Positions 1-64,000 of a stretch of 64,000 nucleotides of DNA are shown one piece after another. Each line of letters begins with the position of its first letter. The first letter of the stretch is position 1. Origin of the DNA: a virus; IMG/VR virus record IMGVR_UViG_3300046804_004438, positions 1 through 64,000 of that record; one strand, given 5' to 3'. The position numbers were made by a program, and so were the translations under genes. A model generated the notes under the pieces. The model saw only the letters and a list, made by a program, of their open reading frames with translations. It did no database searches and had not been told where the DNA came from.

Positions 1-3000
1 TCCACCGTTATCACTACCTAGTATCATATTATTATTATTAATAGTAGTGGGATATATCCAACACTCAACAGTAAAATCTCCTAATAGCGGAATGTTAGGA
101 CTTGCTGGGATTTGTAAATAATCAGTACTACCATTAAAATACATACTAGTCCCACCAAACTTACTCTGCGTAGAACTGATTGCAGCTGAACCATATGTTG
201 TTATATTATTCTTAGCAGTTTGATCAATGATACCCGCATTAGTTGCATTAAGAAGAAATGTTGTTGTGCTATTAGCAGTTAAAGGTGCTGTAGGAACTGT
301 AATTGTAGTTTGTGCAGGATCATATGCTGCTATACCATTGATAACTCTCAAATTGGAAATATAACCGTTCCAATAGCTAGTTGTATCTGTAGATCTCCCA
401 ATATTCTGAGTAGTGCTACTAGTTAAGAAACTTGCGCTAGATGTTGCAGTTGCAACTCTTGTTCCGTTAATAAACAAAGCTACTGAAGTACCTGATCTTA
501 CGTAAGCCATATGATACCATTGGTTAGATGTAAGACTGCTGTAAGAATAATCTAATATAACATCGACACCATAACGTCCAAGTCGTAAAACACTACTAGC
601 AGTGTTAACCCATATCTGCATACCGTTAGTTGCACCATTATCAACTATAAATTGATTACCCGTACTCCAGGCATTATTTTTGTACAACCAGAATTCGACA
701 GTAAAACTATTAGAACCTACACCGAAAACATTGGATGAAGAAGAAAGATAATCAGAACTGCCGTTGAAACTAATGCTTCCTCCGATTGATGTATTAGAAT
801 ATGTAGAAGATGGTGAGAATGGTGAGAATGGTTGTACTGCTGCTGCAGAACCTGTAATGGTTAATGTATACGCGTTAGTAGAATTATCTTTAAAGTAATT
901 ACTCTGACATGTTAAAAGCTGTGTACCTGAAACTGCTGTTAAAGGTGATAAAGATGGTGTAAATGCAGCGGTATATAGAGCAGTACCTGTAACAACTCTC
1001 AAGTTAGAAATATAACCAGCAAACGGATTAATAAGTGAACCTGACTCCACACCTATTCTAGTTGTAGCTGAAGTAAAATTAGTACTATTAGTAACAGTAG
1101 TTATAAGACTTCCATCTACATATAACCTTAAATTTGTTCCTGATCTAGAAACTGCAATATGGGCCCATCTACCTAATAGATTAGGAACAACAGCAGAACT
1201 TATAATATTTGCAACACCGTTGTTAATAACACTGATAGTAGTAGAAGTTGTTATTTCTAGTCTAAATGTATTACAGAATATAGTTGATGCTTGATTAACA
1301 GTGAGAAACGTCCAGGCTTCAACAGTAAAGTCACCTGACCCAACTGCAAAATTAGGTGTTGTTAAGTAACTAGTATTAACGCCAGGAAAATAATTGGACC
1401 AGCCGGTCTGACTAAACGGGCTTAATGTGCCTTGTTGTGGTTTTGCATTAGCAGCTATAGCTACACCACCAGAAGAAATCAAAGGATTTCCTGTTGTTGA
1501 AATTGTTAAATTATTAGTACTATTATCGACAAATCTTGCTGATTGACTAGTTAAAAGTTGAGTATTTGAGATAGCAGTTAGAGGAGCAGTAGGTGGTGTA
1601 AAAGAAGAAGTGTAGAGTGCAGTACCTTTTAATATTCTAACGTTAGAAATATACCCGTTAAAATAAATGTAACCTAGATTGTACGGAAACGCACCAATTG
1701 TAATAGGTGTGGATGATGTACTAATTGCGCCAATATTAGCTAGACCACCTGCATTTGCTAATGTACCGTTAACAAATGCATATCCTACACCTCCGCTAAC
1801 AACCATAGCAACATGATACCACTGGTTAGTGTTTGTAGTAGTTGTATAGTCGTAATTTTTTTCACCCGCACTTGATCCAGTAGTATTAAATGTAAATCTT
1901 AACTGATTAGCATTTAGTCTTCTTACACCAAATCCTGGCTGCCATGTAGCACCACTTTGATATAACCCTTTGAAAACTAATCCACCATCATTGTTAGAAA
2001 GTGCGTAGAACCAAAATTCAACAGTATAATCGCCTGATCCCATTTCAAATAATGAACTGTTAGCAGCAGGAGTGGTTATATAATCTGTGGATCCATTGAA
2101 ATAATTACTAAACGTAGTTCCTGTTGCAGCAGGAATATATGTGTTTGCAGAACTATCTAAAAATACTGTGTTATTAGCACCGTTAGTACCATCACCATGT
2201 AGTAGTAATGTATTATACGGAAAGTATGTATCAATAGGTGTGTTTAATGCAGTAAGTGTGCCAGATGTTGTAAATGTATGTACAATATTTGATCCAGCCA
2301 GGTTATTAACATTGGTTACTGTACCACCAGTGAATTGCTGAGGAGCAGGGTAGTTGAATACTACTATACCTGAGCCGCCAGATCCGTTAGAGTTTGAACC
2401 TGAACCTCCACCTCCTCCACCTCCTCCTCCACTACCAGTATTGGTAGTTCCAGGAGCACCCGATCCATTTGAAGCATTATTACCACTACCTCCACCACCA
2501 GTACCACCGGTTCCAGCAAGTGCAGAATACGGACTATAACCACCACCTCCACCTCCGCCAGCATATGCAGTATTTGAACCAGTAATACTATAATATAATC
2601 CAGTGCCACCGTTACCTGCTTGTGCATGAGTAGCATTAGTACCTGCAGCACCAGCTCCTCCTCCACCACCACCCCCAGTAGCATTACCACCAGCGCCAGC
2701 TGTTCCAGTAGCCGTCCCCCCATCATTACCTTGTCCTGCTGTTCCAGCTCCATTGTTGGTAGCTGAGCCGTTACCGTATGCACCTCCACCAGAACCTCCT
2801 GATGTGGCTGCATAACTTGGTGTTACAGCACCAGCACCATAACCACCACCCTGCATAGTTATAGTACTCAGACCAGTACCTGAAATAACTGTATTTGTTC
2901 CCTTAGTTGGAAGAGCAGAATAAGTTGCAGGCCCTGCACCACCTGCACCTACTGTAATCGTATAACTAGATGAATTACTACCTGCAAGTAAATTGCTATT

Positions 3001-3192
3001 ATTACTAAAATATAAACCACCTGCACCACCACCACCACCAAAATCCATACCACCTGCACCACCACCAGCAACTGCTAGAACTTGTACGTTTACTTGTGTA
3101 CCACCAGCAACAAATACATATGGAACCGCACTTGTAGAATTATATCTTTGTGCTGTATATTTTCTACCTGATGCAAGTGACTTGGTTGACAT
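1..3192 (-). CDS. Large glycine-rich, LamG-repeat adhesin/tail fibre protein (C-terminus off the window)
   Basis: The frame opens at an ATG (protein starts MSTKSLASG) and stays open to base 1, so 1064 residues are visible and the C-terminus is missing. Residues about 35-270 are a glycine-rich region with long Gly runs, as in glycine-rich phage adhesin domains. It is followed by three concanavalin A/LamG-like domains (roughly residues 325-520, 585-730 and 790-955) and the start of a fourth. Each shows the pattern YFNGSTDY ... GDYTVEFW ... QWYHVA ... GYISNLRI. LamG folds usually bind carbohydrate or protein ligands, so a distal receptor-binding or capsid-decorating role is inferred. It lies directly downstream of the collagen-like fibre genes. 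The glycine-rich stretch creates long false frames on both strands. Confidence 0.85.
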   Translation of the reverse strand, partial: MSTKSLASGRKYTAQRYNSTSAVPYVFVAGGTQVNVQVLAVAGGGAGGMDFGGGGGAGGLYFSNNSNLLAGSNSSSYTITVGAGGAGPATYSALPTKGTNTVISGTGLSTITMQGGGYGAGAVTPSYAATSGGSGGGAYGNGSATNNGAGTAGQGNDGGTATGTAGAGGNATGGGGGGGAGAAGTNATHAQAGNGGTGLYYSITGSNTAYAGGGGGGGYSPYSALAGTGGTGGGGSGNNASNGSGAPGTTNTGSGGGGGGGGGSGSNSNGSGGSGIVVFNYPAPQQFTGGTVTNVNNLAGSNIVHTFTTSGTLTALNTPIDTYFPYNTLLLHGDGTNGANNTVFLDSSANTYIPAATGTTFSNYFNGSTDYITTPAANSSLFEMGSGDYTVEFWFYALSNNDGGLVFKGLYQSGATWQPGFGVRRLNANQLRFTFNTTGSSAGEKNYDYTTTTNTNQWYHVAMVVSGGVGYAFVNGTLANAGGLANIGAISTSSTPITIGAFPYNLGYIYFNGYISNVRILKGTALYTSSFTPPTAPLTAISNTQLLTSQSARFVDNSTNNLTISTTGNPLISSGGVAIAANAKPQQGTLSPFSQTGWSNYFPGVNTSYLTTPNFAVGSGDFTVEAWTFLTVNQASTIFCNTFRLEITTSTTISVINNGVANIISSAVVPNLLGRWAHIAVSRSGTNLRLYVDGSLITTVTNSTNFTSATTRIGVESGSLINPFAGYISNLRVVTGTALYTAAFTPSLSPLTAVSGTQLLTCQSNYFKDNSTNAYTLTITGSAAAVQPFSPFSPSSTYSNTSIGGSISFNGSSDYLSSSSNVFGVGSNSFTVEFWLYKNNAWSTGNQFIVDNGATNGMQIWVNTASSVLRLGRYGVDVILDYSYSSLTSNQWYHMAYVRSGTSVALFINGTRVATATSSASFLTSSTTQNIGRSTDTTSYWNGYISNLRVINGIAAYDPAQTTITVPTAPLTANSTTTFLLNATNAGIIDQTAKNNITTYGSAAISSTQSKFGGTSMYFNGSTDYLQIPASPNIPLLGDFTVECWIYPTTINNNNMILGSDNGG

Positions 3193-3194
3193 AA

Positions 3195-3527
3195 TTAAAC
3201 AATCTCTGATCCAAATAGACTAAATGCAAGATTAGCAGTGTTGTTTGCAAACACTGCAATAGAATCATTAGAACTCAAAGTTATACCAATTGTTAGTGAT
3301 ATACTATCATTTCCAGGAATTGCAGTATCATAGGCAAGATAGTGCTTGTTAGCTAAAGTATCACCGCTTCTGATTGCTGCTATTCTAAATGCTCTCGCTA
3401 CGTTATCTATATTACAAATATTGATAGTAGAAATAACAGTATTAGTTGCAACAGGTACTGTATACACCGTGTTTGATGTATTAGCAGTTGGTGATACCTG
3501 ACCTAGAATTTTATATAAATTTGCCAT
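3195..3527 (-). CDS. Small conserved virion-type protein, function unknown
   Basis: 110 residues starting MANLYKILGQ, rich in Ser, Thr, Asn and Ile with the alternating pattern of an all-beta protein (VYTVPVATNTVISTINICN). There are no cysteine clusters, signal peptide or membrane segment. It sits between two giant adhesion genes with almost no spacing, so it is likely a small structural or accessory subunit of the fibre complex. I do not recognise a named domain. The function is inferred from position only. Confidence 0.7.
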   Translation of the reverse strand: MANLYKILGQVSPTANTSNTVYTVPVATNTVISTINICNIDNVARAFRIAAIRSGDTLANKHYLAYDTAIPGNDSISLTIGITLSSNDSIAVFANNTANLAFSLFGSEIV

Positions 3528-3535
3528 TTATTAAC

Positions 3536-6500
3536 TTATGCTCCCATAAGAAGAAAACTACTTAATGTTTCTAAACCAGCACCAGCCGATCCTGTATATC
3601 CTGTTCCTATAGATCCAGTATATCCGATAAGACCAGTACCGTTTTCAAGATTACGAATTTCTACTAATGTGCCTACTGGTGGTGTGAATGTGAATGCTAA
3701 TGTTGTTCCAGATATTGTATAGTGAACAACGGGTGCCTGAACAAGACCATTAACAGAAACTATTATGTTGTTCTGACTATTGACTGTATTTGTTAATGTA
3801 AATGATGTCTGTGTACCGTTTGCAGTAAACTGTTGTGATAGAGCATTCGTAGGTGTGGTAACAGAAGGCTGAATAGCAGTAACAGTAACCCACTGACTAC
3901 TATCACCATCATCATAGTAAATATATGTTTCACCAACAGCACTGTTATACCATAGATTACCAGCTGATGGAGATCCAGGTGCAGAATCTGATATCGTTAC
4001 AGATGCACCACCTCCACCACCAGAACCAGCAGAGCCTGTGTAACCTATTGCACCCTGTGAACCAGCATATCCAGCACCAGAAGAACCAGTATATCCTGCT
4101 CCAGCCGAACCAACATAACCTACCGATCCATCATAACCTGCTGAACCAGAATATCCAAGTGAACCAATTGAACCAGTGTAACCTGTAGATCCAAACGAAC
4201 CAGTATAGCCTACTGATCCATCATAACCAGTAGATCCAAATGAGCCAGTATATCCTGTATTACCAAATGATCCTGTGTATCCAGTAGATCCAAACGAGCC
4301 AGTATATCCTGTACCACCTTGCGATCCTGTAAATCCCAGATCACCTTGTACACCTTGAGAACCCGTATAGCCAGTACCACCTTGTGATCCTGTGAAACCT
4401 GTTGTACCTTGATCGCCCTTTGAACCCACATAACCAGTAGTACCCTGAACACCCTCAGAACCAGTATAGCCTACATTACCTTGTATACCTTGTGATCCAG
4501 TATAACCACTAGTTCCTTGAGAACCTTGTGAACCTGCATAACCTACAGATCCTGTAAATCCAGTATCACCTTGAGATCCCACGAAACCAGTAGAACCAGT
4601 ATATCCTGTATCACCTTTATTACCAGTTCTTGCAAACGTAATGACTGTATTAGTACCATTGGAAAATGATGTTACACCACTTAGGTATGATACAGGGACA
4701 TCAAAATGATCTACATCTTCTGTGTGTGCTCCCACGATAGCAAACATAGCATAGTTAAGATTGTTTGCTACATCACGTATCGAGAAGTGACCTTTAATAG
4801 AGGATGTCGAATCATCTATCGTCTGTAAGAATGAATAACTGTTTGCTCCTAGATTGTCAATATAATCAATGAAAAGCGTAGTAACAGAATTGAACGCAGT
4901 ATTATCAAAGTTTAGAAATCCATTAGCAGTAGATGTATGTGTTGTGTTTGTACTATAAATGTAATCAAAAGCAGCACCACCAAACTCACCAGTGGGACCT
5001 TGTGAACCAACAAATCCCGTATCACCTTTTGAACCAGTATAACCTGATGTTCCTTGACTACCAGTAGAACCTGTATAACCGGTACTACCCTGGGAGCCAT
5101 CAAAACCAGTTGTACCCTGAGAACCCGTTGAACCTGTATAGCCTTGATTACCTTGAGACCCGGTTGAACCAGTATAACCTAGATCACCCTGTAAACCCTG
5201 TGAACCTGTATAACCAGTACCACCCTGTGATCCAGTGAATCCAACTCCACCAGTTGTTCCTTGAGAACCAGTAAATCCAGTTCCCCCTTGTGATCCATCA
5301 TATCCAGTTCCCCCCTGTGATCCAACAAACCCTGTTGTTCCTTGAGCACCTTGGGATCCTGTATATCCAGCACCAGTAGAACCTGTATAACCTACACCTT
5401 GTGAACCTACAAAACCAATAGAACCAACGAAACCAGTATCACCTCTTGATCCTGTGTAACCAGTATCACCAATATCACCAGTTCTTGCAAAAGTTATAAT
5501 AATATCAAGACCATTACTAAACGTGTTAGATCCAGATAAGAAAGTGGTAGGAACACTAAAGTAATTAGTAAAATGAGTATGATTACCAGTAATAGCAAAC
5601 AATACAAAATGATTCGTGTTTGCTTTTTCCGTTACAGTAAAGTGACCTTTGATTGACGATGTCGAATCATCAATAGTCTGTAAGAAGTTATATACTGATT
5701 GGAAGTTATCTGCATTCTCGTTTATATAAAGTGTGTTAGCCTGAGATGCATTTGTATTACTGAACTTGAGGCCACCATTTCCAGGATCAGAGTTGTCTGT
5801 GTTTGCATTAAACGTATAATCAAATGCAGCACCACCAAATGTTCCTTGTGGACCTTGCGAGCCTACAAATCCAGTATCACCTTTAGAACCAGTATAACCA
5901 GAATTACCTACGTCACCTTTAGATCCAGTATAACCTAAAGAACCTAATGAACCTGTAAATCCAACATCACCTTGTGAGCCTGTGTAGCCTGTACCACCTT
6001 GTGATCCTACAAATCCTGATGAACCTTGTGATCCGGACGATCCAGTATAACCTACAGATCCAGTGAATCCTATAGATCCTGTATAACCTAACGATCCTAT
6101 AGATCCAGTAAATCCTATGTTACCTTGTGAACCAGTATAACCAGTATCACCCTTGGAACCTGTATATCCTGTACCACCCTGTGAACCAACAAACCCTGTT
6201 GTTCCCTGCGCACCTTGAGATCCAGTAAATCCTACATCACCCTGAGATCCTGAATAACCTATCGATCCAGTAAATCCAAGCGAACCTGCATAGCCAGTGT
6301 CACCCCTTGAACCTGTATAACCAGTATCACCAATATCACCTGTTCTTGCAAAAGTAATAACAACATTGGTACCATTGGTGAATGAAGTGACACCACTTAA
6401 ATATGAGATTGGAACATTAAAATGATCCGTCTCTTCTGTGTGTGATCCAATGATAGAGAACATTGCATAATTCAATGAATTAGCATTATCTCTGATTGAG

Positions 6501-7510
6501 AAGTGACCCTTTATGGAAGAAGTGGAATCATCAATAGTTTGTAAGAATGAATAACTATTAGCACCCAATCCATCAATATAATCAATGTAGAGTGCATTAG
6601 CAGAAGAAAGATTGGTATTGCTAAAGTTTAAGTAACCATCTGGCGTAGTTGTATGAGTAGTGTTTGTAGAAAAATTATAGTTAAAGGCTGCACCACCAAA
6701 AGTGCCTTGAGGACCCTGTGAACCAACAAAGCCAGTATCACCTTTAGAACCTACAAAACCAGTGACACCTTGAACACCCTGTGATCCAGTGTATCCAGTA
6801 GATCCAAACGAACCAGTGTAACCGATATCACCTTGTGATCCAGTGTATCCAGTACCACCTTGTGATCCTACAAATCCAGTAGCACCTTGATTACCTTGTG
6901 ATCCAGTAAAACCAACCGAACCAATTGAACCTGTATAACCTACGGAACCAGATGTGCTTATTGTAAGAGTCTTAGGAGCAGTATTGCTTGTAGAAAGAAC
7001 AATACCTGCACCATTAGCAATTTTTAAAGTGTCTTCACCAACAGCTATTATACTATCTTGGCCATCAACATTTATAGTCTTAAAACCAGAACCAAGACTT
7101 ACAAATACATTACCCTGACCTTCATCTATTACATTGAATCCAGTAGAATTGTCAAAATTAATTGTTTTGACACTAGATACACTTACTTGAGGAGTGTTAC
7201 CTTGTTGGTATACTTGGTTGACAGATAATGTAGCAGGAGGTGCTGTCCAATATACAGATGATCCATTTGATGCTAATAATTGACCGGATGAACCTAGAGA
7301 ATTGTTTGCATTTAATTTATTAATGTATATTGTATTAGAAACGTTTACGTTAGTATTATTAGCACCAATTTCATATACAGAGGAGCCATTGCTGGAATAT
7401 AAAATCCCATCAGCCAGATTGAGTGCTAATTCACCTGTTTGTAAAATTGATGTATTAGGAACGCGACCAGTTATTGAGGTGCGCTTCACCTGTATCAGAT
7501 TATTTGCCAT
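3536..7510 (-). CDS. Giant collagen-like tail fibre protein with three globular modules
   Basis: 1324 residues. The N-terminus ([12 protein letters not shown] ... [13 protein letters not shown]) is a fibre-attachment motif also seen, in variant form, in the 615-aa neighbour. Most of the rest is Gly-X-Y collagen-like sequence built from units such as GYTGSQG, GFVGSQG and GDTGYTGS. Three related globular modules of about 125 residues, each opening with FGGAAF and closing with ITFARTG, interrupt the collagen-like strands. A C-terminal beta module (VNGLVQAP ... [15 protein letters not shown]) resembles three modules in the 2272-aa fibre. Collagen-like repeats form trimeric rods, so a long flexible host-contact fibre is likely. 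The near-identical repeats favour recombination and length change. Confidence 0.88.
4620..6710 (-). repeat. Three homologous globular fibre modules (about 4620-4990, 5470-5850, 6330-6710)
   Basis: Each copy encodes FGGAAF, then a YxFxxNT segment, a conserved core [17 protein letters not shown], and a closing [15 protein letters not shown]-type sequence. The copies are separated by Gly-X-Y stretches and are related to four further copies in the larger fibre gene. The core is nearly invariant while the flanking loops differ. Confidence 0.8.
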
Positions 7511-7525
7511 ATGGCCCTCTTACAA

Positions 7526-7539
7526 ACAGTATATACTGT
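7526..7539. other. 14-bp perfect palindrome between fibre-region genes
   Basis: ACAGTATATACTGT lies in the 28-bp gap between the 1324-aa fibre gene and the 66-aa coiled-coil gene, touching the stop codon of the latter. It could be a protein-binding site or a small RNA hairpin. Nothing else supports a function. Confidence 0.35.
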
Positions 7540-7739
7540 CAGGAATCAGAATCATTTTTCTTTGTCTTGGAGTTAGCCTTATCTAAGGCTTTTTGTAACT
7601 CCTCAACTTTACTATTTAGCGATGCGTTTTGCTGCTCATAAAAAGATATCTGAGCTGATTGCAAGATGTTTGTCTTGGTCAGCTCAGATACAAAATTAAC
7701 TAATTTTTCCACGTATAAATTAAAAAATTCAGGTCCCAT
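7539..7739 (-). CDS. Small coiled-coil protein of the fibre cluster
   Basis: 66 residues starting MGPEFFNLYVEKLVNF. A predicted coiled coil covers about residues 8-58 (heptad-like LVNFVSELTKTNIL ... LNSKVEELQKALDKA), followed by a Lys/Asp/Ser-rich tail. Similar short coiled-coil proteins are common beside fibre genes of marine T4-like phages, by my recollection. A fibre assembly or joint role is inferred from position. Spacing to both neighbours is under 30 bp, so it is probably cotranscribed. Confidence 0.75.
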   Translation of the reverse strand: MGPEFFNLYVEKLVNFVSELTKTNILQSAQISFYEQQNASLNSKVEELQKALDKANSKTKKNDSDS

Positions 7740-7761
7740 AATATAAAATCTTTCTTAGTTA

Positions 7762-9609
7762 TCAGAAAGTGCCACCATCAAGTGATGAGTAATAGAGATT
7801 GTATCCATCCGATTGTAGGAATGTACCTGCAGCGCCTGGATCTAGTTTTACTAATCCGCTTGCAACGTTACCCACAAGCAACTGTCCACCAGTGTATGTC
7901 TTAAAGCCAGTACCACCAGATGAAGCAGCAAGTGGAGTAGACAATGTTAAAGTGTTTGCTTGGATTGCAACCGCAAGACCACTAGTTGCAGTTATATTTA
8001 AATTGGTTCCGTTAGATACTAATGCACCAGAATTTAAATATGCCTGTAATGTTGCTTGATTGTAAGTATTATTGGCAGTATCAACAAATGTTGTTGGTGT
8101 TACTTGTAGACCATCAAATATTTTGTATATACCATCTGATGCATCACGGAAGAAACCAGTATGTTCGTGAGCACCACCGCCAACATTGTAGTTACCAAAG
8201 AAACCAATATCAAGAAGGTCTGTATTGGTATTGTTAGCTGCAAGTTGAATTAACGGGTCAGTAACAATATAAGATTCAACGTTAGAATATACTGCGTTAC
8301 CAGTAATATGAACGTCACCACCAACATACAAGTCGTGATAAATTGTAGCAGTATTAGAAATAAAATTACTGTTAACTGTTAAACCATATACTTGTATTGT
8401 ATTTGCTGCTGCAGTAACAGTAGTGTCACTAGAAGAACCTAACTGTAACTGAGTAAAGTAACCTGTGTTATAAACTGCACCTACTGTACCAATATTGAAT
8501 GAATTATCTGAAGTAGGTATTACTGTACCGTACAAGCTACCATTAAGAGTAACTCTATCTTGGATTGCATCACCAAGAACAACGTTACCATTTAATGTAG
8601 TCTGGCCAGCAACTGTTAGCGAGTCATATGTAGTACCTGCTGCAGGGTCAACAAACAAACCAGAAGTGTTTGAAATAAGACCTGAGCTAGTTCCTAGCTT
8701 GATAGCAATAGTAGGAGTCGACCCTTCGCCAGAAGAGGTGGACATCATAATACCATTGCCAGATGTTATGCTAGCTACATAATCACCAGTTGTTTTTGTA
8801 CCAAGAGCAATACCGTCGTCTTTAACTCTCAGTGCTCCACCAAATACTTCAATTGTAGAATTGTCTACATTTGCAGAAATTGTAGGTGTAGATGTTGCAC
8901 CACCTGCAGAAGTAATAAGAACGCCACCACCTGCAACTACGTTAGCAACATATGCACCTTCCGTGTCAACACCAAGTGTTACACCATTTGCATTAGTAAT
9001 TGTAACATTAAGAGTTGCATCGCCAAGATTGTTGAATGTAACGTTACCAGTTGCATCACCAGAAAGAGTCAGTTTTGGTGAACGATTGATTGTGCCTACA
9101 TTAAGATTGTCAATGTATGTATTGGCACCTGAAAAATATAAGTTTCCTGAGAGTGTTCTAGAATCGGTATTCTGAACATATGATGGATTAACAGCTGCTG
9201 TTGATGACCAATATACTTGACCAGAACTATTAATAGCAAGAACGGAACCATCTGAACCAGTTGTGCCATTAGCAGTGATGCTGGTAATAGCAGCATTTGT
9301 AACAGAAAGACTGGTAGCAGTGATACTAGTAATATTTGCACTAGTAGCAGAAATGCTATTTGTATTGATTGTAGTAAACGTACCGTTAGAAGCAATGACT
9401 TCATTGATTCCACTAGTACTGTTAGCAACAAGCGCTTGGTTAGCAGTCAAAATACCTGGATTTCTTTGACCACCAATTGGAAGTACTTGGCCGTAGTTAC
9501 CAATGAATACTACATTACCTGCAGCTGTAAACGCTAATTCACCATTTGCAAGCGATCCAGGAGTCGCTGTACTTTGGGAGCGTTTAATTTGAATAAGATT
9601 CGAAGCCAT
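7762..9609 (-). CDS. Tail fibre-like structural protein, 615 aa
   Basis: The N-terminus (MASNLIQIKRSQSTATPG ... GELAFTAAG) matches in kind the N-terminal attachment motif of the 1324-aa fibre. The central part is rich in short Asn/Thr/Ser beta repeats (ITATSLSVTNAAITSITA), typical of trimeric beta-helical fibre shafts. The later region (YVGGDVHITGNAVYSN ... GFFGNYNVGGGAHEHTGFFRD) resembles phage structural proteins that precede a tip domain. The C-terminus is SSLDGGTF and there is no collagen-like segment. A second fibre or a partner of the collagen-like fibres is likely. Confidence 0.78.
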   Translation of the reverse strand: MASNLIQIKRSQSTATPGSLANGELAFTAAGNVVFIGNYGQVLPIGGQRNPGILTANQALVANSTSGINEVIASNGTFTTINTNSISATSANITSITATSLSVTNAAITSITANGTTGSDGSVLAINSSGQVYWSSTAAVNPSYVQNTDSRTLSGNLYFSGANTYIDNLNVGTINRSPKLTLSGDATGNVTFNNLGDATLNVTITNANGVTLGVDTEGAYVANVVAGGGVLITSAGGATSTPTISANVDNSTIEVFGGALRVKDDGIALGTKTTGDYVASITSGNGIMMSTSSGEGSTPTIAIKLGTSSGLISNTSGLFVDPAAGTTYDSLTVAGQTTLNGNVVLGDAIQDRVTLNGSLYGTVIPTSDNSFNIGTVGAVYNTGYFTQLQLGSSSDTTVTAAANTIQVYGLTVNSNFISNTATIYHDLYVGGDVHITGNAVYSNVESYIVTDPLIQLAANNTNTDLLDIGFFGNYNVGGGAHEHTGFFRDASDGIYKIFDGLQVTPTTFVDTANNTYNQATLQAYLNSGALVSNGTNLNITATSGLAVAIQANTLTLSTPLAASSGGTGFKTYTGGQLLVGNVASGLVKLDPGAAGTFLQSDGYNLYYSSLDGGTF

Positions 9610-10014
9610 TTAAAAAGATCCTCCGTCCATGATTGTATTTGATATTGTTGTATCTGAAACGTTGATAGGTAATACTTTGTATTTATCTAAATCTGAAATG
9701 TAGGTAACGATATATCCATTAGCCTGTCCAGAAATATCTACATCAGCTAATAATTTAAATTGAGTTACACCCATTGAACCCGTGTAGCCAATTTCGCCTT
9801 GTGATCCTGAATATCCTCGTGGTCCACCTGGATCACCTTGAGATCCTTTGTAACCTACGGAACCTTGAAAACCCTCTGATCCTCTGTAACCAACCGAGCC
9901 TTGATAGCCAACTACGCCAACATTTTGCCAACGGGAACCATCCCATCTCCAGGTTTTACCACCGGTGACAGCTTCCTGACCGAGCGAAGGACTATTAGGA
10001 AAAATTAATGCCAT
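9610..10014 (-). CDS. Short collagen-like structural protein
   Basis: 134 residues. The N-terminus (MALIFPNSPSLGQ ... WRWDGSRWQNVG) is a compact Trp-rich motif common at the start of marine phage structural proteins. Residues about 35-80 are Gly-X-Y repeats (GYQGSVGYRGSEG). The C-terminus ends IMDGGSF, echoing LDGGTF at the end of the adjacent 615-aa fibre, which may indicate a shared interaction tail. It abuts the 615-aa gene with no spacer. It is probably an adaptor or minor fibre subunit. Confidence 0.75.
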   Translation of the reverse strand: MALIFPNSPSLGQEAVTGGKTWRWDGSRWQNVGVVGYQGSVGYRGSEGFQGSVGYKGSQGDPGGPRGYSGSQGEIGYTGSMGVTQFKLLADVDISGQANGYIVTYISDLDKYKVLPINVSDTTISNTIMDGGSF

Positions 10015-10041
10015 TAAATTATTATATTCCCGTACTTAATT

Positions 10042-10049
10042 TATTTATT
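10042..10049 (-). promoter_or_regulatory. Possible T4-type late promoter (AATAAATA)
   Basis: The minus strand reads AATAAATA in the 70-bp gap upstream of the short collagen-like gene, about 28 bp before its ATG. T4-like late promoters have a TATAAATA box near -10 and no -35. The box differs from consensus at the first base only. Confidence 0.4.
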
Positions 10050-10084
10050 GTATTGTTTTTATTTCAGTTTCACAGGATATACCA

Positions 10085-13000
10085 TTAGTTCAAATCGCCC
10101 GAAATAACAAATGTATTGGAACCACTATAACAAATTAAAGTAGCTATACCTTTTGGTGTTAAAATTCTATCGCCTGAATTACCTGTAGAAGACCAATACA
10201 AAGTAGTTCCCGTATTAGATATAATATTAACATTAGATGAGCTATTATTGAAAATAGTAGTATTGAATCCGGTTGTTACTATATCGCTATTAATAGTGAC
10301 ATTAGCTGAAGTTGATAAAAATTTACCATTATCACTATTAGCTATTACATATGAAGAAGATTGTGTTGATATATTTAAAATATTAGGTGATCCGGATGAT
10401 CCTGTATAGCCTACTGCTCCAGCAAAATCAGATACTGTAAATTGAACCCATTGAGATGAATCACCATCGTTTATGTATACGAATTCATTTCCAAAATCCG
10501 TGTTGAACCATCTATCACCACTAGAAGGATTGATTGGAGCTATATTACTTACAGTATATAATTTATCAACTCCATTGGATCCTGTATAACCAGTACCACC
10601 CTGTGAACCTGAAAAACCAATATTACCCTGACTTCCCTGAGATCCTACATAACCCGTACCACCTTGTGAACCTGTGAAACCAATAGTTCCTTGACTTCCT
10701 AATGATCCTGTGAAACCAGTAGATCCTACATCACCCATAGATCCAGTATAACCTAAAGACCCTGTGTCACCTTTTGAACCAGTATATCCTTCTGTTCCCT
10801 GTGATCCAACATAGCCTGCACCAGTAGAACCAGTGAAACCTATTGTACCTTGTGAACCAGTATCACCTTTAGAACCAGTATAACCAGTATCACCAATATT
10901 ACCAGTTCTTGCAAAAGTGATGATTGTGTTAGTGCCGTTTGCAAAAGAAGTAACACCACTTAAATAAGAAACTGGAACGTCAAAATGATCTACGTCCTCA
11001 CTATGAGTACCAATGATAGCAAACATGGCATAGTTAAGACTGTTAGCAACATCACGTATTGAAAAGTTACCTTTGATAGCTGATGTTGAGTCATCTATTG
11101 TTTGTAGGAATGAATAACTATTTGCACCTAGATTGTCAATATAATCTATAAAGAGAGTAGATACTGATGTGAATGATGTATTATTAAAATTAAAATAGCC
11201 ATCAGGAGTAGTACTATGGGTAGTATTTGTACTAAACATATAATTGAATGCAGCACCACCAAAATCACCAGTAGGGCCCTTAGATCCAACAAAACCTATA
11301 TCACCCTTAGAACCTGTGAAGCCAGATGTACCTTGATCACCAATTGAACCAGTGTAACCAGAAGCACCTTGACTTCCTATTGATCCTGTATAACCAGCAG
11401 AACCAGTATAACCTGTTGCTCCTATAGAACCATCAAATCCTATAGCACCTTGTGATCCAGTAGAACCAGTATATCCTGTTCCTCCTTGAGATCCAGTGAA
11501 ACCTATGTTACCTTGATTACCTTGTGAACCTATAAACCCAGTACCACCTTGTGAACCAGTGAATCCATCAACTCCCTGAGAACCGGTTGAACCAGCATAT
11601 CCCACATTACCTTGTATACCTCGTGATCCTGTAAATCCAATATTACCTTCGGAACCAGTATAACCTAAATTACCTTGGATACCTTGTGATCCAACAAATC
11701 CTGTATCACCTTGAGATCCTGAGAAACCTATGTTACCTTGATTGCCCTGTGAACCAGTAAATCCTAAATCACCTCGTGATCCATCATAACCAGTACCACC
11801 TTGTGATCCAGTAAATCCTATATCACCCTGAACACCCAATGAACCTGTATAGCCAGTAACACCTTGTGACCCAGTATAACCCATCTCACCTGGAGGACCT
11901 CCAGCAGTTATACCCAACCATACATCTTCTGGTTCATAATAAATGCTAAGAATACCAGTATTAGAATCAAGCCACAACTCACCTTGATATCCTACTGGTG
12001 CTGCTTCATCAACATAAACGTTAGCATTACCACCTTTAGAACCTGTATAACCTAAATCACCTTGTGATCCTACATAACCTGTATCACCCTTATCTCCAGT
12101 TCTTGCAAAAGTAGTAATAACTTCCAAATCATCAATAAAGTTATTAGCACCAGATAAAAATGAAATTGGAACTTCAAAATAATTAGTACCATGTGTATGG
12201 TAACCTACTATAGCAAACATAGTATAGTTTTCTGTGTTTGCTTTTTCAGTTATTGTAAAGTGACCTTTAATAGCTGATGTAGAATCATCTATTGTTTGTA
12301 GGTAAGAGTATAAAGAAGTAAATGCAGAATCGTTTTCATTAATATAAAAATAAGTAGCTTGAGTAAGATCAGTATTGCTGAATCTTAAATACCCATTACC
12401 TGGATCTGAATTTGTTGTATTGGTAGAAAAATAATAATCAAATGCAGCACCACCAAATGTACCTTGTATACCTTGCGATCCTGTATATCCTAAATCACCT
12501 TGTGATCCAACAAATCCTGTATCACCTTGAATACCTTGAGATCCTACAAACCCAGCACCAGTAGATCCTGTAAATCCTACATCACCTTGAATACCTTGTG
12601 ATCCATCATAACCGGTAACACCTTGAGATCCAACAAAACCAGCACCCGTAGATCCAGTGTAGCCAGTCAAACCAGCCATTAGTGATGTGAATGCCCAAAT
12701 ATCAACGCCGTTACCATCAGCAGAATTTTGAACAATTCTTATATAGACTCCACCAGGATATTTGGCATCTGATGGTACTGTGAATTCTCTTTCAACCCAT
12801 GTATCATTAGCAATACCTGTATAAGATACTGTATGCATAGTGGACCAAGTGGAACCACCATCTTTACTATACTCTATTAATAGATCTTCTTCAGGTGGTT
12901 GTGCACTACTTTGATACACATAGAATGAACATTTTGAAACACCATATAGATAAGTTCTATATTGATTTGTACATGTTCTTGTACCAGAACCTGAATTGAA

Positions 13001-16000
13001 AACACCTATTGATGCAGTACCACCAACCTCACTTGAAGTTGTGAAACCTTCAGTAGTAGGGGTGGATTTTTCACCACCTACAAATATTACTGAACTATCA
13101 GCATCAACATCCAATATTGCATAGGATGAACCATACGTTCCTCTACTACCAATGTAACCTGTATCACCTCTTGAACCACTAAATCCACGTGATCCAGTAT
13201 AAGCTGCAGAACCAGTATATCCTAGATTACCTTGTGATCCAACAAAACCAGTATCGCCTTGAGATCCTGTATAACCAAAACCTCTTGATCCAGTATAACC
13301 TTTGTCACCTAAATCACCTTTAGAACCTACATAACCAGCACCAGTAGAACCAGTATAACCTAACGATCCTGCTGAACCTATAAAACCTGTATCACCTCGA
13401 GAACCAGAATAACCAATATCACCTTGTGGACCAATGGAACCAGTATAACCTATTTCACCAATAGACCCATCATAGCCTGCACCAGTAGAACCAGTGAAAC
13501 CAATTGAACCTGTGTCACCTTGAGAGCCTGTATATCCAGTACCACCTATTGATCCTGTAAAGCCAATAGAAGTTAATACACCCCAATATTCTGGATATGA
13601 GACAGGATTGTATCCTACATTTCCACCTGTTAGTGAAATATAAGATGAACCATTGTAGTAAACTACTTCTCTGTTTCCATAGGTAATTGCTACATTCCAA
13701 TCACCCATATACTCCACACCAGCACTTCCAGTATAACCTGTGTTACCTAGAGAACCAGTATAACCAGTACCAGTAGATCCTGTATAACCTGCACCAGCAG
13801 AACCAGTATAACCTAAGCTACCTTGCGATCCTACATAGCCTGGATCACCTATGTCACCTACACGTGTAAGAGTTATAGTAGATACTGTTGTATCAATTAA
13901 ATTGGAAAAATTATTACCAGAAGTAAATCCAACTGGTACACTAATCCAAGCTGTGTTTTCTGTAAGGTTGTTTATTATCGCAAAGGTTGCAAAGATATCT
14001 GCATTGGTTGAGGAACCAATGCGCATGAAGCCTTTAATACCAGAAGATGATGTATCAATAATTAAGAATGAATTGAAAGAATAAGAATAATCAAGAGCGA
14101 GCTTATTGATATACAATGTACCAATGTTAGCAGAATTTGCTACACCAGTATCAAATCTAAACGTACCAATACCAGGATTATCTGCAGTAGTATTAGCATC
14201 AAAACTATAGAGATAGTTTATACCACCAAAGTTACCTTGAACACCTTGTGGACCTCTAGATCCAACAAAACCAGTAGAACCTGTATAACCAGAACCACCG
14301 ATAGATCCAGTATAACCTAATATACCTTGATCACCTTGAGATCCAGTATATCCAGCACCAACAGAACCAGTGAAACCTAATGGACCACTTTGACCTCTAG
14401 AACCTACATAACCAGCACCTGTGGAACCAGTGTAACCTAGATCACCCTGTGAACCTACATAACCAGTAGCACCCCTAGATCCATCGTAACCAGCACCAGT
14501 AGAACCTGTATAACCAAGATCACCTTGAGATCCAACATATCCTTCTGAACCTGTATAACCTGCTCCTGTAGAACCAGTGTAACCAATATCACCTTGAGAT
14601 CCAACATATCCTACATCACCTTGAGATCCCACATAACCTGCACCAGTAGATCCAGTAAAACCTAATGAACCTGTGTATCCTGATGAACCAACATAACCAG
14701 CACCAGTAGATCCAGTAAATCCAAATAGACCTGTAGGACCTCTACTACCTGTAAAACCAGTACTACCTTGTGATCCAACATAACCTGCACCAGTAGATCC
14801 TGTAAAACCAATGGAACCAGTATATCCTATTGATCCTATTAGACCTTGAGAACCAACATAACCTGCACCAGTAGAACCTGTATACCCTAATGATCCACTA
14901 TATCCAGTAATACCTTGTGATCCTACATATCCAGCACCAGTAGAACCTGTATAACCAAGACTTCCTGAAAAACCTAATGAACCTGAGTAGCCTACATAAC
15001 CTCTTGATCCGGAATAACCTATAGGTCCAACACCACCAACAGAACCTGTGAAACCAGAAGTACCTTGTGAACCAGCAAAACCAATTCCTATTGATCCTGT
15101 GAAACCTTTGCTACCACTATAACCCAAACCTCCAGAAGATCCAGCTGAACCTACATATCCTGTATCACCTTTATCACCTTTAGAACCTACATAACCTATG
15201 TTACCTTGTGATCCAACAAAACCAGCTCCAGTAGATCCTACATAACCTGTATCACCCTTTGATCCAGTATAACCAGTATCTCCCATATCGCCCATTTTGG
15301 ACAATGTGAGTTCTATTACTAGATTGTTAGAGAAGTTAGATGTTGAACCTGATGTATATAAAATAGGTAGAGTAAAATAATTACCATCAAAACTACTTAC
15401 ACCAGTAATGCTAAACAATGTCTGGTTGAGAGTGTTTGCTTTTTCTGCAATTACAAAGTGACCTTTGATACCAGAAGTAGATGCATCTATAGCATGAATG
15501 AAATAATATATTGATCCAAAATAAGCATCATTTTCATTAATATACAATGAAGTTGCTGAACTAATCGCTGTATTATTAATTTTTAACTTACCAGCTCCTG
15601 GATCATTATTTGCAGTATCTGTTAAGTATGTGTAGTCAAACGTTGATCCACCAAAATTACCAGCTGCACCTGCTGCACCCGTAGAACCTACATAACCTCT
15701 AGATCCATCATAACCAACATCACCCTTTGATCCTGTAAAACCTTGTGAACCTTCATAACCAGTGGCACCACGTGAACCCTGATACCCTTCTGATCCTTTG
15801 AAACCTACAGACCCTTGATACCCAGTAAGTCCAGTTACAAGACCAAAATATCTAACTTCAATGTAAGCATTGTTAGCTGGAGGTGTTGTGTAGACAAGCA
15901 AGTCATAGTCTACAATATAATCTACCTCAGGAGTTTCAATAAGGCCATTTGTGAATACTAAAATGTGTGCTGCATTGTTAGTAGGATCAGACAATGTAAA

Positions 16001-16903
16001 CTGTGTATTACTTCCATTACCTGTATAAGTTGAAATCTTATAAGGCATACCAGTAAGACCAATAGATCCGGTATGACCAATTGATCCCACAAAACCAGTA
16101 GATCCATTATAACCACGTGAGCCAGCATAGCCCATAGATCCACCATAGCCCGATGAACCCACCGAACCTGTGTAACCTACAGAACCCTGATACCCCTCTG
16201 ATCCTCTGTAACCAGTGGCACCAAGTGACCCTCTGTAACCTTCTGATCCTTGATAGCCAACATCACCCTGTATAATATCAAAATATCTAACTTCTATTGT
16301 TGCATTTAATAAAGGAGCTGATGTATAATTTAAAGTAGTTCCTGAAACAGTATAGTCTACACCAGGTGTCTCAATAAGACCATTTGTAAACACCATAATG
16401 TGATTTGGATCTGCCACTGGATCCAACATAGTAAATTGAGTGTTGCTACCATTACCAGTATACGTAGAAGTTTTTGATGGCTTGCCAGCACCAGTTGATC
16501 CAGTATAGCCTGCACCACCAGATGAACCAGCAGGACCTGCAGAACCAGTATATCCGGTTGAACCACCAGGAGGACCTGCTATACCTTGGTCACCCTGTTG
16601 ACCCTTAGAACCAGTATAACCAGTTGAACCTATCGCTCCTGATGATCCTCTATAACCCTCTGATCCTTGATAGCCAGCATTGTCAGTCTCAATGAAACGG
16701 ATTTCAATATCTGCTAAATTGTATGGTGTTACAGCAAGATTTAATGTGTTGCTATTAGATATGGTATAGTCAGTGCCTGGTACTTGTGTTAACCCGTTAA
16801 TAATTACCAGGATATCATTTGCCGCATTTACGTTCCTAGAAAGCGAGAATGTATTGGCAGTACCGTTGGCTGATACTTGTTGACTATAAAAAATAAGAGA
16901 CAT
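10085..16903 (-). CDS. Giant collagen-like fibre protein (2272 aa) with four globular modules, CBM-like and beta-sandwich inserts
   Basis: The largest gene of the window. The N-terminal part holds three copies of a beta module (VNGLxQxPGxDYTIS ... IEIRY type) alternating with short Gly-X-Y segments. Long Gly-X-Y tracts (GSTGAGYVGSQG) then carry four copies of the FGG...SSIKGHF module. Near bases 13560-13710 the motif WNVAITYGNREVVYYNGSSY resembles carbohydrate-binding modules of the CBM5/12 type. Near 12670-13130 a separate beta-sandwich insert (YSKDGGSTWSTMHTVSY) resembles receptor- or sugar-binding folds. The minus-strand leader contains TAAGG eight bases before the ATG. Its likely role is a long trimeric adhesion fibre. 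Confidence 0.88.
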   Translation of the reverse strand: MSLIFYSQQVSANGTANTFSLSRNVNAANDILVIINGLTQVPGTDYTISNSNTLNLAVTPYNLADIEIRFIETDNAGYQGSEGYRGSSGAIGSTGYTGSKGQQGDQGIAGPPGGSTGYTGSAGPAGSSGGAGYTGSTGAGKPSKTSTYTGNGSNTQFTMLDPVADPNHIMVFTNGLIETPGVDYTVSGTTLNYTSAPLLNATIEVRYFDIIQGDVGYQGSEGYRGSLGATGYRGSEGYQGSVGYTGSVGSSGYGGSMGYAGSRGYNGSTGFVGSIGHTGSIGLTGMPYKISTYTGNGSNTQFTLSDPTNNAAHILVFTNGLIETPEVDYIVDYDLLVYTTPPANNAYIEVRYFGLVTGLTGYQGSVGFKGSEGYQGSRGATGYEGSQGFTGSKGDVGYDGSRGYVGSTGAAGAAGNFGGSTFDYTYLTDTANNDPGAGKLKINNTAISSATSLYINENDAYFGSIYYFIHAIDASTSGIKGHFVIAEKANTLNQTLFSITGVSSFDGNYFTLPILYTSGSTSNFSNNLVIELTLSKMGDMGDTGYTGSKGDTGYVGSTGAGFVGSQGNIGYVGSKGDKGDTGYVGSAGSSGGLGYSGSKGFTGSIGIGFAGSQGTSGFTGSVGGVGPIGYSGSRGYVGYSGSLGFSGSLGYTGSTGAGYVGSQGITGYSGSLGYTGSTGAGYVGSQGLIGSIGYTGSIGFTGSTGAGYVGSQGSTGFTGSRGPTGLFGFTGSTGAGYVGSSGYTGSLGFTGSTGAGYVGSQGDVGYVGSQGDIGYTGSTGAGYTGSEGYVGSQGDLGYTGSTGAGYDGSRGATGYVGSQGDLGYTGSTGAGYVGSRGQSGPLGFTGSVGAGYTGSQGDQGILGYTGSIGGSGYTGSTGFVGSRGPQGVQGNFGGINYLYSFDANTTADNPGIGTFRFDTGVANSANIGTLYINKLALDYSYSFNSFLIIDTSSSGIKGFMRIGSSTNADIFATFAIINNLTENTAWISVPVGFTSGNNFSNLIDTTVSTITLTRVGDIGDPGYVGSQGSLGYTGSAGAGYTGSTGTGYTGSLGNTGYTGSAGVEYMGDWNVAITYGNREVVYYNGSSYISLTGGNVGYNPVSYPEYWGVLTSIGFTGSIGGTGYTGSQGDTGSIGFTGSTGAGYDGSIGEIGYTGSIGPQGDIGYSGSRGDTGFIGSAGSLGYTGSTGAGYVGSKGDLGDKGYTGSRGFGYTGSQGDTGFVGSQGNLGYTGSAAYTGSRGFSGSRGDTGYIGSRGTYGSSYAILDVDADSSVIFVGGEKSTPTTEGFTTSSEVGGTASIGVFNSGSGTRTCTNQYRTYLYGVSKCSFYVYQSSAQPPEEDLLIEYSKDGGSTWSTMHTVSYTGIANDTWVEREFTVPSDAKYPGGVYIRIVQNSADGNGVDIWAFTSLMAGLTGYTGSTGAGFVGSQGVTGYDGSQGIQGDVGFTGSTGAGFVGSQGIQGDTGFVGSQGDLGYTGSQGIQGTFGGAAFDYYFSTNTTNSDPGNGYLRFSNTDLTQATYFYINENDSAFTSLYSYLQTIDDSTSAIKGHFTITEKANTENYTMFAIVGYHTHGTNYFEVPISFLSGANNFIDDLEVITTFARTGDKGDTGYVGSQGDLGYTGSKGGNANVYVDEAAPVGYQGELWLDSNTGILSIYYEPEDVWLGITAGGPPGEMGYTGSQGVTGYTGSLGVQGDIGFTGSQGGTGYDGSRGDLGFTGSQGNQGNIGFSGSQGDTGFVGSQGIQGNLGYTGSEGNIGFTGSRGIQGNVGYAGSTGSQGVDGFTGSQGGTGFIGSQGNQGNIGFTGSQGGTGYTGSTGSQGAIGFDGSIGATGYTGSAGYTGSIGSQGASGYTGSIGDQGTSGFTGSKGDIGFVGSKGPTGDFGGAAFNYMFSTNTTHSTTPDGYFNFNNTSFTSVSTLFIDYIDNLGANSYSFLQTIDDSTSAIKGNFSIRDVANSLNYAMFAIIGTHSEDVDHFDVPVSYLSGVTSFANGTNTIITFARTGNIGDTGYTGSKGDTGSQGTIGFTGSTGAGYVGSQGTEGYTGSKGDTGSLGYTGSMGDVGSTGFTGSLGSQGTIGFTGSQGGTGYVGSQGSQGNIGFSGSQGGTGYTGSNGVDKLYTVSNIAPINPSSGDRWFNTDFGNEFVYINDGDSSQWVQFTVSDFAGAVGYTGSSGSPNILNISTQSSSYVIANSDNGKFLSTSANVTINSDIVTTGFNTTIFNNSSSNVNIISNTGTTLYWSSTGNSGDRILTPKGIATLICYSGSNTFVISGDLN
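10890..15660 (-). repeat. Four homologous globular fibre modules (about 10890-11275, 12090-12465, 13840-14240, 15285-15660)
   Basis: These copies belong to the same family as the three in the 1324-aa fibre. Two keep the FGGAAF opening and the TIDDSTSAIKG core; two are more divergent (FGGINYLY and FGGSTFDY openings, core IDTSSSGIKGF or IDASTSGIKGHF). Collagen-like Gly-X-Y sequence surrounds every copy. Confidence 0.78.
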
Positions 16904-16950
16904 CTATTGCCTTAATATAAGATTTGCTATATATTACAGAGAATCTGAAT

Positions 16951-16958
16951 TATTTATG
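16951..16958 (-). promoter_or_regulatory. Possible T4-type late promoter (CATAAATA) for the giant fibre
   Basis: The minus strand reads CATAAATA about 48 bp upstream of the 2272-aa fibre ATG, in the 74-bp region between this gene and the divergent glycosyltransferase gene. One mismatch to TATAAATA, at the least conserved position. Confidence 0.5.
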
Positions 16959-16977
16959 TTTTTGTTATGAGGTTGTT

Positions 16978-19782
16978 ATGCCATTACCCAGTATTGCTAT
17001 CCTTGATTTGATAGGTCTTGTTTATGATGGAAATACACTAAAAAATAGAGGTTTGGGTGGATCAGAATCTGCTGTGATTCTTATTTCACGAGAATTATCC
17101 AAACTTGGATTTCCAATAACAGTATTCAATTCTTGTGGTGAAGATGATAGTACACCAGGTGTATATGATGGTGTAAATTATAGGCATATTAACACAATTA
17201 CGCCAGCTGATAAGTTTGATATTGTAATATCATCTAGAACTGTCGTTCCTTTTGTTCCTGAACACTACTATCACGGATTCAATCAAGCAACTAGATTTCC
17301 CTGCAAAATTTTTGAAAACATCAGAAAAAATGCAAAGATGAAAGTATTGTGGATGCATGATACTTTTTGTAATGGGGATAATATTCTTGAGGAACTAGCT
17401 GTTCAAGGATATATTGATAAAATCTTTACATTATCCGATTTTCATCTTTCTTATGTTGCAAACTGTCATCATGGCAGACGTCGCAATTTTGAAGTATTAA
17501 AAAATAAGATGTTTATTACACGTAATGGTGTAGTTAACTATTTTGACGAGGTAGATATCTCTGCAAAAGATAGAAACCTATTTGTATACAATGCATCAGT
17601 TACTAAGGGAATGCTACCGCTAATTGATAAAATCTGGCCAAAGATCAAACATTACATTCCTAATGGTAAACTAAAAATTGTTGGTGGATATTATAAATTT
17701 AGAGATGACTCACCTTTAGATGCTCAGGGTGAGACTCTGATGAAGCTGAAAGAAGAGCAAAGATATAAAGATCTTGGGATTGAATTTACAGGTATCATTA
17801 CTCAGAAGCAGATTGCAGAACTTCTTGCAAAAGCTAACTTCTTTTTATTTCCAGGAGCATTTCCTGAGACATTTGGTATTTCAACTTTAGAATCTCTTAC
17901 ATACAACACGCCACTTATTGCAACTCGGTTTGGTGCATTGGAAGAGACTGCAGTAGAGATGGCAAACTATTTCATTGATTATGCTATTGAACCTAATAGT
18001 TTGTTTACAGAAATCAATACAGACGAGCAGATTAATCTGTTTGTTAATAGAGTAGTAAGAGCATATAATGATCCTTACCTTCATCAACAGAAGCAATATT
18101 ATTGCAATGTAATTAAGGATGTCAATACATGGGATACAGTTGCTTTACAATGGAAGCAGCTATTTCTTAAACAATTTAACCAATATATGCCTGTCAATGA
18201 ATATCGTCAGGTATCATATATTAATGATAAGATCCATAGAGTATTTGGTCGTAGATATAGTAATAAAGAAGAATGGAACACTTATAAAGGAGGTTATGAA
18301 GAGCATATTGCTATCGTCACCCCTTTCTATAATGCAGAAAATTATATTCTAAACTGTATAGATTCTGTTGCAACTCAGGACTATGACAACTACCATATGT
18401 ACCTGATTGATGATGCAAGTACAGATAACAGCCGTCAGATAGTCAAGGATTATATTGAAAGTCTGCCTCTCCATATGCAGAGCAGATTTATTCTCGTCAC
18501 AAACAATGATAATCGTGGTGCAGTTTATAATCAAATAAACACTATCAGAAATTATGTTTTAGATGATGATAGTCTGGTGATGCTGCTTGATGGCGATGAT
18601 TCATTGAGAGCAGATAACAACATCTTCAATTTCTATAATCATTTGTTTAGTGAAAACAAGACTGAATATGCATACGGAAGTTGCTGGTCTCTTGCAGATA
18701 ATATTCCTCTAATTGCTCAGCCGTATCCTTCATCAGTTAAGAAGACACGATCATACCGCGATCATAAGTTTAACTGGGGTATGCCGTATCCTCACCTAAG
18801 AGTATTCAAGAAGAAACTTACAAACAATCTTCAAGATGAGTTGTTTAAGGATGAGTTTGGTAACTGGTATAAGGCTGGTGGTGATAATTCTACATTCTAC
18901 AATATCATTGAGCAGGCTGATCCAAACAAAGTAACAGCTGTTCAGGAGATCTTCTATAACTATAATGATCTTAATCCATTGAACGATTATAAGGTTCACG
19001 GTGAACTGCAAAATAAGAATGCTTCTAAGATAACAAACAAAAAGTCTAACATTCCAGATTTTATGAATGGTGTAGAAGAATCAAGAAGCGTGGTTACTCA
19101 AGAGGTAGGATCAGAAACATCTAACCTTGAAAATTTTATGGTTGAAACAATAACAAAAGAAGTGGCAGTAAAAAACATTATGAAAAAGAAAATCCTTATT
19201 GCAATTCCTACAGCAAAGAATATTGAAGCAGCAACATTTAAATCAATCTATGATCTAATCATCCCTGATGGATTTGAAGCTTCGTTCCAATACTTCTATG
19301 GATACAATGTAGATCAGGTAAGAAATCTGATTGCAGATTGGATTGTCAAGGGAACATATGATTATTTGTTTGCTGTCGACTATGATATTGCGTTTCCATC
19401 TGATACTCTTGTTCGTCTTCTTAATCACGATAAGGATATGGTGTCAGCAATCTATAGACAGCGTGTTCCCGATAAACAGACACTTGAAATCTTTGAAAAG
19501 AATGATAGAGGCGGATTCTCTCACATTCCGTACGAGAACCTTCGCAATGCAGGTCTGATTGAAGTTGGTGCATGTGGATTTGGTTGTGTTCTTATCAAGA
19601 AGAAAGTAATGGTAGATATTGGATATCCACAGTTCCAATATCGCTCTGCATTAAATCATAATGATACATTCTCAGAAGATCTTGATTTCTGCAGAAAGGC
19701 ATCATTAAAAGGATTTAAGATTTATGCAGATACTGATCTGCTTTGCGATCACATTGGATCGTATGTATTTAAGGTAAGTTAG
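16978..19782 (+). CDS. Three-domain glycosyltransferase (GT4-like, GT2-like and a third GT-A-like domain)
   Basis: 934 residues from the ATG preceded by GAGG; an upstream TTG extension has no ribosome site. Residues 1 to about 400 look like a GT4 (GT-B) transferase with GLGGSESAV near the start and the donor-site signature FPETFGISTLESL. Residues about 439-690 are a GT2/GT-A domain: IVTPFYNAENYILNCIDS, then DDAST and the metal motif DGDD. Residues about 735-934 form a third GT-A-like domain (ILIAIPTAKN ... AVDYDIAFPSD) with FSEDLDFCRKA near the end. It is a lone plus-strand gene inside the minus-strand tail region. It may glycosylate fibre proteins, whose Ser/Thr-rich collagen-like repeats are candidate acceptors, or host surface sugars. 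The target is inference. Confidence 0.85.
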   Translation: MPLPSIAILDLIGLVYDGNTLKNRGLGGSESAVILISRELSKLGFPITVFNSCGEDDSTPGVYDGVNYRHINTITPADKFDIVISSRTVVPFVPEHYYHGFNQATRFPCKIFENIRKNAKMKVLWMHDTFCNGDNILEELAVQGYIDKIFTLSDFHLSYVANCHHGRRRNFEVLKNKMFITRNGVVNYFDEVDISAKDRNLFVYNASVTKGMLPLIDKIWPKIKHYIPNGKLKIVGGYYKFRDDSPLDAQGETLMKLKEEQRYKDLGIEFTGIITQKQIAELLAKANFFLFPGAFPETFGISTLESLTYNTPLIATRFGALEETAVEMANYFIDYAIEPNSLFTEINTDEQINLFVNRVVRAYNDPYLHQQKQYYCNVIKDVNTWDTVALQWKQLFLKQFNQYMPVNEYRQVSYINDKIHRVFGRRYSNKEEWNTYKGGYEEHIAIVTPFYNAENYILNCIDSVATQDYDNYHMYLIDDASTDNSRQIVKDYIESLPLHMQSRFILVTNNDNRGAVYNQINTIRNYVLDDDSLVMLLDGDDSLRADNNIFNFYNHLFSENKTEYAYGSCWSLADNIPLIAQPYPSSVKKTRSYRDHKFNWGMPYPHLRVFKKKLTNNLQDELFKDEFGNWYKAGGDNSTFYNIIEQADPNKVTAVQEIFYNYNDLNPLNDYKVHGELQNKNASKITNKKSNIPDFMNGVEESRSVVTQEVGSETSNLENFMVETITKEVAVKNIMKKKILIAIPTAKNIEAATFKSIYDLIIPDGFEASFQYFYGYNVDQVRNLIADWIVKGTYDYLFAVDYDIAFPSDTLVRLLNHDKDMVSAIYRQRVPDKQTLEIFEKNDRGGFSHIPYENLRNAGLIEVGACGFGCVLIKKKVMVDIGYPQFQYRSALNHNDTFSEDLDFCRKASLKGFKIYADTDLLCDHIGSYVFKVS

Positions 19783-19982
19783 AAGAAACTTACAGGTGGT
19801 GCAACATTAGGAACAGTAGGCGTTCCTCCAACAACATCAGAACCCTTTTGCTTAAGTTGCGAAAGGGTTTCTATTGTATTACCAATCTTCTTTACAATTA
19901 TTTTAGTTTCTACTGGTGCAGATCTTGCAACCGTAATTATATGATCACCGTAGTTTCTGACAACAATCTTACCATCACGCAT
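19779..19982 (-). CDS. Small hypothetical protein next to a fibre gene
   Basis: 67 residues, MRDGKIVVRNYGDHII..., with a basic central part (IIVKKIGNTIETLSQLKQKG) and a Pro/Val-rich tail. Its stop overlaps the end of the convergent glycosyltransferase gene by four bases, and its start touches the stop of the 108-aa gene. No domain recognised. It is presumably cotranscribed with the 108-aa and 486-aa structural genes. Confidence 0.65.
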   Translation of the reverse strand: MRDGKIVVRNYGDHIITVARSAPVETKIIVKKIGNTIETLSQLKQKGSDVVGGTPTVPNVAPPVSFF

Positions 19983-20308
19983 TAGCGAGTAACCTGAGGA
20001 TTGACTGTAACAATACCCTCTAGAATTCTAGAAGTTGTATTATTTGCAGTAAGTTCTAGATCATATACATATCTGCTGTTTGTTAGATTAGCGGTAACAG
20101 CAGCATTCATCGTCAATGATATTAAACCATTGGTATTTCCTACTGCAACATTCATTGTAGAGTATGTTGTAGACGTGAATGTTTTTCTTAGCTGGGAATT
20201 TGCAGAGTATCCAGTAACATCAAATGGATCACCATTCTGATCTATAAGATATACATTGTAAATAAAGTCTGCACCCTGATCAACAATAAGATTAGTTTTA
20301 ATTGCCAT
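19982..20308 (-). CDS. Small virion-type beta protein (BppU/Ig-like N-domain type)
   Basis: 108 residues. The pattern DQGADFIYNVYLIDQNGDPF ... VTGYSANSQLRKTF ... YVYDLELT ... ILEGIVTVNPQVTR matches a family of small beta-sandwich proteins common in tail regions of T4-like marine phages and similar in layout to baseplate-upper-protein N-terminal domains. It overlaps the 3' end of the S74-type fibre gene by 11 bases, so it is probably translated together with it. A tail attachment or decoration role is inferred. Confidence 0.72.
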   Translation of the reverse strand: MAIKTNLIVDQGADFIYNVYLIDQNGDPFDVTGYSANSQLRKTFTSTTYSTMNVAVGNTNGLISLTMNAAVTANLTNSRYVYDLELTANNTTSRILEGIVTVNPQVTR

Positions 20309-21758
20309 TTTTAAGACTATCTACTTCTGCTTTGAGTTCTTTGATTGCTTCAATAAGAAGAGCAATAATCTTTTCATACTTGACAGCCTTATAGCCATCA
20401 GATCTCTGCATAACTACTTCTGGCATCACTGCTTCGATCTCCTGAGCAATTACACCAACATCATGCTTTCTCATAAATGTTCCATCAAATCCACCATGTT
20501 GCGATATATAAGCATCAGTCCAATCAAACTCAACACCGTTGATTGTTTGTAACTTATTCAAAGCATTAGCAATGTTAGTTACATTTTCTTTTAGTCTTTG
20601 ATCAGATGAATAGTAAGCAGTGATGTTACCTGCTGCTCTTATATCACCAGCAACACCTGCAGGAGAAGTACCTACACCAATGCTTCTTGCAGTTATGTCT
20701 CTGATAGTAAAGTCTGTGCTACCATTTCCAGTGAAAGGTGCAGTGAAGCTTAGATTGCCAGAACCATCGGTAATCAACATATTACCGTTACTACCATCAG
20801 CAGTAGGTAAGGTAAATGTAGCACTTCCAGCAGCAGCTGCTGCTTTTAGTTTAGTATATCCACTAGTAGAACCATTAAACTGAACAAAGTCATTTGTGTT
20901 GATACCAGCAAGAGCATTAATTGGTCCATTAGATATCAAAGTATTAGCGGATTTCAATCCAGTAGTAAAATAATTATTTGATCCATTGAATACTGTATTT
21001 GAATTAAACGTTACAGTACCACCATAGAATGTTACATTACCGTTAGCTAAAAATCCATTTTGGAAATAATTGTTAGCACCATAAAAGAATACATTACCAC
21101 TAAACTCAGTGTTAGATGATGCACCGACAATAGATATTTTCTTTGTATAGATGTTATCTATGTAAAGATCCGTTGATGTCATATAGCTGTTTACTACAAG
21201 ACTTCCAGTAGGATTAGCGTAAATTCCTATACCATCTCTAGAAATATAAACATTAGCTTCTATGTCACCAGTAATGTTGGTATTAGATACTGCAATATAT
21301 TGAGTATTGGTATAATCAGTTACAACATTGGTTGATGATACAATAGAATTACCTAGTGTAATAGTATCAGTTAAAACAAGTAAATTAGCACTCAAAGTTG
21401 AACCGCTAATAGTTGTATTTCCTATTGTAATGAAAGATTTTGTATATTGAGTTAGACCATCTATTACCATACCGGTAGATGATATCACATTATTAGTAGA
21501 TGATGATGTCTTTATAATTAGAGATGTTGGAGATAATGTAGAATTTGATGATCCTTGACCAGCATACAAAAATCCAGCATTTGAAGAAGATACAGAATTA
21601 GCATTTAAATCACCAGTAATGATAGCGCTACCAACCGTTCCATTAGAACTGGTTGAAACCACTACGTTTGACATAGCTTCAATTAAATAGTTGGTTTTAT
21701 CAACCCACTGGCCAAATGTATCATTAGTCAAATCTACATTAGCAACGTATACAGTCAT
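20298..21758 (-). CDS. Tail fibre/spike with C-terminal S74 intramolecular chaperone domain
   Basis: 486 residues. The middle has Asn/Thr/Ser-rich beta repeats (GNVTFYGGTVTFNSN) typical of fibre shafts. The last 100 residues form a peptidase S74 intramolecular chaperone: SSDQRLKENVTNI at about residue 385, then DVGVIAQEIEAVMPEVV, DGYKAVKYEKIIALLIEAI, and a closing coiled coil. In this family the chaperone trimerises the fibre and then cuts itself off at the conserved Ser before Asp, so the mature fibre probably ends near residue 384. It starts four bases inside the stop of the 2OG-oxygenase-like gene. Confidence 0.88.
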   Translation of the reverse strand: MTVYVANVDLTNDTFGQWVDKTNYLIEAMSNVVVSTSSNGTVGSAIITGDLNANSVSSSNAGFLYAGQGSSNSTLSPTSLIIKTSSSTNNVISSTGMVIDGLTQYTKSFITIGNTTISGSTLSANLLVLTDTITLGNSIVSSTNVVTDYTNTQYIAVSNTNITGDIEANVYISRDGIGIYANPTGSLVVNSYMTSTDLYIDNIYTKKISIVGASSNTEFSGNVFFYGANNYFQNGFLANGNVTFYGGTVTFNSNTVFNGSNNYFTTGLKSANTLISNGPINALAGINTNDFVQFNGSTSGYTKLKAAAAAGSATFTLPTADGSNGNMLITDGSGNLSFTAPFTGNGSTDFTIRDITARSIGVGTSPAGVAGDIRAAGNITAYYSSDQRLKENVTNIANALNKLQTINGVEFDWTDAYISQHGGFDGTFMRKHDVGVIAQEIEAVMPEVVMQRSDGYKAVKYEKIIALLIEAIKELKAEVDSLKNGN

Positions 21759-22666
21759 TTATTGTTTTCCAATACCTTTAGTAACATGTTTTTAACATCG
21801 TTGATATTATCTTTAATAGAATCTACTTCACTTCTTAAAGTATTTATTTCATTTATAACAACAGGTTGGTCATCTTTAGCTAAATCATTGGTGTTAAAAT
21901 AGTCTAAATTATCAACAATCTTTTCAAAATTGGGATCATAATCTATTAAATCTTCTCCAAAATTGACCATATTTTTACTATCTGGTTCAGCATAAAAATA
22001 TCTATCAAAAGGATCTGTATTAGTTGCACCTATTGGCATAGAATTAAAAGATATTATTTTTCTGTATTTTCCTGAAGATTTATAATTATTAGATGAAGTT
22101 GAGTGTTGTAACCATGCAGGAAAAATAATCAATACACCTTCCTCAAATTTACTATTATATTCATTGTGCATTTTAGTTTTAGTATTTTTTATTCTTTTAG
22201 GTGTTATTATGTTATTATAGTGATAAGGTGAATAAAACGTTGTACCAGATGATTGATCATTGCCATCCAAATAATAAACACCAGCCCAATACGCATTGTG
22301 GTGATGGTGTCTGTGGTGATAACCTCCATCAGGATGAACAGTAGCCCACATTCCAGTTAAACCTATATCTGGTGTAAACCCATTATCCTCCATAACTACC
22401 TTCAATGATTCTAGTATAAACTCACTGAGAGGCTCAAAGATTTTTTCTTTGTGAATATTAGGAGAAGTAAAAAGTAGTCTACCAGTTTTAGTATTTTTCC
22501 TAAAATTTTCTTTATCAGAAAGATATTCCATCCATTGAGGCTTAAGAACACTATGATGCTTAAACCTAGTCTTATAAATTGGAATTCCAAAAAGATTTTT
22601 TCCTATTAGGTTAGTATTGATTGTATATTCAGTACTCTCATTTATCACATTATCATCATCAACCAT
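21755..22666 (-). CDS. 2OG-Fe(II) oxygenase-like protein with C-terminal coiled coil
   Basis: 303 residues. Residues about 105-215 resemble the 2OG-FeII_Oxy_5 family: HHRHHHHNAYWAGVYYLDG, then VLIIFPAWLQHSTSS, and KYRKIISFN at the end. The His-rich stretch supplies possible iron ligands and the later QHS a second His; the acidic ligand of the triad is not obvious. Residues about 268-303 are a coiled coil ending LLKVLENN, nearly repeated in the 73-aa protein encoded just upstream. Family members are predicted hydroxylases. Lying among structural genes, it may modify a tail protein or be part of the virion; both are inference. Confidence 0.78.
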   Translation of the reverse strand: MVDDDNVINESTEYTINTNLIGKNLFGIPIYKTRFKHHSVLKPQWMEYLSDKENFRKNTKTGRLLFTSPNIHKEKIFEPLSEFILESLKVVMEDNGFTPDIGLTGMWATVHPDGGYHHRHHHHNAYWAGVYYLDGNDQSSGTTFYSPYHYNNIITPKRIKNTKTKMHNEYNSKFEEGVLIIFPAWLQHSTSSNNYKSSGKYRKIISFNSMPIGATNTDPFDRYFYAEPDSKNMVNFGEDLIDYDPNFEKIVDNLDYFNTNDLAKDDQPVVINEINTLRSEVDSIKDNINDVKNMLLKVLENNK

Positions 22667-22880
22667 TTTTTTCCAACACTTTCAATAACAAAGATTTAAT
22701 ATCAGATAATTCATTTTTTAATAAATTGACATCTTCTTTAATAGTATCTACTTCGTTAATACTATTACTTTTTAACAACATATTCTTTCTTTTTATTTTA
22801 TAATCTTCTAGTGCCTCCAAATTGCTATTAATTAATGCTCCGGGATTATCTTTAGAAAATTTAAAATTATCTTCACTCAT
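22659..22880 (-). CDS. Small protein with a C-terminal coiled coil matching its neighbour
   Basis: 73 residues. The N-terminal half (FSKDNPGALINSNLEALEDY) is a motif I recall from small proteins in marine T4-like tail clusters. The C-terminal half is a coiled coil (IKEDVNLLKNELSDIKSLLL) ending KVLEKNG, very like the end of the oxygenase-like protein. Its reading frame overlaps that gene's start by eight bases, so the pair is probably translationally coupled. Function unknown; a shared binding site for both tails is a reasonable guess. Confidence 0.7.
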   Translation of the reverse strand: MSEDNFKFSKDNPGALINSNLEALEDYKIKRKNMLLKSNSINEVDTIKEDVNLLKNELSDIKSLLLKVLEKNG

Positions 22881-22892
22881 AATTAATACCTA

Positions 22893-24599
22893 TTATATCA
22901 TTAAAGCAACTGATCTAACATCTCTCATGTTTGGATATACTGCATTATCTGTAGAAAGTAATACAATTTTTATTGCAAATGTTGTAAAACCAATATGCTT
23001 AACTTCACTTCTATCATAGTACGTTAAAGTACCTGGTGAAATATCATTACCAACATCACCTACCGAATCTGCATATGCAACATATGCAGAATCTGCATTG
23101 CTTACAGAAGGTCTTGAAGAGTAAGCTTTTAATCCCCATGAATATTCTTTATAATCATTTTTATCTTGAGGAGAACTGTATAATGCATCCGTATTGTTTA
23201 AGTAGGAAAGAAGAGACCATTCTTTTGAATCAAAAGATTCTGTATCACTATTACTATTGATAAATTTAACATAAACTTTAATGTCAGTATTAACGGGTCT
23301 ATAACCTGTAACCCAAACTTTAAAATCCTCTGATACACCATCGAGAATTACAGTTTTAGAAATATACTTACTAAGTGCATTTCCATAGTTTGTATTTTCA
23401 TTGGTATAATCATTATTAATACGGTTATGAATAAGATTGAAATTCTTTGCAGCTAAATCAATCACAGGAGATTGATAAGGATTTAATGATACCATTTGAA
23501 TTTCATAAGTAGCTGTTCCTTTTCTTCCAAATCCACCAATTGCTACTTCATTTGAATAGCTTTTAATTGATCTTTGAAAGTTAGGATACTCAAACAAAGT
23601 TTCATTTGTAGCAGTCACTCCAACTGTATCTTTAGTGGAAGCTGGGTAATAAGTTGTATTACTAGTGCCATAAAACAATGGTTTTACATACGTACCAGAT
23701 GGCTCATTAATTGTAAATTTTGGAACAAATGCTTCGTAATAGATATCGTCTATAGTTGATATTATTGCATTTGCAACAAGATAGGTTGTTGTAATATAAG
23801 AAGTGTTTGATATATCTGGAGATCTATAAAATCTAATATTTCTAAATGATGTGTTATTGAATAATCCATTAGATTCTTTTAAATATAATACTCCAGAAAC
23901 TTCATCTATATATTTTACTATTCCTACAGGATATGCTTGATTATTGGAAAACAGTATTTGGCTTAAGTTAGAAGAATTAGCAGCATATACAATATCACCC
24001 TGAGCTATTGGAACTCCAGAAGTCTTTCTGTATATTCCACCAGAAGCAGAAAGATCTAGACTCATATATTCATCTGCTGCGTTAACAAATACTGCTGTAC
24101 CAGAACCACTTGTAAATTTAGCAACGTATAAATTAAATTTTATATCTTGACTTTCAACTGGAGTCCATGAATCTCCATTTGAAGATACAAATAAAGTTCC
24201 TGCATATGGCTGTTGAGTAATCTGTTCTCCAGTAATAATATCTTTACCACCAACCTCTGAAACCCAAACGTTATAATCTGGACTATTTCCTTCTGGATTT
24301 AGATAAAAAGCATAAGTTTTGTCTGATGATAACATAATAGGATGTTCAAAAGTGAAGATAGTTTCTGCTGATGCATCATTGCTAGTTGTGATGCTGCTGC
24401 TTCTCATTCTACCTGAACCTAGACGTCTATTTACATTAGGAATACCATTATCAGTTTCAACTACTGCCAAGTAAGTTCCTATAGTAGAACTTTTAGTTTT
24501 AAAATAAACACCTATTTGAGTCAAAAATAAACCTTGTAGTCCAGCTGTTTGAGTGCCTGACAAAGTAAATGTTTGAGCTATTGGATTTCCTGATAACAT
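22893..24599 (-). CDS. Structural protein, third part of a DUF4815-type baseplate/tail assembly
   Basis: 568 residues. The N-terminus (NPIAQTFTLSGTQ ... LTQIGVYFKTKS ... TYLAVVETDNGIP) matches the carboxyl region of very long DUF4815-containing proteins of marine T4-like phages as I recall them. The end (HIGFTTFAIKIVLLSTD ... YPNMRDVRSVALMI) is a typical terminal motif of that protein. Here it is a separate gene 41 bp downstream of the 475-aa protein. Likely a large tail or baseplate-periphery subunit. Confidence 0.72.
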   Translation of the reverse strand: MLSGNPIAQTFTLSGTQTAGLQGLFLTQIGVYFKTKSSTIGTYLAVVETDNGIPNVNRRLGSGRMRSSSITTSNDASAETIFTFEHPIMLSSDKTYAFYLNPEGNSPDYNVWVSEVGGKDIITGEQITQQPYAGTLFVSSNGDSWTPVESQDIKFNLYVAKFTSGSGTAVFVNAADEYMSLDLSASGGIYRKTSGVPIAQGDIVYAANSSNLSQILFSNNQAYPVGIVKYIDEVSGVLYLKESNGLFNNTSFRNIRFYRSPDISNTSYITTTYLVANAIISTIDDIYYEAFVPKFTINEPSGTYVKPLFYGTSNTTYYPASTKDTVGVTATNETLFEYPNFQRSIKSYSNEVAIGGFGRKGTATYEIQMVSLNPYQSPVIDLAAKNFNLIHNRINNDYTNENTNYGNALSKYISKTVILDGVSEDFKVWVTGYRPVNTDIKVYVKFINSNSDTESFDSKEWSLLSYLNNTDALYSSPQDKNDYKEYSWGLKAYSSRPSVSNADSAYVAYADSVGDVGNDISPGTLTYYDRSEVKHIGFTTFAIKIVLLSTDNAVYPNMRDVRSVALMI

Positions 24600-24640
24600 T
24601 TTATTACCCTAATTAAATTTATATTTTGTAAAATTCATAA

Positions 24641-26068
24641 TTATCTAGTATTTGGGGATCCCCTTGAACCCCATCCCCCAGTACTACCAGTTCCTGTTCC
24701 CGTTCCTGTACCAGTTCCTGTACTTTCTGGCATACCACATGATGCTGGGTTTGTTCCAGTTCCAGTTCCAGTTCCAGTACCACCAGTATCATGAGTACCA
24801 GTTCCTGTACCAGTAGAAATAACTACAGGAGGAGGATCTGTTGTTTCCCATGTAAGTGGAGTTCCATTAGAAGAAGCTGTTGATGGTGTAAACTTAGGTT
24901 CGATCACTTGATATTGGAGTTTTTGTTTTGTAGTTGAAAGTGACGATGAATTATAGATGCCTTCAGCACTTGTTAAAATAGCACTGGTTGCTGTAATGTC
25001 ATTTTGATCTATTAACATAAACACTCTTTCACCAGCTCTAAATGTATCAGAAGGAAGATTAAATATTAAATTTAAGTTTCCTTTGTCATCAGATACTAAC
25101 GGATCTCCCAATGCACCTCTCTGTTGAAGCACATAGCTTGGATCATCAGCATGTGCTGCTTGATAAAATTTGGATTGATCTACCTGTCCACTAGTAAATA
25201 ATGTTGGGTGAACTACAGCAGGAGCACATGCAGATGCAACTGATTTTTTATCAAAGAATGGATACAATCTTGTATTTGGTTTTAAATGGGAGGCAACTAT
25301 AGCTAGTCTTCTTCCAACCATATAAGGCATTAAGGTTACATCTTTTACAAAGTCACCTAAATCTTGGGCTGGTAATTTTTGACTATCTACTTTTATATCT
25401 CTAATTGTAATAGTAGTATTAGATTGCCAATAATTGGTTCTTCCGGATTTATTAACAATTGTAGGATTACTATATGTAGTATCTATATCCTTAAATGCAC
25501 CAGCAGCTGCGGCATCAGAAAATGGTTTAGATTGATCATTAACTATTGTTTGTGGAGCTGCTTGTGTGTTTACGTTTGTGTTATCAAAGTTGGGATATAT
25601 CTGTAAAGCACCCTTGAAACTATAAAATGTTTCTGCACAATTTCTATAGGTAGAAGCACTTGGATTACCACCAAACAATTCATTTGTGTAATCCAAAGAA
25701 AGTATTCTACCAGATACCTTTACATTTGTACTATCTGTATCATCTAAAACAAATGAAGAAAATTTTTCATAAAAATTAGGACGTGCAATTGAAAGGTTAG
25801 AACTTATACCAATATTAAGTTCTGGTGATTGTGTATTCATAATGGTGTCATCGTTGAATGGGTCTGCAAAGATACCATTCTTAAATCTTTCGATACCATT
25901 ACTATTTTGAATAGATGTTGTTTTTGTATCCAAAGCTAATGCATTCAATACGGTATAATATTCAATCTTTTTAATTCTTTCTTCAAGTGCACCAATTTCT
26001 TTCATGGTGTACCCTTTGATAGTATTAATTCCAACTTGTACAGCTATATCTTTTCTATTGTATGTCAT
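24641..26068 (-). CDS. Structural protein, second part of a DUF4815-type assembly, with Gly-Thr tail
   Basis: 475 residues. The N-terminal part (YTMKEIGALEERIKKIEYYT ... FKNGIFADPFNDD) corresponds to the middle of long DUF4815-type proteins. Residues about 415-475 are low complexity, mostly alternating Gly-Thr. The ATG follows the TGA of the upstream gene after a single base, in another frame, so coupling or a recent fission is likely. No membrane or signal sequence. Confidence 0.72.
   Translation of the reverse strand: MTYNRKDIAVQVGINTIKGYTMKEIGALEERIKKIEYYTVLNALALDTKTTSIQNSNGIERFKNGIFADPFNDDTIMNTQSPELNIGISSNLSIARPNFYEKFSSFVLDDTDSTNVKVSGRILSLDYTNELFGGNPSASTYRNCAETFYSFKGALQIYPNFDNTNVNTQAAPQTIVNDQSKPFSDAAAAGAFKDIDTTYSNPTIVNKSGRTNYWQSNTTITIRDIKVDSQKLPAQDLGDFVKDVTLMPYMVGRRLAIVASHLKPNTRLYPFFDKKSVASACAPAVVHPTLFTSGQVDQSKFYQAAHADDPSYVLQQRGALGDPLVSDDKGNLNLIFNLPSDTFRAGERVFMLIDQNDITATSAILTSAEGIYNSSSLSTTKQKLQYQVIEPKFTPSTASSNGTPLTWETTDPPPVVISTGTGTGTHDTGGTGTGTGTGTNPASCGMPESTGTGTGTGTGTGSTGGWGSRGSPNTR
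24665..24830 (-). repeat. Gly-Thr dipeptide repeat tract
   Basis: The minus strand repeats GGAAC and GGTAC units encoding blocks such as TGTGTGTGTG, broken by NPASCGMPES. It sits at the C-terminus of the 475-aa structural protein, just where the family's single long polypeptide appears to have been split. Confidence 0.75.
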
Positions 26069-26069
26069 G

Positions 26070-29060
26070 TCATTCAGCTTCTGAGAATGTTAGTGATGGA
26101 TAAGGTGGAACATAAATGTCTGCTATCTTCAATCCAGAACTATTCAAAGCAGGAGGTTTAGGATTAAATGATGGAGTACCAGATTTTACTATCAGAGCAC
26201 CTGTTTTGGTTACTAATAGAGCATCATATCTAGGAAGATAGAATTCTGCATTATACTGAAAATTGGAATCTGGCTCAATAGCAGCTTTTAATACTGATGT
26301 ATAGAAAGTTGTAGTATTGTTGGCTGGATTGATAGTTGCTGTAGCAGATGTTGTAGCAGATACTGCAGTATTAGTTAAAATAGGTCTCACATCTATATAG
26401 TTTCTTAAATCATAAAGGTTACCAGATATATCTTTATATACAGGAATTTCTGCTGTCACAATAGCACTAGTGTTAGCTGTGTTAGCATCATCTATTGGAT
26501 AAGAATCTACTGACATAAATGTTGCTTGAGAAGAAGAAATATTTGGTGTAAAATGATTCAGTTGAATGGTCATTCTTGATGCTGAAGTCAAACCAGACTT
26601 ATATTGTGGCTTGACAGCAATAGATGCTAAACCATAATAATTGTCATCCTGACCGTTGTTTATAGTGAACCAATCAATTCTGTTTGGATTTGTATTTGAG
26701 AAATTAGCACCAACATGAATACCAGTAATTTTGTATACATCCGGAAGACCCAATGACCATGGACCTAGTGTACCAGCAGAATGTGAAGCACAGTTAATGT
26801 TAACAAATCTATCCTTTTTAACATCTTTTTTAATAGGAACTGCTGTGCTTCTTTGTATAGGAGCTTGAGCTCTTACGGAATATGTTGTTACAGTATCTGG
26901 ATCAATTGCTACGTTGATTGACATTTGTGTAACTTTACCAGCAACAGATGAAAATGTAATTGTATTTCCACTTCCTGTAAAATCTATAGGAGTACCTGTC
27001 TTAAAGAATCTGTAGATTGATATAGATCCACCAGCAGGTGTAGGATTAACATTAGGTGTAAGTGTTATACTATTAGCACTATTAACTGCAGTAATAGTGT
27101 GATAAGTAGTACCAGATGTTGCTGAATATAGTTTAATATTATTACCAACTTTGAGTGTCGTATCAAAACCAGCACTGACAGAGCTAACTACAACATTGCT
27201 GTGAGTAACATTTGATACACCACCTATTGAACCCATGTACACAGTAGAAGAAAATAGATTTGCTGTTACATCGTTATTAAATAAAATATTAATATTTTCA
27301 GATGCAATATCATCTATAGTGCCAGCACCATAATTAAATTGATCTGAAGCTATGCTAAATGTTGCAGTTGCTTTGCCTGCTGATCTGTTGAGGTTTGCTG
27401 AACTGCTTGTATTCCTATAAACATATGTTGTATCATTTACACCAGTATTACTTGTTAATCTTCTAACACCTGTAAGACCAGTATCAAAAATTAAATTACC
27501 AATATTACTTTGTATTTGAGCATTGCCATTAGTAAGAACAATATCTGCAAATACCTTTCCATATGTTCCATTAACATAGAAACTTTTTGCATCTGCTTTA
27601 AAACTATATCCTGCATTAATTTTAATATTTGTAATATACAATCTATAGATTGCAGATGATGTACCCTTAGTACCAGAATAAAATTTAATTGTGTTAACAG
27701 TAGCTGTTCCTATCAATGTTCCTAATGGTGCAGAAGCAGAAATGTTTTTTGACATCACTTCTTGTGGTGTGTTATAAATGTTTATGGATGGAAGACCACC
27801 AACATCTAAAATACCAGCAACATCTGTAACAAAAATATAATTACCAAAGTTTACAGTAGCAATTTCATCTAATAAGTCTTGAGATGTAATACCTCTAGGA
27901 ACTTCAATTCTTCTTGCTGCTTGATATTCTACTCTATAGCCATCAATATATCCTATACCAGGAGAAGATGTATAGTAGAATGTATTAGGATTAGATGAAG
28001 CTTCTACGTTGACCTGGAATGGCTTGACAACATAGTCACCAGATTCTTCTTTGGTTCTTTGAGCAATCATATCACCAATGATACTATAGATAGGATCTTG
28101 TGCTGTAATTGCTGCTGTAGTTCCTGCAGTCTGACTAAAGTCTATAACTGGAAGAAAACCTTCCGGAATAGTAACCGAGTTGTTTGAAGAATCATATGCT
28201 ACTAGCTTAGGAACTAGTTTTAATCTATAAGCACCTGGTGCACTATAGTTGGGACTACCAATTGAATTATCATATAGTGAAGGGTCTTCTGAAGGCTTAA
28301 CAATATATTCTGAAGTGCTGAATCCTACCTTGATACCAGAAACATTAGATGAATGTTCTTTAATAATAAAATTACCGGGATTGGATTTAATAAAAAATCC
28401 TTTTTGATATATTATACCCTGACCAACATGAATACCATGACCAACTCCAAGTGCATTAACTGTAGAGTTGGAAGAAAGAGTATATAGAGAACCAAGATAG
28501 TTAGAATAGCTAAGAGGACCCATCTTATCTTGACTAGATGAATAAACATCTATCATTTCACTAGTGGTACTAAATGTAGATACAGGTGTACCAGCACTAT
28601 TTCCAGAATTAAGGTATAAAATATAAGCTCTGTTGGTATCATAGCTACCAGCATCGACAGCTGATTCTGCTCCAATAATTGCTTCAAATACAGCAGCTCT
28701 CAAACCAGTAGTATTAGAAACTAAAAGGTGAGAGTTGGAAAGATGAGATACATTAGCAGTAGGATCATAATTTCCCAATGTTAATGTAGTAAAATCTAAC
28801 GTTGATGTATTACTATCTTTAAACTTCACTTGTTGAATGTTTGGATACTGAGTAAAATTACAACCTTCTACTATGCTTCCATCTTTGTAAATACTATCAC
28901 CAAATCTCGATACTTGTTTTTGAAGTATAGTTTGAAGCTGTGTAAGTTCACGAGCTTGTACAGCAGTTGATGGGCGGAACAATATTCTATAATATTGTTT
29001 GTTTTCATCGTAGTCATCATAAAAAGGCGCCACATTGAAATTGGTCTGCAACTCAGCCAT
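26070..29060 (-). CDS. DUF4815-domain tail/baseplate structural protein
   Basis: 996 residues starting MAELQTNFNVAPFYDDYDEN, then YRILFRPSTAVQARELTQLQ and FGDSIYKDGSIVEG. These are the hallmark of the DUF4815 N-terminal domain of very large structural proteins in marine T4-like phages. The remainder is beta-rich with many Asn/Ser/Thr. The gene ends SFSEAE one base before the next start. It follows the gp8-type wedge gene, which fits a baseplate-attached fibre base or wedge-periphery subunit. Confidence 0.82.
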   Translation of the reverse strand: MAELQTNFNVAPFYDDYDENKQYYRILFRPSTAVQARELTQLQTILQKQVSRFGDSIYKDGSIVEGCNFTQYPNIQQVKFKDSNTSTLDFTTLTLGNYDPTANVSHLSNSHLLVSNTTGLRAAVFEAIIGAESAVDAGSYDTNRAYILYLNSGNSAGTPVSTFSTTSEMIDVYSSSQDKMGPLSYSNYLGSLYTLSSNSTVNALGVGHGIHVGQGIIYQKGFFIKSNPGNFIIKEHSSNVSGIKVGFSTSEYIVKPSEDPSLYDNSIGSPNYSAPGAYRLKLVPKLVAYDSSNNSVTIPEGFLPVIDFSQTAGTTAAITAQDPIYSIIGDMIAQRTKEESGDYVVKPFQVNVEASSNPNTFYYTSSPGIGYIDGYRVEYQAARRIEVPRGITSQDLLDEIATVNFGNYIFVTDVAGILDVGGLPSINIYNTPQEVMSKNISASAPLGTLIGTATVNTIKFYSGTKGTSSAIYRLYITNIKINAGYSFKADAKSFYVNGTYGKVFADIVLTNGNAQIQSNIGNLIFDTGLTGVRRLTSNTGVNDTTYVYRNTSSSANLNRSAGKATATFSIASDQFNYGAGTIDDIASENINILFNNDVTANLFSSTVYMGSIGGVSNVTHSNVVVSSVSAGFDTTLKVGNNIKLYSATSGTTYHTITAVNSANSITLTPNVNPTPAGGSISIYRFFKTGTPIDFTGSGNTITFSSVAGKVTQMSINVAIDPDTVTTYSVRAQAPIQRSTAVPIKKDVKKDRFVNINCASHSAGTLGPWSLGLPDVYKITGIHVGANFSNTNPNRIDWFTINNGQDDNYYGLASIAVKPQYKSGLTSASRMTIQLNHFTPNISSSQATFMSVDSYPIDDANTANTSAIVTAEIPVYKDISGNLYDLRNYIDVRPILTNTAVSATTSATATINPANNTTTFYTSVLKAAIEPDSNFQYNAEFYLPRYDALLVTKTGALIVKSGTPSFNPKPPALNSSGLKIADIYVPPYPSLTFSEAE

Positions 29061-29069
29061 TATATTTCC

Positions 29070-30569
29070 TTAGAAATTAAAATACAGTTTAACATCTTCA
29101 GATCTCACACCAGTTCTGCTGATTGGTTCTATATTCTTATAATAATATACATTTGAAGAATATGGAACGAGATCTTTATTATTTATTGTAGAAATTATGC
29201 ATGTTTTTCCAGATGTTAGTGATGTTAATGTTTCAAATGGCTGAAATGTACCTGAATCACTTAAAACAAACAATCTAGAAGAATCCATATGAGCCACAGT
29301 AGCTGTAGCCTTGCTACTAAAACCTTCCACGACCTCTCCTGGATCAAATAAACTTGAATATGTAACAACACCAAAATTTAACATTTGATTAAATGTGGAG
29401 CTATTGTAACTTGTTAAATTTGAAGAAGCAATAGGATTGTATAATAGAGATATTTGTCTATAATTAATCCAATCATAAAAATTATCTGATAAATTTGTAC
29501 TGATTGATATTCCTAATGTGTTACAACCTAATTCAGAAACAGAATCATATCCATGTCCTCCTTTTGGAGAAATTATAGCAGTTGCTGTTGCATCAGAACC
29601 AAAATATGTATTGTTTGTAATTGTTACATTTGCATACGTATAATTCAAACCTCTATCAACGATTGTAATAGAAGATATGGTACCAGTATTAGAATCGACG
29701 TTTGTAACTGCTTTTAAACCGCTACCATCACCTGTAACACTAACTTGAGGATCAATTCTAAAGAGGGAAGTGGAAGTTAAGCCAGGAATTGGATCATTTG
29801 TAGTAACATACTTACCAGTAGAATTTACAACGTAATTTGATATTGTAGAAAGACTACCAGATCCAGATCCCGAATAAATGTAGAATGTAGAATCTATATA
29901 AGCACCATTTAATGTTGATGCATAGGTATTTGAAATTTTAAAATCTGTATTACTAATTACTGTATCAACATATCCATTTGCAGTAACATAATTATTACCG
30001 CCATTGTTTACCTTAATAACATGAATTGCACCATTTTCTGCAAATTGTGAAACAACTGGTGAAGGTATAATTGGTATGTAATCTACAGTTGTAAATTTTC
30101 TATTATTTGCTCCATTTATAGTATAAAGATATTTCCATTTGTATCCATCTGAAGTATCAAAATCACCACCACTTACTGTAAGTGACGGTTCATCAGTTGA
30201 AGGAACACCATAATTATTAAATAGACATTTGTATACACGATTAAGACTAGTAACTACATAATAATTTTTTGAATATAGATTAGGATCTGTATCATCATAG
30301 TAATCATATACAGTATTTGAAGACCATGTTTTCTTTTCAGCAATATATGCTAAATCTGATACAGAAACTTTCTTTCCATACAATACTTCTTTGTTAACAT
30401 CATAATGTGTAGATGTAATAGATGAATTAGTTGCTGGAGGAATTGCATCATCTGGCCATTGAAAATATTTGCCAAATCCAATATAATAGTTAGATTGAGT
30501 ATTTGCTACATCATCAATAAAATTCTTCACAAACTTGCTTTTTATACTCTGATTAAATATACCTGACAT
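29070..30569 (-). CDS. Baseplate wedge subunit gp8-like
   Basis: 499 residues. The motifs NYYIGFGKYFQWPDD near the start, then YYVVTSLNRVYKCLFNN, and GGDFDTSDGYKWKYLYTI recall gp8 wedge proteins of T4-like marine phages, which are larger than the 334-aa T4 gp8. T4 gp8 forms dimers that join wedge proteins gp7 and gp10. The start ATG overlaps the preceding gene's stop by one base. Assignment rests on these motifs plus position in a gp25-gp6-X-gp8 order. Confidence 0.75.
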   Translation of the reverse strand: MSGIFNQSIKSKFVKNFIDDVANTQSNYYIGFGKYFQWPDDAIPPATNSSITSTHYDVNKEVLYGKKVSVSDLAYIAEKKTWSSNTVYDYYDDTDPNLYSKNYYVVTSLNRVYKCLFNNYGVPSTDEPSLTVSGGDFDTSDGYKWKYLYTINGANNRKFTTVDYIPIIPSPVVSQFAENGAIHVIKVNNGGNNYVTANGYVDTVISNTDFKISNTYASTLNGAYIDSTFYIYSGSGSGSLSTISNYVVNSTGKYVTTNDPIPGLTSTSLFRIDPQVSVTGDGSGLKAVTNVDSNTGTISSITIVDRGLNYTYANVTITNNTYFGSDATATAIISPKGGHGYDSVSELGCNTLGISISTNLSDNFYDWINYRQISLLYNPIASSNLTSYNSSTFNQMLNFGVVTYSSLFDPGEVVEGFSSKATATVAHMDSSRLFVLSDSGTFQPFETLTSLTSGKTCIISTINNKDLVPYSSNVYYYKNIEPISRTGVRSEDVKLYFNF

Positions 30570-32179
30570 TAAAGATTTACCACCAAAGTTTCTACTTGTA
30601 TGGTTTCCTCTGATTGTTTACTATCAATAATCATCGGCTTACCAAATACTCTGTTACCTACAGGATGCATTACTTGTTTTAATACGTTAATATATTTATC
30701 TAGCGATTTTTCAAGTTGAATTTCATATGAATATTCTTGATAGTAATCACTATCTATCATATACTTGTCTGAGTTGAGGAAGCTTCCTTCATCTGCCCAG
30801 AATCCTTCTTCGTAGCCAATAGCACTAATATCTATTGTCAATTCTGCTGTCTTGAGTTCATCAGCTTCATTGTAGAATACCAATCTTTCACCCTGTGTAT
30901 TAAACCCAAAACCTGATGATGCTAATTCTACACTATTAATAACTCCGTTGGCTGTTGATAGCTCACCAGTTATCACAGCATTGTTTCCCCATATCTTACC
31001 ACTACTATCTAAAATGCCATATCCATGTACTCTTTTTTCAAATACAAAAGACTTAACAGACCCATTGTAATTGTGATCACCTGATGTTGCTGCACCTAAA
31101 GCAGATATGGTACCGATTGTCATGTTAGCATAGGAAAGTGATGTTCCAATAATTGATCCTGAATTTGCAAAATACATCGTAGGCCCGTATGTATTTGCAG
31201 AAATATAGATCCCAGAAAAACTATAGCCATTAGCAAATGTTAGCGGATTAATATTATACGTGAATACAGATGTATTAGCAAGAGATTTTATTTTAAATGT
31301 GGCACCAGTTCCAGTTGAGGCTGTTTTATATGAAACAGATACTGGTGTATCTAAAGCATACCCATATCCACCATCTAACAATTTAAAATTTATATATCCT
31401 TTTGCAGTATCGTTTTGCAAAATAGTACTTACGTTAAACTTAAGACCTTCTCCAGTTGTATTGGATGTGAGAAGTACATCTCCAGGTGCATGATCTTCGG
31501 ATGAGAATATAATAGAAGCACCAGTTGCGGACCCTTTGATAGTAGTAGAATCTAATATATTCATACCATCATATACAATATTCTCACCAATTATAAATGA
31601 TGATCCTGTATTACTTAAAGTTATATCTGATATGTAGAGAACATGAGCAATTTGATAGCCAGTATTTACTTTGGTAGCAGATGTTACATATGCAGAAGCA
31701 CCAGAGGTGGTACCTCTAATAATTTTTTTATTATAGGAATAGTTTAAGCTTCTCTCTTCAACTTCTAAATATGTGTTTCTTTTCCATTTACCATCAGAAG
31801 GTTTTAACATATCTTGCTGAGGAACATATATTTCAGCTTCTAGATTATAGAGAAGTCTAAAAAGTAACTTTAATCCCTCTATAGAACCTTTGGCTCTGTA
31901 TACATCTAAAATATGTTTTTCTAAAAGCTTTTTATTTGCAAGTATGTTTTTAGGAATACCATGCATATACTTCTTGAGAAAATAATCAATGTATTCAGCA
32001 GAAACTTGATCAATGTCAGAATATTCTAACAACCTTCTTGACTTGTAAATAGACCCTTGTTGATCCATCCACTCGTAATAAGCTTTCACAAATTGTATAA
32101 AGTTGTCACCTTCTTCCTGATAGAAAGCTGGAAATTGTTGTCTAACTAATGGAGCAATTTCTTTTAAGTCTACTAGCAT
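30569..32179 (-). CDS. Conserved baseplate protein downstream of gp6 (possible gp7 counterpart)
   Basis: 536 residues. The N-terminal part is helical and well conserved in marine T4-like phages as I recall them: APLVRQQFPAFYQEEG, FVKAYYEWMD, then HILDVYRAKGSIEGLKLLFR. The remainder is beta-rich. The order gp25, gp6, this gene, gp8 puts it where a gp7-type wedge component would be expected, but it is much shorter than T4 gp7 (1032 aa) and I see no direct gp7 motif. One-base overlaps with both neighbours suggest translational coupling. Confidence 0.7.
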   Translation of the reverse strand: MLVDLKEIAPLVRQQFPAFYQEEGDNFIQFVKAYYEWMDQQGSIYKSRRLLEYSDIDQVSAEYIDYFLKKYMHGIPKNILANKKLLEKHILDVYRAKGSIEGLKLLFRLLYNLEAEIYVPQQDMLKPSDGKWKRNTYLEVEERSLNYSYNKKIIRGTTSGASAYVTSATKVNTGYQIAHVLYISDITLSNTGSSFIIGENIVYDGMNILDSTTIKGSATGASIIFSSEDHAPGDVLLTSNTTGEGLKFNVSTILQNDTAKGYINFKLLDGGYGYALDTPVSVSYKTASTGTGATFKIKSLANTSVFTYNINPLTFANGYSFSGIYISANTYGPTMYFANSGSIIGTSLSYANMTIGTISALGAATSGDHNYNGSVKSFVFEKRVHGYGILDSSGKIWGNNAVITGELSTANGVINSVELASSGFGFNTQGERLVFYNEADELKTAELTIDISAIGYEEGFWADEGSFLNSDKYMIDSDYYQEYSYEIQLEKSLDKYINVLKQVMHPVGNRVFGKPMIIDSKQSEETIQVETLVVNL

Positions 32180-33969
32180 TATTGACTAAACACATTTATA
32201 GAAATGAATACTTTGCTATAATCAATTTTTAAGAACTTATTGTTTTGAACAATAATATCATCATTTGTTAATTTAGCATATATGTCAATCGTATTGGTAT
32301 AATCGTAAGGATTCAATTTAAAGATTAGTTCGCCTGTATTATAATTTACTGTACCAATATTATTTTCTAAAAACACCTTTGTAGAATTATTTGATAGGAA
32401 GTAAATTCTTAGATTGCCAATACCATCATCTGTTATTCTTGCAGTATAGGATATACCATTTTTATAGTAAGTAAAGAAGCTAGATTTTACTACCTCATCC
32501 TCACTATCATTATAAGCAATTTGTACTGGTCTGTATATTTGGTTACCAAAACTAAATTTGTAATTATTATCAATTGTTCTAGTAGGAGTAATTTTGTAAA
32601 TTGCTCTTAAAGATGTCTGGTTGCTAATAATAGCATCATCGGAAGAATCTATCATAGAAAGCAATTTAGATTTTCTAATATCATCTCCAAAATTATTAAG
32701 GTGTAAATTATCATAGTTAATTATTTGATTCAATACTTCTGACTTTAACTGCTGAGTACTTTTTGTTGTAAGTGAAGGATCAAACATAACTTCTGATGTA
32801 ATTTCTACAAACAAATATTCTGGGTCTAGTATCACAGGTTCAGTAGTAATACTCTTACCAGTAAGATAATTAATTATTTCACTTTTTAAAACTGATGAAA
32901 TAATGGGTGCATCTCCATATGGAATAGCACTTATAATTACTTTACCAAATTGTGGTGGATCAGCATTTTCACCTCCATAAACATTAACAGTTTTAATCTG
33001 AGGAAACTTTTGAAGAACCAATGTTTGATAATCGTCCGCTGTCACTGCTCTTCCTTGAGTAGCAAAATATTTTGGAGCATTTAAACGTATTGACTCTATA
33101 TCTTCTCTTTCAGATCCATCAATAGCAACAGCATTTGTTGTTACTGTTACGCTATAAAGCCCACCTATACTAGTTGTGGCAGTAAACGAACTGGCTTTAT
33201 TTGCTGAATCGCCATTGGTTGATCTATACTTTACTTTAATAATATTACCATTTGTAAGTGATTTTCCAAATACACCATCTCCAAATGAAACAGCATATTG
33301 ATCTGATACTGCACCATCCACAAAGAATACTTTGGAAGTTGGAGTTAATCCATTGAGAGTATAAACTCTTGAAAATATTGAATTGGTAGAATCAGTAGAT
33401 GAATTTATTACTGTAACTTTAATACTATTTGTATCAACATTGTTAGAACTTAATACAAAATTACTATTGTTAGCAACCGTAAAGTATTCTGTAACAATCT
33501 TACCTTCATAAACATAAACTGGATCACTTACATAATAGCCACCATTATTGTTAATAATGATATCTTGATCTGTAGAGAAGGAATAATTAACACCATCAAC
33601 AACGGTACGTATAGTATAATCTTCCGGAACAATCACATATGAAGGTGTTGCTGTACCAGTATTAATACTAAATGTTACTTGAGCTTTTGCTGATGTTCTA
33701 GAACGAGGAAGATAGTTAAGTTCTTTCGCATGCGAAACTACCGATTGTTTGATACGAGCTGAATCTAAAAACATTTCACTTCCTATCATATTAAGATAGA
33801 AAGAATTCATATATGTATTATATGATAAAATATCTAGCAATGCGCTAAGGTTTGAACCTTCAAAATCATAATCTTGAAATTGAGTTTTACTTTGTAGAAA
33901 CGTTTTAAGATTGCTCTTAATACCATCAAAGCTCAATTCTGATACACTTAAGAACCCTGTATTTGCCAT
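32179..33969 (-). CDS. 6: Baseplate wedge subunit gp6
   Basis: 596 residues. The N-terminal signature is FDGIKSNLKTFLQSK, FEGSNLSALLDILSYNTYMN and SVVSHAKELNYLPRSRTSAK, the classical start of gp6/baseplate-J-like proteins. gp6 forms the inner ring that connects the wedges around the hub in T4. The length is close to T4 gp6 (660 aa). The gene overlaps gp25 by one base, keeping the usual gp25-gp6 pairing. Confidence 0.92.
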   Translation of the reverse strand: MANTGFLSVSELSFDGIKSNLKTFLQSKTQFQDYDFEGSNLSALLDILSYNTYMNSFYLNMIGSEMFLDSARIKQSVVSHAKELNYLPRSRTSAKAQVTFSINTGTATPSYVIVPEDYTIRTVVDGVNYSFSTDQDIIINNNGGYYVSDPVYVYEGKIVTEYFTVANNSNFVLSSNNVDTNSIKVTVINSSTDSTNSIFSRVYTLNGLTPTSKVFFVDGAVSDQYAVSFGDGVFGKSLTNGNIIKVKYRSTNGDSANKASSFTATTSIGGLYSVTVTTNAVAIDGSEREDIESIRLNAPKYFATQGRAVTADDYQTLVLQKFPQIKTVNVYGGENADPPQFGKVIISAIPYGDAPIISSVLKSEIINYLTGKSITTEPVILDPEYLFVEITSEVMFDPSLTTKSTQQLKSEVLNQIINYDNLHLNNFGDDIRKSKLLSMIDSSDDAIISNQTSLRAIYKITPTRTIDNNYKFSFGNQIYRPVQIAYNDSEDEVVKSSFFTYYKNGISYTARITDDGIGNLRIYFLSNNSTKVFLENNIGTVNYNTGELIFKLNPYDYTNTIDIYAKLTNDDIIVQNNKFLKIDYSKVFISINVFSQ

Positions 33970-34358
33970 TATCTTACTCTTCTTAGAACTAGGTCTAATG
34001 TAACTGGTTGAGTACTATTTACTATTGAAAAAACAATAGTTACAGAATAAGAGTTTTCATCTGGCAAAGCTTTTACAGTCACACTGTAGACGTTTGCTCT
34101 AGGTTCATAATTTACAATAGTTTCTCTAATTCTTTCCCTTAAAATAAATTCAGTATCACTACTTATATTCTCAAACAAACTTTGCTTAATTCCAGCGCCA
34201 ATTCTTGGGTTGAAAAACCTCTCATAAGGATCTGTTAAAAGAAGGTTACGTATAGCCCTTTTCACTGCATTCTCGTTGTAGAGAAGCACCAGATCTTGTT
34301 TGATTGGATGAATATCCAAGTTAGTTGGTATATCTGAAAAAATAATGTTTGTTGCCAT
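33969..34358 (-). CDS. 25: Baseplate wedge subunit gp25
   Basis: 129 residues, the usual size for gp25 (132 aa in T4). It has the gp25/W-type features: NENAVKRAIRNLLLTDPYER, FNPRIGAGIKQSLFEN, and the conserved EPR in IVNYEPRANV. gp25 belongs to a lysozyme-like fold family without lytic activity and starts sheath assembly together with gp6 and gp53. It is immediately upstream of gp6. Confidence 0.93.
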   Translation of the reverse strand: MATNIIFSDIPTNLDIHPIKQDLVLLYNENAVKRAIRNLLLTDPYERFFNPRIGAGIKQSLFENISSDTEFILRERIRETIVNYEPRANVYSVTVKALPDENSYSVTIVFSIVNSTQPVTLDLVLRRVR

Positions 34359-34366
34359 AAAATTAT

Positions 34367-35833
34367 TTATAATGCTGATTGAATAGCTCTTAAGTATTGA
34401 GGATTATATCTTTGAATATCGTTTCCAGTTGATGCAGCTAGTCTCCAACCATCAGTAAAAGGGCGAGAACCAAATGGTGAAAATGTCTCTCCAACCATAA
34501 CACCGCTGAAACCTAGCATGAAAGGAATAGCATTATCTGATCTTCTCATTTCTATACTGGATGTAGTTGGAACATTTAAAACGCTGCAAATATTTGTAGT
34601 CATTGTGCTGATATGGCTTCCAAAATATGTGTCAGTTGGAGGTGGTGTTGATGATCCAGTTAACATTCTAGAAACTACAGAAGCCATTGAAATAGCTCCT
34701 CCAAACGAACCAAAGTTTTGCATACCAAAACTAACTACACCACCACCTCCATTTGGAGTACCAAATGCTCCCACTCTTCTGCAGAAGATTTGATCTACAG
34801 CTGGAAGTGCAACCGGTGCTTCACCAAAGAATGATTTACCAGCATAGGTAGGAGGATACAACATAGGATTGTTAGCACGTTTAGAAGTTGCTATTCTAGT
34901 GCCAATAATAACCTCAGAAAGAAATCCACCTATTGCAGATCCCCCAGATGTTGAGAGCAGCATACTAGCAGCAATTCCTCCCAATTGTCCTAAGGATCCT
35001 AAAGCACCACCAAGTGGTGTTTGATCTAAAAGTTTGGTGATTGTTGCAGCTCCAACTATAGTTGCAGCTGATGGTATTGATGTTGCAGGATTTGAAACAG
35101 AAGCTAAAGCAGCAACAGAAGCAGTTCCTCCAGCAACACCAGCATATGTGTTAATTGCTTGACTAATTGTGCTTGTAGATAACCCAGGATAACCTCTTAA
35201 AGATCCACCATAACCCATTTGTTGATGAGATGTTGATATAATAGAAGGTCCTATTACTCCAAGAGCTAATCCTAATTCTGCAGCAGATAATGTATCGCCA
35301 TAGCTACTTTGAGTATAATCACCATACTGAGCAACTTGAGAAAATTGTCCATATCTTTGGTTGACAGATGCAACTCCTTGACTTAAATAACCTACTTTGT
35401 AAATATCTGGTATACCTGTTATTCCAACAACGTTTCTGATATATCTACGATCAGCTAAATCAGGAACACCTATAACATCAGATATGTAAACTAAATCATC
35501 ATAGCTTTCATTAGCAGCTAAGATATAAAAGAAACCTTCTAATGTGTCATATGGAATAACACCATATGTAGCAAGCTCTTGAGATTTTCTTTCTATTGCT
35601 TGTTTTTCTAATGTAGTTAGAATATAATTATTTTGTGTTCGAACATAGTTAGCTGGTGCAGTTTGCGATTTTAAAGAACTAGCTGATCCTGATAATTGAG
35701 CAGCTATATTGACAGCATTATTAAATGTGTCGTTAGATGGCATATGTTCTTGGTTGCCATAAAAACCAGGCTGTCTTAAAATACCTTTTTGTATTAAAGC
35801 AGCTGTGTCTCTATTGATTCTAGTATTAGCCAA
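34367..35833 (-). CDS. Unknown structural protein of the baseplate operon
   Basis: 488 residues, MANTRINRDTAALIQKGIL. Residues about 225-315 form an Ala/Gly/Ser-rich hydrophobic stretch (GGIAASMLLSTSGGSAIGGF), perhaps membrane-active or tightly packed. The C-terminal half ends with GETFSPFGSRPFTDGWRLA. There are no lytic motifs. It overlaps the spike gene start region by eight bases and lies between gp5-type and gp25 genes, so a baseplate or hub-associated role is likely. No T4 name can be given with confidence. Confidence 0.65.
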   Translation of the reverse strand: MANTRINRDTAALIQKGILRQPGFYGNQEHMPSNDTFNNAVNIAAQLSGSASSLKSQTAPANYVRTQNNYILTTLEKQAIERKSQELATYGVIPYDTLEGFFYILAANESYDDLVYISDVIGVPDLADRRYIRNVVGITGIPDIYKVGYLSQGVASVNQRYGQFSQVAQYGDYTQSSYGDTLSAAELGLALGVIGPSIISTSHQQMGYGGSLRGYPGLSTSTISQAINTYAGVAGGTASVAALASVSNPATSIPSAATIVGAATITKLLDQTPLGGALGSLGQLGGIAASMLLSTSGGSAIGGFLSEVIIGTRIATSKRANNPMLYPPTYAGKSFFGEAPVALPAVDQIFCRRVGAFGTPNGGGGVVSFGMQNFGSFGGAISMASVVSRMLTGSSTPPPTDTYFGSHISTMTTNICSVLNVPTTSSIEMRRSDNAIPFMLGFSGVMVGETFSPFGSRPFTDGWRLAASTGNDIQRYNPQYLRAIQSAL

Positions 35834-37637
35834 CTTTTCTACCCTCCAGCGCTGCTACTGCATACGAAAGTTGTAAACCTGCAACTTTACTATGACAATG
35901 AGGGTCTGCACAAGTAAACACTGAACCACCACCTCTTTGTCCAGGTTGTGCTGCTTCAACATGACAATGAATACCACCTTCATCGTTCTTCTCAAGCAAC
36001 ACCTTACTGAACGGCAGATTGTCTCTAACAAATGCAGCTACTTCAGCAGTAAATCCGTAATCAGGTTTATTAGAACATCTTATATCAACAGCTCCACCTT
36101 TACAGTGATTTGACGATGATGCTTTTGGTCTCCACCATGAGGAAATGTAAACTCGTGATCCAAACTTTTCATATAGAGGATCTAGAATATTCCATGCAAC
36201 ATTCTGAGCTTCTGTTAGAATACTCTTTATTTCAGATTGCGGTGCATTGTGAATACCTAGAATGTTACCAACTTTAATGTGTCTAGAAAGAGGTTCGTTA
36301 CTATTGTATATCGATGTTGGAAGTGGAATTCCAGGAGTTTCTGATATACCATTACCATCAGATATACCAGCAGGCCTATCATATATTCCACTTCTTACAG
36401 CTTCTGCAGTTATACCAGTATCGTTTGGATTGTATTTGACTCCAGCACCTTTATTACCAGCAGCATAAGCCTCAGCTTGTGGATTAGGAAAGCCACCTTC
36501 ATTCTTATGAAGTGAGAATTCTTCAGCAGACATTTTAGCCGCATTGAGAGGAAAGTCTGGAGCAACACGAAGAGATGTTATGCTATCAATAATAGTGTTT
36601 GAATCTGGATATTGAGAAAGCTGAGCAGCATTGACATCTGATGCACTATCTACAGATGGTGATCCGCTTGTCTGAATATCGGTAGCAGATCCTTTAATAT
36701 TAATCTTAGCTGATCCCAATAAATCAATAGTTGAAGACGAATGAATGGAAGCAGCGCTTGTAGAAGATAGTTTAGTTGTACCATCAGCCTTAACTGCCAA
36801 ATCATCTTTAGTTGATATCGTCATTGCAGCTTCTGAAAGAACTTCTAATGTATCTTTAGCATTAATACTAACTTTTTCTTTAGCATACATACCAACATTT
36901 TTTTGAGAATTAATCTCAACATTTTTATCTGATCTAATTGTGATTTCTTTACCTGCATCCACTTCTAATGATTGTGGCGTTTGAATTCTCAACTTACCTG
37001 CTGCTGTTAATCTATTATCACCAGCAACCATTGTAGTCATATCTTTGGCTACTTCTGTCATTTTTGTTCCATCAATTGTTTCATCAACAGAACCTCCTAC
37101 AGATGTAATGAGATCTCTAGCAACGTTGATGTTCATAGCACCACCAACATTGATATCAAGATCACCTTCAGACTCAATAGTTACTTTACCATCACCCTTA
37201 AGAACAACATGACCTTTAGCAAATAATGTTAGATCACCGGTAGGAGCAACTACACCAACACCTTTCTTACCTGATGATATTAAATGAATAGATCCATCCG
37301 AGTCAATAACAATTGTAGCCCCACTATGATGTTGGAGAGTAATTGTATCAGAACCAAACGTGTTATCAATTACTACTTTATTTCCAGTTGCAGAAACAAA
37401 TCCTTGAACATCGGTAGCACTACCAATACCACCCATATTACCAGCACCAGGTCCAGTTTGAGTTATAGTTTGATCACTGGTTTGTCCTGGTTTGTCTTTA
37501 ACGTTGACTTCATAATAAGGTGCAGGGTTACCTGTACCAATTAACTGTGGTCCATCGTTTCTTCCAACACCATCACCTTCTCTGTTGGTATATGTTTTAA
37601 CTGATGAGGGATCGTCTGCAAATCTTTCTAATGACAT
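35826..37637 (-). CDS. gp5-type beta-helix spike fused to an M15-type peptidase domain
   Basis: 603 residues. Residues about 90-330 are the repeated beta strands of a gp5C/VgrG-like needle (GDLDINVGGAMNINVARDL, then KEITIRSDKNVEINSQKN). Residues about 460-603 look like a peptidase M15 (D-Ala-D-Ala or L-Ala-D-Glu endopeptidase) domain: SSWWRPK, then SNHCKGGAVDIR giving the His and Asp ligands, and GIHCHVEA giving the last His. The zinc set appears intact. T4 gp5 has its lysozyme before the beta-helix in one polypeptide; here the lysozyme is two genes upstream and a peptidase follows the helix. Role: cell puncturing and peptide cross-link cleavage on entry. Confidence 0.85.
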   Translation of the reverse strand: MSLERFADDPSSVKTYTNREGDGVGRNDGPQLIGTGNPAPYYEVNVKDKPGQTSDQTITQTGPGAGNMGGIGSATDVQGFVSATGNKVVIDNTFGSDTITLQHHSGATIVIDSDGSIHLISSGKKGVGVVAPTGDLTLFAKGHVVLKGDGKVTIESEGDLDINVGGAMNINVARDLITSVGGSVDETIDGTKMTEVAKDMTTMVAGDNRLTAAGKLRIQTPQSLEVDAGKEITIRSDKNVEINSQKNVGMYAKEKVSINAKDTLEVLSEAAMTISTKDDLAVKADGTTKLSSTSAASIHSSSTIDLLGSAKINIKGSATDIQTSGSPSVDSASDVNAAQLSQYPDSNTIIDSITSLRVAPDFPLNAAKMSAEEFSLHKNEGGFPNPQAEAYAAGNKGAGVKYNPNDTGITAEAVRSGIYDRPAGISDGNGISETPGIPLPTSIYNSNEPLSRHIKVGNILGIHNAPQSEIKSILTEAQNVAWNILDPLYEKFGSRVYISSWWRPKASSSNHCKGGAVDIRCSNKPDYGFTAEVAAFVRDNLPFSKVLLEKNDEGGIHCHVEAAQPGQRGGGSVFTCADPHCHSKVAGLQLSYAVAALEGRKVG

Positions 37638-37638
37638 T

Positions 37639-38019
37639 TTAACCGCAATAGTTGTTATATAATGATGTTAGTGCTTGTTCTAGAGTAGTATTGTTACTTG
37701 ATATATTAGCTGTGTTAGTATACTTTGAAAGCTCTCTAATAATTTTATATAGTGTTACTTTTTGTTGTTCTGTTAAAAAGAAATCAGATGCAAAGCTAGT
37801 TGACTTTGCAAACATAAAACTATCTTTGCCACCAATAATTATTATGTTAGCTGATTGTTCGTTTGCTGAAGCACCTTGATAAACAACTCCATCAACATCT
37901 ATAATAAATGTGTAGCTTGAATAATTGTTAAGATTTACATTTTCGTTTCTCAATGTACCTGAAAAATTAAATGTAAGATTTTTACTATAAGCAACTGCTT
38001 CTGCGCTTACTTTATTCAT
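37639..38019 (-). CDS. Amidase/PGRP-fold-like protein, apparently without zinc ligands
   Basis: 126 residues. The arrangement YTFIIDVDGVVYQGA, SANIIIIGG, LTEQQKVTLYKIIRELSKYT and a final ISSN resembles Ami2/PGRP amidases (HxxVxxDGxxYxG ... xHAxxxN ... T.xQ...L..L). The three histidine or cysteine positions that bind zinc in the family are occupied by Tyr/Thr, Ala/Asn and Ser here. It may bind but not cut peptidoglycan. It lies between the lysozyme and needle halves of gp5 and overlaps the lysozyme gene by four bases, so hub location is likely. The fold call is inference. Confidence 0.6.
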   Translation of the reverse strand: MNKVSAEAVAYSKNLTFNFSGTLRNENVNLNNYSSYTFIIDVDGVVYQGASANEQSANIIIIGGKDSFMFAKSTSFASDFFLTEQQKVTLYKIIRELSKYTNTANISSNNTTLEQALTSLYNNYCG

Positions 38020-38948
38020 ACTACATTACCCGTATAAGATGTTGAAGCATATACTTTTTGAGCTTGTTTAAGTTTCTTCAAATAGTATGGAGATGAAGTA
38101 TCAATTCCCCATATACCATTTGACTTAACATAAGAAGCATCGCGTTCATACAATCCAATGCCAACTACAGCATCTTCGATAGTTGTAGAACCAAGAAGTT
38201 TTCCATATGCTCTTTTCTCGGAAGAATGAAATTCATGCCAAATAAAATCAAGTTGTTGTTCTAGTGGAGGAAGTCCACCTTTGGGAGGAATACTACTAGC
38301 ACCACAAAACTTACAAAGATTAATCAATCTATCTCTTTGCCATTGTGCAATCCCAGCAGATACTGCACCTTTGTCGTTTGGATTATATGCCTGTGGACTG
38401 ATGTTTTCACCAGACTCCACTTGAAGGTTTCCAACTATTGCAGCTACAATAATTTTCTTGTCACCAGAAGCAGCACCTTCCTTAGCTATTCTTTCCCAAA
38501 AATAATTATACACCTTACTTTTATTATTGTCACCAGATAATTGAGTTGTAGATGGTGCACTATCTCTATCTGACGGAACATTAACGGGTGCAGAACCTGG
38601 TGAAACATTAGTGCCTTCTGCGCCAGAAGAATTGTTAACAGATCCCTGTCCACCATTAATAACGCCAAGAACAATAGGCTGTTGAGAATCGGCACCATCA
38701 ATAAAGAAACCAAATACCCAGGAACCATTTACAAGATTGTGACTTAGGTTACCTCCTGATGTTTGCCCACCAGTTGTAGGATAAGAAACTATTGCCCAAG
38801 GTAAATCGCCATCAGAAACCTTTTCTATATTTTCAGTAGGATGAATACCAAATATTCTTACACGAACTCTTGCTCTATCATCGCCAACTTGCTTGACAAC
38901 TCCAACCCACCATCTAAATCTATCTCCATAAAAATCATCATATATCAT
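38016..38948 (-). CDS. 5: gp5 N-terminal part: OB domain plus tail lysozyme domain
   Basis: 310 residues. Residues about 10-105 form the gp5/VgrG-type OB-fold (RWWVGVVKQVGDD, VRVRIFGIHP, LPWAIVSYPTT, PIVLGVINGG). After a Ser/Asn/Pro linker, residues about 145-300 match phage tail lysozyme domains: IVAAIVGNLQVESG, whose Glu is the likely catalytic acid, and AGIAQWQRDRLINL. T4 gp5 is made as OB-lysozyme-beta-helix and then cleaved; here the protein ends after the lysozyme, and the beta-helix is a separate gene. It follows gp27, its expected hub partner, with a one-base overlap. Confidence 0.85.
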   Translation of the reverse strand: MIYDDFYGDRFRWWVGVVKQVGDDRARVRVRIFGIHPTENIEKVSDGDLPWAIVSYPTTGGQTSGGNLSHNLVNGSWVFGFFIDGADSQQPIVLGVINGGQGSVNNSSGAEGTNVSPGSAPVNVPSDRDSAPSTTQLSGDNNKSKVYNYFWERIAKEGAASGDKKIIVAAIVGNLQVESGENISPQAYNPNDKGAVSAGIAQWQRDRLINLCKFCGASSIPPKGGLPPLEQQLDFIWHEFHSSEKRAYGKLLGSTTIEDAVVGIGLYERDASYVKSNGIWGIDTSSPYYLKKLKQAQKVYASTSYTGNVV

Positions 38949-40405
38949 TATACCGTTCCTAATATTCTACCATTAGAACCTACGCGAGGTGAAGTGACTG
39001 ATGAGTTGTAATTTGAACGATCTATCAACTTATTAAGATATCCATCCTTATGAACTCTTACAGAAGTAGCAGCTCTATATCCAGTAGATATAACTTGTTT
39101 AACTTCAGCAACAATGAATAAACCAGAAAGATATATGTCTGGATTAACAATATTAAATCCATGATTTTCTGGTATATCAATCCAAATAACTTCACCTGCC
39201 TTTATGTCCATATTAGCAGGAATTGTAAATGATAAATCTATTTGACCTAATGCAAACAATCTTTTTGTTACACGACCAAATTTTTCTCTAAATTGTGGTT
39301 GAGAAACACCATCATCACTATCATAATTTTGATAGTTATTGACTACATATCTAACTCTGTTAGCATATTCTGATAGAGCTTTTTCATTTTTCATACTTTG
39401 AATATATTCAGGTGTATTAAGTGGATACTTACCAAGATTAAATTTAGTATCATTAGTAGGAGATAATTCAGTAACTGTACTTTTGTAAGATTTTTGAAGT
39501 AAACTAATTTCAAACATTTCGTTTTGATAATAACCACCTGCAATTTTTTCAATAGATGAAAAACGTTTATTATTAACAATATTAGTAATTTGTTTTAATT
39601 TTTCATTAATATCTCCAGATGGAATATAATCAGAAATTTCAGTATCTGATCTATAGATATATTTGTTTTCAATAAGTTTATCTATTTTTTCTCTACTACC
39701 AGCAGCTTCTTCAATTAATTTTTGCAGTGTAACAAAATTGAATTGTTCAAAATCTTCATAAAAAATATAGTAGTAGTAATCTTCAGGATATTGAGATACA
39801 GCATATTTTGTAAGCCAAGTTATAGCTTGATAAGGTCTTAGATTGGGAATAACTAGTGTTCTTTTTTTAAGAGTAGGTTCAGTAACAAAAGGCTTAGTTA
39901 TATTAAATTGAATCTGTGTATCTTGAAGAACATATTCAGTAAATACATCATCTGCTATTTTTTCTATATTATCAGAGTATGAGTGTTGTACGTACTTTCT
40001 TGTATTTTGTAGAAAGTATGGACTTATTAAATCTACGACGTACATCATGGATCTAGCTCTATCTCCAACCGAAATATCTCTTACACCTTTAATAATAAAA
40101 TTAATAGTTTTTGGAACTGGAGATAACAAATTAATTGTTTTTGTAGCTTGAGATGATTTAGAATCTATCATATTTTGTTGATATTCAATAGTAACAAATT
40201 CTTCTCCTGTAAATGGATAGTTGACAAATAATCCTATTTGATCATTAATCAAAAGCTCTCCTTTAATTGATGATTCAAATAAAGATTGATATACAGTAAA
40301 TTCAATAAACTGAGCCCTAAGGCTTATCTTATCTTGTCCATTGAATTTTTGAATTGTTACATCGTTAACAGTTAACTTTAACGGATTAAAATCTTGATCA
40401 GCCAT
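38948..40405 (-). CDS. 27: Baseplate hub protein gp27
   Basis: 485 residues (T4 gp27 is 391). It starts with LKLTVNDVTIQKFNGQDK and SLFESSIKGELLINDQIG, followed by PFTGEEFVTIEY, typical of the hub barrel; later LRPYQAITWLTKYAVS and a C-terminal IPANMDIKAGEVIWIDIPE recall the gp27/gpD family. gp27 trimers form the hub cylinder that holds gp5 and the tube. The order gp53-gp27-gp5 fits baseplate function. Confidence 0.82.
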   Translation of the reverse strand: MADQDFNPLKLTVNDVTIQKFNGQDKISLRAQFIEFTVYQSLFESSIKGELLINDQIGLFVNYPFTGEEFVTIEYQQNMIDSKSSQATKTINLLSPVPKTINFIIKGVRDISVGDRARSMMYVVDLISPYFLQNTRKYVQHSYSDNIEKIADDVFTEYVLQDTQIQFNITKPFVTEPTLKKRTLVIPNLRPYQAITWLTKYAVSQYPEDYYYYIFYEDFEQFNFVTLQKLIEEAAGSREKIDKLIENKYIYRSDTEISDYIPSGDINEKLKQITNIVNNKRFSSIEKIAGGYYQNEMFEISLLQKSYKSTVTELSPTNDTKFNLGKYPLNTPEYIQSMKNEKALSEYANRVRYVVNNYQNYDSDDGVSQPQFREKFGRVTKRLFALGQIDLSFTIPANMDIKAGEVIWIDIPENHGFNIVNPDIYLSGLFIVAEVKQVISTGYRAATSVRVHKDGYLNKLIDRSNYNSSVTSPRVGSNGRILGTV

Positions 40406-40961
40406 TAATAAAAAGGTCTCTAAGTTTCTGTTTAAGGTTGTTAATATAAACAGGCTTAAGTAATTTTATTTCACGTTTAGCTTCATTCTTTTCATTTTCA
40501 TATTCCCAAATTGACTTTGCAGTCCATCCAGATGGGCTTCCAAGTTGATCATATGTAAAAGGAGTAATTGTATAATTATAAGATTGTATTTCAGCTTCTG
40601 TATCGGAAGGCAATCCTGTGTAGTAATAGTATGCTATAGTATCATTAGTATTAGTAGATGCTAACTTATAAGCTGATATACCATATTTACTTTCCAAATA
40701 ATTAATAAATTCTTTGTTAGTCATAATCCAATCTTTATAAGGATCGACAATATTATTGCAAAGATAAATTACCCAATCAAGAGTAGAATCTCCATAAACA
40801 TTACTGGCTACAATATCAGCTCTTTCACCATCTCTAATTGTATAAGAGTAAAATGAATTATAATCTTTGAGATATTCTTGTATTATCTCAACTTCTACTG
40901 CAATATTAATTGAGTAATTATTATTATAAATTATTTTTGGATAATAATTAAATAAAGACAT
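40398..40961 (-). CDS. 53: Baseplate wedge subunit gp53
   Basis: 187 residues (T4 gp53: 196). Signature motifs include FNYYPKIIYNNNYSINI at the start, YTIRDGERADIVASNVYGDS and LDWVIYLCNNIVDPYKDW, the LysM-like region of gp53-type wedge proteins. gp53 binds gp6/gp25 at the end of wedge assembly. The gene overlaps gp27 by eight bases. Confidence 0.88.
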   Translation of the reverse strand: MSLFNYYPKIIYNNNYSINIAVEVEIIQEYLKDYNSFYSYTIRDGERADIVASNVYGDSTLDWVIYLCNNIVDPYKDWIMTNKEFINYLESKYGISAYKLASTNTNDTIAYYYYTGLPSDTEAEIQSYNYTITPFTYDQLGSPSGWTAKSIWEYENEKNEAKREIKLLKPVYINNLKQKLRDLFING

Positions 40962-40963
40962 TT

Positions 40964-41869
40964 TTACGTATTATCTCTCTTATAGTGTGAGCTAGAAGAT
41001 CCATTATTCATAAAATCATCTACATTTCTACCTTCACTACCACCAAAATCTTCTCTTGTACGAATATTAATTTCTTGAAAACTTAATTGAATATCTACAT
41101 GTACAGGTTGACCATCTCTATACATAACAGCACCTCCCCCCGTAGAACTTTCAATACCCATAGAAGTAATAAATGAATCTCCTACAGTAGGAGTAACTTC
41201 TGAGGGTAAACCTTCAAATTGCAATCTAGCAATATATGGATATTCTAAAGCAAACCCACCAGAATTTTTTAATATTGCAGGATGCATAAATTGTTTAATG
41301 TAATTAATCATTTGGTTCATCTTTTTAGCTTCAGGTTCAGACTTTGGAGATAGTCTCCAAGTAAATTGAAAAGTTTTTAATTGAACACCATCAAACAAAG
41401 ATGTGATGTGTGGGTTACGAATTACACCTGCTTGAGCTTGAGCTAAATTGCCTATATTTGCTCTTCCTATTAAAGCACCTAATTTTCCACCAACCAAATC
41501 AGATACTCCAGGAGATAAAGCTATAGTTCCAAAAGTTAAATTAGTTATTGTTTGTTTATTACCACTATTATATGCATTAACAAAAGCATCTGTTGCACCT
41601 TGGCCAGCAGCTAACATCCGATTAGCAGTTTCGCTCATATCACCACTTATGTTTCCAAGTACACCCAATGCCTGGCCATTAACATTCATGTTATAGGCAT
41701 CATTGAGTTGAGATGGCAACGGCAATCTAATATATCCTTTCGTTTCAGGTTCCTTTATTCCGGAACCAGCAAAAGGACGATAGTATTCTCTCAAAGTTAA
41801 TCTTGAGAAAAATTGTGGTTGCTTTTCTGGAAACTCGTAACGAGCAACTGTAGTTGAACTTTCTGGCAT
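40964..41869 (-). CDS. 48: Baseplate tail-tube cap gp48-like
   Basis: 301 residues. The last third contains SLFDGVQLKTFQFTWRLSPK, EAKKMNQMINYIKQFMHP and VHVDIQLSFQEINIRTRED, the signature of gp48/gp54-type proteins that cap the hub and start the tail tube. It is the first gene of the minus-strand baseplate unit; its leader contains AGGGGT before the ATG, and a TATAAATA late box lies 25 bp upstream. Confidence 0.82.
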   Translation of the reverse strand: MPESSTTVARYEFPEKQPQFFSRLTLREYYRPFAGSGIKEPETKGYIRLPLPSQLNDAYNMNVNGQALGVLGNISGDMSETANRMLAAGQGATDAFVNAYNSGNKQTITNLTFGTIALSPGVSDLVGGKLGALIGRANIGNLAQAQAGVIRNPHITSLFDGVQLKTFQFTWRLSPKSEPEAKKMNQMINYIKQFMHPAILKNSGGFALEYPYIARLQFEGLPSEVTPTVGDSFITSMGIESSTGGGAVMYRDGQPVHVDIQLSFQEINIRTREDFGGSEGRNVDDFMNNGSSSSHYKRDNT

Positions 41870-41878
41870 TGTTACCCC

Positions 41879-41886
41879 TATAAATA
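41879..41886 (+). promoter_or_regulatory. T4-type late promoter (TATAAATA) for the plus-strand head/tail unit
   Basis: A perfect TATAAATA box about 28 bp before the gp4 ATG. T4 late promoters need only this box, read by the gp55 sigma with the gp33 coactivator; gp33 is encoded in this window. It drives gp4 and probably everything through the tape measure. Confidence 0.75.
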
Positions 41887-41893
41887 CTCTTAT

Positions 41894-41901
41894 TATTTAT
41901 A
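41894..41901 (-). promoter_or_regulatory. T4-type late promoter (TATAAATA) for the minus-strand baseplate unit
   Basis: A perfect minus-strand TATAAATA box, 25 bp upstream of the gp48 ATG. Only seven bases separate it from the plus-strand box, so the two transcripts start divergently and overlap by a few bases. Confidence 0.75.
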
Positions 41902-41913
41902 CGGTTTTTCGAA

Positions 41914-42357
41914 ATGGCATATAAGGGAAAGTTCCATCCCAAGTACCCTCAAAAGTACAAGGGTGATCCTACAAATATTATCTATAGAAGTTTGTGGGAA
42001 ATGAGATTCATGAGATATCTAGATCAACATCCATCAGTGATGTTTTGGGCTTCAGAAGAAGTTATCATTCCATACATAAGTCCTGTAGATAAAAGAGTTC
42101 ACCGTTATTTTCCGGATTTTTGGGTCAGAATGAAGGCTCAAGACGGGACAATAAATAATGTATTGATAGAAATTAAACCCCACCAACAAACTAAGATTCC
42201 TGTAAAGCCTCAGAAACTTACAAGGAAGTTTATAAACGAAGCGAGAACCTATTCCGTCAATCAAGCAAAATGGAAAGCTGCTGAAGAGTTTTGTAGAGAT
42301 AGAAATTGGCAGTTTAAGGTTCTAACAGAAAAAGAATTAGGATTAGATAAGTTTTAA
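41914..42357 (+). CDS. 4: Head completion protein gp4 (PD-(D/E)XK nuclease fold)
   Basis: 147 residues, matching T4 gp4 in size (150). The sequence KGDPTNIIYRSLWEMRFMRY, then RYFPDFW (Asp68) and VLIEIKP (Glu86-x-Lys88), gives the Glu29/Asp68/Glu86/Lys88 pattern of a PD-(D/E)XK nuclease fold. T4 gp4 (also called 50/65) acts on filled heads before tail joining. Stop and start overlap by one base with the next gene. Confidence 0.92.
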   Translation: MAYKGKFHPKYPQKYKGDPTNIIYRSLWEMRFMRYLDQHPSVMFWASEEVIIPYISPVDKRVHRYFPDFWVRMKAQDGTINNVLIEIKPHQQTKIPVKPQKLTRKFINEARTYSVNQAKWKAAEEFCRDRNWQFKVLTEKELGLDKF

Positions 42358-42962
42358 TGGGTATTTTTACTAACGTACTTGAAAGAGGTAGAACTAATAA
42401 AACCACTTCTGGTATTATCAGACCTGGTACTGATGAAGCTAGAGATTGGTATAGAGAGTTAGCACTTTCTATCAGAAGTGTGAGAGTAGAAAATATTGTA
42501 AGAAACAATGTCAAATTCAATCGTAATGTTATAAGACCTGGGTTTCTTTATTTGTTTAATTATGATCCTAAGATGAAAGAAGATTTACCTTACTATGATA
42601 GATTCCCACTTGTATTTCCATTTGAATTGACAGAGGATGGATTTTATGGTTTGAATCTTCATTATATTCCTCCAATCTATAGAGCTAGATTAATGGACAA
42701 TCTTTATGGTCTAATTAATAACGAAAAGTATGACGAAACAACAAAGATAAGAGCTTCTTATAAATTGCTTAATTCTGCAGCTCGCTATAAATATTTTAAA
42801 CCGTGTGTAAAAAGATATCTAAACAGTCATGTAAGAGGTAAGTTTTTGCTTGTTCCAGCTAATGAGTGGGACATAGCATTGTTTCTACCGTTACAAAGAT
42901 TTGTTAAGAAAAATGTTAATACTGTATACAGAGATTCAAGAATAATAATAAACAATTCCTGA
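42357..42962 (+). CDS. Conserved T4-like protein following gp4 (possible gp2 DNA-end protector by position)
   Basis: 201 residues. Conserved-looking motifs are DWYRELALSIR, PGFLYLFNYDPK, LPYYDRFPLVFPF and FYGLNLHYIPPIYRARLMD. I recall proteins with this YYDRFPLV...GLNLHY pattern in many T4-like and marine phages next to gp4, but I cannot prove its role. In T4 genes 2 and 4 are adjacent, so a gp2-like packaging or head-finishing role is possible. It is one base out of gp4's frame and probably coupled to it. Confidence 0.7.
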   Translation: MGIFTNVLERGRTNKTTSGIIRPGTDEARDWYRELALSIRSVRVENIVRNNVKFNRNVIRPGFLYLFNYDPKMKEDLPYYDRFPLVFPFELTEDGFYGLNLHYIPPIYRARLMDNLYGLINNEKYDETTKIRASYKLLNSAARYKYFKPCVKRYLNSHVRGKFLLVPANEWDIALFLPLQRFVKKNVNTVYRDSRIIINNS

Positions 42963-42972
42963 GGAAAAATAA

Positions 42973-43713
42973 ATGGCATTCAATGTATATGAAATGTTGG
43001 GAACTTTAGATGAAGCCGGCGGCTTTACAAAAGCCTCTAAGTTTTTTGTTGAGATATATCCTCCAAGAGCTTTGGCTGTTAGTCCTACATTGTTTTTTCT
43101 TTGTGAATCATCCAATCTTCCTGGCATTACCTTGCAAACGGAAGATGTTAAAGTATATGGATATGGAGTAAATGAAAAAAGAGCTAGTGGAATAGATTTT
43201 AACGGTAATATGTTACCATTATCTTTTTTTAATGATTCAAATGGTAAGGTGTTAACTTTTTTTCATCGATGGATACAATCGATCTACAACTTTAATCTTA
43301 ATATTAATCCTGCTGGAACATCAAGAGGTGTTCCTATGAATACATTATCATATCCAAAAGAATACTATGGAATAGTAAACATTTCACATTTTGACGATTC
43401 TGGTGAACAAATTATTCAATACACATTGAACGAAGCATATCCAGTTGCAATAGGTGATGTGCCAGTTGATTGGGGTCTATCTGATCAAATAGTGAGAATA
43501 CCAATAAGTTTTGCATATGGTTATTGGACAGCAGAGACTTTGGATCCTGGTGTTGTAGACGAGAGATCTAGAGCAAACTATTATGCAACCCAATCAGTTC
43601 AAACAAGAACTGATTTTGAATTAAAGGCTGTAAGAGAATTATTGTTTATAACTTCTCCTTCACAAACTAACAGAACAGTTAATCAATTATCCAATCTTAT
43701 AACATTCCTATAA
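42973..43713 (+). CDS. Tail-tube superfamily protein (gp54 initiator- or gp19-like)
   Basis: 246 residues. The pattern FFLCESSNLPGITLQTEDVK, YGYGVNEKRASG, and LSFFNDSNGKVLTFFHRWI resembles the tail tube family (T4 gp19, 163 aa, and its larger relative gp54, the tube initiator). The extra length and place among hub and tape-measure genes favour gp54 over gp19. The C-terminal half (IPISFAYGYWTAETLD) completes the tube-type barrel. A ribosome site GAGGAA precedes the ATG. Confidence 0.75.
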   Translation: MAFNVYEMLGTLDEAGGFTKASKFFVEIYPPRALAVSPTLFFLCESSNLPGITLQTEDVKVYGYGVNEKRASGIDFNGNMLPLSFFNDSNGKVLTFFHRWIQSIYNFNLNINPAGTSRGVPMNTLSYPKEYYGIVNISHFDDSGEQIIQYTLNEAYPVAIGDVPVDWGLSDQIVRIPISFAYGYWTAETLDPGVVDERSRANYYATQSVQTRTDFELKAVRELLFITSPSQTNRTVNQLSNLITFL

Positions 43714-43730
43714 TATAAAGGTGATTTGTC

Positions 43731-44426
43731 ATGGCACTACCAAAAATTAAACATCCAACATATCCTGTAACTATACCTTCTACAAAACAGCAGGTAAACA
43801 TAAGACCTTTTACAGTACAAGAAGAAAAGCTGCTATTGATGGCAAGATCTTCTGAAAATGTTGAAGATGCTGCTAATGCAATTAAACAAATAGTAAACAA
43901 TTGTATTCAAGAACCTGTTGATGTAGATAGGTTGGCAATATTTGATATTGAATATTTGTTTATAAAATTAAGATCTAAATCTGTTGGAGAATTAGTAGAT
44001 CTAGAATATAATGATACCGAAACTAATGAAAACATAAAATTTAAAATAAATTTAGAAGATATAGAAATTAAAATTAATCCAGAACATAAAAACAAATTTA
44101 TCATAGCTGATGATGTTGGTGTTGTTATGAAATATCCCACTCTAAATCAAGTTAGTCTTTTAGGAGCCACTGAAGACAATCAAAACAACACGATGGAAGT
44201 TTTGCGTAAATGTATTGATAAAATTTATGATAGTGATAACGTATATAATGATTTTACTGAAAAAGAAATGAATGATTTTATTGATAGTCTACCAATAGAT
44301 AGTATGCAAAAAATTAGAAGTTTTTTTGAGACAATGCCTTCAGTAGAACATGAAGTTGAGTTGAAAAATAAGGATGGAAAACCAGTTGTTGTAAAATTGA
44401 AGGGTCTCAACAATTTTTTTCAGTAA
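43731..44426 (+). CDS. 26: Baseplate hub subunit gp26 (tail-assembly chaperone-like)
   Basis: 231 residues (T4 gp26: 208). The N-terminus MALPKIKHPTYPVTIPSTKQ and then VNIRPFTVQEEKLLLMA, EPVDVDRLAIFDIEYLFIKLRSKS are typical of T4-like gp26. The C-terminus ends GLNNFFQ at a TAA that lies four bases after a run of seven T. gp51 follows in the -1 frame, giving the lambda G/GT arrangement. In T4, gp26 and gp51 are needed for hub assembly around the tape measure. AAAGGTG precedes the ATG. Confidence 0.88.
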   Translation: MALPKIKHPTYPVTIPSTKQQVNIRPFTVQEEKLLLMARSSENVEDAANAIKQIVNNCIQEPVDVDRLAIFDIEYLFIKLRSKSVGELVDLEYNDTETNENIKFKINLEDIEIKINPEHKNKFIIADDVGVVMKYPTLNQVSLLGATEDNQNNTMEVLRKCIDKIYDSDNVYNDFTEKEMNDFIDSLPIDSMQKIRSFFETMPSVEHEVELKNKDGKPVVVKLKGLNNFFQ

Positions 44427-44452
44427 TGACCGGATATAGTAATATCGCGGTC
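44414..44452 (+). promoter_or_regulatory. Programmed -1 ribosomal frameshift signal joining gp26 and gp51
   Basis: In the gp26 frame the bases read aaT TTT TTT: a T_TTT_TTT slippery heptamer at 44414-44420. After a 7-base spacer a hairpin starts at 44428: arm 44428-44437, loop AGTA, arm 44442-44452, with ten Watson-Crick pairs and one bulged G at 44447. The gp26 TAA lies in the spacer. A -1 slip would read on as Ser-Val-Met into gp51 and make a fusion of 291 residues. All three standard parts are present at standard distances. Confidence 0.82.
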
Positions 44453-44605
44453 TATTACAACACTCTTTTTTCATTGGTCCAACACCATAAATATTCCTTG
44501 ACGGAGGTTTATGACATGTATCCTTATGAGAGGGATTTGTTCGTAGAGCTCTTAATGAAACATCTAAGAGAGTTAGAAGAAGAAAGAAAGAGACGAAATG
44601 GCTAA
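44426..44605 (+). CDS. 51: gp51-like hub assembly catalyst, probably expressed as a gp26-gp51 frameshift fusion
   Basis: 59 residues: YNTLFSLVQHHKYSLTEVYD, then MYPYERDLFVELLMKHLREL and a charged tail. Marine T4-like phages have a short gp51 here, much smaller than T4 gp51 (249 aa). The ATG overlaps the gp26 stop (TAATG) but has no ribosome site upstream, only the T run. An internal ATG at 44516 has GGAGG eight bases before it and could start a 29-residue form. The helical, charged C-terminus resembles the T part of lambda-type GT chaperones that bind the tape measure. The tape-measure gene starts inside it by eight bases. Confidence 0.78.
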   Translation: MTGYSNIAVYYNTLFSLVQHHKYSLTEVYDMYPYERDLFVELLMKHLRELEEERKRRNG

Positions 44606-47180
44606 AAGCCCTAAAATTACAGCTGCAACTGGTGCAAAGATAGGATTTTCAAAAGAATATTCTAATACACCAGAAGGTAAAAGTCAAATTGAAAATCTTC
44701 TTCGTAAAATTCAAGCAGCTGAGGCAAAAGCTGCAGCTGCCAATCAACAAGCAGCAGATGCTCAAATTGAAGCTTCAGAAGCTCAACAAGATGCAGCTGA
44801 AACAATAAATCAAGCTGCTGAAACACAACAAGAAGCTGCAGACAAATTATCAAGTGCTGCTGATAACATTAAAACTTCTTCTGAAAAAATTCAAGCTACA
44901 AATGAAATTTTCAATGGTATTGGAAATTCATTAAAGGGAGTATTTTCATCTTTTAACGATTCAGTTAAAAACTTTGTAGACTCAATTCAAAATAACATTA
45001 ATGGTCAAATTGATCAGCCAGTTGATTTAAATGACAGTAAAGGTATTTTAGATTTAATTGAACAAAGATTATCAACGTTAATTATTATAAACAATGATAT
45101 TTTTGATAAAATTAATAATCAAAATACTTTATTTTCTAAAATGTTACTTTCACTAGAGAACATCTCTAAAGGAACAACAGCTCAGCGTAGCAGTGGCGGT
45201 GGTGGTAATAAACCACCAAGACCTGTCAACGTTAACACCGGTGGCGGTGGGGGAGGGGGTCGTCGTGGAGGTGGCGGAGTACTAAGTGAAGCTGGTGATA
45301 TGTTTGCAGGAATTGGAGCTGCAGGAGCTGGAATTGGTGCATTCTTTTTAGGTCTTGCTGGTTCAGAAGCTATAATGGAAAAGTTTGGTACTGGAGAAAA
45401 TCTTAAAAAACTTCTTATGAATTTAGGAGAAGGTTTAGCATCATTGGGTACTAGAGACCTAGTAGCAATTGGTGCTGCAATGGGCGTTGGAGCATTACTA
45501 AACAGAGGTGGTGGAATTGGTGGTGCTGTAGGAATTAGTACAGGTATAGGTGCTGTTGGTTTTGGAATAGGAGCTTTCTTTACAGGTCTTGCTGCAGGCG
45601 ATGCAGCAATGTCGTGGATGAATACTGATATGGAAGCTCTGAAAAAAGCTATTAAAGGAATGGGTGAAGCTTTAAGTTCATTAGACTTGCAGGCATTGGA
45701 AGTAATGGGTGGATTACTTGCAGGAGGTGCAGCTGCAGGTCTTTTATTCAGTCCTTCCAAAGTTGCAGGTGCTACTGTTGGAATGGGTGCAATTGGATTA
45801 GGTATCGGTTCTTTCTTTGCTGGTTTGGGAGTTGGAGATAAGGCTTTAACTTGGATGAATGTAGATGGTGAAAAATTAACCAAGATGATGAAGAATATGT
45901 CTGAAGGATTTAAGGCATTTACTGCTGACCCTGCATCATTAGCGGTTCTTGGTGGATTGTTGGGTGCTGGAGCTGCAGCAGGATTGTTTGGTCCTGTTGC
46001 TGTTGGTGAAATGGGTATTGGAATGGGTGCTATAGGTTTAGGTATAGGAGCATTCTTTGGAGGTCTTGGAGCTGGTGATAAAGCTTTAACTTGGATGAAT
46101 GTAGATGGTGATAGACTAGTAAAAATGATGAAAAATCTTTCTGAAGGTATCAAGGCATTTACAGCTGACCCTGCAACATTAGCAGTGTTAGGAGGTTTAT
46201 TAGGAGCAGGTGCTACGATAGGATTGTTTGGACCTTCAGCAGTTGCAGGAGCTGCTACTGGTATGGCGGCCGTTGGATTAGGTATAGCTGGTTTCTTTGG
46301 AGCGTTTGCAGGATTAGATAAACTAGCATCGTGGATGGGTGCTGATGGATCAAGCTTAAAAACGCTACTAGTAAATTTAACAGCTGGTTTAGCAGGATTC
46401 AAAGAACTTAAAGATGTAAACTTACTTTCTATAGCTGGAGGACTTCTAGCTTTAGGTCCCGCCATGTTAGCGTTCTTTGGTTCTGAAGGTATTGCAGGAA
46501 TTGCAGAATCATTTAAAGGATTCTGGAACTGGATGACAGGATCAGATGATAGTGGCAATACAAGTTCTAATAGAATAAAAAAATTAGTAGAATCAATCAA
46601 GCCACTAGGTGAATTAAACAATCTTAAATTTGATAAATTGGATGCATTATCTGCATCTATAAGCAATCTTGCTGATGCAATGACAAAAATGGCAGATGTA
46701 TCAGTAGGAAGATTGCAAGATAACTTACAAAATTTTATTACGTCATTTGCTAGTCAAATTAAAAACTTAGATGTTCTAGCGCACGGTGGTATGTTAGAAA
46801 TAACAGAACCAGGAATGTTGTGGGGTACAAATACCAAAAAAGTTCCTCTGAAAAAAGGAATACTAGATCCTTCACTTAGTATAGATGAGATGTTTAATGT
46901 TATTTCTAAAGTAAGAGCTATAATGGGCTCAACTGATGGAAATTATAATCCAGTACAAAATGATCAGTTAAATTCTGCTAAGAAGATAAATCAAAGTGCT
47001 ACTGAAAAAGAATCTGGATCTAATGTAACAGTTAACAATAACAATGTTAATAACAATTATAATGGTGGATCTGGAGCTAGGGAACCAAAAATAGGTGGTA
47101 ATGTAAAAACATCACCACCTAGATCAGGAATTGAAGAACGTTTATTAGGTCCTCCAAACGTATACGCAGCTACACCTTAA
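44598..47180 (+). CDS. 29: Tape measure / tail length determinator (gp29-type)
   Basis: 860 residues. An Ala/Gln-rich coiled coil covers about residues 30-125 (AAANQQAADAQIEASEAQ), then a Gly/Pro hinge near 200-229 with nine Gly in a short span, then five tandem Gly/Ala hydrophobic repeats to about residue 640, and a polar Asn-rich tail (VTVNNNNVNNNYNGG). Long helical coil plus membrane-like repeats is characteristic of tape measures, which set tail length and then enter or span the membrane. The place straight after gp26/gp51 fits. T4 gp29 is 590 aa, so this tail may be longer or the protein built differently. The stop overlaps that of convergent gp32. Confidence 0.82.
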   Translation: MAKSPKITAATGAKIGFSKEYSNTPEGKSQIENLLRKIQAAEAKAAAANQQAADAQIEASEAQQDAAETINQAAETQQEAADKLSSAADNIKTSSEKIQATNEIFNGIGNSLKGVFSSFNDSVKNFVDSIQNNINGQIDQPVDLNDSKGILDLIEQRLSTLIIINNDIFDKINNQNTLFSKMLLSLENISKGTTAQRSSGGGGNKPPRPVNVNTGGGGGGGRRGGGGVLSEAGDMFAGIGAAGAGIGAFFLGLAGSEAIMEKFGTGENLKKLLMNLGEGLASLGTRDLVAIGAAMGVGALLNRGGGIGGAVGISTGIGAVGFGIGAFFTGLAAGDAAMSWMNTDMEALKKAIKGMGEALSSLDLQALEVMGGLLAGGAAAGLLFSPSKVAGATVGMGAIGLGIGSFFAGLGVGDKALTWMNVDGEKLTKMMKNMSEGFKAFTADPASLAVLGGLLGAGAAAGLFGPVAVGEMGIGMGAIGLGIGAFFGGLGAGDKALTWMNVDGDRLVKMMKNLSEGIKAFTADPATLAVLGGLLGAGATIGLFGPSAVAGAATGMAAVGLGIAGFFGAFAGLDKLASWMGADGSSLKTLLVNLTAGLAGFKELKDVNLLSIAGGLLALGPAMLAFFGSEGIAGIAESFKGFWNWMTGSDDSGNTSSNRIKKLVESIKPLGELNNLKFDKLDALSASISNLADAMTKMADVSVGRLQDNLQNFITSFASQIKNLDVLAHGGMLEITEPGMLWGTNTKKVPLKKGILDPSLSIDEMFNVISKVRAIMGSTDGNYNPVQNDQLNSAKKINQSATEKESGSNVTVNNNNVNNNYNGGSGAREPKIGGNVKTSPPRSGIEERLLGPPNVYAATP
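45285..46520 (+). repeat. Five tandem repeats of about 80 residues in the tape measure
   Basis: Units begin near 45337, 45571, 45808, 46048 and 46288 with G(A/S)FFxGLxxGD or a variant, followed by xxWMNxDGxxL, then KxMKNxxEG and LGGLLGAGAAAGL. Copies three and four are closest (both AGDKALTWMNVDG-like and FTADPA). The spacing is about 237-240 bp. Confidence 0.8.
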
Positions 47181-48094
47181 TTGGTGTTAGCAAGCTTCTT
47201 GAAGAAGCTGAGATCTTCATCATCGTCCTCATCCCATGGTGCAGATTCCTGCTTAGGAATTGAAGGAGCAGCTGCTGCCTTCTGAGGAACTGGGAAAGCT
47301 TCATCTTCATCGATAGCTGATGGCACGTTCTGAGCTGAATCATTACCAACACCAAGAGCCTTCTCCAAGCGAGCCTTAAGTTCTTCATAAGACTTGAAAT
47401 GCTTGTGATCAAGAAGCTCTTGAAGTGAATGCTGCTTGCCCCAGATTGCCTTGATTTCATCATCATCATTAGCAATTGCTGATGGTGCCTCAAACTCAGA
47501 CTTGTCGTAATTACGATAGCCTTCTACCTGACGAATCTTCAACTTGAAGTTAGCACCATCCCAGAAGTCAAATGGATTGACTGCCTTCTCGTCAGCAAAC
47601 TGAGGATGCATTGCTTCATTGAGCTTATCAAAGATCTTCTTGCCATACTTGAACAAGAACACCTTACCGTTATTCTCTGGACGAGTAGGATCATTAACAA
47701 CAAGAATGTTTGAGAAGTAAGAAAGACGGCGCTTATACTTACGAGCAAGATTCTTGTTTGATTCGATACCAGAGTTCCACAACTTGTTGTTCATCTCAGA
47801 TACAGGATCTGGCTTGTTGAACGTAGTCAGACTCTTCTCGATATACCAGCCACCAGGACCTTGGAACCCATGGTCCCAAATGCGTACGAAAGGCATATCT
47901 TCTCCGGCTGGTGCGGGAAGGAAACGAATGATCGCATAACCATTGCCGGCTTTGTCGACATCTGGTTTCCAGTAGCGATCGTCGTTGCCTGAGCCTTCTT
48001 GGGGAACTGTAGAATTGAGCTTGTTGAGCTCGGAGGTAAGTTTGTCAAAGTTAGACTTACGATTTTGCTTGAGTGCTTCGAAATTAATAGTCAT
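47177..48094 (-). CDS. 32: Single-stranded DNA-binding protein gp32
   Basis: 305 residues (T4 gp32: 301). The OB-fold core shows DKAGNGYAIIRFLPAP, IWDHGFQGPGGWYIEKS, then RRLSYFSNILVVNDPTRPEN and GKVFLFKYGKKIFDKLNEAM. The C-terminus is acidic (WDEDDDEDLSFFKKL), the tail that recruits replication proteins in T4. The zinc-binding His/Cys residues of T4 gp32 are absent between WYIE and RRLSYF. It coats ssDNA in replication, repair and recombination. GGAGA precedes the ATG, and a sigma70-type promoter lies about 36 bp upstream. Confidence 0.93.
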   Translation of the reverse strand: MTINFEALKQNRKSNFDKLTSELNKLNSTVPQEGSGNDDRYWKPDVDKAGNGYAIIRFLPAPAGEDMPFVRIWDHGFQGPGGWYIEKSLTTFNKPDPVSEMNNKLWNSGIESNKNLARKYKRRLSYFSNILVVNDPTRPENNGKVFLFKYGKKIFDKLNEAMHPQFADEKAVNPFDFWDGANFKLKIRQVEGYRNYDKSEFEAPSAIANDDDEIKAIWGKQHSLQELLDHKHFKSYEELKARLEKALGVGNDSAQNVPSAIDEDEAFPVPQKAAAAPSIPKQESAPWDEDDDEDLSFFKKLANTN

Positions 48095-48129
48095 TATATT
48101 CTCCGTTGTATGTGTGTTTCGATATGTTT

Positions 48130-48158
48130 ATTATATGATACGATGTATATTAGATCAA
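48130..48158 (-). promoter_or_regulatory. Sigma70-type promoter of gp32 (TTGATC - 17 - TATAAT)
   Basis: The minus strand has TTGATC, a 17-base spacer, and a perfect TATAAT. It overlaps the 3' end of gene 59. It would allow gp32 synthesis from host RNA polymerase before late transcription starts. Confidence 0.72.
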
Positions 48159-48727
48159 GAGAATTTATTCTTCAAGATCTGACAGTATTTATCTTTATCA
48201 TATTTTATAAAGGGATGGAGCTTCTTACAGTTCATTGCTATCTGTGGCCAAAGAACTGGATCAGCAATCTCTTTATTCCATTTACTGAAGAAACGTACAC
48301 AGTCTTGGATAATGATGAACGTTTCTTTTGTAATCTTTTTTCGTGTGAGTAGAGTGAGAAGGTAAGGATAGTCACCTGGCTTTACTTCAAAGTTAGAGTC
48401 AAAGTTTTCTAACAAATTATCTATGTCAGATTCAAATGTGTATTGTAGTGATTGCCTACGTCTCAAAAACTCATTGTATTTCATCTGCTGGTCAAGACCA
48501 AACAAATCACCTACCCATAACTTTTGGTACTCAGAAAAGTTAGCCACAAGAAACGTGAGAGGATCCTCGTGTTTGGACAATTTATAAAACATATACTTGT
48601 CCTTGCGAGTCTCAAAAGAATGTTCTGTTACTCTTACCTTGCCATTGTACTTAAAGTAGTCGTATGATTGGGTAGTAAAGTGATTCTTAATTGCAGTGTA
48701 TAGTTTAAATGCTTCAAAAGGTGTCAT
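48155..48727 (-). CDS. 59: Helicase loader gp59
   Basis: 190 residues (T4 gp59: 217). The N-terminal motif MTPFEAFKLYTAIKNHF, then KYNGKVRVTEHSFETRKD and YFLAN-type sequence TFLVANFSEYQKLWVGDL are diagnostic of gp59. The protein loads the replicative helicase onto gp32-coated forks. Its start overlaps the stop of the 2OG-oxygenase gene, and gp32 follows, keeping the T4 59-32 neighbourhood. Confidence 0.9.
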   Translation of the reverse strand: MTPFEAFKLYTAIKNHFTTQSYDYFKYNGKVRVTEHSFETRKDKYMFYKLSKHEDPLTFLVANFSEYQKLWVGDLFGLDQQMKYNEFLRRRQSLQYTFESDIDNLLENFDSNFEVKPGDYPYLLTLLTRKKITKETFIIIQDCVRFFSKWNKEIADPVLWPQIAMNCKKLHPFIKYDKDKYCQILKNKFS

Positions 48728-49437
48728 GTAAATTTTTTAATAAGTTCCGGAGCTATCCTGCCTATCTCTAGACCCTTCACTTCTGGCTTGAGATGTAAAC
48801 TGGTGTCACCAACAACTGCGATTCTTCTTCCTTTGAATGGTTCTGTTGCCTTTGGATTAGCAATGGTACCATGATTTAGACCACCAGGGAATGCAACAAA
48901 CATACCTTCATGTGGGTAGAAATGATACGTATTGAAGTTTGCAGTATTATATTCTCTAATCAAATTATGCTCACTATCTCTTCCATCATCCAATGCACCT
49001 GGAAATATTTCATTTGGCTTATGCATATTAGCAAAGCTGATCACATCAGAATTTTCAGGGACATCCAAATAATATACAAAAGAAATATCAGAAGATGTAT
49101 GACTATGATATCTCATATGAAGATCATCTTTGTCAATAATTGACAACCAACATTTCGTGATGTAGATGTCAATCAGGTTTTCTTTATATCCTAGACCGTG
49201 GATGTATGAACGTATATTAGACGTAACCTCGTTAAAAAATATTTCTAATTGTGGAATCAGATGAATGTCTGTCTGACCATTGTACTCACCAGTAAGCAGA
49301 TCTGACGTACTTTCAAATATATAATCTTTTAGATTATTTCTCAACAGTTGATTATATGTTTGGTAGTATTTGAATGTGCTTTTATATACAGCGAGTGGAA
49401 ATAAGAACACAAGCTCAGGATCTTCAACAACACTCAT
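48724..49437 (-). CDS. 2OG-Fe(II) oxygenase-like protein in the replication/late-control operon
   Basis: 237 residues. The pattern LHMRYHSHTSSDISFVYYLD, then HFYPHEGMFVAFPGGLNHGT and FKGRRIAVVGD resembles putative 2OG-Fe(II) oxygenases (2OG-FeII_Oxy_5 type). The paired His in YHSH and the later NHG are candidate iron ligands, with Arg in GRR as the 2OG-binding residue. Marine T4-like phages carry several such genes, usually without known substrates. Here it sits between gp33 and gp59 with stop/start overlaps on both sides. The neighbouring ACP and FabF suggest an acyl substrate as one option; this is speculation. Confidence 0.78.
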   Translation of the reverse strand: MSVVEDPELVFLFPLAVYKSTFKYYQTYNQLLRNNLKDYIFESTSDLLTGEYNGQTDIHLIPQLEIFFNEVTSNIRSYIHGLGYKENLIDIYITKCWLSIIDKDDLHMRYHSHTSSDISFVYYLDVPENSDVISFANMHKPNEIFPGALDDGRDSEHNLIREYNTANFNTYHFYPHEGMFVAFPGGLNHGTIANPKATEPFKGRRIAVVGDTSLHLKPEVKGLEIGRIAPELIKKFT

Positions 49438-49679
49438 ATATGAAGTCTTCCTGACTTTCTGACAAGGTTTAGATTCTCTGCCTCTAGTTGTAGCTTTGCC
49501 TTGAGAACAGTACTTTGTTTAATAATAGATGCAGCTGTCTCTACCTCGATGTTGTTTGTCTCACAATAGTGAACGACGGCATCAACATATGACAGACCAT
49601 TGAGACCTGCTATCCTATCAATCTCTTTTACAAATTCTGAAACAAACTCAGATGATGATTTTACTTTACCTATTCTCAT
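49434..49679 (-). CDS. 33: Late transcription coactivator gp33
   Basis: 81 residues, the short form found in marine T4-like phages (T4 gp33: 112). The core reads SYVDAVVHYCETNNIEVETA and the end LEAENLNLVRKSGRLHI. The C-terminal hydrophobic/basic tail is where gp33 binds the sliding clamp in T4, linking replication to late promoters read by gp55. It overlaps fabF by four bases (ATGA). The TATAAATA boxes found in this window are its expected targets. Confidence 0.82.
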   Translation of the reverse strand: MRIGKVKSSSEFVSEFVKEIDRIAGLNGLSYVDAVVHYCETNNIEVETAASIIKQSTVLKAKLQLEAENLNLVRKSGRLHI

Positions 49680-50842
49680 GAATCCAACTTCTTGTATGCT
49701 AGGGTTACATTTGTTCCACCAAAACCAAATGAATTGTTGAGAACAACATTTTGTTTTTTGTTTAATAGAGATATGGGAAGAATAATGTTTAGTGAAATGG
49801 TAGGATCTTGTTGATCAAGATGCCAGTTTGGAATTACACTATTGGTCTCTAGTGATGTTATACATGCAAGTGTTTCTATTGCACCAGCTGCTCCAAATAA
49901 ATGACCATGCAATGATTTAGTAGAGCTTACAGGAATATTATTTGTATGACTACCAAACAACTGCTCTATGCTTTGAAGTTCGACAAGATCACCCATCTGT
50001 GTTCCTGTACCGTGTGCGTTGATATATGTAACATCAGAAAGTTCAAAGTCTTTGATCGATTGTTTCATACATTGAACCTGACCTTCAACATTAGGTTTAG
50101 TTACAGACTCGCTTCCATTTGATATTCCGTAACCAACGATCTCACAATATATCTTTGCACCTCTATTAACTGCACTATTATATTCCTCTAGTACGAATAT
50201 AACAGAACCTTCTGACATTGTAATTCCATCTCTGTTCTTAGAAAATGGCTTACAATCAGAACTCAGTGCACCCATTGCCTTCCAATAAGCAAACTGCAAC
50301 TGATTGATGCATGCTTCGGAACCTCCGGCAACCAATACCTTGTGCTCACCATATGCAATCTTCTTATATGCTTCACCAATTGCAGTAGAAGAAGAAGAGC
50401 ATGCTGTGGAGTATGTTATTGCAGGTCCTTTGATTTGATCTTTGAGTGCAATGAAGTTTGCACCCATGTTAACAACTGAACAAACCAATGCTGTTGGTTT
50501 GACCTTGCCTTTTGCAAATAATGATCTGTAAGCTTCTTCATATGCTAATGCACCACCACCATATCCAACACCAAGAAATATACCCTCTGGATAGTTGTTA
50601 CTATCAAAGATTGCATCCTTATACGATAACCATGCTAGTCTTGTAAATCTGTCTGTTATGTTTAGATCATATCTATCAAAGTGCTGATCAATGTGTGTAA
50701 GTTGATCTACGACATACGCACTACTATCAAATTGATCTACTTTTGAACCTTTAGTACCATTTAGAAAACTATCTCTGACTGTTTGATAGTTGTTTCCTAA
50801 AGGTGTCCTACAACCAATACCAGTAATAACTACTCGGTTCAT
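49676..50842 (-). CDS. fabF: 3-oxoacyl-[acyl-carrier-protein] synthase II (KAS II)
   Basis: 388 residues (bacterial FabF about 413). Catalytic residues are complete: Cys148 in STACSSSS, His277 in NAHGTGT, Lys309 and His314 in STKSLHGHLFGAAG. The C-terminal NNSFGFGGTN motif is intact. The enzyme condenses malonyl-ACP with acyl-ACP; FabF in bacteria makes longer and cis-vaccenic-type chains. It is directly downstream of the phage ACP with an ATGA overlap and upstream of gp33. No other fatty-acid enzymes are present, so it must use host malonyl-ACP and reductases, or act in a special acyl product. An intact active site makes decay or accidental capture unlikely. Confidence 0.93.
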   Translation of the reverse strand: MNRVVITGIGCRTPLGNNYQTVRDSFLNGTKGSKVDQFDSSAYVVDQLTHIDQHFDRYDLNITDRFTRLAWLSYKDAIFDSNNYPEGIFLGVGYGGGALAYEEAYRSLFAKGKVKPTALVCSVVNMGANFIALKDQIKGPAITYSTACSSSSTAIGEAYKKIAYGEHKVLVAGGSEACINQLQFAYWKAMGALSSDCKPFSKNRDGITMSEGSVIFVLEEYNSAVNRGAKIYCEIVGYGISNGSESVTKPNVEGQVQCMKQSIKDFELSDVTYINAHGTGTQMGDLVELQSIEQLFGSHTNNIPVSSTKSLHGHLFGAAGAIETLACITSLETNSVIPNWHLDQQDPTISLNIILPISLLNKKQNVVLNNSFGFGGTNVTLAYKKLDS

Positions 50843-51093
50843 TTTTTATCAATGTTGTTGTATAGAAAATCTATTAGTTGATCAATTGTTTCTGTTTGTT
50901 GTTGAACAGTGATATTCAATTTGAGTTTATCTTCAAGTTCTGAAATGAATGTAATAATTTCCAAAGAATCTAACTTCTCATTTATGTTTTGTAGATCTTT
51001 TAACAAAAAGCTACCATCAAAAGAATTAAGATCAATATTGTATTCTTTTTTAAATTGATCAAATACTATCTGTCTTACTTGATCTCTTGTCAT
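50839..51093 (-). CDS. acpP: Acyl carrier protein
   Basis: 84 residues. The 4'-phosphopantetheine site is Ser43 in KLDSLEII, followed by the helix FISELEDKLKLNI, the usual partner-binding helix. Overall charge is acidic and the length is typical (about 78). Similarity to housekeeping ACPs is only moderate (DSLEI rather than DSLDTVEL), so it may be a specialised carrier. GGAG lies eight bases before the ATG. It is the first gene of a chain ACP-fabF-33-oxygenase-59, and the tmRNA terminator ends just 14 bp upstream, so read-through from the tmRNA promoter may feed it. Confidence 0.87.
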   Translation of the reverse strand: MTRDQVRQIVFDQFKKEYNIDLNSFDGSFLLKDLQNINEKLDSLEIITFISELEDKLKLNITVQQQTETIDQLIDFLYNNIDKK

Positions 51094-51106
51094 ATCACTA
51101 CTCCAT

Positions 51107-51143
51107 AAAAAAGGTGGAGAGATTCTGTTTCCAAGCTCTCTCC
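51107..51143 (-). terminator. Rho-independent terminator after the tmRNA
   Basis: The minus strand forms GGAGAGA / TCTCTCC around a 14-base loop, then a run of six T four bases later. It ends the tmRNA transcript just before the ACP gene. Confidence 0.7.
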
Positions 51144-51408
51144 GGGCTCATGCTTAAGCAGCAAGTGCTAAGCTAGGTGCAAAGTTATCGTTTGCATTTA
51201 GTTTTGTTGCATCAGTCTCAGGTCAGCCTTTACTACACCTGTCGATCCTGTTTCGTCCCCATCAAAAGCATATCCCTTGCCACTATCTCATCCGCTAGCA
51301 GGACTATTGAGACCAACGTCAAGGGTTGGCGGATATGCTTATGGTGGAGACGCCGGGTACCGCCCCCGGGTCCAGAATGTTTATTCTACTTCCGTCAACG
51401 ACATCAGC
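51116..51408 (-). ncRNA. ssrA: Circularly permuted (two-piece, alphaproteobacterial-type) tmRNA
   Basis: On the minus strand the acceptor piece comes first: T stem CCGGG/CCCGG (51369-51353) with loop GGCGGTA, acceptor strand CGTCTCC, and an encoded ACCA ending at 51342. An 80-base intervening loop with a 10-bp inverted repeat (51331-51340 and 51266-51275) follows. The coding piece then begins at 51260 with GGGGACGAAACAGGATCGAC, the conserved tmRNA start. GGGGACG pairs with CGTCTCC over seven positions and has the G3-U70 pair used by alanyl-tRNA synthetase. The tag frame ANDNFAPSLALAA lies inside the coding piece. tmRNA rescues stalled ribosomes and marks the peptide for proteolysis. Confidence 0.92.
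51154..51195 (-). other. tmRNA proteolysis-tag reading frame
   Basis: Resume codon GCA, then AND NFAPSLALAA and TAA: 13 tag residues ending in ALAA, the degron recognised by ClpXP-type proteases. The ANDN start is typical of alphaproteobacterial tags. Confidence 0.9.
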
Positions 51409-51412
51409 ATTA

Positions 51413-51443
51413 TATTTATAGCACATTATATTGTATAAGTCAA
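51413..51443 (-). promoter_or_regulatory. tmRNA promoter: TTGACT - 17 - TATAAA overlapping a TATAAATA late box
   Basis: TTGACT (51438-51443), a 17-base spacer, and TATAAA (51415-51420) give a sigma70 promoter. The same -10 extends to a perfect TATAAATA (51413-51420), the T4 late box. One start site could be used early by sigma70 and late by the phage sigma. Confidence 0.72.
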
Positions 51444-51477
51444 CAGTTTTTAAATTGATTATACAATACATTGTATG

Positions 51478-51672
51478 TCAATGCTTCTTCTTTCTACCTT
51501 TTTTACGATTGGTTGTACCACTCCAATCGGAACCTCCTGTTTTTTTCCAACTAGATTTACCATTAGATTTAATCTTTGTAAAGGAAGATGTTGAACCACT
51601 TTTATTTCTAACCACTTTGGTAGACTTGTTACTTACTAACGTTTTGGCTGCTTTAAAAAGACTCTTAAACAT
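51478..51672 (-). CDS. Small very basic hypothetical protein
   Basis: 64 residues, MFKSLFKAAKTLVSNKS..., with about 19 Lys/Arg, many Ser and a C-terminal cluster (RKKGRKKKH). No domain seen. It could bind nucleic acid. The start overlaps the stop of the DUF2061-type gene by one base. Confidence 0.6.
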   Translation of the reverse strand: MFKSLFKAAKTLVSNKSTKVVRNKSGSTSSFTKIKSNGKSSWKKTGGSDWSGTTNRKKGRKKKH

Positions 51673-51875
51673 TATACCTTACCCCAGTCTATACTATTCC
51701 ATATTCTTTCATTAACAAAATAGGAGAGTGTCCATAGGCAATTAATTATTATTGTAGGTATGATTGCCTGAGTCATGTTCTGACCAGTAATCAGTAGCAT
51801 GATATAAGTTGTAAGGATAACAAACAATCTGTACAAAAGTGATTTGACTATTGTTCTTTTTATTGTTGCTTTCAT
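51672..51875 (-). CDS. DUF2061-type small membrane protein
   Basis: 67 residues with two probable membrane segments (about 15-30, LYRLFVILTTYIMLLIT, and 37-53, AIIPTIIINCLWTLSYF). KSLLYRLFVILTTYIM and ending NERIWNSIDWG match the DUF2061 pattern (K-ry..R..a...t ... hErvW). The role of the family is unknown. It overlaps the nuclease gene by four bases. Confidence 0.75.
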   Translation of the reverse strand: MKATIKRTIVKSLLYRLFVILTTYIMLLITGQNMTQAIIPTIIINCLWTLSYFVNERIWNSIDWGKV

Positions 51876-52573
51876 ACGTCATACCTTACCTTATATTGAT
51901 GCCTTACTTCTAGTAATTGTTTAACAAAATCATCTCTTCTATCTTCAAACACTTGTGGTGTGTCACCATCGACAGATATGAGAATTACAATTCTATTTAC
52001 TGGTATCTGAAATCTTTCTTCATACATTATTGCATATGCTGCAGCCTGGCAAAAATAGTTTGTAATATAATCTCTATTCTTGTGTTTTGTTGCAGTCTTG
52101 AAATCTATAATAGATAACTTACCTTTCCATTCTGCAACACAATCTACTGTTCCTGCCATTTGTAAGAAGTCAGAATATAATCTAGTTTCTTGCAAATGAA
52201 TATTATCAATATAGTTATCAAGAAAAGGTTTTATCTCTCCAAAATTAATTGTATCATTATAATTATATTTACTTGAATCTATTTCTTCGTTGTCAAGATA
52301 TTTCTCAAACAACTCATGCATGCGAGTCCCACGGACAGATGCCTTTGAACTTATCTTATTGGCTTCTTCGTTTCCTACTCTTTGTCTCCATTGTTGAATT
52401 GACTTTTCATTCATCAATCCTGTAACCGTTGTCACCGATGGATAAAGGGCACCGGTAGGTGACTTATAATACCTACCGGTGTCTGTATTTACTTGTTCTA
52501 GAACTTCTTCATCAAGGGTCTTTTTGAGATGTGTGAAGTGCTTGCGCTGGGCTAAAATGTCCTTGAGTTGCAT
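51872..52573 (-). CDS. PD-(D/E)XK exonuclease, MGME1/RecB-like
   Basis: 233 residues. GALYPSVTTVTG near residue 41, RGTRMHELFEKYL (His86), then GTVDCVAEW (Asp144) and LSIIDFKTA (Asp157-x-Lys159) give the catalytic set of a RecB-type PD-(D/E)XK nuclease as found in T4-like marine phages and related to mitochondrial MGME1. FCQAAAYAIMYEE follows as expected. It probably trims single-stranded DNA ends during recombination or repair. The start lies 62 bases inside the PhoH gene; a later start is possible but would cut the N-terminal segment. Confidence 0.85.
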   Translation of the reverse strand: MQLKDILAQRKHFTHLKKTLDEEVLEQVNTDTGRYYKSPTGALYPSVTTVTGLMNEKSIQQWRQRVGNEEANKISSKASVRGTRMHELFEKYLDNEEIDSSKYNYNDTINFGEIKPFLDNYIDNIHLQETRLYSDFLQMAGTVDCVAEWKGKLSIIDFKTATKHKNRDYITNYFCQAAAYAIMYEERFQIPVNRIVILISVDGDTPQVFEDRRDDFVKQLLEVRHQYKVRYDV

Positions 52574-53312
52574 TATGTACTATTCCGTTTTCTATCATAT
52601 TCTTTTTAATTATAAAGTCTTTTACTAGCCCAGATCTAACAATATCATTTTCATTAAATTCTATACATGAGAAGTACTTAGGCATCTTATTAAGTATCTT
52701 CATGAACTTATGAATGCCTTCTCTTTCATCATCCCATTTTAGATCAGTCTGTCTATAATCTCCACAGAAAATAATCTTTGAACTTTGACCTACACGAGTA
52801 ATGATTGTATTTAATTCTTGATATGTCATGTTCTGACATTCGTCGACAATTATGATTGTATTGTCTAGTGTGAGGCCTCTAAGGAAAGATGAGGTCTCAA
52901 AATTTATCATACCTTTTTGTTTTAGGATTTCGTATGCATCGCCTCTGTTGAATAACTCTGTACAGATAGCTTGGTATGGTGCTTCATATACTTTTGATTT
53001 ATCTTTTATTGATCCTGGAAGGAATCCCATATCGCGAGAAGGGACTACGGAGCGAATTATTGTAACACTGCTATAATCTCTATACTCTTCTATTTCTGAT
53101 AATGCAAGGTAAAGTGATATGAACGATTTACCCGTACCTGGAAGACCATGAATAAGAAGATGTTTACCGTTTATAAATTCTTTAAATACTCTCTCTTGAT
53201 TTGCTGTCTTAGGTGTTACTGTTTTAAGTTCGAGGTTATTTTTATTTTGTCTTTGCTCCTGACGCTTTTGTTGCTTTAGTAGTCTTTTTTCTGCGCGGGA
53301 TAATCTTTCCAT
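52512..53312 (-). CDS. phoH: PhoH-like ATPase
   Basis: 266 residues from the ATG with GAGGTG just upstream (a longer TTG-start form lacks a ribosome site). The Walker A motif is GLPGTGKS at 56-63; later IIIVDECQNMTYQELNTIIT (Walker B) and IIFCGDYRQTD are PhoH hallmarks. PhoH-like ATPases, possibly RNA helicase-like, are among the commonest marine phage genes; their role in infection is not settled. No KH domain is fused. Confidence 0.9.
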   Translation of the reverse strand: MERLSRAEKRLLKQQKRQEQRQNKNNLELKTVTPKTANQERVFKEFINGKHLLIHGLPGTGKSFISLYLALSEIEEYRDYSSVTIIRSVVPSRDMGFLPGSIKDKSKVYEAPYQAICTELFNRGDAYEILKQKGMINFETSSFLRGLTLDNTIIIVDECQNMTYQELNTIITRVGQSSKIIFCGDYRQTDLKWDDEREGIHKFMKILNKMPKYFSCIEFNENDIVRSGLVKDFIIKKNMIENGIVHNATQGHFSPAQALHTSQKDP

Positions 53313-53325
53313 ATAGCACCTCGTG

Positions 53326-53562
53326 TTACCATGTGTTAATAGTATTCTTCCTCCCACTAGCACTTTTGATACGCTTCAAGACATCACGAAAACCAGAGTC
53401 AGGCTTCTTGAGGCCTAACCTGGTTGGATCCGCTATATTGGGAACGGAGAATACTTGTTGAAGATGTGGATTGTTTTCTGTGTAGGCGTCGTATTCAGAG
53501 ATCGGCATAGATATGTCGAACTCTTTATTGGTCTTTGTATCTAAAAAAGTATAATTAGCCAT
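53326..53562 (-). CDS. Small conserved marine-phage protein
   Basis: 78 residues from the ATG (a GTG six bases earlier is also possible). MANYTFLDTKTNKEFDISMP is like the start of FmdB-type small zinc ribbons, but the cysteine pairs are missing. The C-terminus (GFRDVLKRIKSASGRKNTINTW) is a common ending in cyanophage homologues as I recall. It overlaps the upstream 65-aa gene by eight bases. Function unknown. Confidence 0.7.
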   Translation of the reverse strand: MANYTFLDTKTNKEFDISMPISEYDAYTENNPHLQQVFSVPNIADPTRLGLKKPDSGFRDVLKRIKSASGRKNTINTW

Positions 53563-53752
53563 TGACACCTATACCTTTAGACTTCCAATAAAATTGGACG
53601 TCATCTTTATTTAGCGGATCCAATCCTTTAGATCGCATTTCTTCTTCAACTAAATCCTGCAAATATGCTTTTTCGTTAAGATTTCTAGGATTATAATATT
53701 CATCTATAATATTGGTAACTGTTTGTTTGCTACTATCAAGAATCTGTGACAT
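53555..53752 (-). CDS. Small hypothetical protein
   Basis: 65 residues, acidic (LVEEEMRSKGLDPLNKDDVQ), probably helical. It overlaps the single-span membrane protein gene upstream by 17 bases and the following gene by eight. No domain recognised. Confidence 0.6.
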   Translation of the reverse strand: MSQILDSSKQTVTNIIDEYYNPRNLNEKAYLQDLVEEEMRSKGLDPLNKDDVQFYWKSKGIGVNG

Positions 53753-53924
53753 CTAGGAGCTCCTGTCTAAGTTTTGTCTGAACACGTTTCAATGCATCTG
53801 GTTCATGATGATGAAAAACACTAAGTGTTTCTGTCACGCCTTTTTTATGACCCTCAAGCCAATAGTAAAATGCTACCGCTGCTAAAAGCAGAGTATACAA
53901 TCCTGCAGTTATAATATTGTCCAT
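53736..53924 (-). CDS. Small single-span membrane protein
   Basis: 62 residues. One N-terminal membrane segment (about 7-24, AGLYTLLLAAVAFYYWLEG) followed by a charged helical tail (PDALKRVQTKLRQELLD). Likely inserted in the inner membrane with the tail in the cytoplasm. Function unknown; spanin, holin and superinfection roles cannot be told apart from sequence. Confidence 0.6.
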   Translation of the reverse strand: MDNIITAGLYTLLLAAVAFYYWLEGHKKGVTETLSVFHHHEPDALKRVQTKLRQELLDVTDS

Positions 53925-53925
53925 G

Positions 53926-54120
53926 TTATTCGTCGTCTTCGTAAGATAGAAGTCTATCTAAGTTTTTAGAACGAAGAGCATTTTCATAATTGCGATAATG
54001 CTTTTGCATTTTTTCTCGCTTCACTTCTCTAAAGCTGAGATTCTCTTCGTCTATGTGATTGTAGTTATATTTCTTCTTAGTTTTAAAATCAATTTTGTTA
54101 GATTTAGGCGAGTCGTTCAT
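53926..54120 (-). CDS. Small highly charged hypothetical protein
   Basis: 64 residues with dense Lys/Arg and Glu/Asp (KIDFKTKKKYNY ... FREVKREKMQKHY) and an acidic end (SYEDDE). Likely helical. The ATG overlaps the stop of the 142-aa gene (ATGA), pointing to coupled translation. Function unknown. Confidence 0.6.
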   Translation of the reverse strand: MNDSPKSNKIDFKTKKKYNYNHIDEENLSFREVKREKMQKHYRNYENALRSKNLDRLLSYEDDE

Positions 54121-54545
54121 TCTTTAATAAATCCTGGGATAGCTTCATTAACAATGTCTTTGGTAATCCCTTTGAAGGGACATTTCTTATCTTTCATACT
54201 TAGAAGAAGTTTAGCATCATCTGCATTTATTCTTTCCAGTACATCGATAAAGATTTGCTCTCTTCTTATCTGTTTAAGATTAGGATTGCCACCTTCCACA
54301 AACAAATAGAATCGAGAAACTTCTTGGATGAATGCTTTTGGTTCATCAAACTTACTTTCCTTGTAAGGAGGTACACCTTCTGGAAGTAAAAATTTTAAAT
54401 CAGGATCAAACCAAGCGGCCAAAACCGTACGAACAGTAAGATTATTAATTTCTCTGAGAGCCTTGACTCGATCTTCTTTCTTTTTTATTTCACTTATTTT
54501 TGCAAATGTCTTTGCTACAGAATCCATCTTATATTGAACTGGCAT
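54117..54545 (-). CDS. Conserved T4-like marine phage protein (DUF6433-type)
   Basis: 142 residues. VRTVLAAWFDPDLKFLLPEG and PYKESKFDEPKAF, with a helical end (DAKLLLSMKDKKCPFKGITK), match a family that in marine T4-like phages lies beside RNase H, to my recollection called DUF6433. It touches the rnh stop by one base. The pairing suggests a replication-linked role, unproven. Confidence 0.72.
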   Translation of the reverse strand: MPVQYKMDSVAKTFAKISEIKKKEDRVKALREINNLTVRTVLAAWFDPDLKFLLPEGVPPYKESKFDEPKAFIQEVSRFYLFVEGGNPNLKQIRREQIFIDVLERINADDAKLLLSMKDKKCPFKGITKDIVNEAIPGFIKE

Positions 54546-55402
54546 TAGAAATCACCTATGTTTTCCATCATGTTTTTGAGTTTGAAATTAATGAAGTAAT
54601 TAAACAGCTTACTTTTATCCTTACCTTGTTCGTTAATATATTTATTAAGAACTTCTGTTCTGATACTTTCAGGAACCATTGAGAGATCAACCATGTGTTT
54701 ATTACGCATAAAGTTTCTGTCAATTTGGCTATCTAGTAACACTGCACCATCATTATAAATCTTATTTATTTTCTTTTGGGTAAGAGGCTTCTGACGCTTG
54801 TCTGAAACAAACGTATCATCATCTGAAAGCACGTTTGGAATTCCGTCTCCAGCATCACCTTTAAGAATATGCTCCAACAAGAAGCGCTCAGGGTTATCGT
54901 GATTGATCCACTTCTTTCGAACAGGATCATACTGTTTGACATTATTAAAAGTCTGGAGCTGCACAAAGTCCTTGTCACCAGAAAGTATCAATATACTTTC
55001 ACCATAGTTCAAATCCTTGCCAAATTTGTTGACAAGTGAAGCTATAATGTCATCTGCTTCGGCAGATTCTACCTGAATGACACGATAAGGGAAGTTTTCT
55101 TTGATCTCTAGTTTGATCTTATTGAAGATCTCAAACACCTGAGTCCAGTTGATCTCAGACTCTTCTCTGTTCTTTTTGCGATTGGCTTTGTAGTAAGGAA
55201 AGATCTGCTTACGCCAATAGTTCTTGTCATCACATGCAATTACCATCTCACCATATTGATCACCAAACTTCTGTTTGTATGAACGTAGTGAGTTAATAAC
55301 CATATGACGAAACAATCCCTCTTCGATAGGAATGTTTGTGTGATTTCCCAACTGCATCATCAAGTTGGAAATCATTACTTGGTTAAAATCAACTATTATC
55401 AT
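54545..55402 (-). CDS. rnh: RNase H / 5'-3' flap exonuclease (T4 Rnh type)
   Basis: 285 residues (T4: 305). MIIVDFNQVMISNLMM supplies the first metal Asp; ACDDKNYWRKQIFPYYKANR is the T4 RNase H helical-arch start; ESAEADDIIASLVNKFG and ILSGDKDFVQLQ are the FEN/PIN catalytic acidic motifs, and KGDAGDGIPNV the helix-hairpin-helix-type site. The enzyme removes RNA primers from Okazaki fragments with gp32. A sigma70-type promoter lies 33 bp upstream. Confidence 0.92.
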   Translation of the reverse strand: MIIVDFNQVMISNLMMQLGNHTNIPIEEGLFRHMVINSLRSYKQKFGDQYGEMVIACDDKNYWRKQIFPYYKANRKKNREESEINWTQVFEIFNKIKLEIKENFPYRVIQVESAEADDIIASLVNKFGKDLNYGESILILSGDKDFVQLQTFNNVKQYDPVRKKWINHDNPERFLLEHILKGDAGDGIPNVLSDDDTFVSDKRQKPLTQKKINKIYNDGAVLLDSQIDRNFMRNKHMVDLSMVPESIRTEVLNKYINEQGKDKSKLFNYFINFKLKNMMENIGDF

Positions 55403-55434
55403 GTTAAAGGTTCCACCTAATTTATACTATATTA

Positions 55435-55463
55435 ATTATATAGTCTATCGATTAAGTGTTCAA
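55435..55463 (-). promoter_or_regulatory. Sigma70-type promoter of rnh (TTGAAC - 17 - TATAAT)
   Basis: TTGAAC, a 17-base spacer and a perfect TATAAT on the minus strand, in the gap before rnh and just overlapping the end of the 117-aa gene. Same strength and geometry as the gp32 promoter. Confidence 0.7.
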
Positions 55464-55805
55464 CAGTTTTTCTTCTATCAAATTGTCAATTTGACTACGA
55501 GCATCAGGTGTTAAAGTCACAACAGTATCTGCCAATTCTTGGAATGAATGATTAAGATTTTTTGTAGAATATACCATTGCTTTGATGGCTTCTTCTACAA
55601 AAACAATATACTTTACATTCTGTTCATCTGGCTTTACAGTGATTCCATATGATGCTAGAACGGAAAAAGCAGCTTCCATCACATCAGAACATACTTCATC
55701 ACAATAGTCTCTTCTGACTTCTTCGATATGTTCGTACGATTGTTCAATTGATATTGGAAAATTTTCAGCGCTTAATTTATTTGGAAATTTTACTATATTA
55801 TCCAT
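55452..55805 (-). CDS. Conserved hypothetical protein
   Basis: 117 residues from the ATG; a GTG one codon earlier is possible. It is acidic and helical: SIEQSYEHIEEVRRDYCDEV, then VMEAAFSVLASYGI and YIVFVEEAIKAMVYS. I recall similar proteins in marine T4-like replication clusters but no function. A GATAAATA sequence lies about 31 bp upstream and might be a weak late box. Confidence 0.65.
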   Translation of the reverse strand: MDNIVKFPNKLSAENFPISIEQSYEHIEEVRRDYCDEVCSDVMEAAFSVLASYGITVKPDEQNVKYIVFVEEAIKAMVYSTKNLNHSFQELADTVVTLTPDARSQIDNLIEEKLLNT

Positions 55806-55849
55806 CACTGTGCCTTGTAAGAGGGCATATAATATTATTTATCATTATT

Positions 55850-56242
55850 TTAAACGCTCTCTATGATTACCGAGGCAATTGCGAGGTCTTTTTCATCTGA
55901 TATTGACAATTGAATATTATATGTTTTATCTTTACCTACTAAAAGAATTAATTTAGTTAGAGCCTGATTCTTTAAAACTAGTATAGGCATTCCGTTGTCA
56001 TAGTTTTTAACTGTAATGTCTGTAGGAACAACATCGACAAAACCTGTACCAAGAGCCTTGACAAATGCTTCTTTTGCTGCATACCTTTTTGCATAAAAAG
56101 CTGCTGGTTTCATCAAACCAGCAGCCTCAGCTTGTTCTTCTTTTGTAAAGATGGTGTCTATAAATTTCTGGCCATACACACTACCAATTGATTCTTGAAA
56201 TCTACTGATCGTGCAAATATCGACACCATGACCAACAATCAT
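55850..56242 (-). CDS. acpS: Holo-[acyl-carrier-protein] synthase
   Basis: 130 residues, the usual AcpS length. GHGVDICTISRF contains Asp8 and FYAKRYAAKEAFVKALGTGF contains Glu58, the two magnesium ligands of the AcpS family; GMPILVL and IQLSISDEKDLAIASVII complete the fold. It transfers 4'-phosphopantetheine from CoA to the ACP serine. The phage also encodes an ACP with that serine about 4.8 kb away, so the phage ACP need not depend on the host enzyme. It overlaps the 366-aa gene by four bases. Confidence 0.92.
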   Translation of the reverse strand: MIVGHGVDICTISRFQESIGSVYGQKFIDTIFTKEEQAEAAGLMKPAAFYAKRYAAKEAFVKALGTGFVDVVPTDITVKNYDNGMPILVLKNQALTKLILLVGKDKTYNIQLSISDEKDLAIASVIIESV

Positions 56243-57339
56243 TTGACTACTCTCAGCAGGATAATGTTTGGATTAATACGGTCAGAGAATGCAGCAGGCT
56301 CTGACTTGATCTCATCCATCAACTTACGGAGAACAATTTTGCCACCTGACAGAACAGTCTTAACATATTGTTCTGGCTTACGACCAATACGTTTTGTCAA
56401 GGAAGTATCGCTATCATAGCCATCAATGCTAGAGCGGTGTACACTGAGCCCACTATGGCCACGAGCACGGAACACGCTAAGAGTTTTAGACTTAGTGTTA
56501 AACGTCCATAATTCTTGAGCGCCGATAACCGTTGCGGGGTCACACGATTGTAATTTATACTCATTGCTTTCTTTCTGATATTGAAAATGTTTCAACAGTT
56601 TCTCAGTAGTAGGAGCTTTCTTCTTACGAGGTGCGCGAGCCTTCTTTACATTGCCTGCAAAGCGTTCACAATCCTCAATAAGTTTTAGTACATAACCAAG
56701 TTTTTGCTTGAGTTCATTCTTCGTGTAGTGTTGGTAGCCTTCGTTATCTTCTGTTAATGCATACACATATTCATCACGTAATGGCTTATAAAATTCTGCA
56801 ATCTTCCCTGCATGCATTGCAGGAATCTGATTCTTCTGCAGCCATTCATAGATATTAACAATCTCACCAGAATCAAGAATAGCCTCGACATCTCCAATGA
56901 TATCAGAAACTCGTTCTCTTACTCGTTCCTGAATAGAAGGTTTGTTCTTAGGCTCTTCTGGTTTCTTTTCTTGCTCTACATGGTTTGTGGCATTCTTGAT
57001 AGTATCAACAACACGCTGCAGATCTTTAGAATCTAACTGCTGCTTGTTGTTAGTAGCAATCCTACAAAGCCATGCAGATGTGAGAGGTATAAACTTCTCA
57101 GGGATGTGATCAATCATCTTGATTAGCTGCTTGTCACCTGTGAAGTAATCCTTAAGATAGGTACGAGCCTCCTCGTTCTCACACATAGTGTTATACCACG
57201 TGAAAGCCTTTATCATGTCAATCTTGGACTGTATGTTCTTTGGCTCATCACCAAGATATTTCCAGTTAACAAGATAGGTCTCGCTCTTTGTGGAGCGCTT
57301 GACCTTCTTTGTTTTTACTTTAAGTAAGGATTTAGCCAT
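56239..57339 (-). CDS. Conserved protein of marine T4-like phages, unknown function
   Basis: 366 residues. VKTKKVKRSTKSETYLVNWK opens a Lys-rich N-terminus; residues about 40-115 are helical (MIKAFTWYNTMCENEEARTYL); RAPRKKKAPTTEK around residue 235 is a basic hinge; the C-terminal domain (LWTFNTKSKTLSVFRARGHS ... LTKRIGRKPEQYVKTVLSGG) recalls proteins common in cyanophages. It may bind nucleic acid. The start overlaps the preceding gene by eight bases and the end overlaps acpS. Confidence 0.72.
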   Translation of the reverse strand: MAKSLLKVKTKKVKRSTKSETYLVNWKYLGDEPKNIQSKIDMIKAFTWYNTMCENEEARTYLKDYFTGDKQLIKMIDHIPEKFIPLTSAWLCRIATNNKQQLDSKDLQRVVDTIKNATNHVEQEKKPEEPKNKPSIQERVRERVSDIIGDVEAILDSGEIVNIYEWLQKNQIPAMHAGKIAEFYKPLRDEYVYALTEDNEGYQHYTKNELKQKLGYVLKLIEDCERFAGNVKKARAPRKKKAPTTEKLLKHFQYQKESNEYKLQSCDPATVIGAQELWTFNTKSKTLSVFRARGHSGLSVHRSSIDGYDSDTSLTKRIGRKPEQYVKTVLSGGKIVLRKLMDEIKSEPAAFSDRINPNIILLRVVK

Positions 57340-57592
57340 TCTTTGTCACATCAAATGTAAAGAGAGAAACATTACATGCACCTACACCTAAGTGATGTGC
57401 ATCATGATATTTCGAGAAGTATGTATCGTTCTCGACATCTAGCACCCAGCACTTGCCGTACGTCTCGACCATCCAATCGACAAACGAATCTAGTGCCTGT
57501 GAATCCTCTTCATCAAGATCACCCTCATCGCCGTTGATAAGGATAGGAGCCCAGTGTGTAGGAAGTTCAAAGTGATCGATCTCAATAGCCAT
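57332..57592 (-). CDS. Small acidic conserved protein (DUF6926-like)
   Basis: 86 residues. FELPTHWAPILINGDEGDLD, then FVDWMVETYG and YFSKYHDAHHLGVGACNVSLF match a small family found in phages and plasmids, which I recall as DUF6926-like; I am not sure of the number. The protein is strongly acidic in the middle, as are DNA mimics, but no activity is known. One-base overlap with the upstream gene. Confidence 0.7.
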   Translation of the reverse strand: MAIEIDHFELPTHWAPILINGDEGDLDEEDSQALDSFVDWMVETYGKCWVLDVENDTYFSKYHDAHHLGVGACNVSLFTFDVTKNG

Positions 57593-57807
57593 TAGTGTTG
57601 TCCTTCAAAATAACGAACATCTGCATCAGTTGTATAAGGATCCTTAATCAACTTGCCAATCAAAGCCTTCCTGAGACCATAGATCTGATCTAAGAATGCT
57701 TCTGCAAGACCATATTCCTCAGAATCAACAGCCTTGCTGTAGTTTTCCTCAATACAATCAAGAGCAAATCGAATCTGCTCAATTGTAAGTTCTGAATACT
57801 TGCTCAC
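57592..57807 (-). CDS. Small helical early protein, paralogue of the 63-aa protein at 58881
   Basis: 71 residues from a GTG start with GGAG eight bases upstream. The longer ATG form would start inside the promoter, so GTG is preferred. YSELTIEQIRFALDCIEENY resembles YSNLDIDQTRQLLDMYESIY of the plus-strand gene at 58881, and LRKALIGKL resembles TRYALKNKL there. Both start with GTG. Function unknown. Confidence 0.68.
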   Translation of the reverse strand: MSKYSELTIEQIRFALDCIEENYSKAVDSEEYGLAEAFLDQIYGLRKALIGKLIKDPYTTDADVRYFEGQH

Positions 57808-57834
57808 TTTTTCATCTCCACTCTTGATATTATT

Positions 57835-57863
57835 AATATATGATATTTTCATAAAAAAGACAA
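57835..57863 (-). promoter_or_regulatory. Early-type promoter, copy 1 of a repeated family (TTGTCT - 17 - TATATT)
   Basis: The minus strand reads TGTTGTCTTTTTTATGAAAA, then TATC and the -10 region, closely like the copies at 58280, 58375 and 58608. Drives the 71-aa gene and its followers. Confidence 0.62.
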
Positions 57864-57870
57864 CAGATAT

Positions 57871-57975
57871 TTAGTGCTTGTACAGATACAAACACAGCCA
57901 TAAAAACATAAGCCACGGAGTAGCCCATAACACAAAAACAAAAGTGGCCCAGATATTAAGAATAAGACGAAACAT
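57871..57975 (-). CDS. 34-residue membrane micro-protein
   Basis: MFRLILNIWATFVFVLWATP followed by more hydrophobic residues and a short charged end. Nearly the whole chain is hydrophobic and rich in Trp, Phe and Leu, as in a single membrane segment. A strong ribosome site AAGGAG lies six bases before the ATG, and a sigma70-type promoter is just upstream, so a real gene is likely despite its size. Function unknown. Confidence 0.62.
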   Translation of the reverse strand: MFRLILNIWATFVFVLWATPWLMFLWLCLYLYKH

Positions 57976-57995
57976 TGTTAACTCCTTATATTGTA

Positions 57996-58024
57996 ATAAT
58001 ACGATCTAAAGAAAATAAAGTCAA
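57996..58024 (-). promoter_or_regulatory. Sigma70-type promoter (TTGACT - 17 - TATTAT)
   Basis: TTGACT, a 17-base spacer and TATTAT on the minus strand, right after a terminator. It drives the 34-residue membrane protein. Confidence 0.7.
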
Positions 58025-58037
58025 CAATTTTTTTAAT

Positions 58038-58070
58038 AAAAGGGGAGAGTTTATTCTCTCCCCTTTTTTT
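58038..58070 (-). terminator. Rho-independent terminator
   Basis: GGGGAGAG / CTCTCCCC with a 6-base loop, flanked by A and T runs on both sides, so it can stop transcription in both directions. It follows the 60-aa gene on the minus strand and separates it from the next promoter. Confidence 0.82.
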
Positions 58071-58074
58071 GTTT

Positions 58075-58257
58075 TTATGAATTAAGAGAAGGATGTAGAG
58101 GGAAGGATTGAGGATAGTAGTGAGTGTAGTAGTTTATTAGATTTTGGTAGTTAATATTATATGGAAGATTATATGTTTGAAGTTGTTGTAAGAATTGTAT
58201 TTTTTGTTGGATTGTGTTAAGGGATTGGAATGTTGAGTAGATATAATTGAGGTCCAT
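58075..58257 (-). CDS. Small polar early protein
   Basis: 60 residues, rich in Tyr, Asn, Gln and Leu (QQKIQFLQQLQTYNLPYNIN). No domain is recognisable. AAAGGAG lies seven bases before the ATG, a copy of the repeated promoter is upstream and a strong terminator follows, so it is a self-contained single-gene unit. The composition resembles fast-changing host-takeover proteins, but function is unknown. Confidence 0.65.
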   Translation of the reverse strand: MDLNYIYSTFQSLNTIQQKIQFLQQLQTYNLPYNINYQNLINYYTHYYPQSFPLHPSLNS

Positions 58258-58279
58258 TTCAGTTCTCCTTTACCTTTAT

Positions 58280-58308
58280 AATATCCGATATTTTAATAAA
58301 AAAGGCAA
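58280..58308 (-). promoter_or_regulatory. Early-type promoter, copy 2 (TTGCCT - 17 - GATATT)
   Basis: The minus strand reads GTTGCCTTTTTTATTAAAAT followed by ATCGGATATTATAAAG. An alternative -10, TATTAT, lies two bases further on. Divergent from copy 3. Confidence 0.62.
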
Positions 58309-58321
58309 CAATTAATTTTTC

Positions 58322-58361
58322 GTGTAAAATCAAGAGGTTAGCTAACCCTTTGAAAACACAC
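58322..58361. promoter_or_regulatory. 40-bp interrupted palindrome between divergent early promoters
   Basis: Symmetric blocks GTGT-n4-TCAA-n2-GGTTAG face CTAACC-n2-TTGA-n4-ACAC, with a perfect 12-bp centre GGTTAGCTAACC. 14 of 20 half-site positions match. It lies between promoter copies 2 and 3, where a dimeric regulator would control both directions. Confidence 0.6.
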
Positions 58362-58374
58362 AATTTTTTTTCTG

Positions 58375-58403
58375 TTGCCTTTTTTATGAAAATAACGGAT
58401 GAT
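58375..58403 (+). promoter_or_regulatory. Early-type promoter, copy 3 (TTGCCT - 17 - GATGAT)
   Basis: TGTTGCCTTTTTTATGAAAA followed by TAACGGATGATAATTATAG on the plus strand. Shares the GTTGCC, T-run, ATGAAAATA and CGGAT blocks with the other copies. Drives the 56-aa gene. Confidence 0.62.
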
Positions 58404-58433
58404 AATTATAGTGAAAAACAAAGAGATTTTCGT

Positions 58434-58604
58434 ATGAAAAACGCTAAAGATTACAACTATTTAGTAGAGATTGTTTTCAAGGATAAACGCAGGTTTGTCA
58501 GGAAAAATCTTACGAAAAAACAAGCGGTTACGGAGTACAATCGTTATCTGCGGGATATGTCTATTCTCCAGATTCAACAGGTTGGTTGGGAACTGCAAAA
58601 ATAA
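58434..58604 (+). CDS. Small basic early protein
   Basis: 56 residues from ATG; the longer open frame starts inside the promoter and is rejected. KNAKDYNYLVEIVFKDKRRF, then VRKNLTKKQAVTEYNRYLRD: a short beta strand pair followed by a helix, strongly basic. AAGAGAT precedes the start weakly. It could bind nucleic acid; function unknown. Confidence 0.6.
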   Translation: MKNAKDYNYLVEIVFKDKRRFVRKNLTKKQAVTEYNRYLRDMSILQIQQVGWELQK

Positions 58605-58607
58605 CTG

Positions 58608-58636
58608 TTGTATTTTTTATTAAAAAATCGGATATT
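58608..58636 (+). promoter_or_regulatory. Early-type promoter, copy 4 (TTGTAT - 17 - GATATT)
   Basis: TGTTGTATTTTTTATTAAAA followed by AATCGGATATTAATAATATG. Lies just after the 56-aa gene and drives the run of five small plus-strand genes. Confidence 0.62.
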
Positions 58637-58663
58637 AATAATATGAGCAATGGAGAGAAAAAT

Positions 58664-58888
58664 ATGACTGAGCAAGATTTTATGATGTATGGTGTCTCAA
58701 AACAGACTATTGAAAATGTGTATATCAATTCTGGTACAACTAAATTAGCTGGTATTGAAATGACTGTTATGGGTATTCTTTCAGATGCTCAGCATGTCTT
58801 GGAGCACGGTGATAGAGAAAGTGCTCGTAAGTATGTAAATATTGCTAAGTACATTCTTTCGGAAATGATGGAGCAGAAACGTGGTTAA
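58664..58888 (+). CDS. Small helical early protein
   Basis: 74 residues from the ATG preceded by GGAGA; an ATG 21 bases earlier is less well placed. The middle (GIEMTVMGILSDAQHVLEHG) and end (ARKYVNIAKYILSEMMEQK) are amphipathic helices. The layout resembles small conserved phage proteins that describe themselves only as hypothetical. First gene of a tight cluster; the next start lies within its last codons. Confidence 0.62.
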   Translation: MTEQDFMMYGVSKQTIENVYINSGTTKLAGIEMTVMGILSDAQHVLEHGDRESARKYVNIAKYILSEMMEQKRG

Positions 58889-59072
58889 TTATTCAAATCT
58901 AGATATCGACCAAACCCGTCAACTACTTGACATGTACGAAAGCATCTATTGCGTTGCTATGGATGCTGCTGTTGATAAAGATGATATTGAGTATGCAAGT
59001 TCAATCTACCGTAGCATACTCCTTACTCGTTACGCACTAAAAAATAAACTAGAGAAGCAGGAGCAAGCCTGA
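58881..59072 (+). CDS. Small helical early protein, paralogue of the protein at 57592
   Basis: 63 residues from a GTG start, GGAG eight bases upstream, overlapping the preceding gene by eight bases. YSNLDIDQTRQLLDMYESIY and LLTRYALKNKLE align with the 71-aa minus-strand protein. Acidic middle (DAAVDKDDIEYA). Function unknown. Confidence 0.65.
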   Translation: MVNYSNLDIDQTRQLLDMYESIYCVAMDAAVDKDDIEYASSIYRSILLTRYALKNKLEKQEQA

Positions 59073-59073
59073 T

Positions 59074-59295
59074 ATGAACACTATAGATTTGAAAGAATCT
59101 GAACAATATTTCTTTACGCATGGTAGTCGTATTCTTAATACTATCTATCCTAAACAATATGTGTTCTATAGTAAGAATCGTTCTTACATCACAAAGAAGA
59201 TCGATCAGAAGGTTGCTGATGGTTTCAAATTGAAATCACAAAGCGTCAACAGACCAGATGGTACAATCAGAGTTGTTATGGAGAGAAGCCAATGA
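59074..59295 (+). CDS. Small hypothetical early protein
   Basis: 73 residues, MNTIDLKESEQYFFTHGSRI, with basic/aromatic stretches (YVFYSKNRSYITKKIDQKVA) and a beta-like end (GTIRVVMERSQ). The gap to the previous gene is one base, and it overlaps the next by four (ATGA). No domain recognised. Confidence 0.62.
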   Translation: MNTIDLKESEQYFFTHGSRILNTIYPKQYVFYSKNRSYITKKIDQKVADGFKLKSQSVNRPDGTIRVVMERSQ

Positions 59296-59513
59296 AACAG
59301 ATCACTATACCTGTTACGTTCAATGTTTCCGACGAAGCTTATGATGCATATCATGGTTGCAGCTACATTCATTATCTTGAACAAGAACTTGCTGATATGA
59401 TGTTTGGCGCATTCCGTAAATTTGTGTTTATGGGTTCTGTTAATCAAGAGATTATCAAATTGGCAGAAGATATGAACAAGCAATTTGAGGAAATGGAAAA
59501 AGAGTATGCTTGA
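59292..59513 (+). CDS. Small hypothetical early protein
   Basis: 73 residues. The N-terminus is a beta strand (MKQITIPVTFNVSDEAYDAY) and the rest helical, ending in a charged helix (KLAEDMNKQFEEMEKEYA). Coupled to the preceding gene by an ATGA overlap. No domain recognised. Confidence 0.62.
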   Translation: MKQITIPVTFNVSDEAYDAYHGCSYIHYLEQELADMMFGAFRKFVFMGSVNQEIIKLAEDMNKQFEEMEKEYA

Positions 59514-59697
59514 TATCAAGCTTCTACTACAACAAACATTAGATTCTGCAAAGAAGCTAGCAGAAGAACCTATGCCTGATTGGTATAATATACACGATTA
59601 TTCTTCTGGATTTTATTACGGAAGAAAGTCTGCTGCTCAGGATAAAATTGATTTGATAGAAGAAATTCTCAATCAATTAGACAAGAGATCTGAGTAA
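59506..59697 (+). CDS. Small hypothetical early protein, last of the plus-strand cluster
   Basis: 63 residues from an ATG inside the end of the previous gene (a TTG 21 bases earlier is less likely). LLLQQTLDSAKKLAEEP, then DYSSGFYYGRKSAAQDKIDL and a helical end. The YYGRKSAAQDKI motif is the only distinctive feature. It runs 21 bases into the end of the convergent glycosyltransferase gene. Confidence 0.6.
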   Translation: MLDIKLLLQQTLDSAKKLAEEPMPDWYNIHDYSSGFYYGRKSAAQDKIDLIEEILNQLDKRSE

Positions 59698-60606
59698 CCC
59701 TTCCCATTCGCCTTTTCTTCTATCCCAGCTATAGAAGTAATCATAATAACTTTTTTGGAAACCAAGGTAAGGATCTTCTTTACCTTGGTTGTTTCTTATT
59801 GTATTGATTGCATGCTCAAGAGTATGAGCAAACTGCACGGCATGTGCGTTCTTATTTTCTGTCCATGGATACATCATTGCAAAATTAGCACATGTCTCGG
59901 GGAGTGCTGCATAGTTAGGACACACGACTAGATTCATTGCTGACATTGCTTCAATTACAGAAAGACAACTCGTCTCTGGCCAGATAGATGGGTATGCATA
60001 GATGTGAGACTTCTTTAGTGCTTCTCTTACTTGTTCGTTAGGAACTGCACCATGATACGTTATCTGAGGATGCTGCTTACAACGTTCAAATAATTGTCTG
60101 TATGGTTCATCTCTCTGTTCCCATCCATATATGCTAAACGAAGAATATACATCAAGGTGAATATCTTTATACTTCTGTGCGAGCTCATGAAACACGGGAA
60201 CAAGTATTTCTAGACCACGATGTGGTGTAGTATGGTATATCAGATTGATTGTATCATCATATTGTTTTGTTTCAATGTCAATTGGATAAATTGCATTCTT
60301 GATCACAACGGATTCAGAATAAGGAAGACCAGATGCAAGATTATAAAATTGCATCTGCCAATCTGATACACAAACAATCTTGTCAAATCTTTTACGTAGG
60401 TTGGGATCTTTGATATGTTCTGATTCTGGATCAACAGGTAGATCGTGCAACCAGAGAATCTTTTTCTTGTCTGGATCTAGATCTCTGACTCGTGATGGTA
60501 TGATCTGAAACTTTTCCAAAAGATCAGCAGGCAGTGAACTGTGAAGACGTTCCTGCATAAGCTCTGTGCCACCACGAGCATTTTTACTTAATTCATTTTT
60601 TTCCAT
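59677..60606 (-). CDS. GT4-type glycosyltransferase
   Basis: 309 residues. NARGGTELMQERLH near the start is the nucleotide-sugar-loop motif of GT-B enzymes; KILWLHDLPVDPES and KIVCVSDWQMQFY follow, and YAYPSIWPETSCLSVIEAMS is the GT4 donor-site signature with the conserved Glu. Short for GT4 (usually 350-400), the N-terminal domain being reduced. It could modify phage DNA, virion proteins or host glycans. Convergent with the early plus-strand cluster. Confidence 0.85.
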   Translation of the reverse strand: MEKNELSKNARGGTELMQERLHSSLPADLLEKFQIIPSRVRDLDPDKKKILWLHDLPVDPESEHIKDPNLRKRFDKIVCVSDWQMQFYNLASGLPYSESVVIKNAIYPIDIETKQYDDTINLIYHTTPHRGLEILVPVFHELAQKYKDIHLDVYSSFSIYGWEQRDEPYRQLFERCKQHPQITYHGAVPNEQVREALKKSHIYAYPSIWPETSCLSVIEAMSAMNLVVCPNYAALPETCANFAMMYPWTENKNAHAVQFAHTLEHAINTIRNNQGKEDPYLGFQKSYYDYFYSWDRRKGEWEGLLRSLV

Positions 60607-60630
60607 AACAAAATACTCATAATATAAAAA

Positions 60631-60969
60631 TCAATCTTTAGGTTTAAAGATCTTACCTGGTAGTTTCAATTCAACTTTTTCATCTTGCAAACCAATCAAT
60701 AGATGGGCAGCAAATGATAATATACTCCAAGCACTAAATCCTACAGCTACTGAAGCTGCTATAAGATTATCTGATGATAAATTCCAGTGTAGCCACTCTA
60801 AGAGTACTGGTGCAAATACGATTGCAGCCATAACACTCAGACCTGATCTAATTGCCGCATCCCAAACATTTTGAGGTCTATAGAACGCCATAAACGACAC
60901 CCCACCTATTAGCCCACCTAGACCGGTCATCATCTTGACCATCAACGGTGTTGAAATTGGATCTGACAT
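60631..60969 (-). CDS. Small multi-span membrane protein, possibly holin-like
   Basis: 112 residues from the ATG with AGGA seven bases upstream; a TTG extension is less likely. Three probable membrane segments: about 12-27 (MTGLGGLIGGVSFMAF), 38-56 (SGLSVMAAIVFAPVLLEWL) and 68-90 (LIAASVAVGFSAWSILSFAA), then a charged tail (LQDEKVELKLPGKIFKPKD). Size and layout suit a class I holin, but no lysis gene is adjacent and other membrane roles are possible. A CATAAATA late box lies 36 bp upstream. Confidence 0.6.
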   Translation of the reverse strand: MSDPISTPLMVKMMTGLGGLIGGVSFMAFYRPQNVWDAAIRSGLSVMAAIVFAPVLLEWLHWNLSSDNLIAASVAVGFSAWSILSFAAHLLIGLQDEKVELKLPGKIFKPKD

Positions 60970-61003
60970 TAGTATTCCTGACAATGTATAAAAACTAATG
61001 CTT

Positions 61004-61261
61004 TTATTTATGAATACTAATTATTGAATCATAGCGAAATGAACGCCAAGAATCCTTTTCAACATCCCAAACTGATAAAATATTATCATTTATTTTCTTT
61101 TCACGATCAGTTTTTTTCTCGTGAGGTCTTACGATATGCTCCATAAGAGTACATTTCATATCACGTTCTGATCCATCTGTCTTTGTAAACTTAACGTTGA
61201 CAATTCCAGATTGTAACATATGAACGATAGTAGATTTAGAAAGCTCCGTCACCGTGTCCAC
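61004..61261 (-). CDS. Small DUF2693-like protein
   Basis: 85 residues from a GTG start with AGGAG seven bases upstream; the TTG start 15 bases earlier would include the ribosome site. STIVHMLQSGIVNVKFTKTD, RDMKCTLMEHIV and SVWDVEKDSWRSFRYDSI follow the pattern L..G.v.V.FtK.dG..R.m.CTL ... vWDve...wRsFr.dsi of a small beta family in phages, as I recall DUF2693. Function unknown. It overlaps the glutaredoxin gene by 26 bases. Confidence 0.78.
   Translation of the reverse strand: MDTVTELSKSTIVHMLQSGIVNVKFTKTDGSERDMKCTLMEHIVRPHEKKTDREKKINDNILSVWDVEKDSWRSFRYDSIISIHK
61005..61012 (-). promoter_or_regulatory. Possible T4-type late promoter (CATAAATA)
   Basis: Minus-strand CATAAATA, 36 bp before the ATG of the membrane protein and inside the last codons of the DUF2693-like gene. 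It would express the membrane protein and glycosyltransferase late. Confidence 0.5.
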
Positions 61262-61487
61262 CTGCTGTCTCCTCAAGATAAACTTTCAACTCTTCATAAC
61301 CACCAATACGCTTACCATCAACAGCAACAATTGGAACAGTTCTTACACCCGGGAACATCTCAGTGAGTTCTGTAATACCAATATCTTCACCTACTGTAAG
61401 ATATCGATAATTAATTCCACGTTCGTTGAGTAACTGTTTTGCAGCTACACACCAATTACAATTTAGTTTACCATATACTTCAATCAT
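61236..61487 (-). CDS. grx: Glutaredoxin
   Basis: 83 residues. The active site is Cys10-Asn-Trp-Cys13, followed by AKQLLNERGINYRYLTVGED, the cis-Pro loop VRTVPIVAVDG, and RIGGYEELKVYL. This is a dithiol glutaredoxin of standard length, likely the electron donor for the phage ribonucleotide reductase encoded 2 kb away. It overlaps genes on both sides. Confidence 0.92.
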   Translation of the reverse strand: MIEVYGKLNCNWCVAAKQLLNERGINYRYLTVGEDIGITELTEMFPGVRTVPIVAVDGKRIGGYEELKVYLEETAGGHGDGAF

Positions 61488-61761
61488 TTGACATCCTTAT
61501 TCCCATGTCCTTGTCTGATCTCTTCCATGGACCAAATGCAGCAGGATGATTACCTTCAACTCTAATAAAAGGCTTGTTTGTTTCATTCTTGTTTGGGTTA
61601 GGAATAGTGACCATAGTCTTCTTTCCTCTTGCCCATTGCTTAAGCTGATTCAAAAGTTTATCAGTATAACTATGATCTTTTCTCATAGCCTTTACAGTCT
61701 CTTTTGATACACTACCATACTTACCTTTAGAAACGTATGTCTTTCTTTTCTTGGCTGCCAT
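61480..61761 (-). CDS. Small basic hypothetical protein
   Basis: 93 residues from the ATG with AGGA nine bases upstream. The N-terminus is strongly basic (AAKKRKTYVSKGKYGSVSK), the middle has LLNQLKQWARGKKTMVTIP, and the end WKRSDKDMGIRMSND. I recall similar Lys-rich proteins in marine phages beside glutaredoxin, but no function. Confidence 0.65.
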   Translation of the reverse strand: MAAKKRKTYVSKGKYGSVSKETVKAMRKDHSYTDKLLNQLKQWARGKKTMVTIPNPNKNETNKPFIRVEGNHPAAFGPWKRSDKDMGIRMSND

Positions 61762-61763
61762 AA

Positions 61764-61988
61764 TCAATCATCCTCTGATACATCAATAATCTTTTTTTCA
61801 ATAACACTCATACAAGCAATACACTTAAAGTAAACCATACTTGCTTGAGGGTTTCTACCATTTAATGCAAAATTTGTGAGAACTAAGGATCTGTTACCTG
61901 AACCACATTTAGGACAATTACCTACTACTACAGGTACATTACTACCCTGTTCAGCACAGACCCTTATTTGTTCATCACTTCTTTGCAT
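61764..61988 (-). CDS. Small zinc-ribbon protein
   Basis: 74 residues from an internal ATG; the longer open frame upstream is an out-of-frame shadow of the Lys-rich gene. Two CxxC knuckles (NCPKCGSG and KCIACMSV) 38 residues apart give a zinc ribbon. RSLVLTNFALNGRNPQASMV lies between. Such ribbons often bind nucleic acid or RNA polymerase, but this one is too short to place. It overlaps the upstream gene by 14 bases. Confidence 0.7.
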   Translation of the reverse strand: MQRSDEQIRVCAEQGSNVPVVVGNCPKCGSGNRSLVLTNFALNGRNPQASMVYFKCIACMSVIEKKIIDVSEDD

Positions 61989-62220
61989 TCTTCTTTGTGT
62001 TCTTTGCTTTTGCTTTTGGTGCAGCTGCTTTTGCTTTCTTTGCTGGCTTTGATTCAGCTTTGATAGCTTCTGCAATCTTTGTTTCTACTTCTTTAAGTTC
62101 AGCTGATGCTGTTTGTACTACTGCTGCAGCTGCATTCTGTACTTTTACTTCTACTTGCTTTACTTCTTGTTTGACTTCATTGAGTCCAACACCAAAGAAT
62201 TCTTTAAGCCAATTTAACAT
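61975..62220 (-). CDS. Amphipathic-helix protein with a histone H1-like Lys/Ala tail
   Basis: 81 residues. MLNWLKEFFGVGLNEVKQEV is amphipathic; an Ala/Val/Glu-rich helix follows (VQNAAAAVVQTASAELKEVE); residues about 58-81 are Lys/Ala/Pro-rich (KPAKKAKAAAPKAKAKNTKK) like the C-terminal tail of bacterial H1-like proteins. It may bind DNA non-specifically. It overlaps the RuvC-like gene by 17 bases. Confidence 0.65.
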   Translation of the reverse strand: MLNWLKEFFGVGLNEVKQEVKQVEVKVQNAAAAVVQTASAELKEVETKIAEAIKAESKPAKKAKAAAPKAKAKNTKKNAKK

Positions 62221-62761
62221 TTTTTAACTCCTGTTCATATCCATATTTACAAATAAAATAACTGTCAATAATATCTGAAGATGGGTTCCATTGGTTATCT
62301 GATAACCCTAGCTTCTTTTTAATATTATATCCAGTGTTTTCTTCAAACACATCCTGTAATAATTGTTTGTTGGCATTTCCTTTGCCAGTTGCAAACTTCT
62401 TAATTACAGTAGGAGGAACTATAGTATAATCATAGCACCTTCTAAACAAAAAGTGTTTAAGCAAGCCAGCATTCTCGGCTATATTAAACACCCTGCCTGT
62501 CGATCCCATCGAGTACCCTTCTATGTATACCTTAGCATCTTCAGGAATCTTATTGATTGCCCATTTGGCAATATTATAGTATCTTTGTTCATCGCTGTAA
62601 TAATCTTCATGTTGATCGCCATGAATATTATCAAAATCTACATCATATTTTTTAGTATCTGTCAGGTAATAAAAATTACACTTTGAGAAACCAAAATTTT
62701 TAGAATCACAAATACATACACAAGGAGATGACAAACTATAATCAATACCAACAATAACCAT
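62204..62761 (-). CDS. RuvC-like Holliday junction resolvase
   Basis: 185 residues (E. coli RuvC 173). VGIDYSLSSP supplies Asp7, VYIEGYSMG Glu81, and SSDIIDSYFI Asp163/Asp166, the four acidic residues of the RuvC fold; VPPTVIKKFATGKGNANKQL is the typical substrate-side loop. It probably resolves branched DNA before packaging, a job done by endonuclease VII in T4. No T4 gene 49 counterpart lies in this window. Confidence 0.82.
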   Translation of the reverse strand: MVIVGIDYSLSSPCVCICDSKNFGFSKCNFYYLTDTKKYDVDFDNIHGDQHEDYYSDEQRYYNIAKWAINKIPEDAKVYIEGYSMGSTGRVFNIAENAGLLKHFLFRRCYDYTIVPPTVIKKFATGKGNANKQLLQDVFEENTGYNIKKKLGLSDNQWNPSSDIIDSYFICKYGYEQELKNVKLA

Positions 62762-62770
62762 ATAAATTAA

Positions 62771-63001
62771 TTATTCATCCTCACCATAATCAAAACCATC
62801 TTCATCATCTTCATACTTATCTTCGTCTTCATCATCCCATACATATCTGCTCAAAACATTGTCAAATACATCATCTTGACCTTCGCTATCTGAAGCATCT
62901 CTTGTGCCAACAAGGTCAAACAATTTTCTATATATTTCGCCTCTTGTTGCATCTTCTCTAACAGATTCTGTTAAAACTTCAATTAGTGCATCCCAATCCA
63001 T
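62771..63001 (-). CDS. Small very acidic hypothetical protein
   Basis: 76 residues. The N-terminal half is a helix-forming segment (DWDALIEVLTESVREDATRG), the C-terminal half has long Asp/Glu runs (WDDEDEDKYEDDEDGFDYGE). Such tails can mimic DNA or bind basic partners, but the function is unknown. It overlaps the DUF1289-type gene by 23 bases. Confidence 0.6.
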   Translation of the reverse strand: MDWDALIEVLTESVREDATRGEIYRKLFDLVGTRDASDSEGQDDVFDNVLSRYVWDDEDEDKYEDDEDGFDYGEDE

Positions 63002-63161
63002 TATTATTTTCCTTTAGTTTATTGATGATCTGCTTTCTTTGATCATTAGTATATATACGCCATTGTCTAATCTGTTCTACAGTCCTACCACACCCAATAC
63101 AAATAGATGTGACAGGATCTAATTTACACACTTTTATACAGGGTGTCAGAATAGTTCGCAT
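62979..63161 (-). CDS. DUF1289-family small cysteine protein
   Basis: 60 residues from the internal ATG; the longer TTG form is rejected. The Cys positions 8, 12, 21 and 24 in TPCIKVCKLDPVTSICIGCG, then RTVEQIRQWRIYTNDQRKQI, match DUF1289 (bacterial YdhL-like) proteins, which often carry metal or Fe-S. It overlaps the end of the ribonucleotide reductase gene by 16 bases. Confidence 0.85.
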   Translation of the reverse strand: MRTILTPCIKVCKLDPVTSICIGCGRTVEQIRQWRIYTNDQRKQIINKLKENNNGLGCTN

Positions 63162-64000
63162 CCACCACCAACACAAGCAGCAGAACCAATTGTATCTACA
63201 TCTATATATTTGACTTCTTTTAACTCATCTTCCCACTTAATGTCTGAGATAGTCTGTTGAATCTTTTCCCACTTGTGTAGTAGATAAACATCCTTGAAGC
63301 AGTATTCTGCTTTCTTAAGATCACCATTAAAATAGTTAGTGGCAAACTTCTTGAAACGACGAATCCAATCTTTCTTAAGAGTGTTCTGATGATTATCTGC
63401 AGTAAGATCTTCACCATAACCGTTTGCAGTCATACAGGCAAGCCAAAGATTATCAAACGACTTAAGAGCCTCAACAATAAGACCAGATGCCATAATTGCA
63501 CCTGCACCGTACTTCTCAGTCAACTGAGCTGCATTCAATACCTGTGTGTTTGGTGCTTGGAAATAATCCTTATCACCCGTCATAGGAAGGAATGAAATAC
63601 CAGCAAAATAATTGCGGTTGTCATAAACATAGTTTTCAATCTCGTCCCAATTGTCGACGATAACAGTATTAGACACATTGTGGCGTATGCCAGGATGAGC
63701 ACATCTATCAATATTCGTACCTGCATTAACCCAGAACTCCTGTGCTTTCTTAATTAGATCAAGGTGCTTGATACCAATGAGATCATCCTTGAAGATTGAG
63801 CCTTCTTTAGCAACAACTGGGAATGAAACAACATAGTCAGTCTTACCTGCTGACCATGCTGACTCTTCTACCATGTTAGGATTAATTCTCTTGATTAGTT
63901 TTGCAACTTCTGTATCTTTGTTTAACTGAATGTTACGAATATACATTGGAGAGTGATCGGCATGAATACCAGATGCAGTCATGAGAAGTACTGATGCATT
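63146..64000 (-). CDS. nrdJ: Class II (adenosylcobalamin-dependent) ribonucleotide reductase, C-terminal part
   Basis: 285 residues visible; the N-terminus lies beyond base 64000 and the frame is open to the edge (NASVLLMTASGIHADHSP). ESAWSAGKTDYVVSFPVVAK, RHNVSNTVIV, FAGISFLPMTGDKDYFQAP and WIRRFKKFATNYF follow the order of monomeric bacterial class II enzymes. The end, ACVGGGCELF, holds the redox Cys pair re-reduced by glutaredoxin or thioredoxin. There is no class III glycyl motif. The enzyme makes deoxyribonucleotides without oxygen but needs B12 from the host. A glutaredoxin is encoded in the same strand unit. Confidence 0.88.
   Translation of the reverse strand, partial: NASVLLMTASGIHADHSPMYIRNIQLNKDTEVAKLIKRINPNMVEESAWSAGKTDYVVSFPVVAKEGSIFKDDLIGIKHLDLIKKAQEFWVNAGTNIDRCAHPGIRHNVSNTVIVDNWDEIENYVYDNRNYFAGISFLPMTGDKDYFQAPNTQVLNAAQLTEKYGAGAIMASGLIVEALKSFDNLWLACMTANGYGEDLTADNHQNTLKKDWIRRFKKFATNYFNGDLKKAEYCFKDVYLLHKWEKIQQTISDIKWEDELKEVKYIDVDTIGSAACVGGGCELF

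What the first reader, a model, noticed from the sequence alone, without database searches (positions are those of the whole stretch)
35826..38948. Split gp5 spike with three cell-wall domains in separate genes
T4 gp5 is one chain, OB-lysozyme-beta-helix, later cut between lysozyme and helix. Here OB plus tail lysozyme is one gene, an amidase-like gene follows, then the beta-helix fused to an M15-type peptidase. The cut made by proteolysis in T4 is made at gene level, and a second enzyme of different specificity (peptide rather than glycan) is added at the needle. Lysozyme plus endopeptidase suggests tight wall cross-linking in the host.
Basis: partly seen in the sequence, partly recalled or inferred. 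Interest (0 to 1): 0.75.

Follow-up and report, generated by a model that had tools for sequence, protein, structure and literature searches.

The report
Gene-split T4-type tail spike
In this T4-like phage the tail spike that T4 makes as one protein and then cuts is encoded by two genes with a small amidase-shaped but probably inactive protein gene between them, and the needle half carries its own cell-wall peptidase; the arrangement is real and conserved in a whole group of environmental phages, but similar pieces already exist in sequenced phages.

Summary
On the minus strand lie three tightly packed genes: OB fold + Phage_lysozyme2 (38948-38016), a 126-aa gene (38019-37639), and a spike beta-helix + M15 peptidase (37637-35826). 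All 30 IMG/VR contigs that span the locus keep this order, as does the isolate Rhizobium phage RHph_I1_18. All three genes are under purifying selection, so the split is neither an assembly error nor chance. The break falls where T4 gp5 is cleaved, between lysozyme and helix. No second gp5 is in the 110-kb contig, in a 202-kb relative, or in the RHph genome.

Two corrections. The middle gene is not a third enzyme: its predicted fold is amidase-like, but no column of 27 homologues holds a conserved histidine, so the zinc site is gone; I read it as a structural pseudo-enzyme. Nor is the needle peptidase special: Cr30 carries the same OB-lysozyme-helix-M15 set in one chain, M15 recurs in pf16, BUCT-ZZ01 and Melnitz spikes, and gp5 is also split in S-CRM01 and Melnitz. 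'Tight wall cross-linking' is unsupported.

Verdict: a new variant of a known kind, a three-gene cell-puncturing device, moderately interesting. The open question is what the dead amidase does.

The parts
38016..38948 (-). gp5N, 310 aa: gp5-type OB fold (about residues 9-107) plus Phage_lysozyme2 domain (162-274) with invariant Glu178
   Evidence: Pfam E=3.7e-6 and 7.8e-15; PHROG gp5 families to E=4.7e-27; PDB profile match to T4 gp5 OB, E=4e-10; alignment of 24 homologues
37639..38019 (-). middle gene, 126 aa: amidase_2-like fold without zinc ligands; 4-nt ATGA overlap with gp5N and 1 nt from gp5C
   Evidence: Weak Amidase_2; AF2 pLDDT 89.3; Foldseek to phage amidases, probability about 1, TM about 0.5; no conserved His in 27 homologues; dN/dS 0.07-0.20
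35826..37637 (-). gp5C, 603 aa: conserved N-terminal stretch (about 40-80), spike cap and triple beta-helix (about 78-325), linker, M15-type peptidase (about 440-580), Cys-x4-Cys near the C terminus
   Evidence: Pfam DUF2345 E=3.8e-9, Gp5_trimer_C 9e-7, M15_3 0.011; PDB profile match to gp5 spikes, E to 2e-7; Foldseek to VgrG spike and 1lbu; alignment
38948..40405 (-). upstream hub gene, 485 aa, phrog_350 tail protein; the phiM12 homologue is annotated as gp27-like
   Evidence: phrog_350 E=6.9e-57; phiM12 annotation note
34367..35833 (-). downstream gene, 488 aa, unknown family, overlaps the end of gp5C; conserved in the group; occupies the gp5.4 (PAAR) position
   Evidence: No Pfam or NCBIfam hit; homologues in the clade and in RHph_I1_18
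33969..34358 (-). gp25 baseplate wedge subunit (T4-like context)
   Evidence: PF04965 E=1.2e-13; phrog_261 E=8e-43
32179..33969 (-). gp6 baseplate wedge subunit (T4-like context)
   Evidence: phrog_219 E=1.7e-155

Best explanation
This is the T4-type central spike (gp5) made from separate chains instead of one precursor that is cut. Three copies of gp5N sit on the gp27-like hub through their OB fold and hold a lysozyme. Three copies of gp5C form the beta-helical needle and carry an M15 zinc peptidase past the C-terminal end of the helix. The middle protein, apparently descended from an N-acetylmuramoyl-alanine amidase but without its metal site, is most likely a small structural or assembly subunit of the same hub. 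On tail contraction the needle would open the outer membrane; the lysozyme would cut glycan and the peptidase peptide bonds, giving a local hole. Shown by sequence: the genes, domains, conservation, the gene-level split, intact lysozyme and M15 residues, and loss of amidase residues. Inferred: trimer assembly, presence in virions, enzyme activity, and the role of the middle protein.
For: Domains. Conserved three-gene order in 30 spanning contigs and the RHph_I1_18 isolate. ATGA or near-zero spacing at the junctions and dN/dS 0.05-0.20. No second OB/gp5. Catalytic residues kept: E178 in gp5N; H511, D518, H557, H559 in gp5C. Middle protein: amidase fold, no conserved His. T4 precedent for a spike working as cut pieces, (gp27-gp5*-gp5C)3: PMC3004832. 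One-chain counterpart with the same enzymes in Cr30.
Against: No virion proteomics or structure for any member. The gp5C model is poor outside the M15 domain (mean pLDDT 62.6), and no multimer could be modelled. Pfam M15_3 is below its cut-off. The amidase kinship of the middle protein rests on fold and weak profile scores only; the best PDB amidase match is E=0.67.
Confidence: 0.8

Rival explanations
1. The middle protein is not a virion part but an assembly factor: a chaperone or temporary cap that keeps the lysozyme off or guides gp5C onto gp5N, and leaves before maturation.
For: Small, tightly coupled gene between the two parts it could join; conserved without catalytic residues; fibre chaperones are often encoded next to the fibre gene (PMC4576200).
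Against: No direct evidence. Amidase-like domains also occur as built-in parts of one-chain gp5 in Vibrio phages of the SD25/VP-1 type, which favours a structural place in the spike.
Confidence: 0.35
2. The middle protein is an active or differently active wall enzyme, an amidase with a new metal site or a peptidoglycan-binding module.
For: Amidase fold; invariant C125, G63, G64 and Q86; a fold that still could bind muropeptide.
Against: No column with conserved His in 27 homologues. Both stretches that carry the zinc histidines in the SD25 amidase (ITIHTTA, ILGHRDW) have none in this family.
Confidence: 0.15
3. The split is only a reading or assembly artefact of a one-chain gene.
For: The one-chain form exists in Cr30.
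Against: 30 contigs and a complete isolate genome share separate genes with a third conserved gene between them, varied junctions and purifying selection.
Confidence: 0.02

Closest known systems
T4 gp5 (gp27-gp5*-gp5C)3 cell-puncturing device
   Same: OB fold, lysozyme and triple beta-helix in that order; the break lies between lysozyme and helix
   Different: T4 makes one chain and cuts it; GH24 lysozyme instead of Phage_lysozyme2; no M15; no protein between the halves; PAAR gp5.4 tip (no PAAR hit in this contig)
Rhizobium phage RHph_I1_18 EVB91_042/041/040
   Same: Same three genes in the same order; 42% (gp5N), 27% (middle), 30% (gp5C) identity
   Different: Isolate with complete genome; the two halves are both annotated as 'baseplate hub subunit and tail lysozyme', the middle as hypothetical; no paper on it found
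Caulobacter phage Cr30 gp5
   Same: OB, Phage_lysozyme2, helix and M15-like domain in the same order
   Different: One chain of 701 aa; no middle protein
Synechococcus phage S-CRM01 g59/g58 and Methylophilales phage Melnitz genes 154/155
   Same: OB part and beta-helix part in two neighbouring genes; Melnitz helix part carries M15
   Different: No middle gene between them; no Phage_lysozyme2 detected
Evolved VgrG of type VI secretion (VgrG2b)
   Same: Metallopeptidase-like domain fused behind a gp5-type beta-helix (PMC7376260)
   Different: A bacterial effector system with gp27-gp5 in one chain; works like, not a member
RaK2 gp078 and CBB_240 of Rak2-like phages
   Same: Published gp5-like spikes with unusual or several wall enzymes, including a lysozyme at the C-terminal end (PMC3622015, PMC5259590)
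   Different: One chain; no M15; other enzyme families

Membership tests
T4-type central spike gp5 | N-terminal gp5 OB fold | tested here: met
   Pfam Gp5_OB above cut-off; profile match to T4 gp5, E=4e-10
T4-type central spike gp5 | C-terminal triple beta-helix of the gp5/VgrG kind | tested here: met
   DUF2345 above cut-off, Gp5_trimer_C E=9e-7; gp5 and VgrG structures by profile
T4-type central spike gp5 | Lysozyme domain between OB and helix | tested here: met
   Phage_lysozyme2 E=8e-15, of another family than T4's GH24; no GH24 in the contig
T4-type central spike gp5 | All domains in one precursor chain | tested here: not met
   Separate genes with a third between them in 30 contigs and RHph_I1_18
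T4-type central spike gp5 | Place in the T4 baseplate gene order (gp48, gp53, gp5, gp25, gp6) | tested here: met
   gp25 and gp6 by profile directly downstream; the 187- and 301-aa genes upstream sit where RHph_I1_18 has its annotated wedge subunit and tail tube cap
T4-type central spike gp5 | Trimer in the virion hub | not testable with these tools
   No proteomics or multimer modelling
Peptidase M15 | Zn-binding H...D...H motif and fold | tested here: met
   H511, D518, H559 invariant; Foldseek to 1lbu, probability 0.98
Peptidase M15 | Peptidoglycan peptide cleavage | not testable with these tools
   Needs an enzyme assay
Amidase_2 (N-acetylmuramoyl-L-alanine amidase) | Amidase_2 fold | tested here: inconclusive
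   Viral amidases at TM about 0.5, probability about 1; PDB AmiD only E=0.67; Pfam below cut-off
Amidase_2 (N-acetylmuramoyl-L-alanine amidase) | Zinc-binding histidines | tested here: not met
   No conserved His column in 27 homologues; 13 have no His at all, the window protein among them

The most novel reading that the evidence does not exclude
A lasting three-gene cell-puncturing device in which a catalytically dead amidase has become a structural coupling subunit between the lysozyme ring and the peptidase needle, taking over the part that the cleaved linker plays in T4. It would be a spike held together only by contacts between separately made chains.
Probability: 0.35. Interest if true: 0.55.

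Novelty: new variant of a known kind. Interest (0 to 1): 0.42.

Why it matters
T4 gp5 needs a precise cut, and its uncut linker and helix hold the lysozyme back (PMC3004832). A phage group that never makes the joined chain offers a natural test of why T4 joins and cuts at all, and of what registers three lysozyme chains with three needle chains. It also shows that T4-like phages outside the enterics mix wall enzymes freely on the spike: Phage_lysozyme2, GH19, CHAP, amidase, M15, or none.

Tried and rejected
Frameshift fusion of gp5N and the middle gene: the junctions vary (4-nt ATGA overlap in most, 1-nt TAATG in some), as for stop-start coupling. Second gp5 or GH24 lysozyme elsewhere in the contig: none. 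PAAR tip protein: none in the contig. A claim that gene-level splitting arose independently in S-CRM01: the hub tree places it outside the 100/100 group of the window clade plus RHph, but the test does not reject one clade (p-AU 0.178), so it stays open. Sequence-only PDB search with the middle family and with the M15 part gave only chance-level hits. Short OB-only-looking genes in L049/L058 proved to be one-chain minimal spikes. Literature: no paper found that describes a gp5 split of this kind; the library is limited to open licences.

Full report
What is there. The window is part of a 110,386-base virus record with T4-like baseplate genes. On the minus strand, in transcription order, lie a gp27-like hub gene of phrog_350 (40405-38948), gp5N (38948-38016, 310 aa), a middle gene (38019-37639, 126 aa), gp5C (37637-35826, 603 aa), an unknown 488-aa gene, gp25, gp6 and a wedge gene. 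gp5N carries a gp5 OB fold and a Phage_lysozyme2 domain. gp5C carries the spike beta-helix and an M15-type domain. The coordinates in the finding are right.

Is it more than chance. Three scans of IMG/VR gave 30 contigs that hold gp5N, middle gene and gp5C together; all 30 have them in this order, with the same neighbours where the contig reaches that far (contigs counted from the table, some nearly identical to each other). The isolate Rhizobium phage RHph_I1_18 has the same three genes, with gp5N at 42%, the middle protein at 27% and gp5C at 30% identity to the window. Start and stop codons overlap by 4 nt (ATGA) at the first junction in most members and lie within a few nt at the second. 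Pairwise dN/dS is 0.05-0.20 in all three genes, the middle one included. The split is real and old within this group.

Where the break lies. In T4 one gp5 chain is cut between Ser351 and Ala352, in the linker between lysozyme and helix; both pieces stay in the particle as (gp27-gp5*-gp5C)3, and linker and helix hold the lysozyme down until they part (PMC3004832). The gene break here is at the same place between domains. gp5C starts with about 75 residues that are partly very conserved (P40, Y42, E43, P50, T61-G62-P63 and more) before the spike cap; the model is poor there. I infer, without proof, that this stretch docks gp5C to gp5N or to the middle protein.

The enzymes. gp5N keeps Glu178 in all 24 homologues, the likely catalytic glutamate of the lysozyme. 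gp5C keeps H511, D518, H557 and H559 in all 21; the seven-residue H-to-D spacing and the HxH fit, from my own knowledge, the zinc site of the Streptomyces albus DD-peptidase, which is also what Foldseek finds (1lbu, probability 0.98). H557 is missing in Cr30, pf16 and Melnitz, H559 is kept. So glycan and peptide cutting on one spike is the plain reading, but no activity has been shown.

The middle protein. AlphaFold2 gives a confident model (pLDDT 89.3, pTM 0.82). The closest viral model is a 125-aa uncharacterised phage protein (38% identity, TM 0.94); after it come phage N-acetylmuramoyl-alanine amidases at TM about 0.5 and the gp5 of Vibrio phage VP-1. A gp5 of the same length in Vibrio phage SD25 carries a clear Amidase_2 domain. 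In the SD25 domain the zinc histidines sit in ITIHTTA and ILGHRDW (assignment from my knowledge of the family); in the middle family no column has a conserved histidine, 13 of 27 members have none at all, and the best alignable part is the core VVLVGG / IIIIGG and the following helix. I therefore read it as a pseudo-enzyme kept for a structural reason.

How usual are the pieces. One-chain forms: Cr30 gp5 is OB, Phage_lysozyme2, helix, M15; pf16 is OB, helix, M15; BUCT-ZZ01 is OB, GH19, helix, M15; Ochrobactrum phage OC has M15 and Phage_lysozyme2 behind the OB fold. Two-gene forms: Melnitz (OB gene, then helix-M15 gene) and S-CRM01 (OB gene g59, then helix gene g58). Other layouts: phiM12 has a separate M15 gene after gp5; Vibrio phage 1.244.A has M15 on a PAAR protein; Agrobacterium phage Atu_ph04 has an OB-CHAP gene. 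KVP40 gp5 was long ago annotated as lacking the lysozyme domain, and most of the distant contigs here are plain OB-helix chains. The peptidase on the needle is therefore a recurring module, not a mark of the split. Published spikes with odd enzyme sets exist too (RaK2, CBB), the hub of cyanophage A-1(L) carries lysozyme, endoglucanase and peptidase domains (PMC10966104), and a metallopeptidase-like domain behind the helix is known from evolved VgrG2b.

Descent. A tree of the hub gene puts the window clade and RHph_I1_18 together at 100/100. S-CRM01 falls outside but one common clade of the split forms is not rejected (p-AU 0.178). One or more origins of the split are possible; Melnitz was not in the tree because its hub gene was not next to gp5.

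Second gp5. The contig has one OB match, one spike gene, one Phage_lysozyme2 and no GH24 lysozyme. The 202-kb relative G001 has one OB gene. The Pfam OB model gives no match in RHph_I1_18, although my profile finds its OB clearly in EVB91_042; so absence of a second one there rests on a weak model.

Mechanism. Best reading: gp5N trimer on the hub, gp5C trimer as needle with M15 beyond the helix, middle protein as a third hub or assembly part; contraction drives the needle through the outer membrane, then lysozyme and peptidase open the wall locally. Sequence shows the parts and their conservation; assembly, copy number, virion presence and activities are inferred.

Verdict. Observation confirmed; interpretation partly right. 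The case is a new variant of the T4-type spike. What would lift it is proof that the dead amidase holds the two halves together.

Noticed in passing
34367-35833 (-): 488-aa protein of unknown family right after gp5C, at the gp5.4/PAAR position, with a long Gly/Ala-rich hydrophobic middle part; conserved in the clade and in RHph_I1_18 (395 aa). It may be a tip or membrane-active protein.
   Followed up: partly
35826-35930 (-): gp5C ends behind the M15 domain with an invariant TC-x-D-x-x-C motif (C576, C581), perhaps a disulfide or small metal site.
   Followed up: no
L107:3959-7002 (Melnitz): Two adjacent genes: OB plus a VanY/M15-like stretch, then part of an OB, helix and another M15; possibly a duplicated and split gp5.
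   Followed up: partly
L108:5340-6329 and Pseudomonas phages Aura/PA5oct: M15 peptidase fused to a PAAR tip protein in several T4-like or jumbo phages, so the same enzyme sits on either needle or tip.
   Followed up: partly
L119:4450-5325 (Agrobacterium phage Atu_ph04): Stand-alone OB plus CHAP gene labelled tail lysozyme; no helix was found in the stretch read, so it may be another split spike.
   Followed up: partly
L106:5056-5487 (pf16): DUF5675 protein (E=1e-30) directly after the OB-helix-M15 gp5.
   Followed up: no
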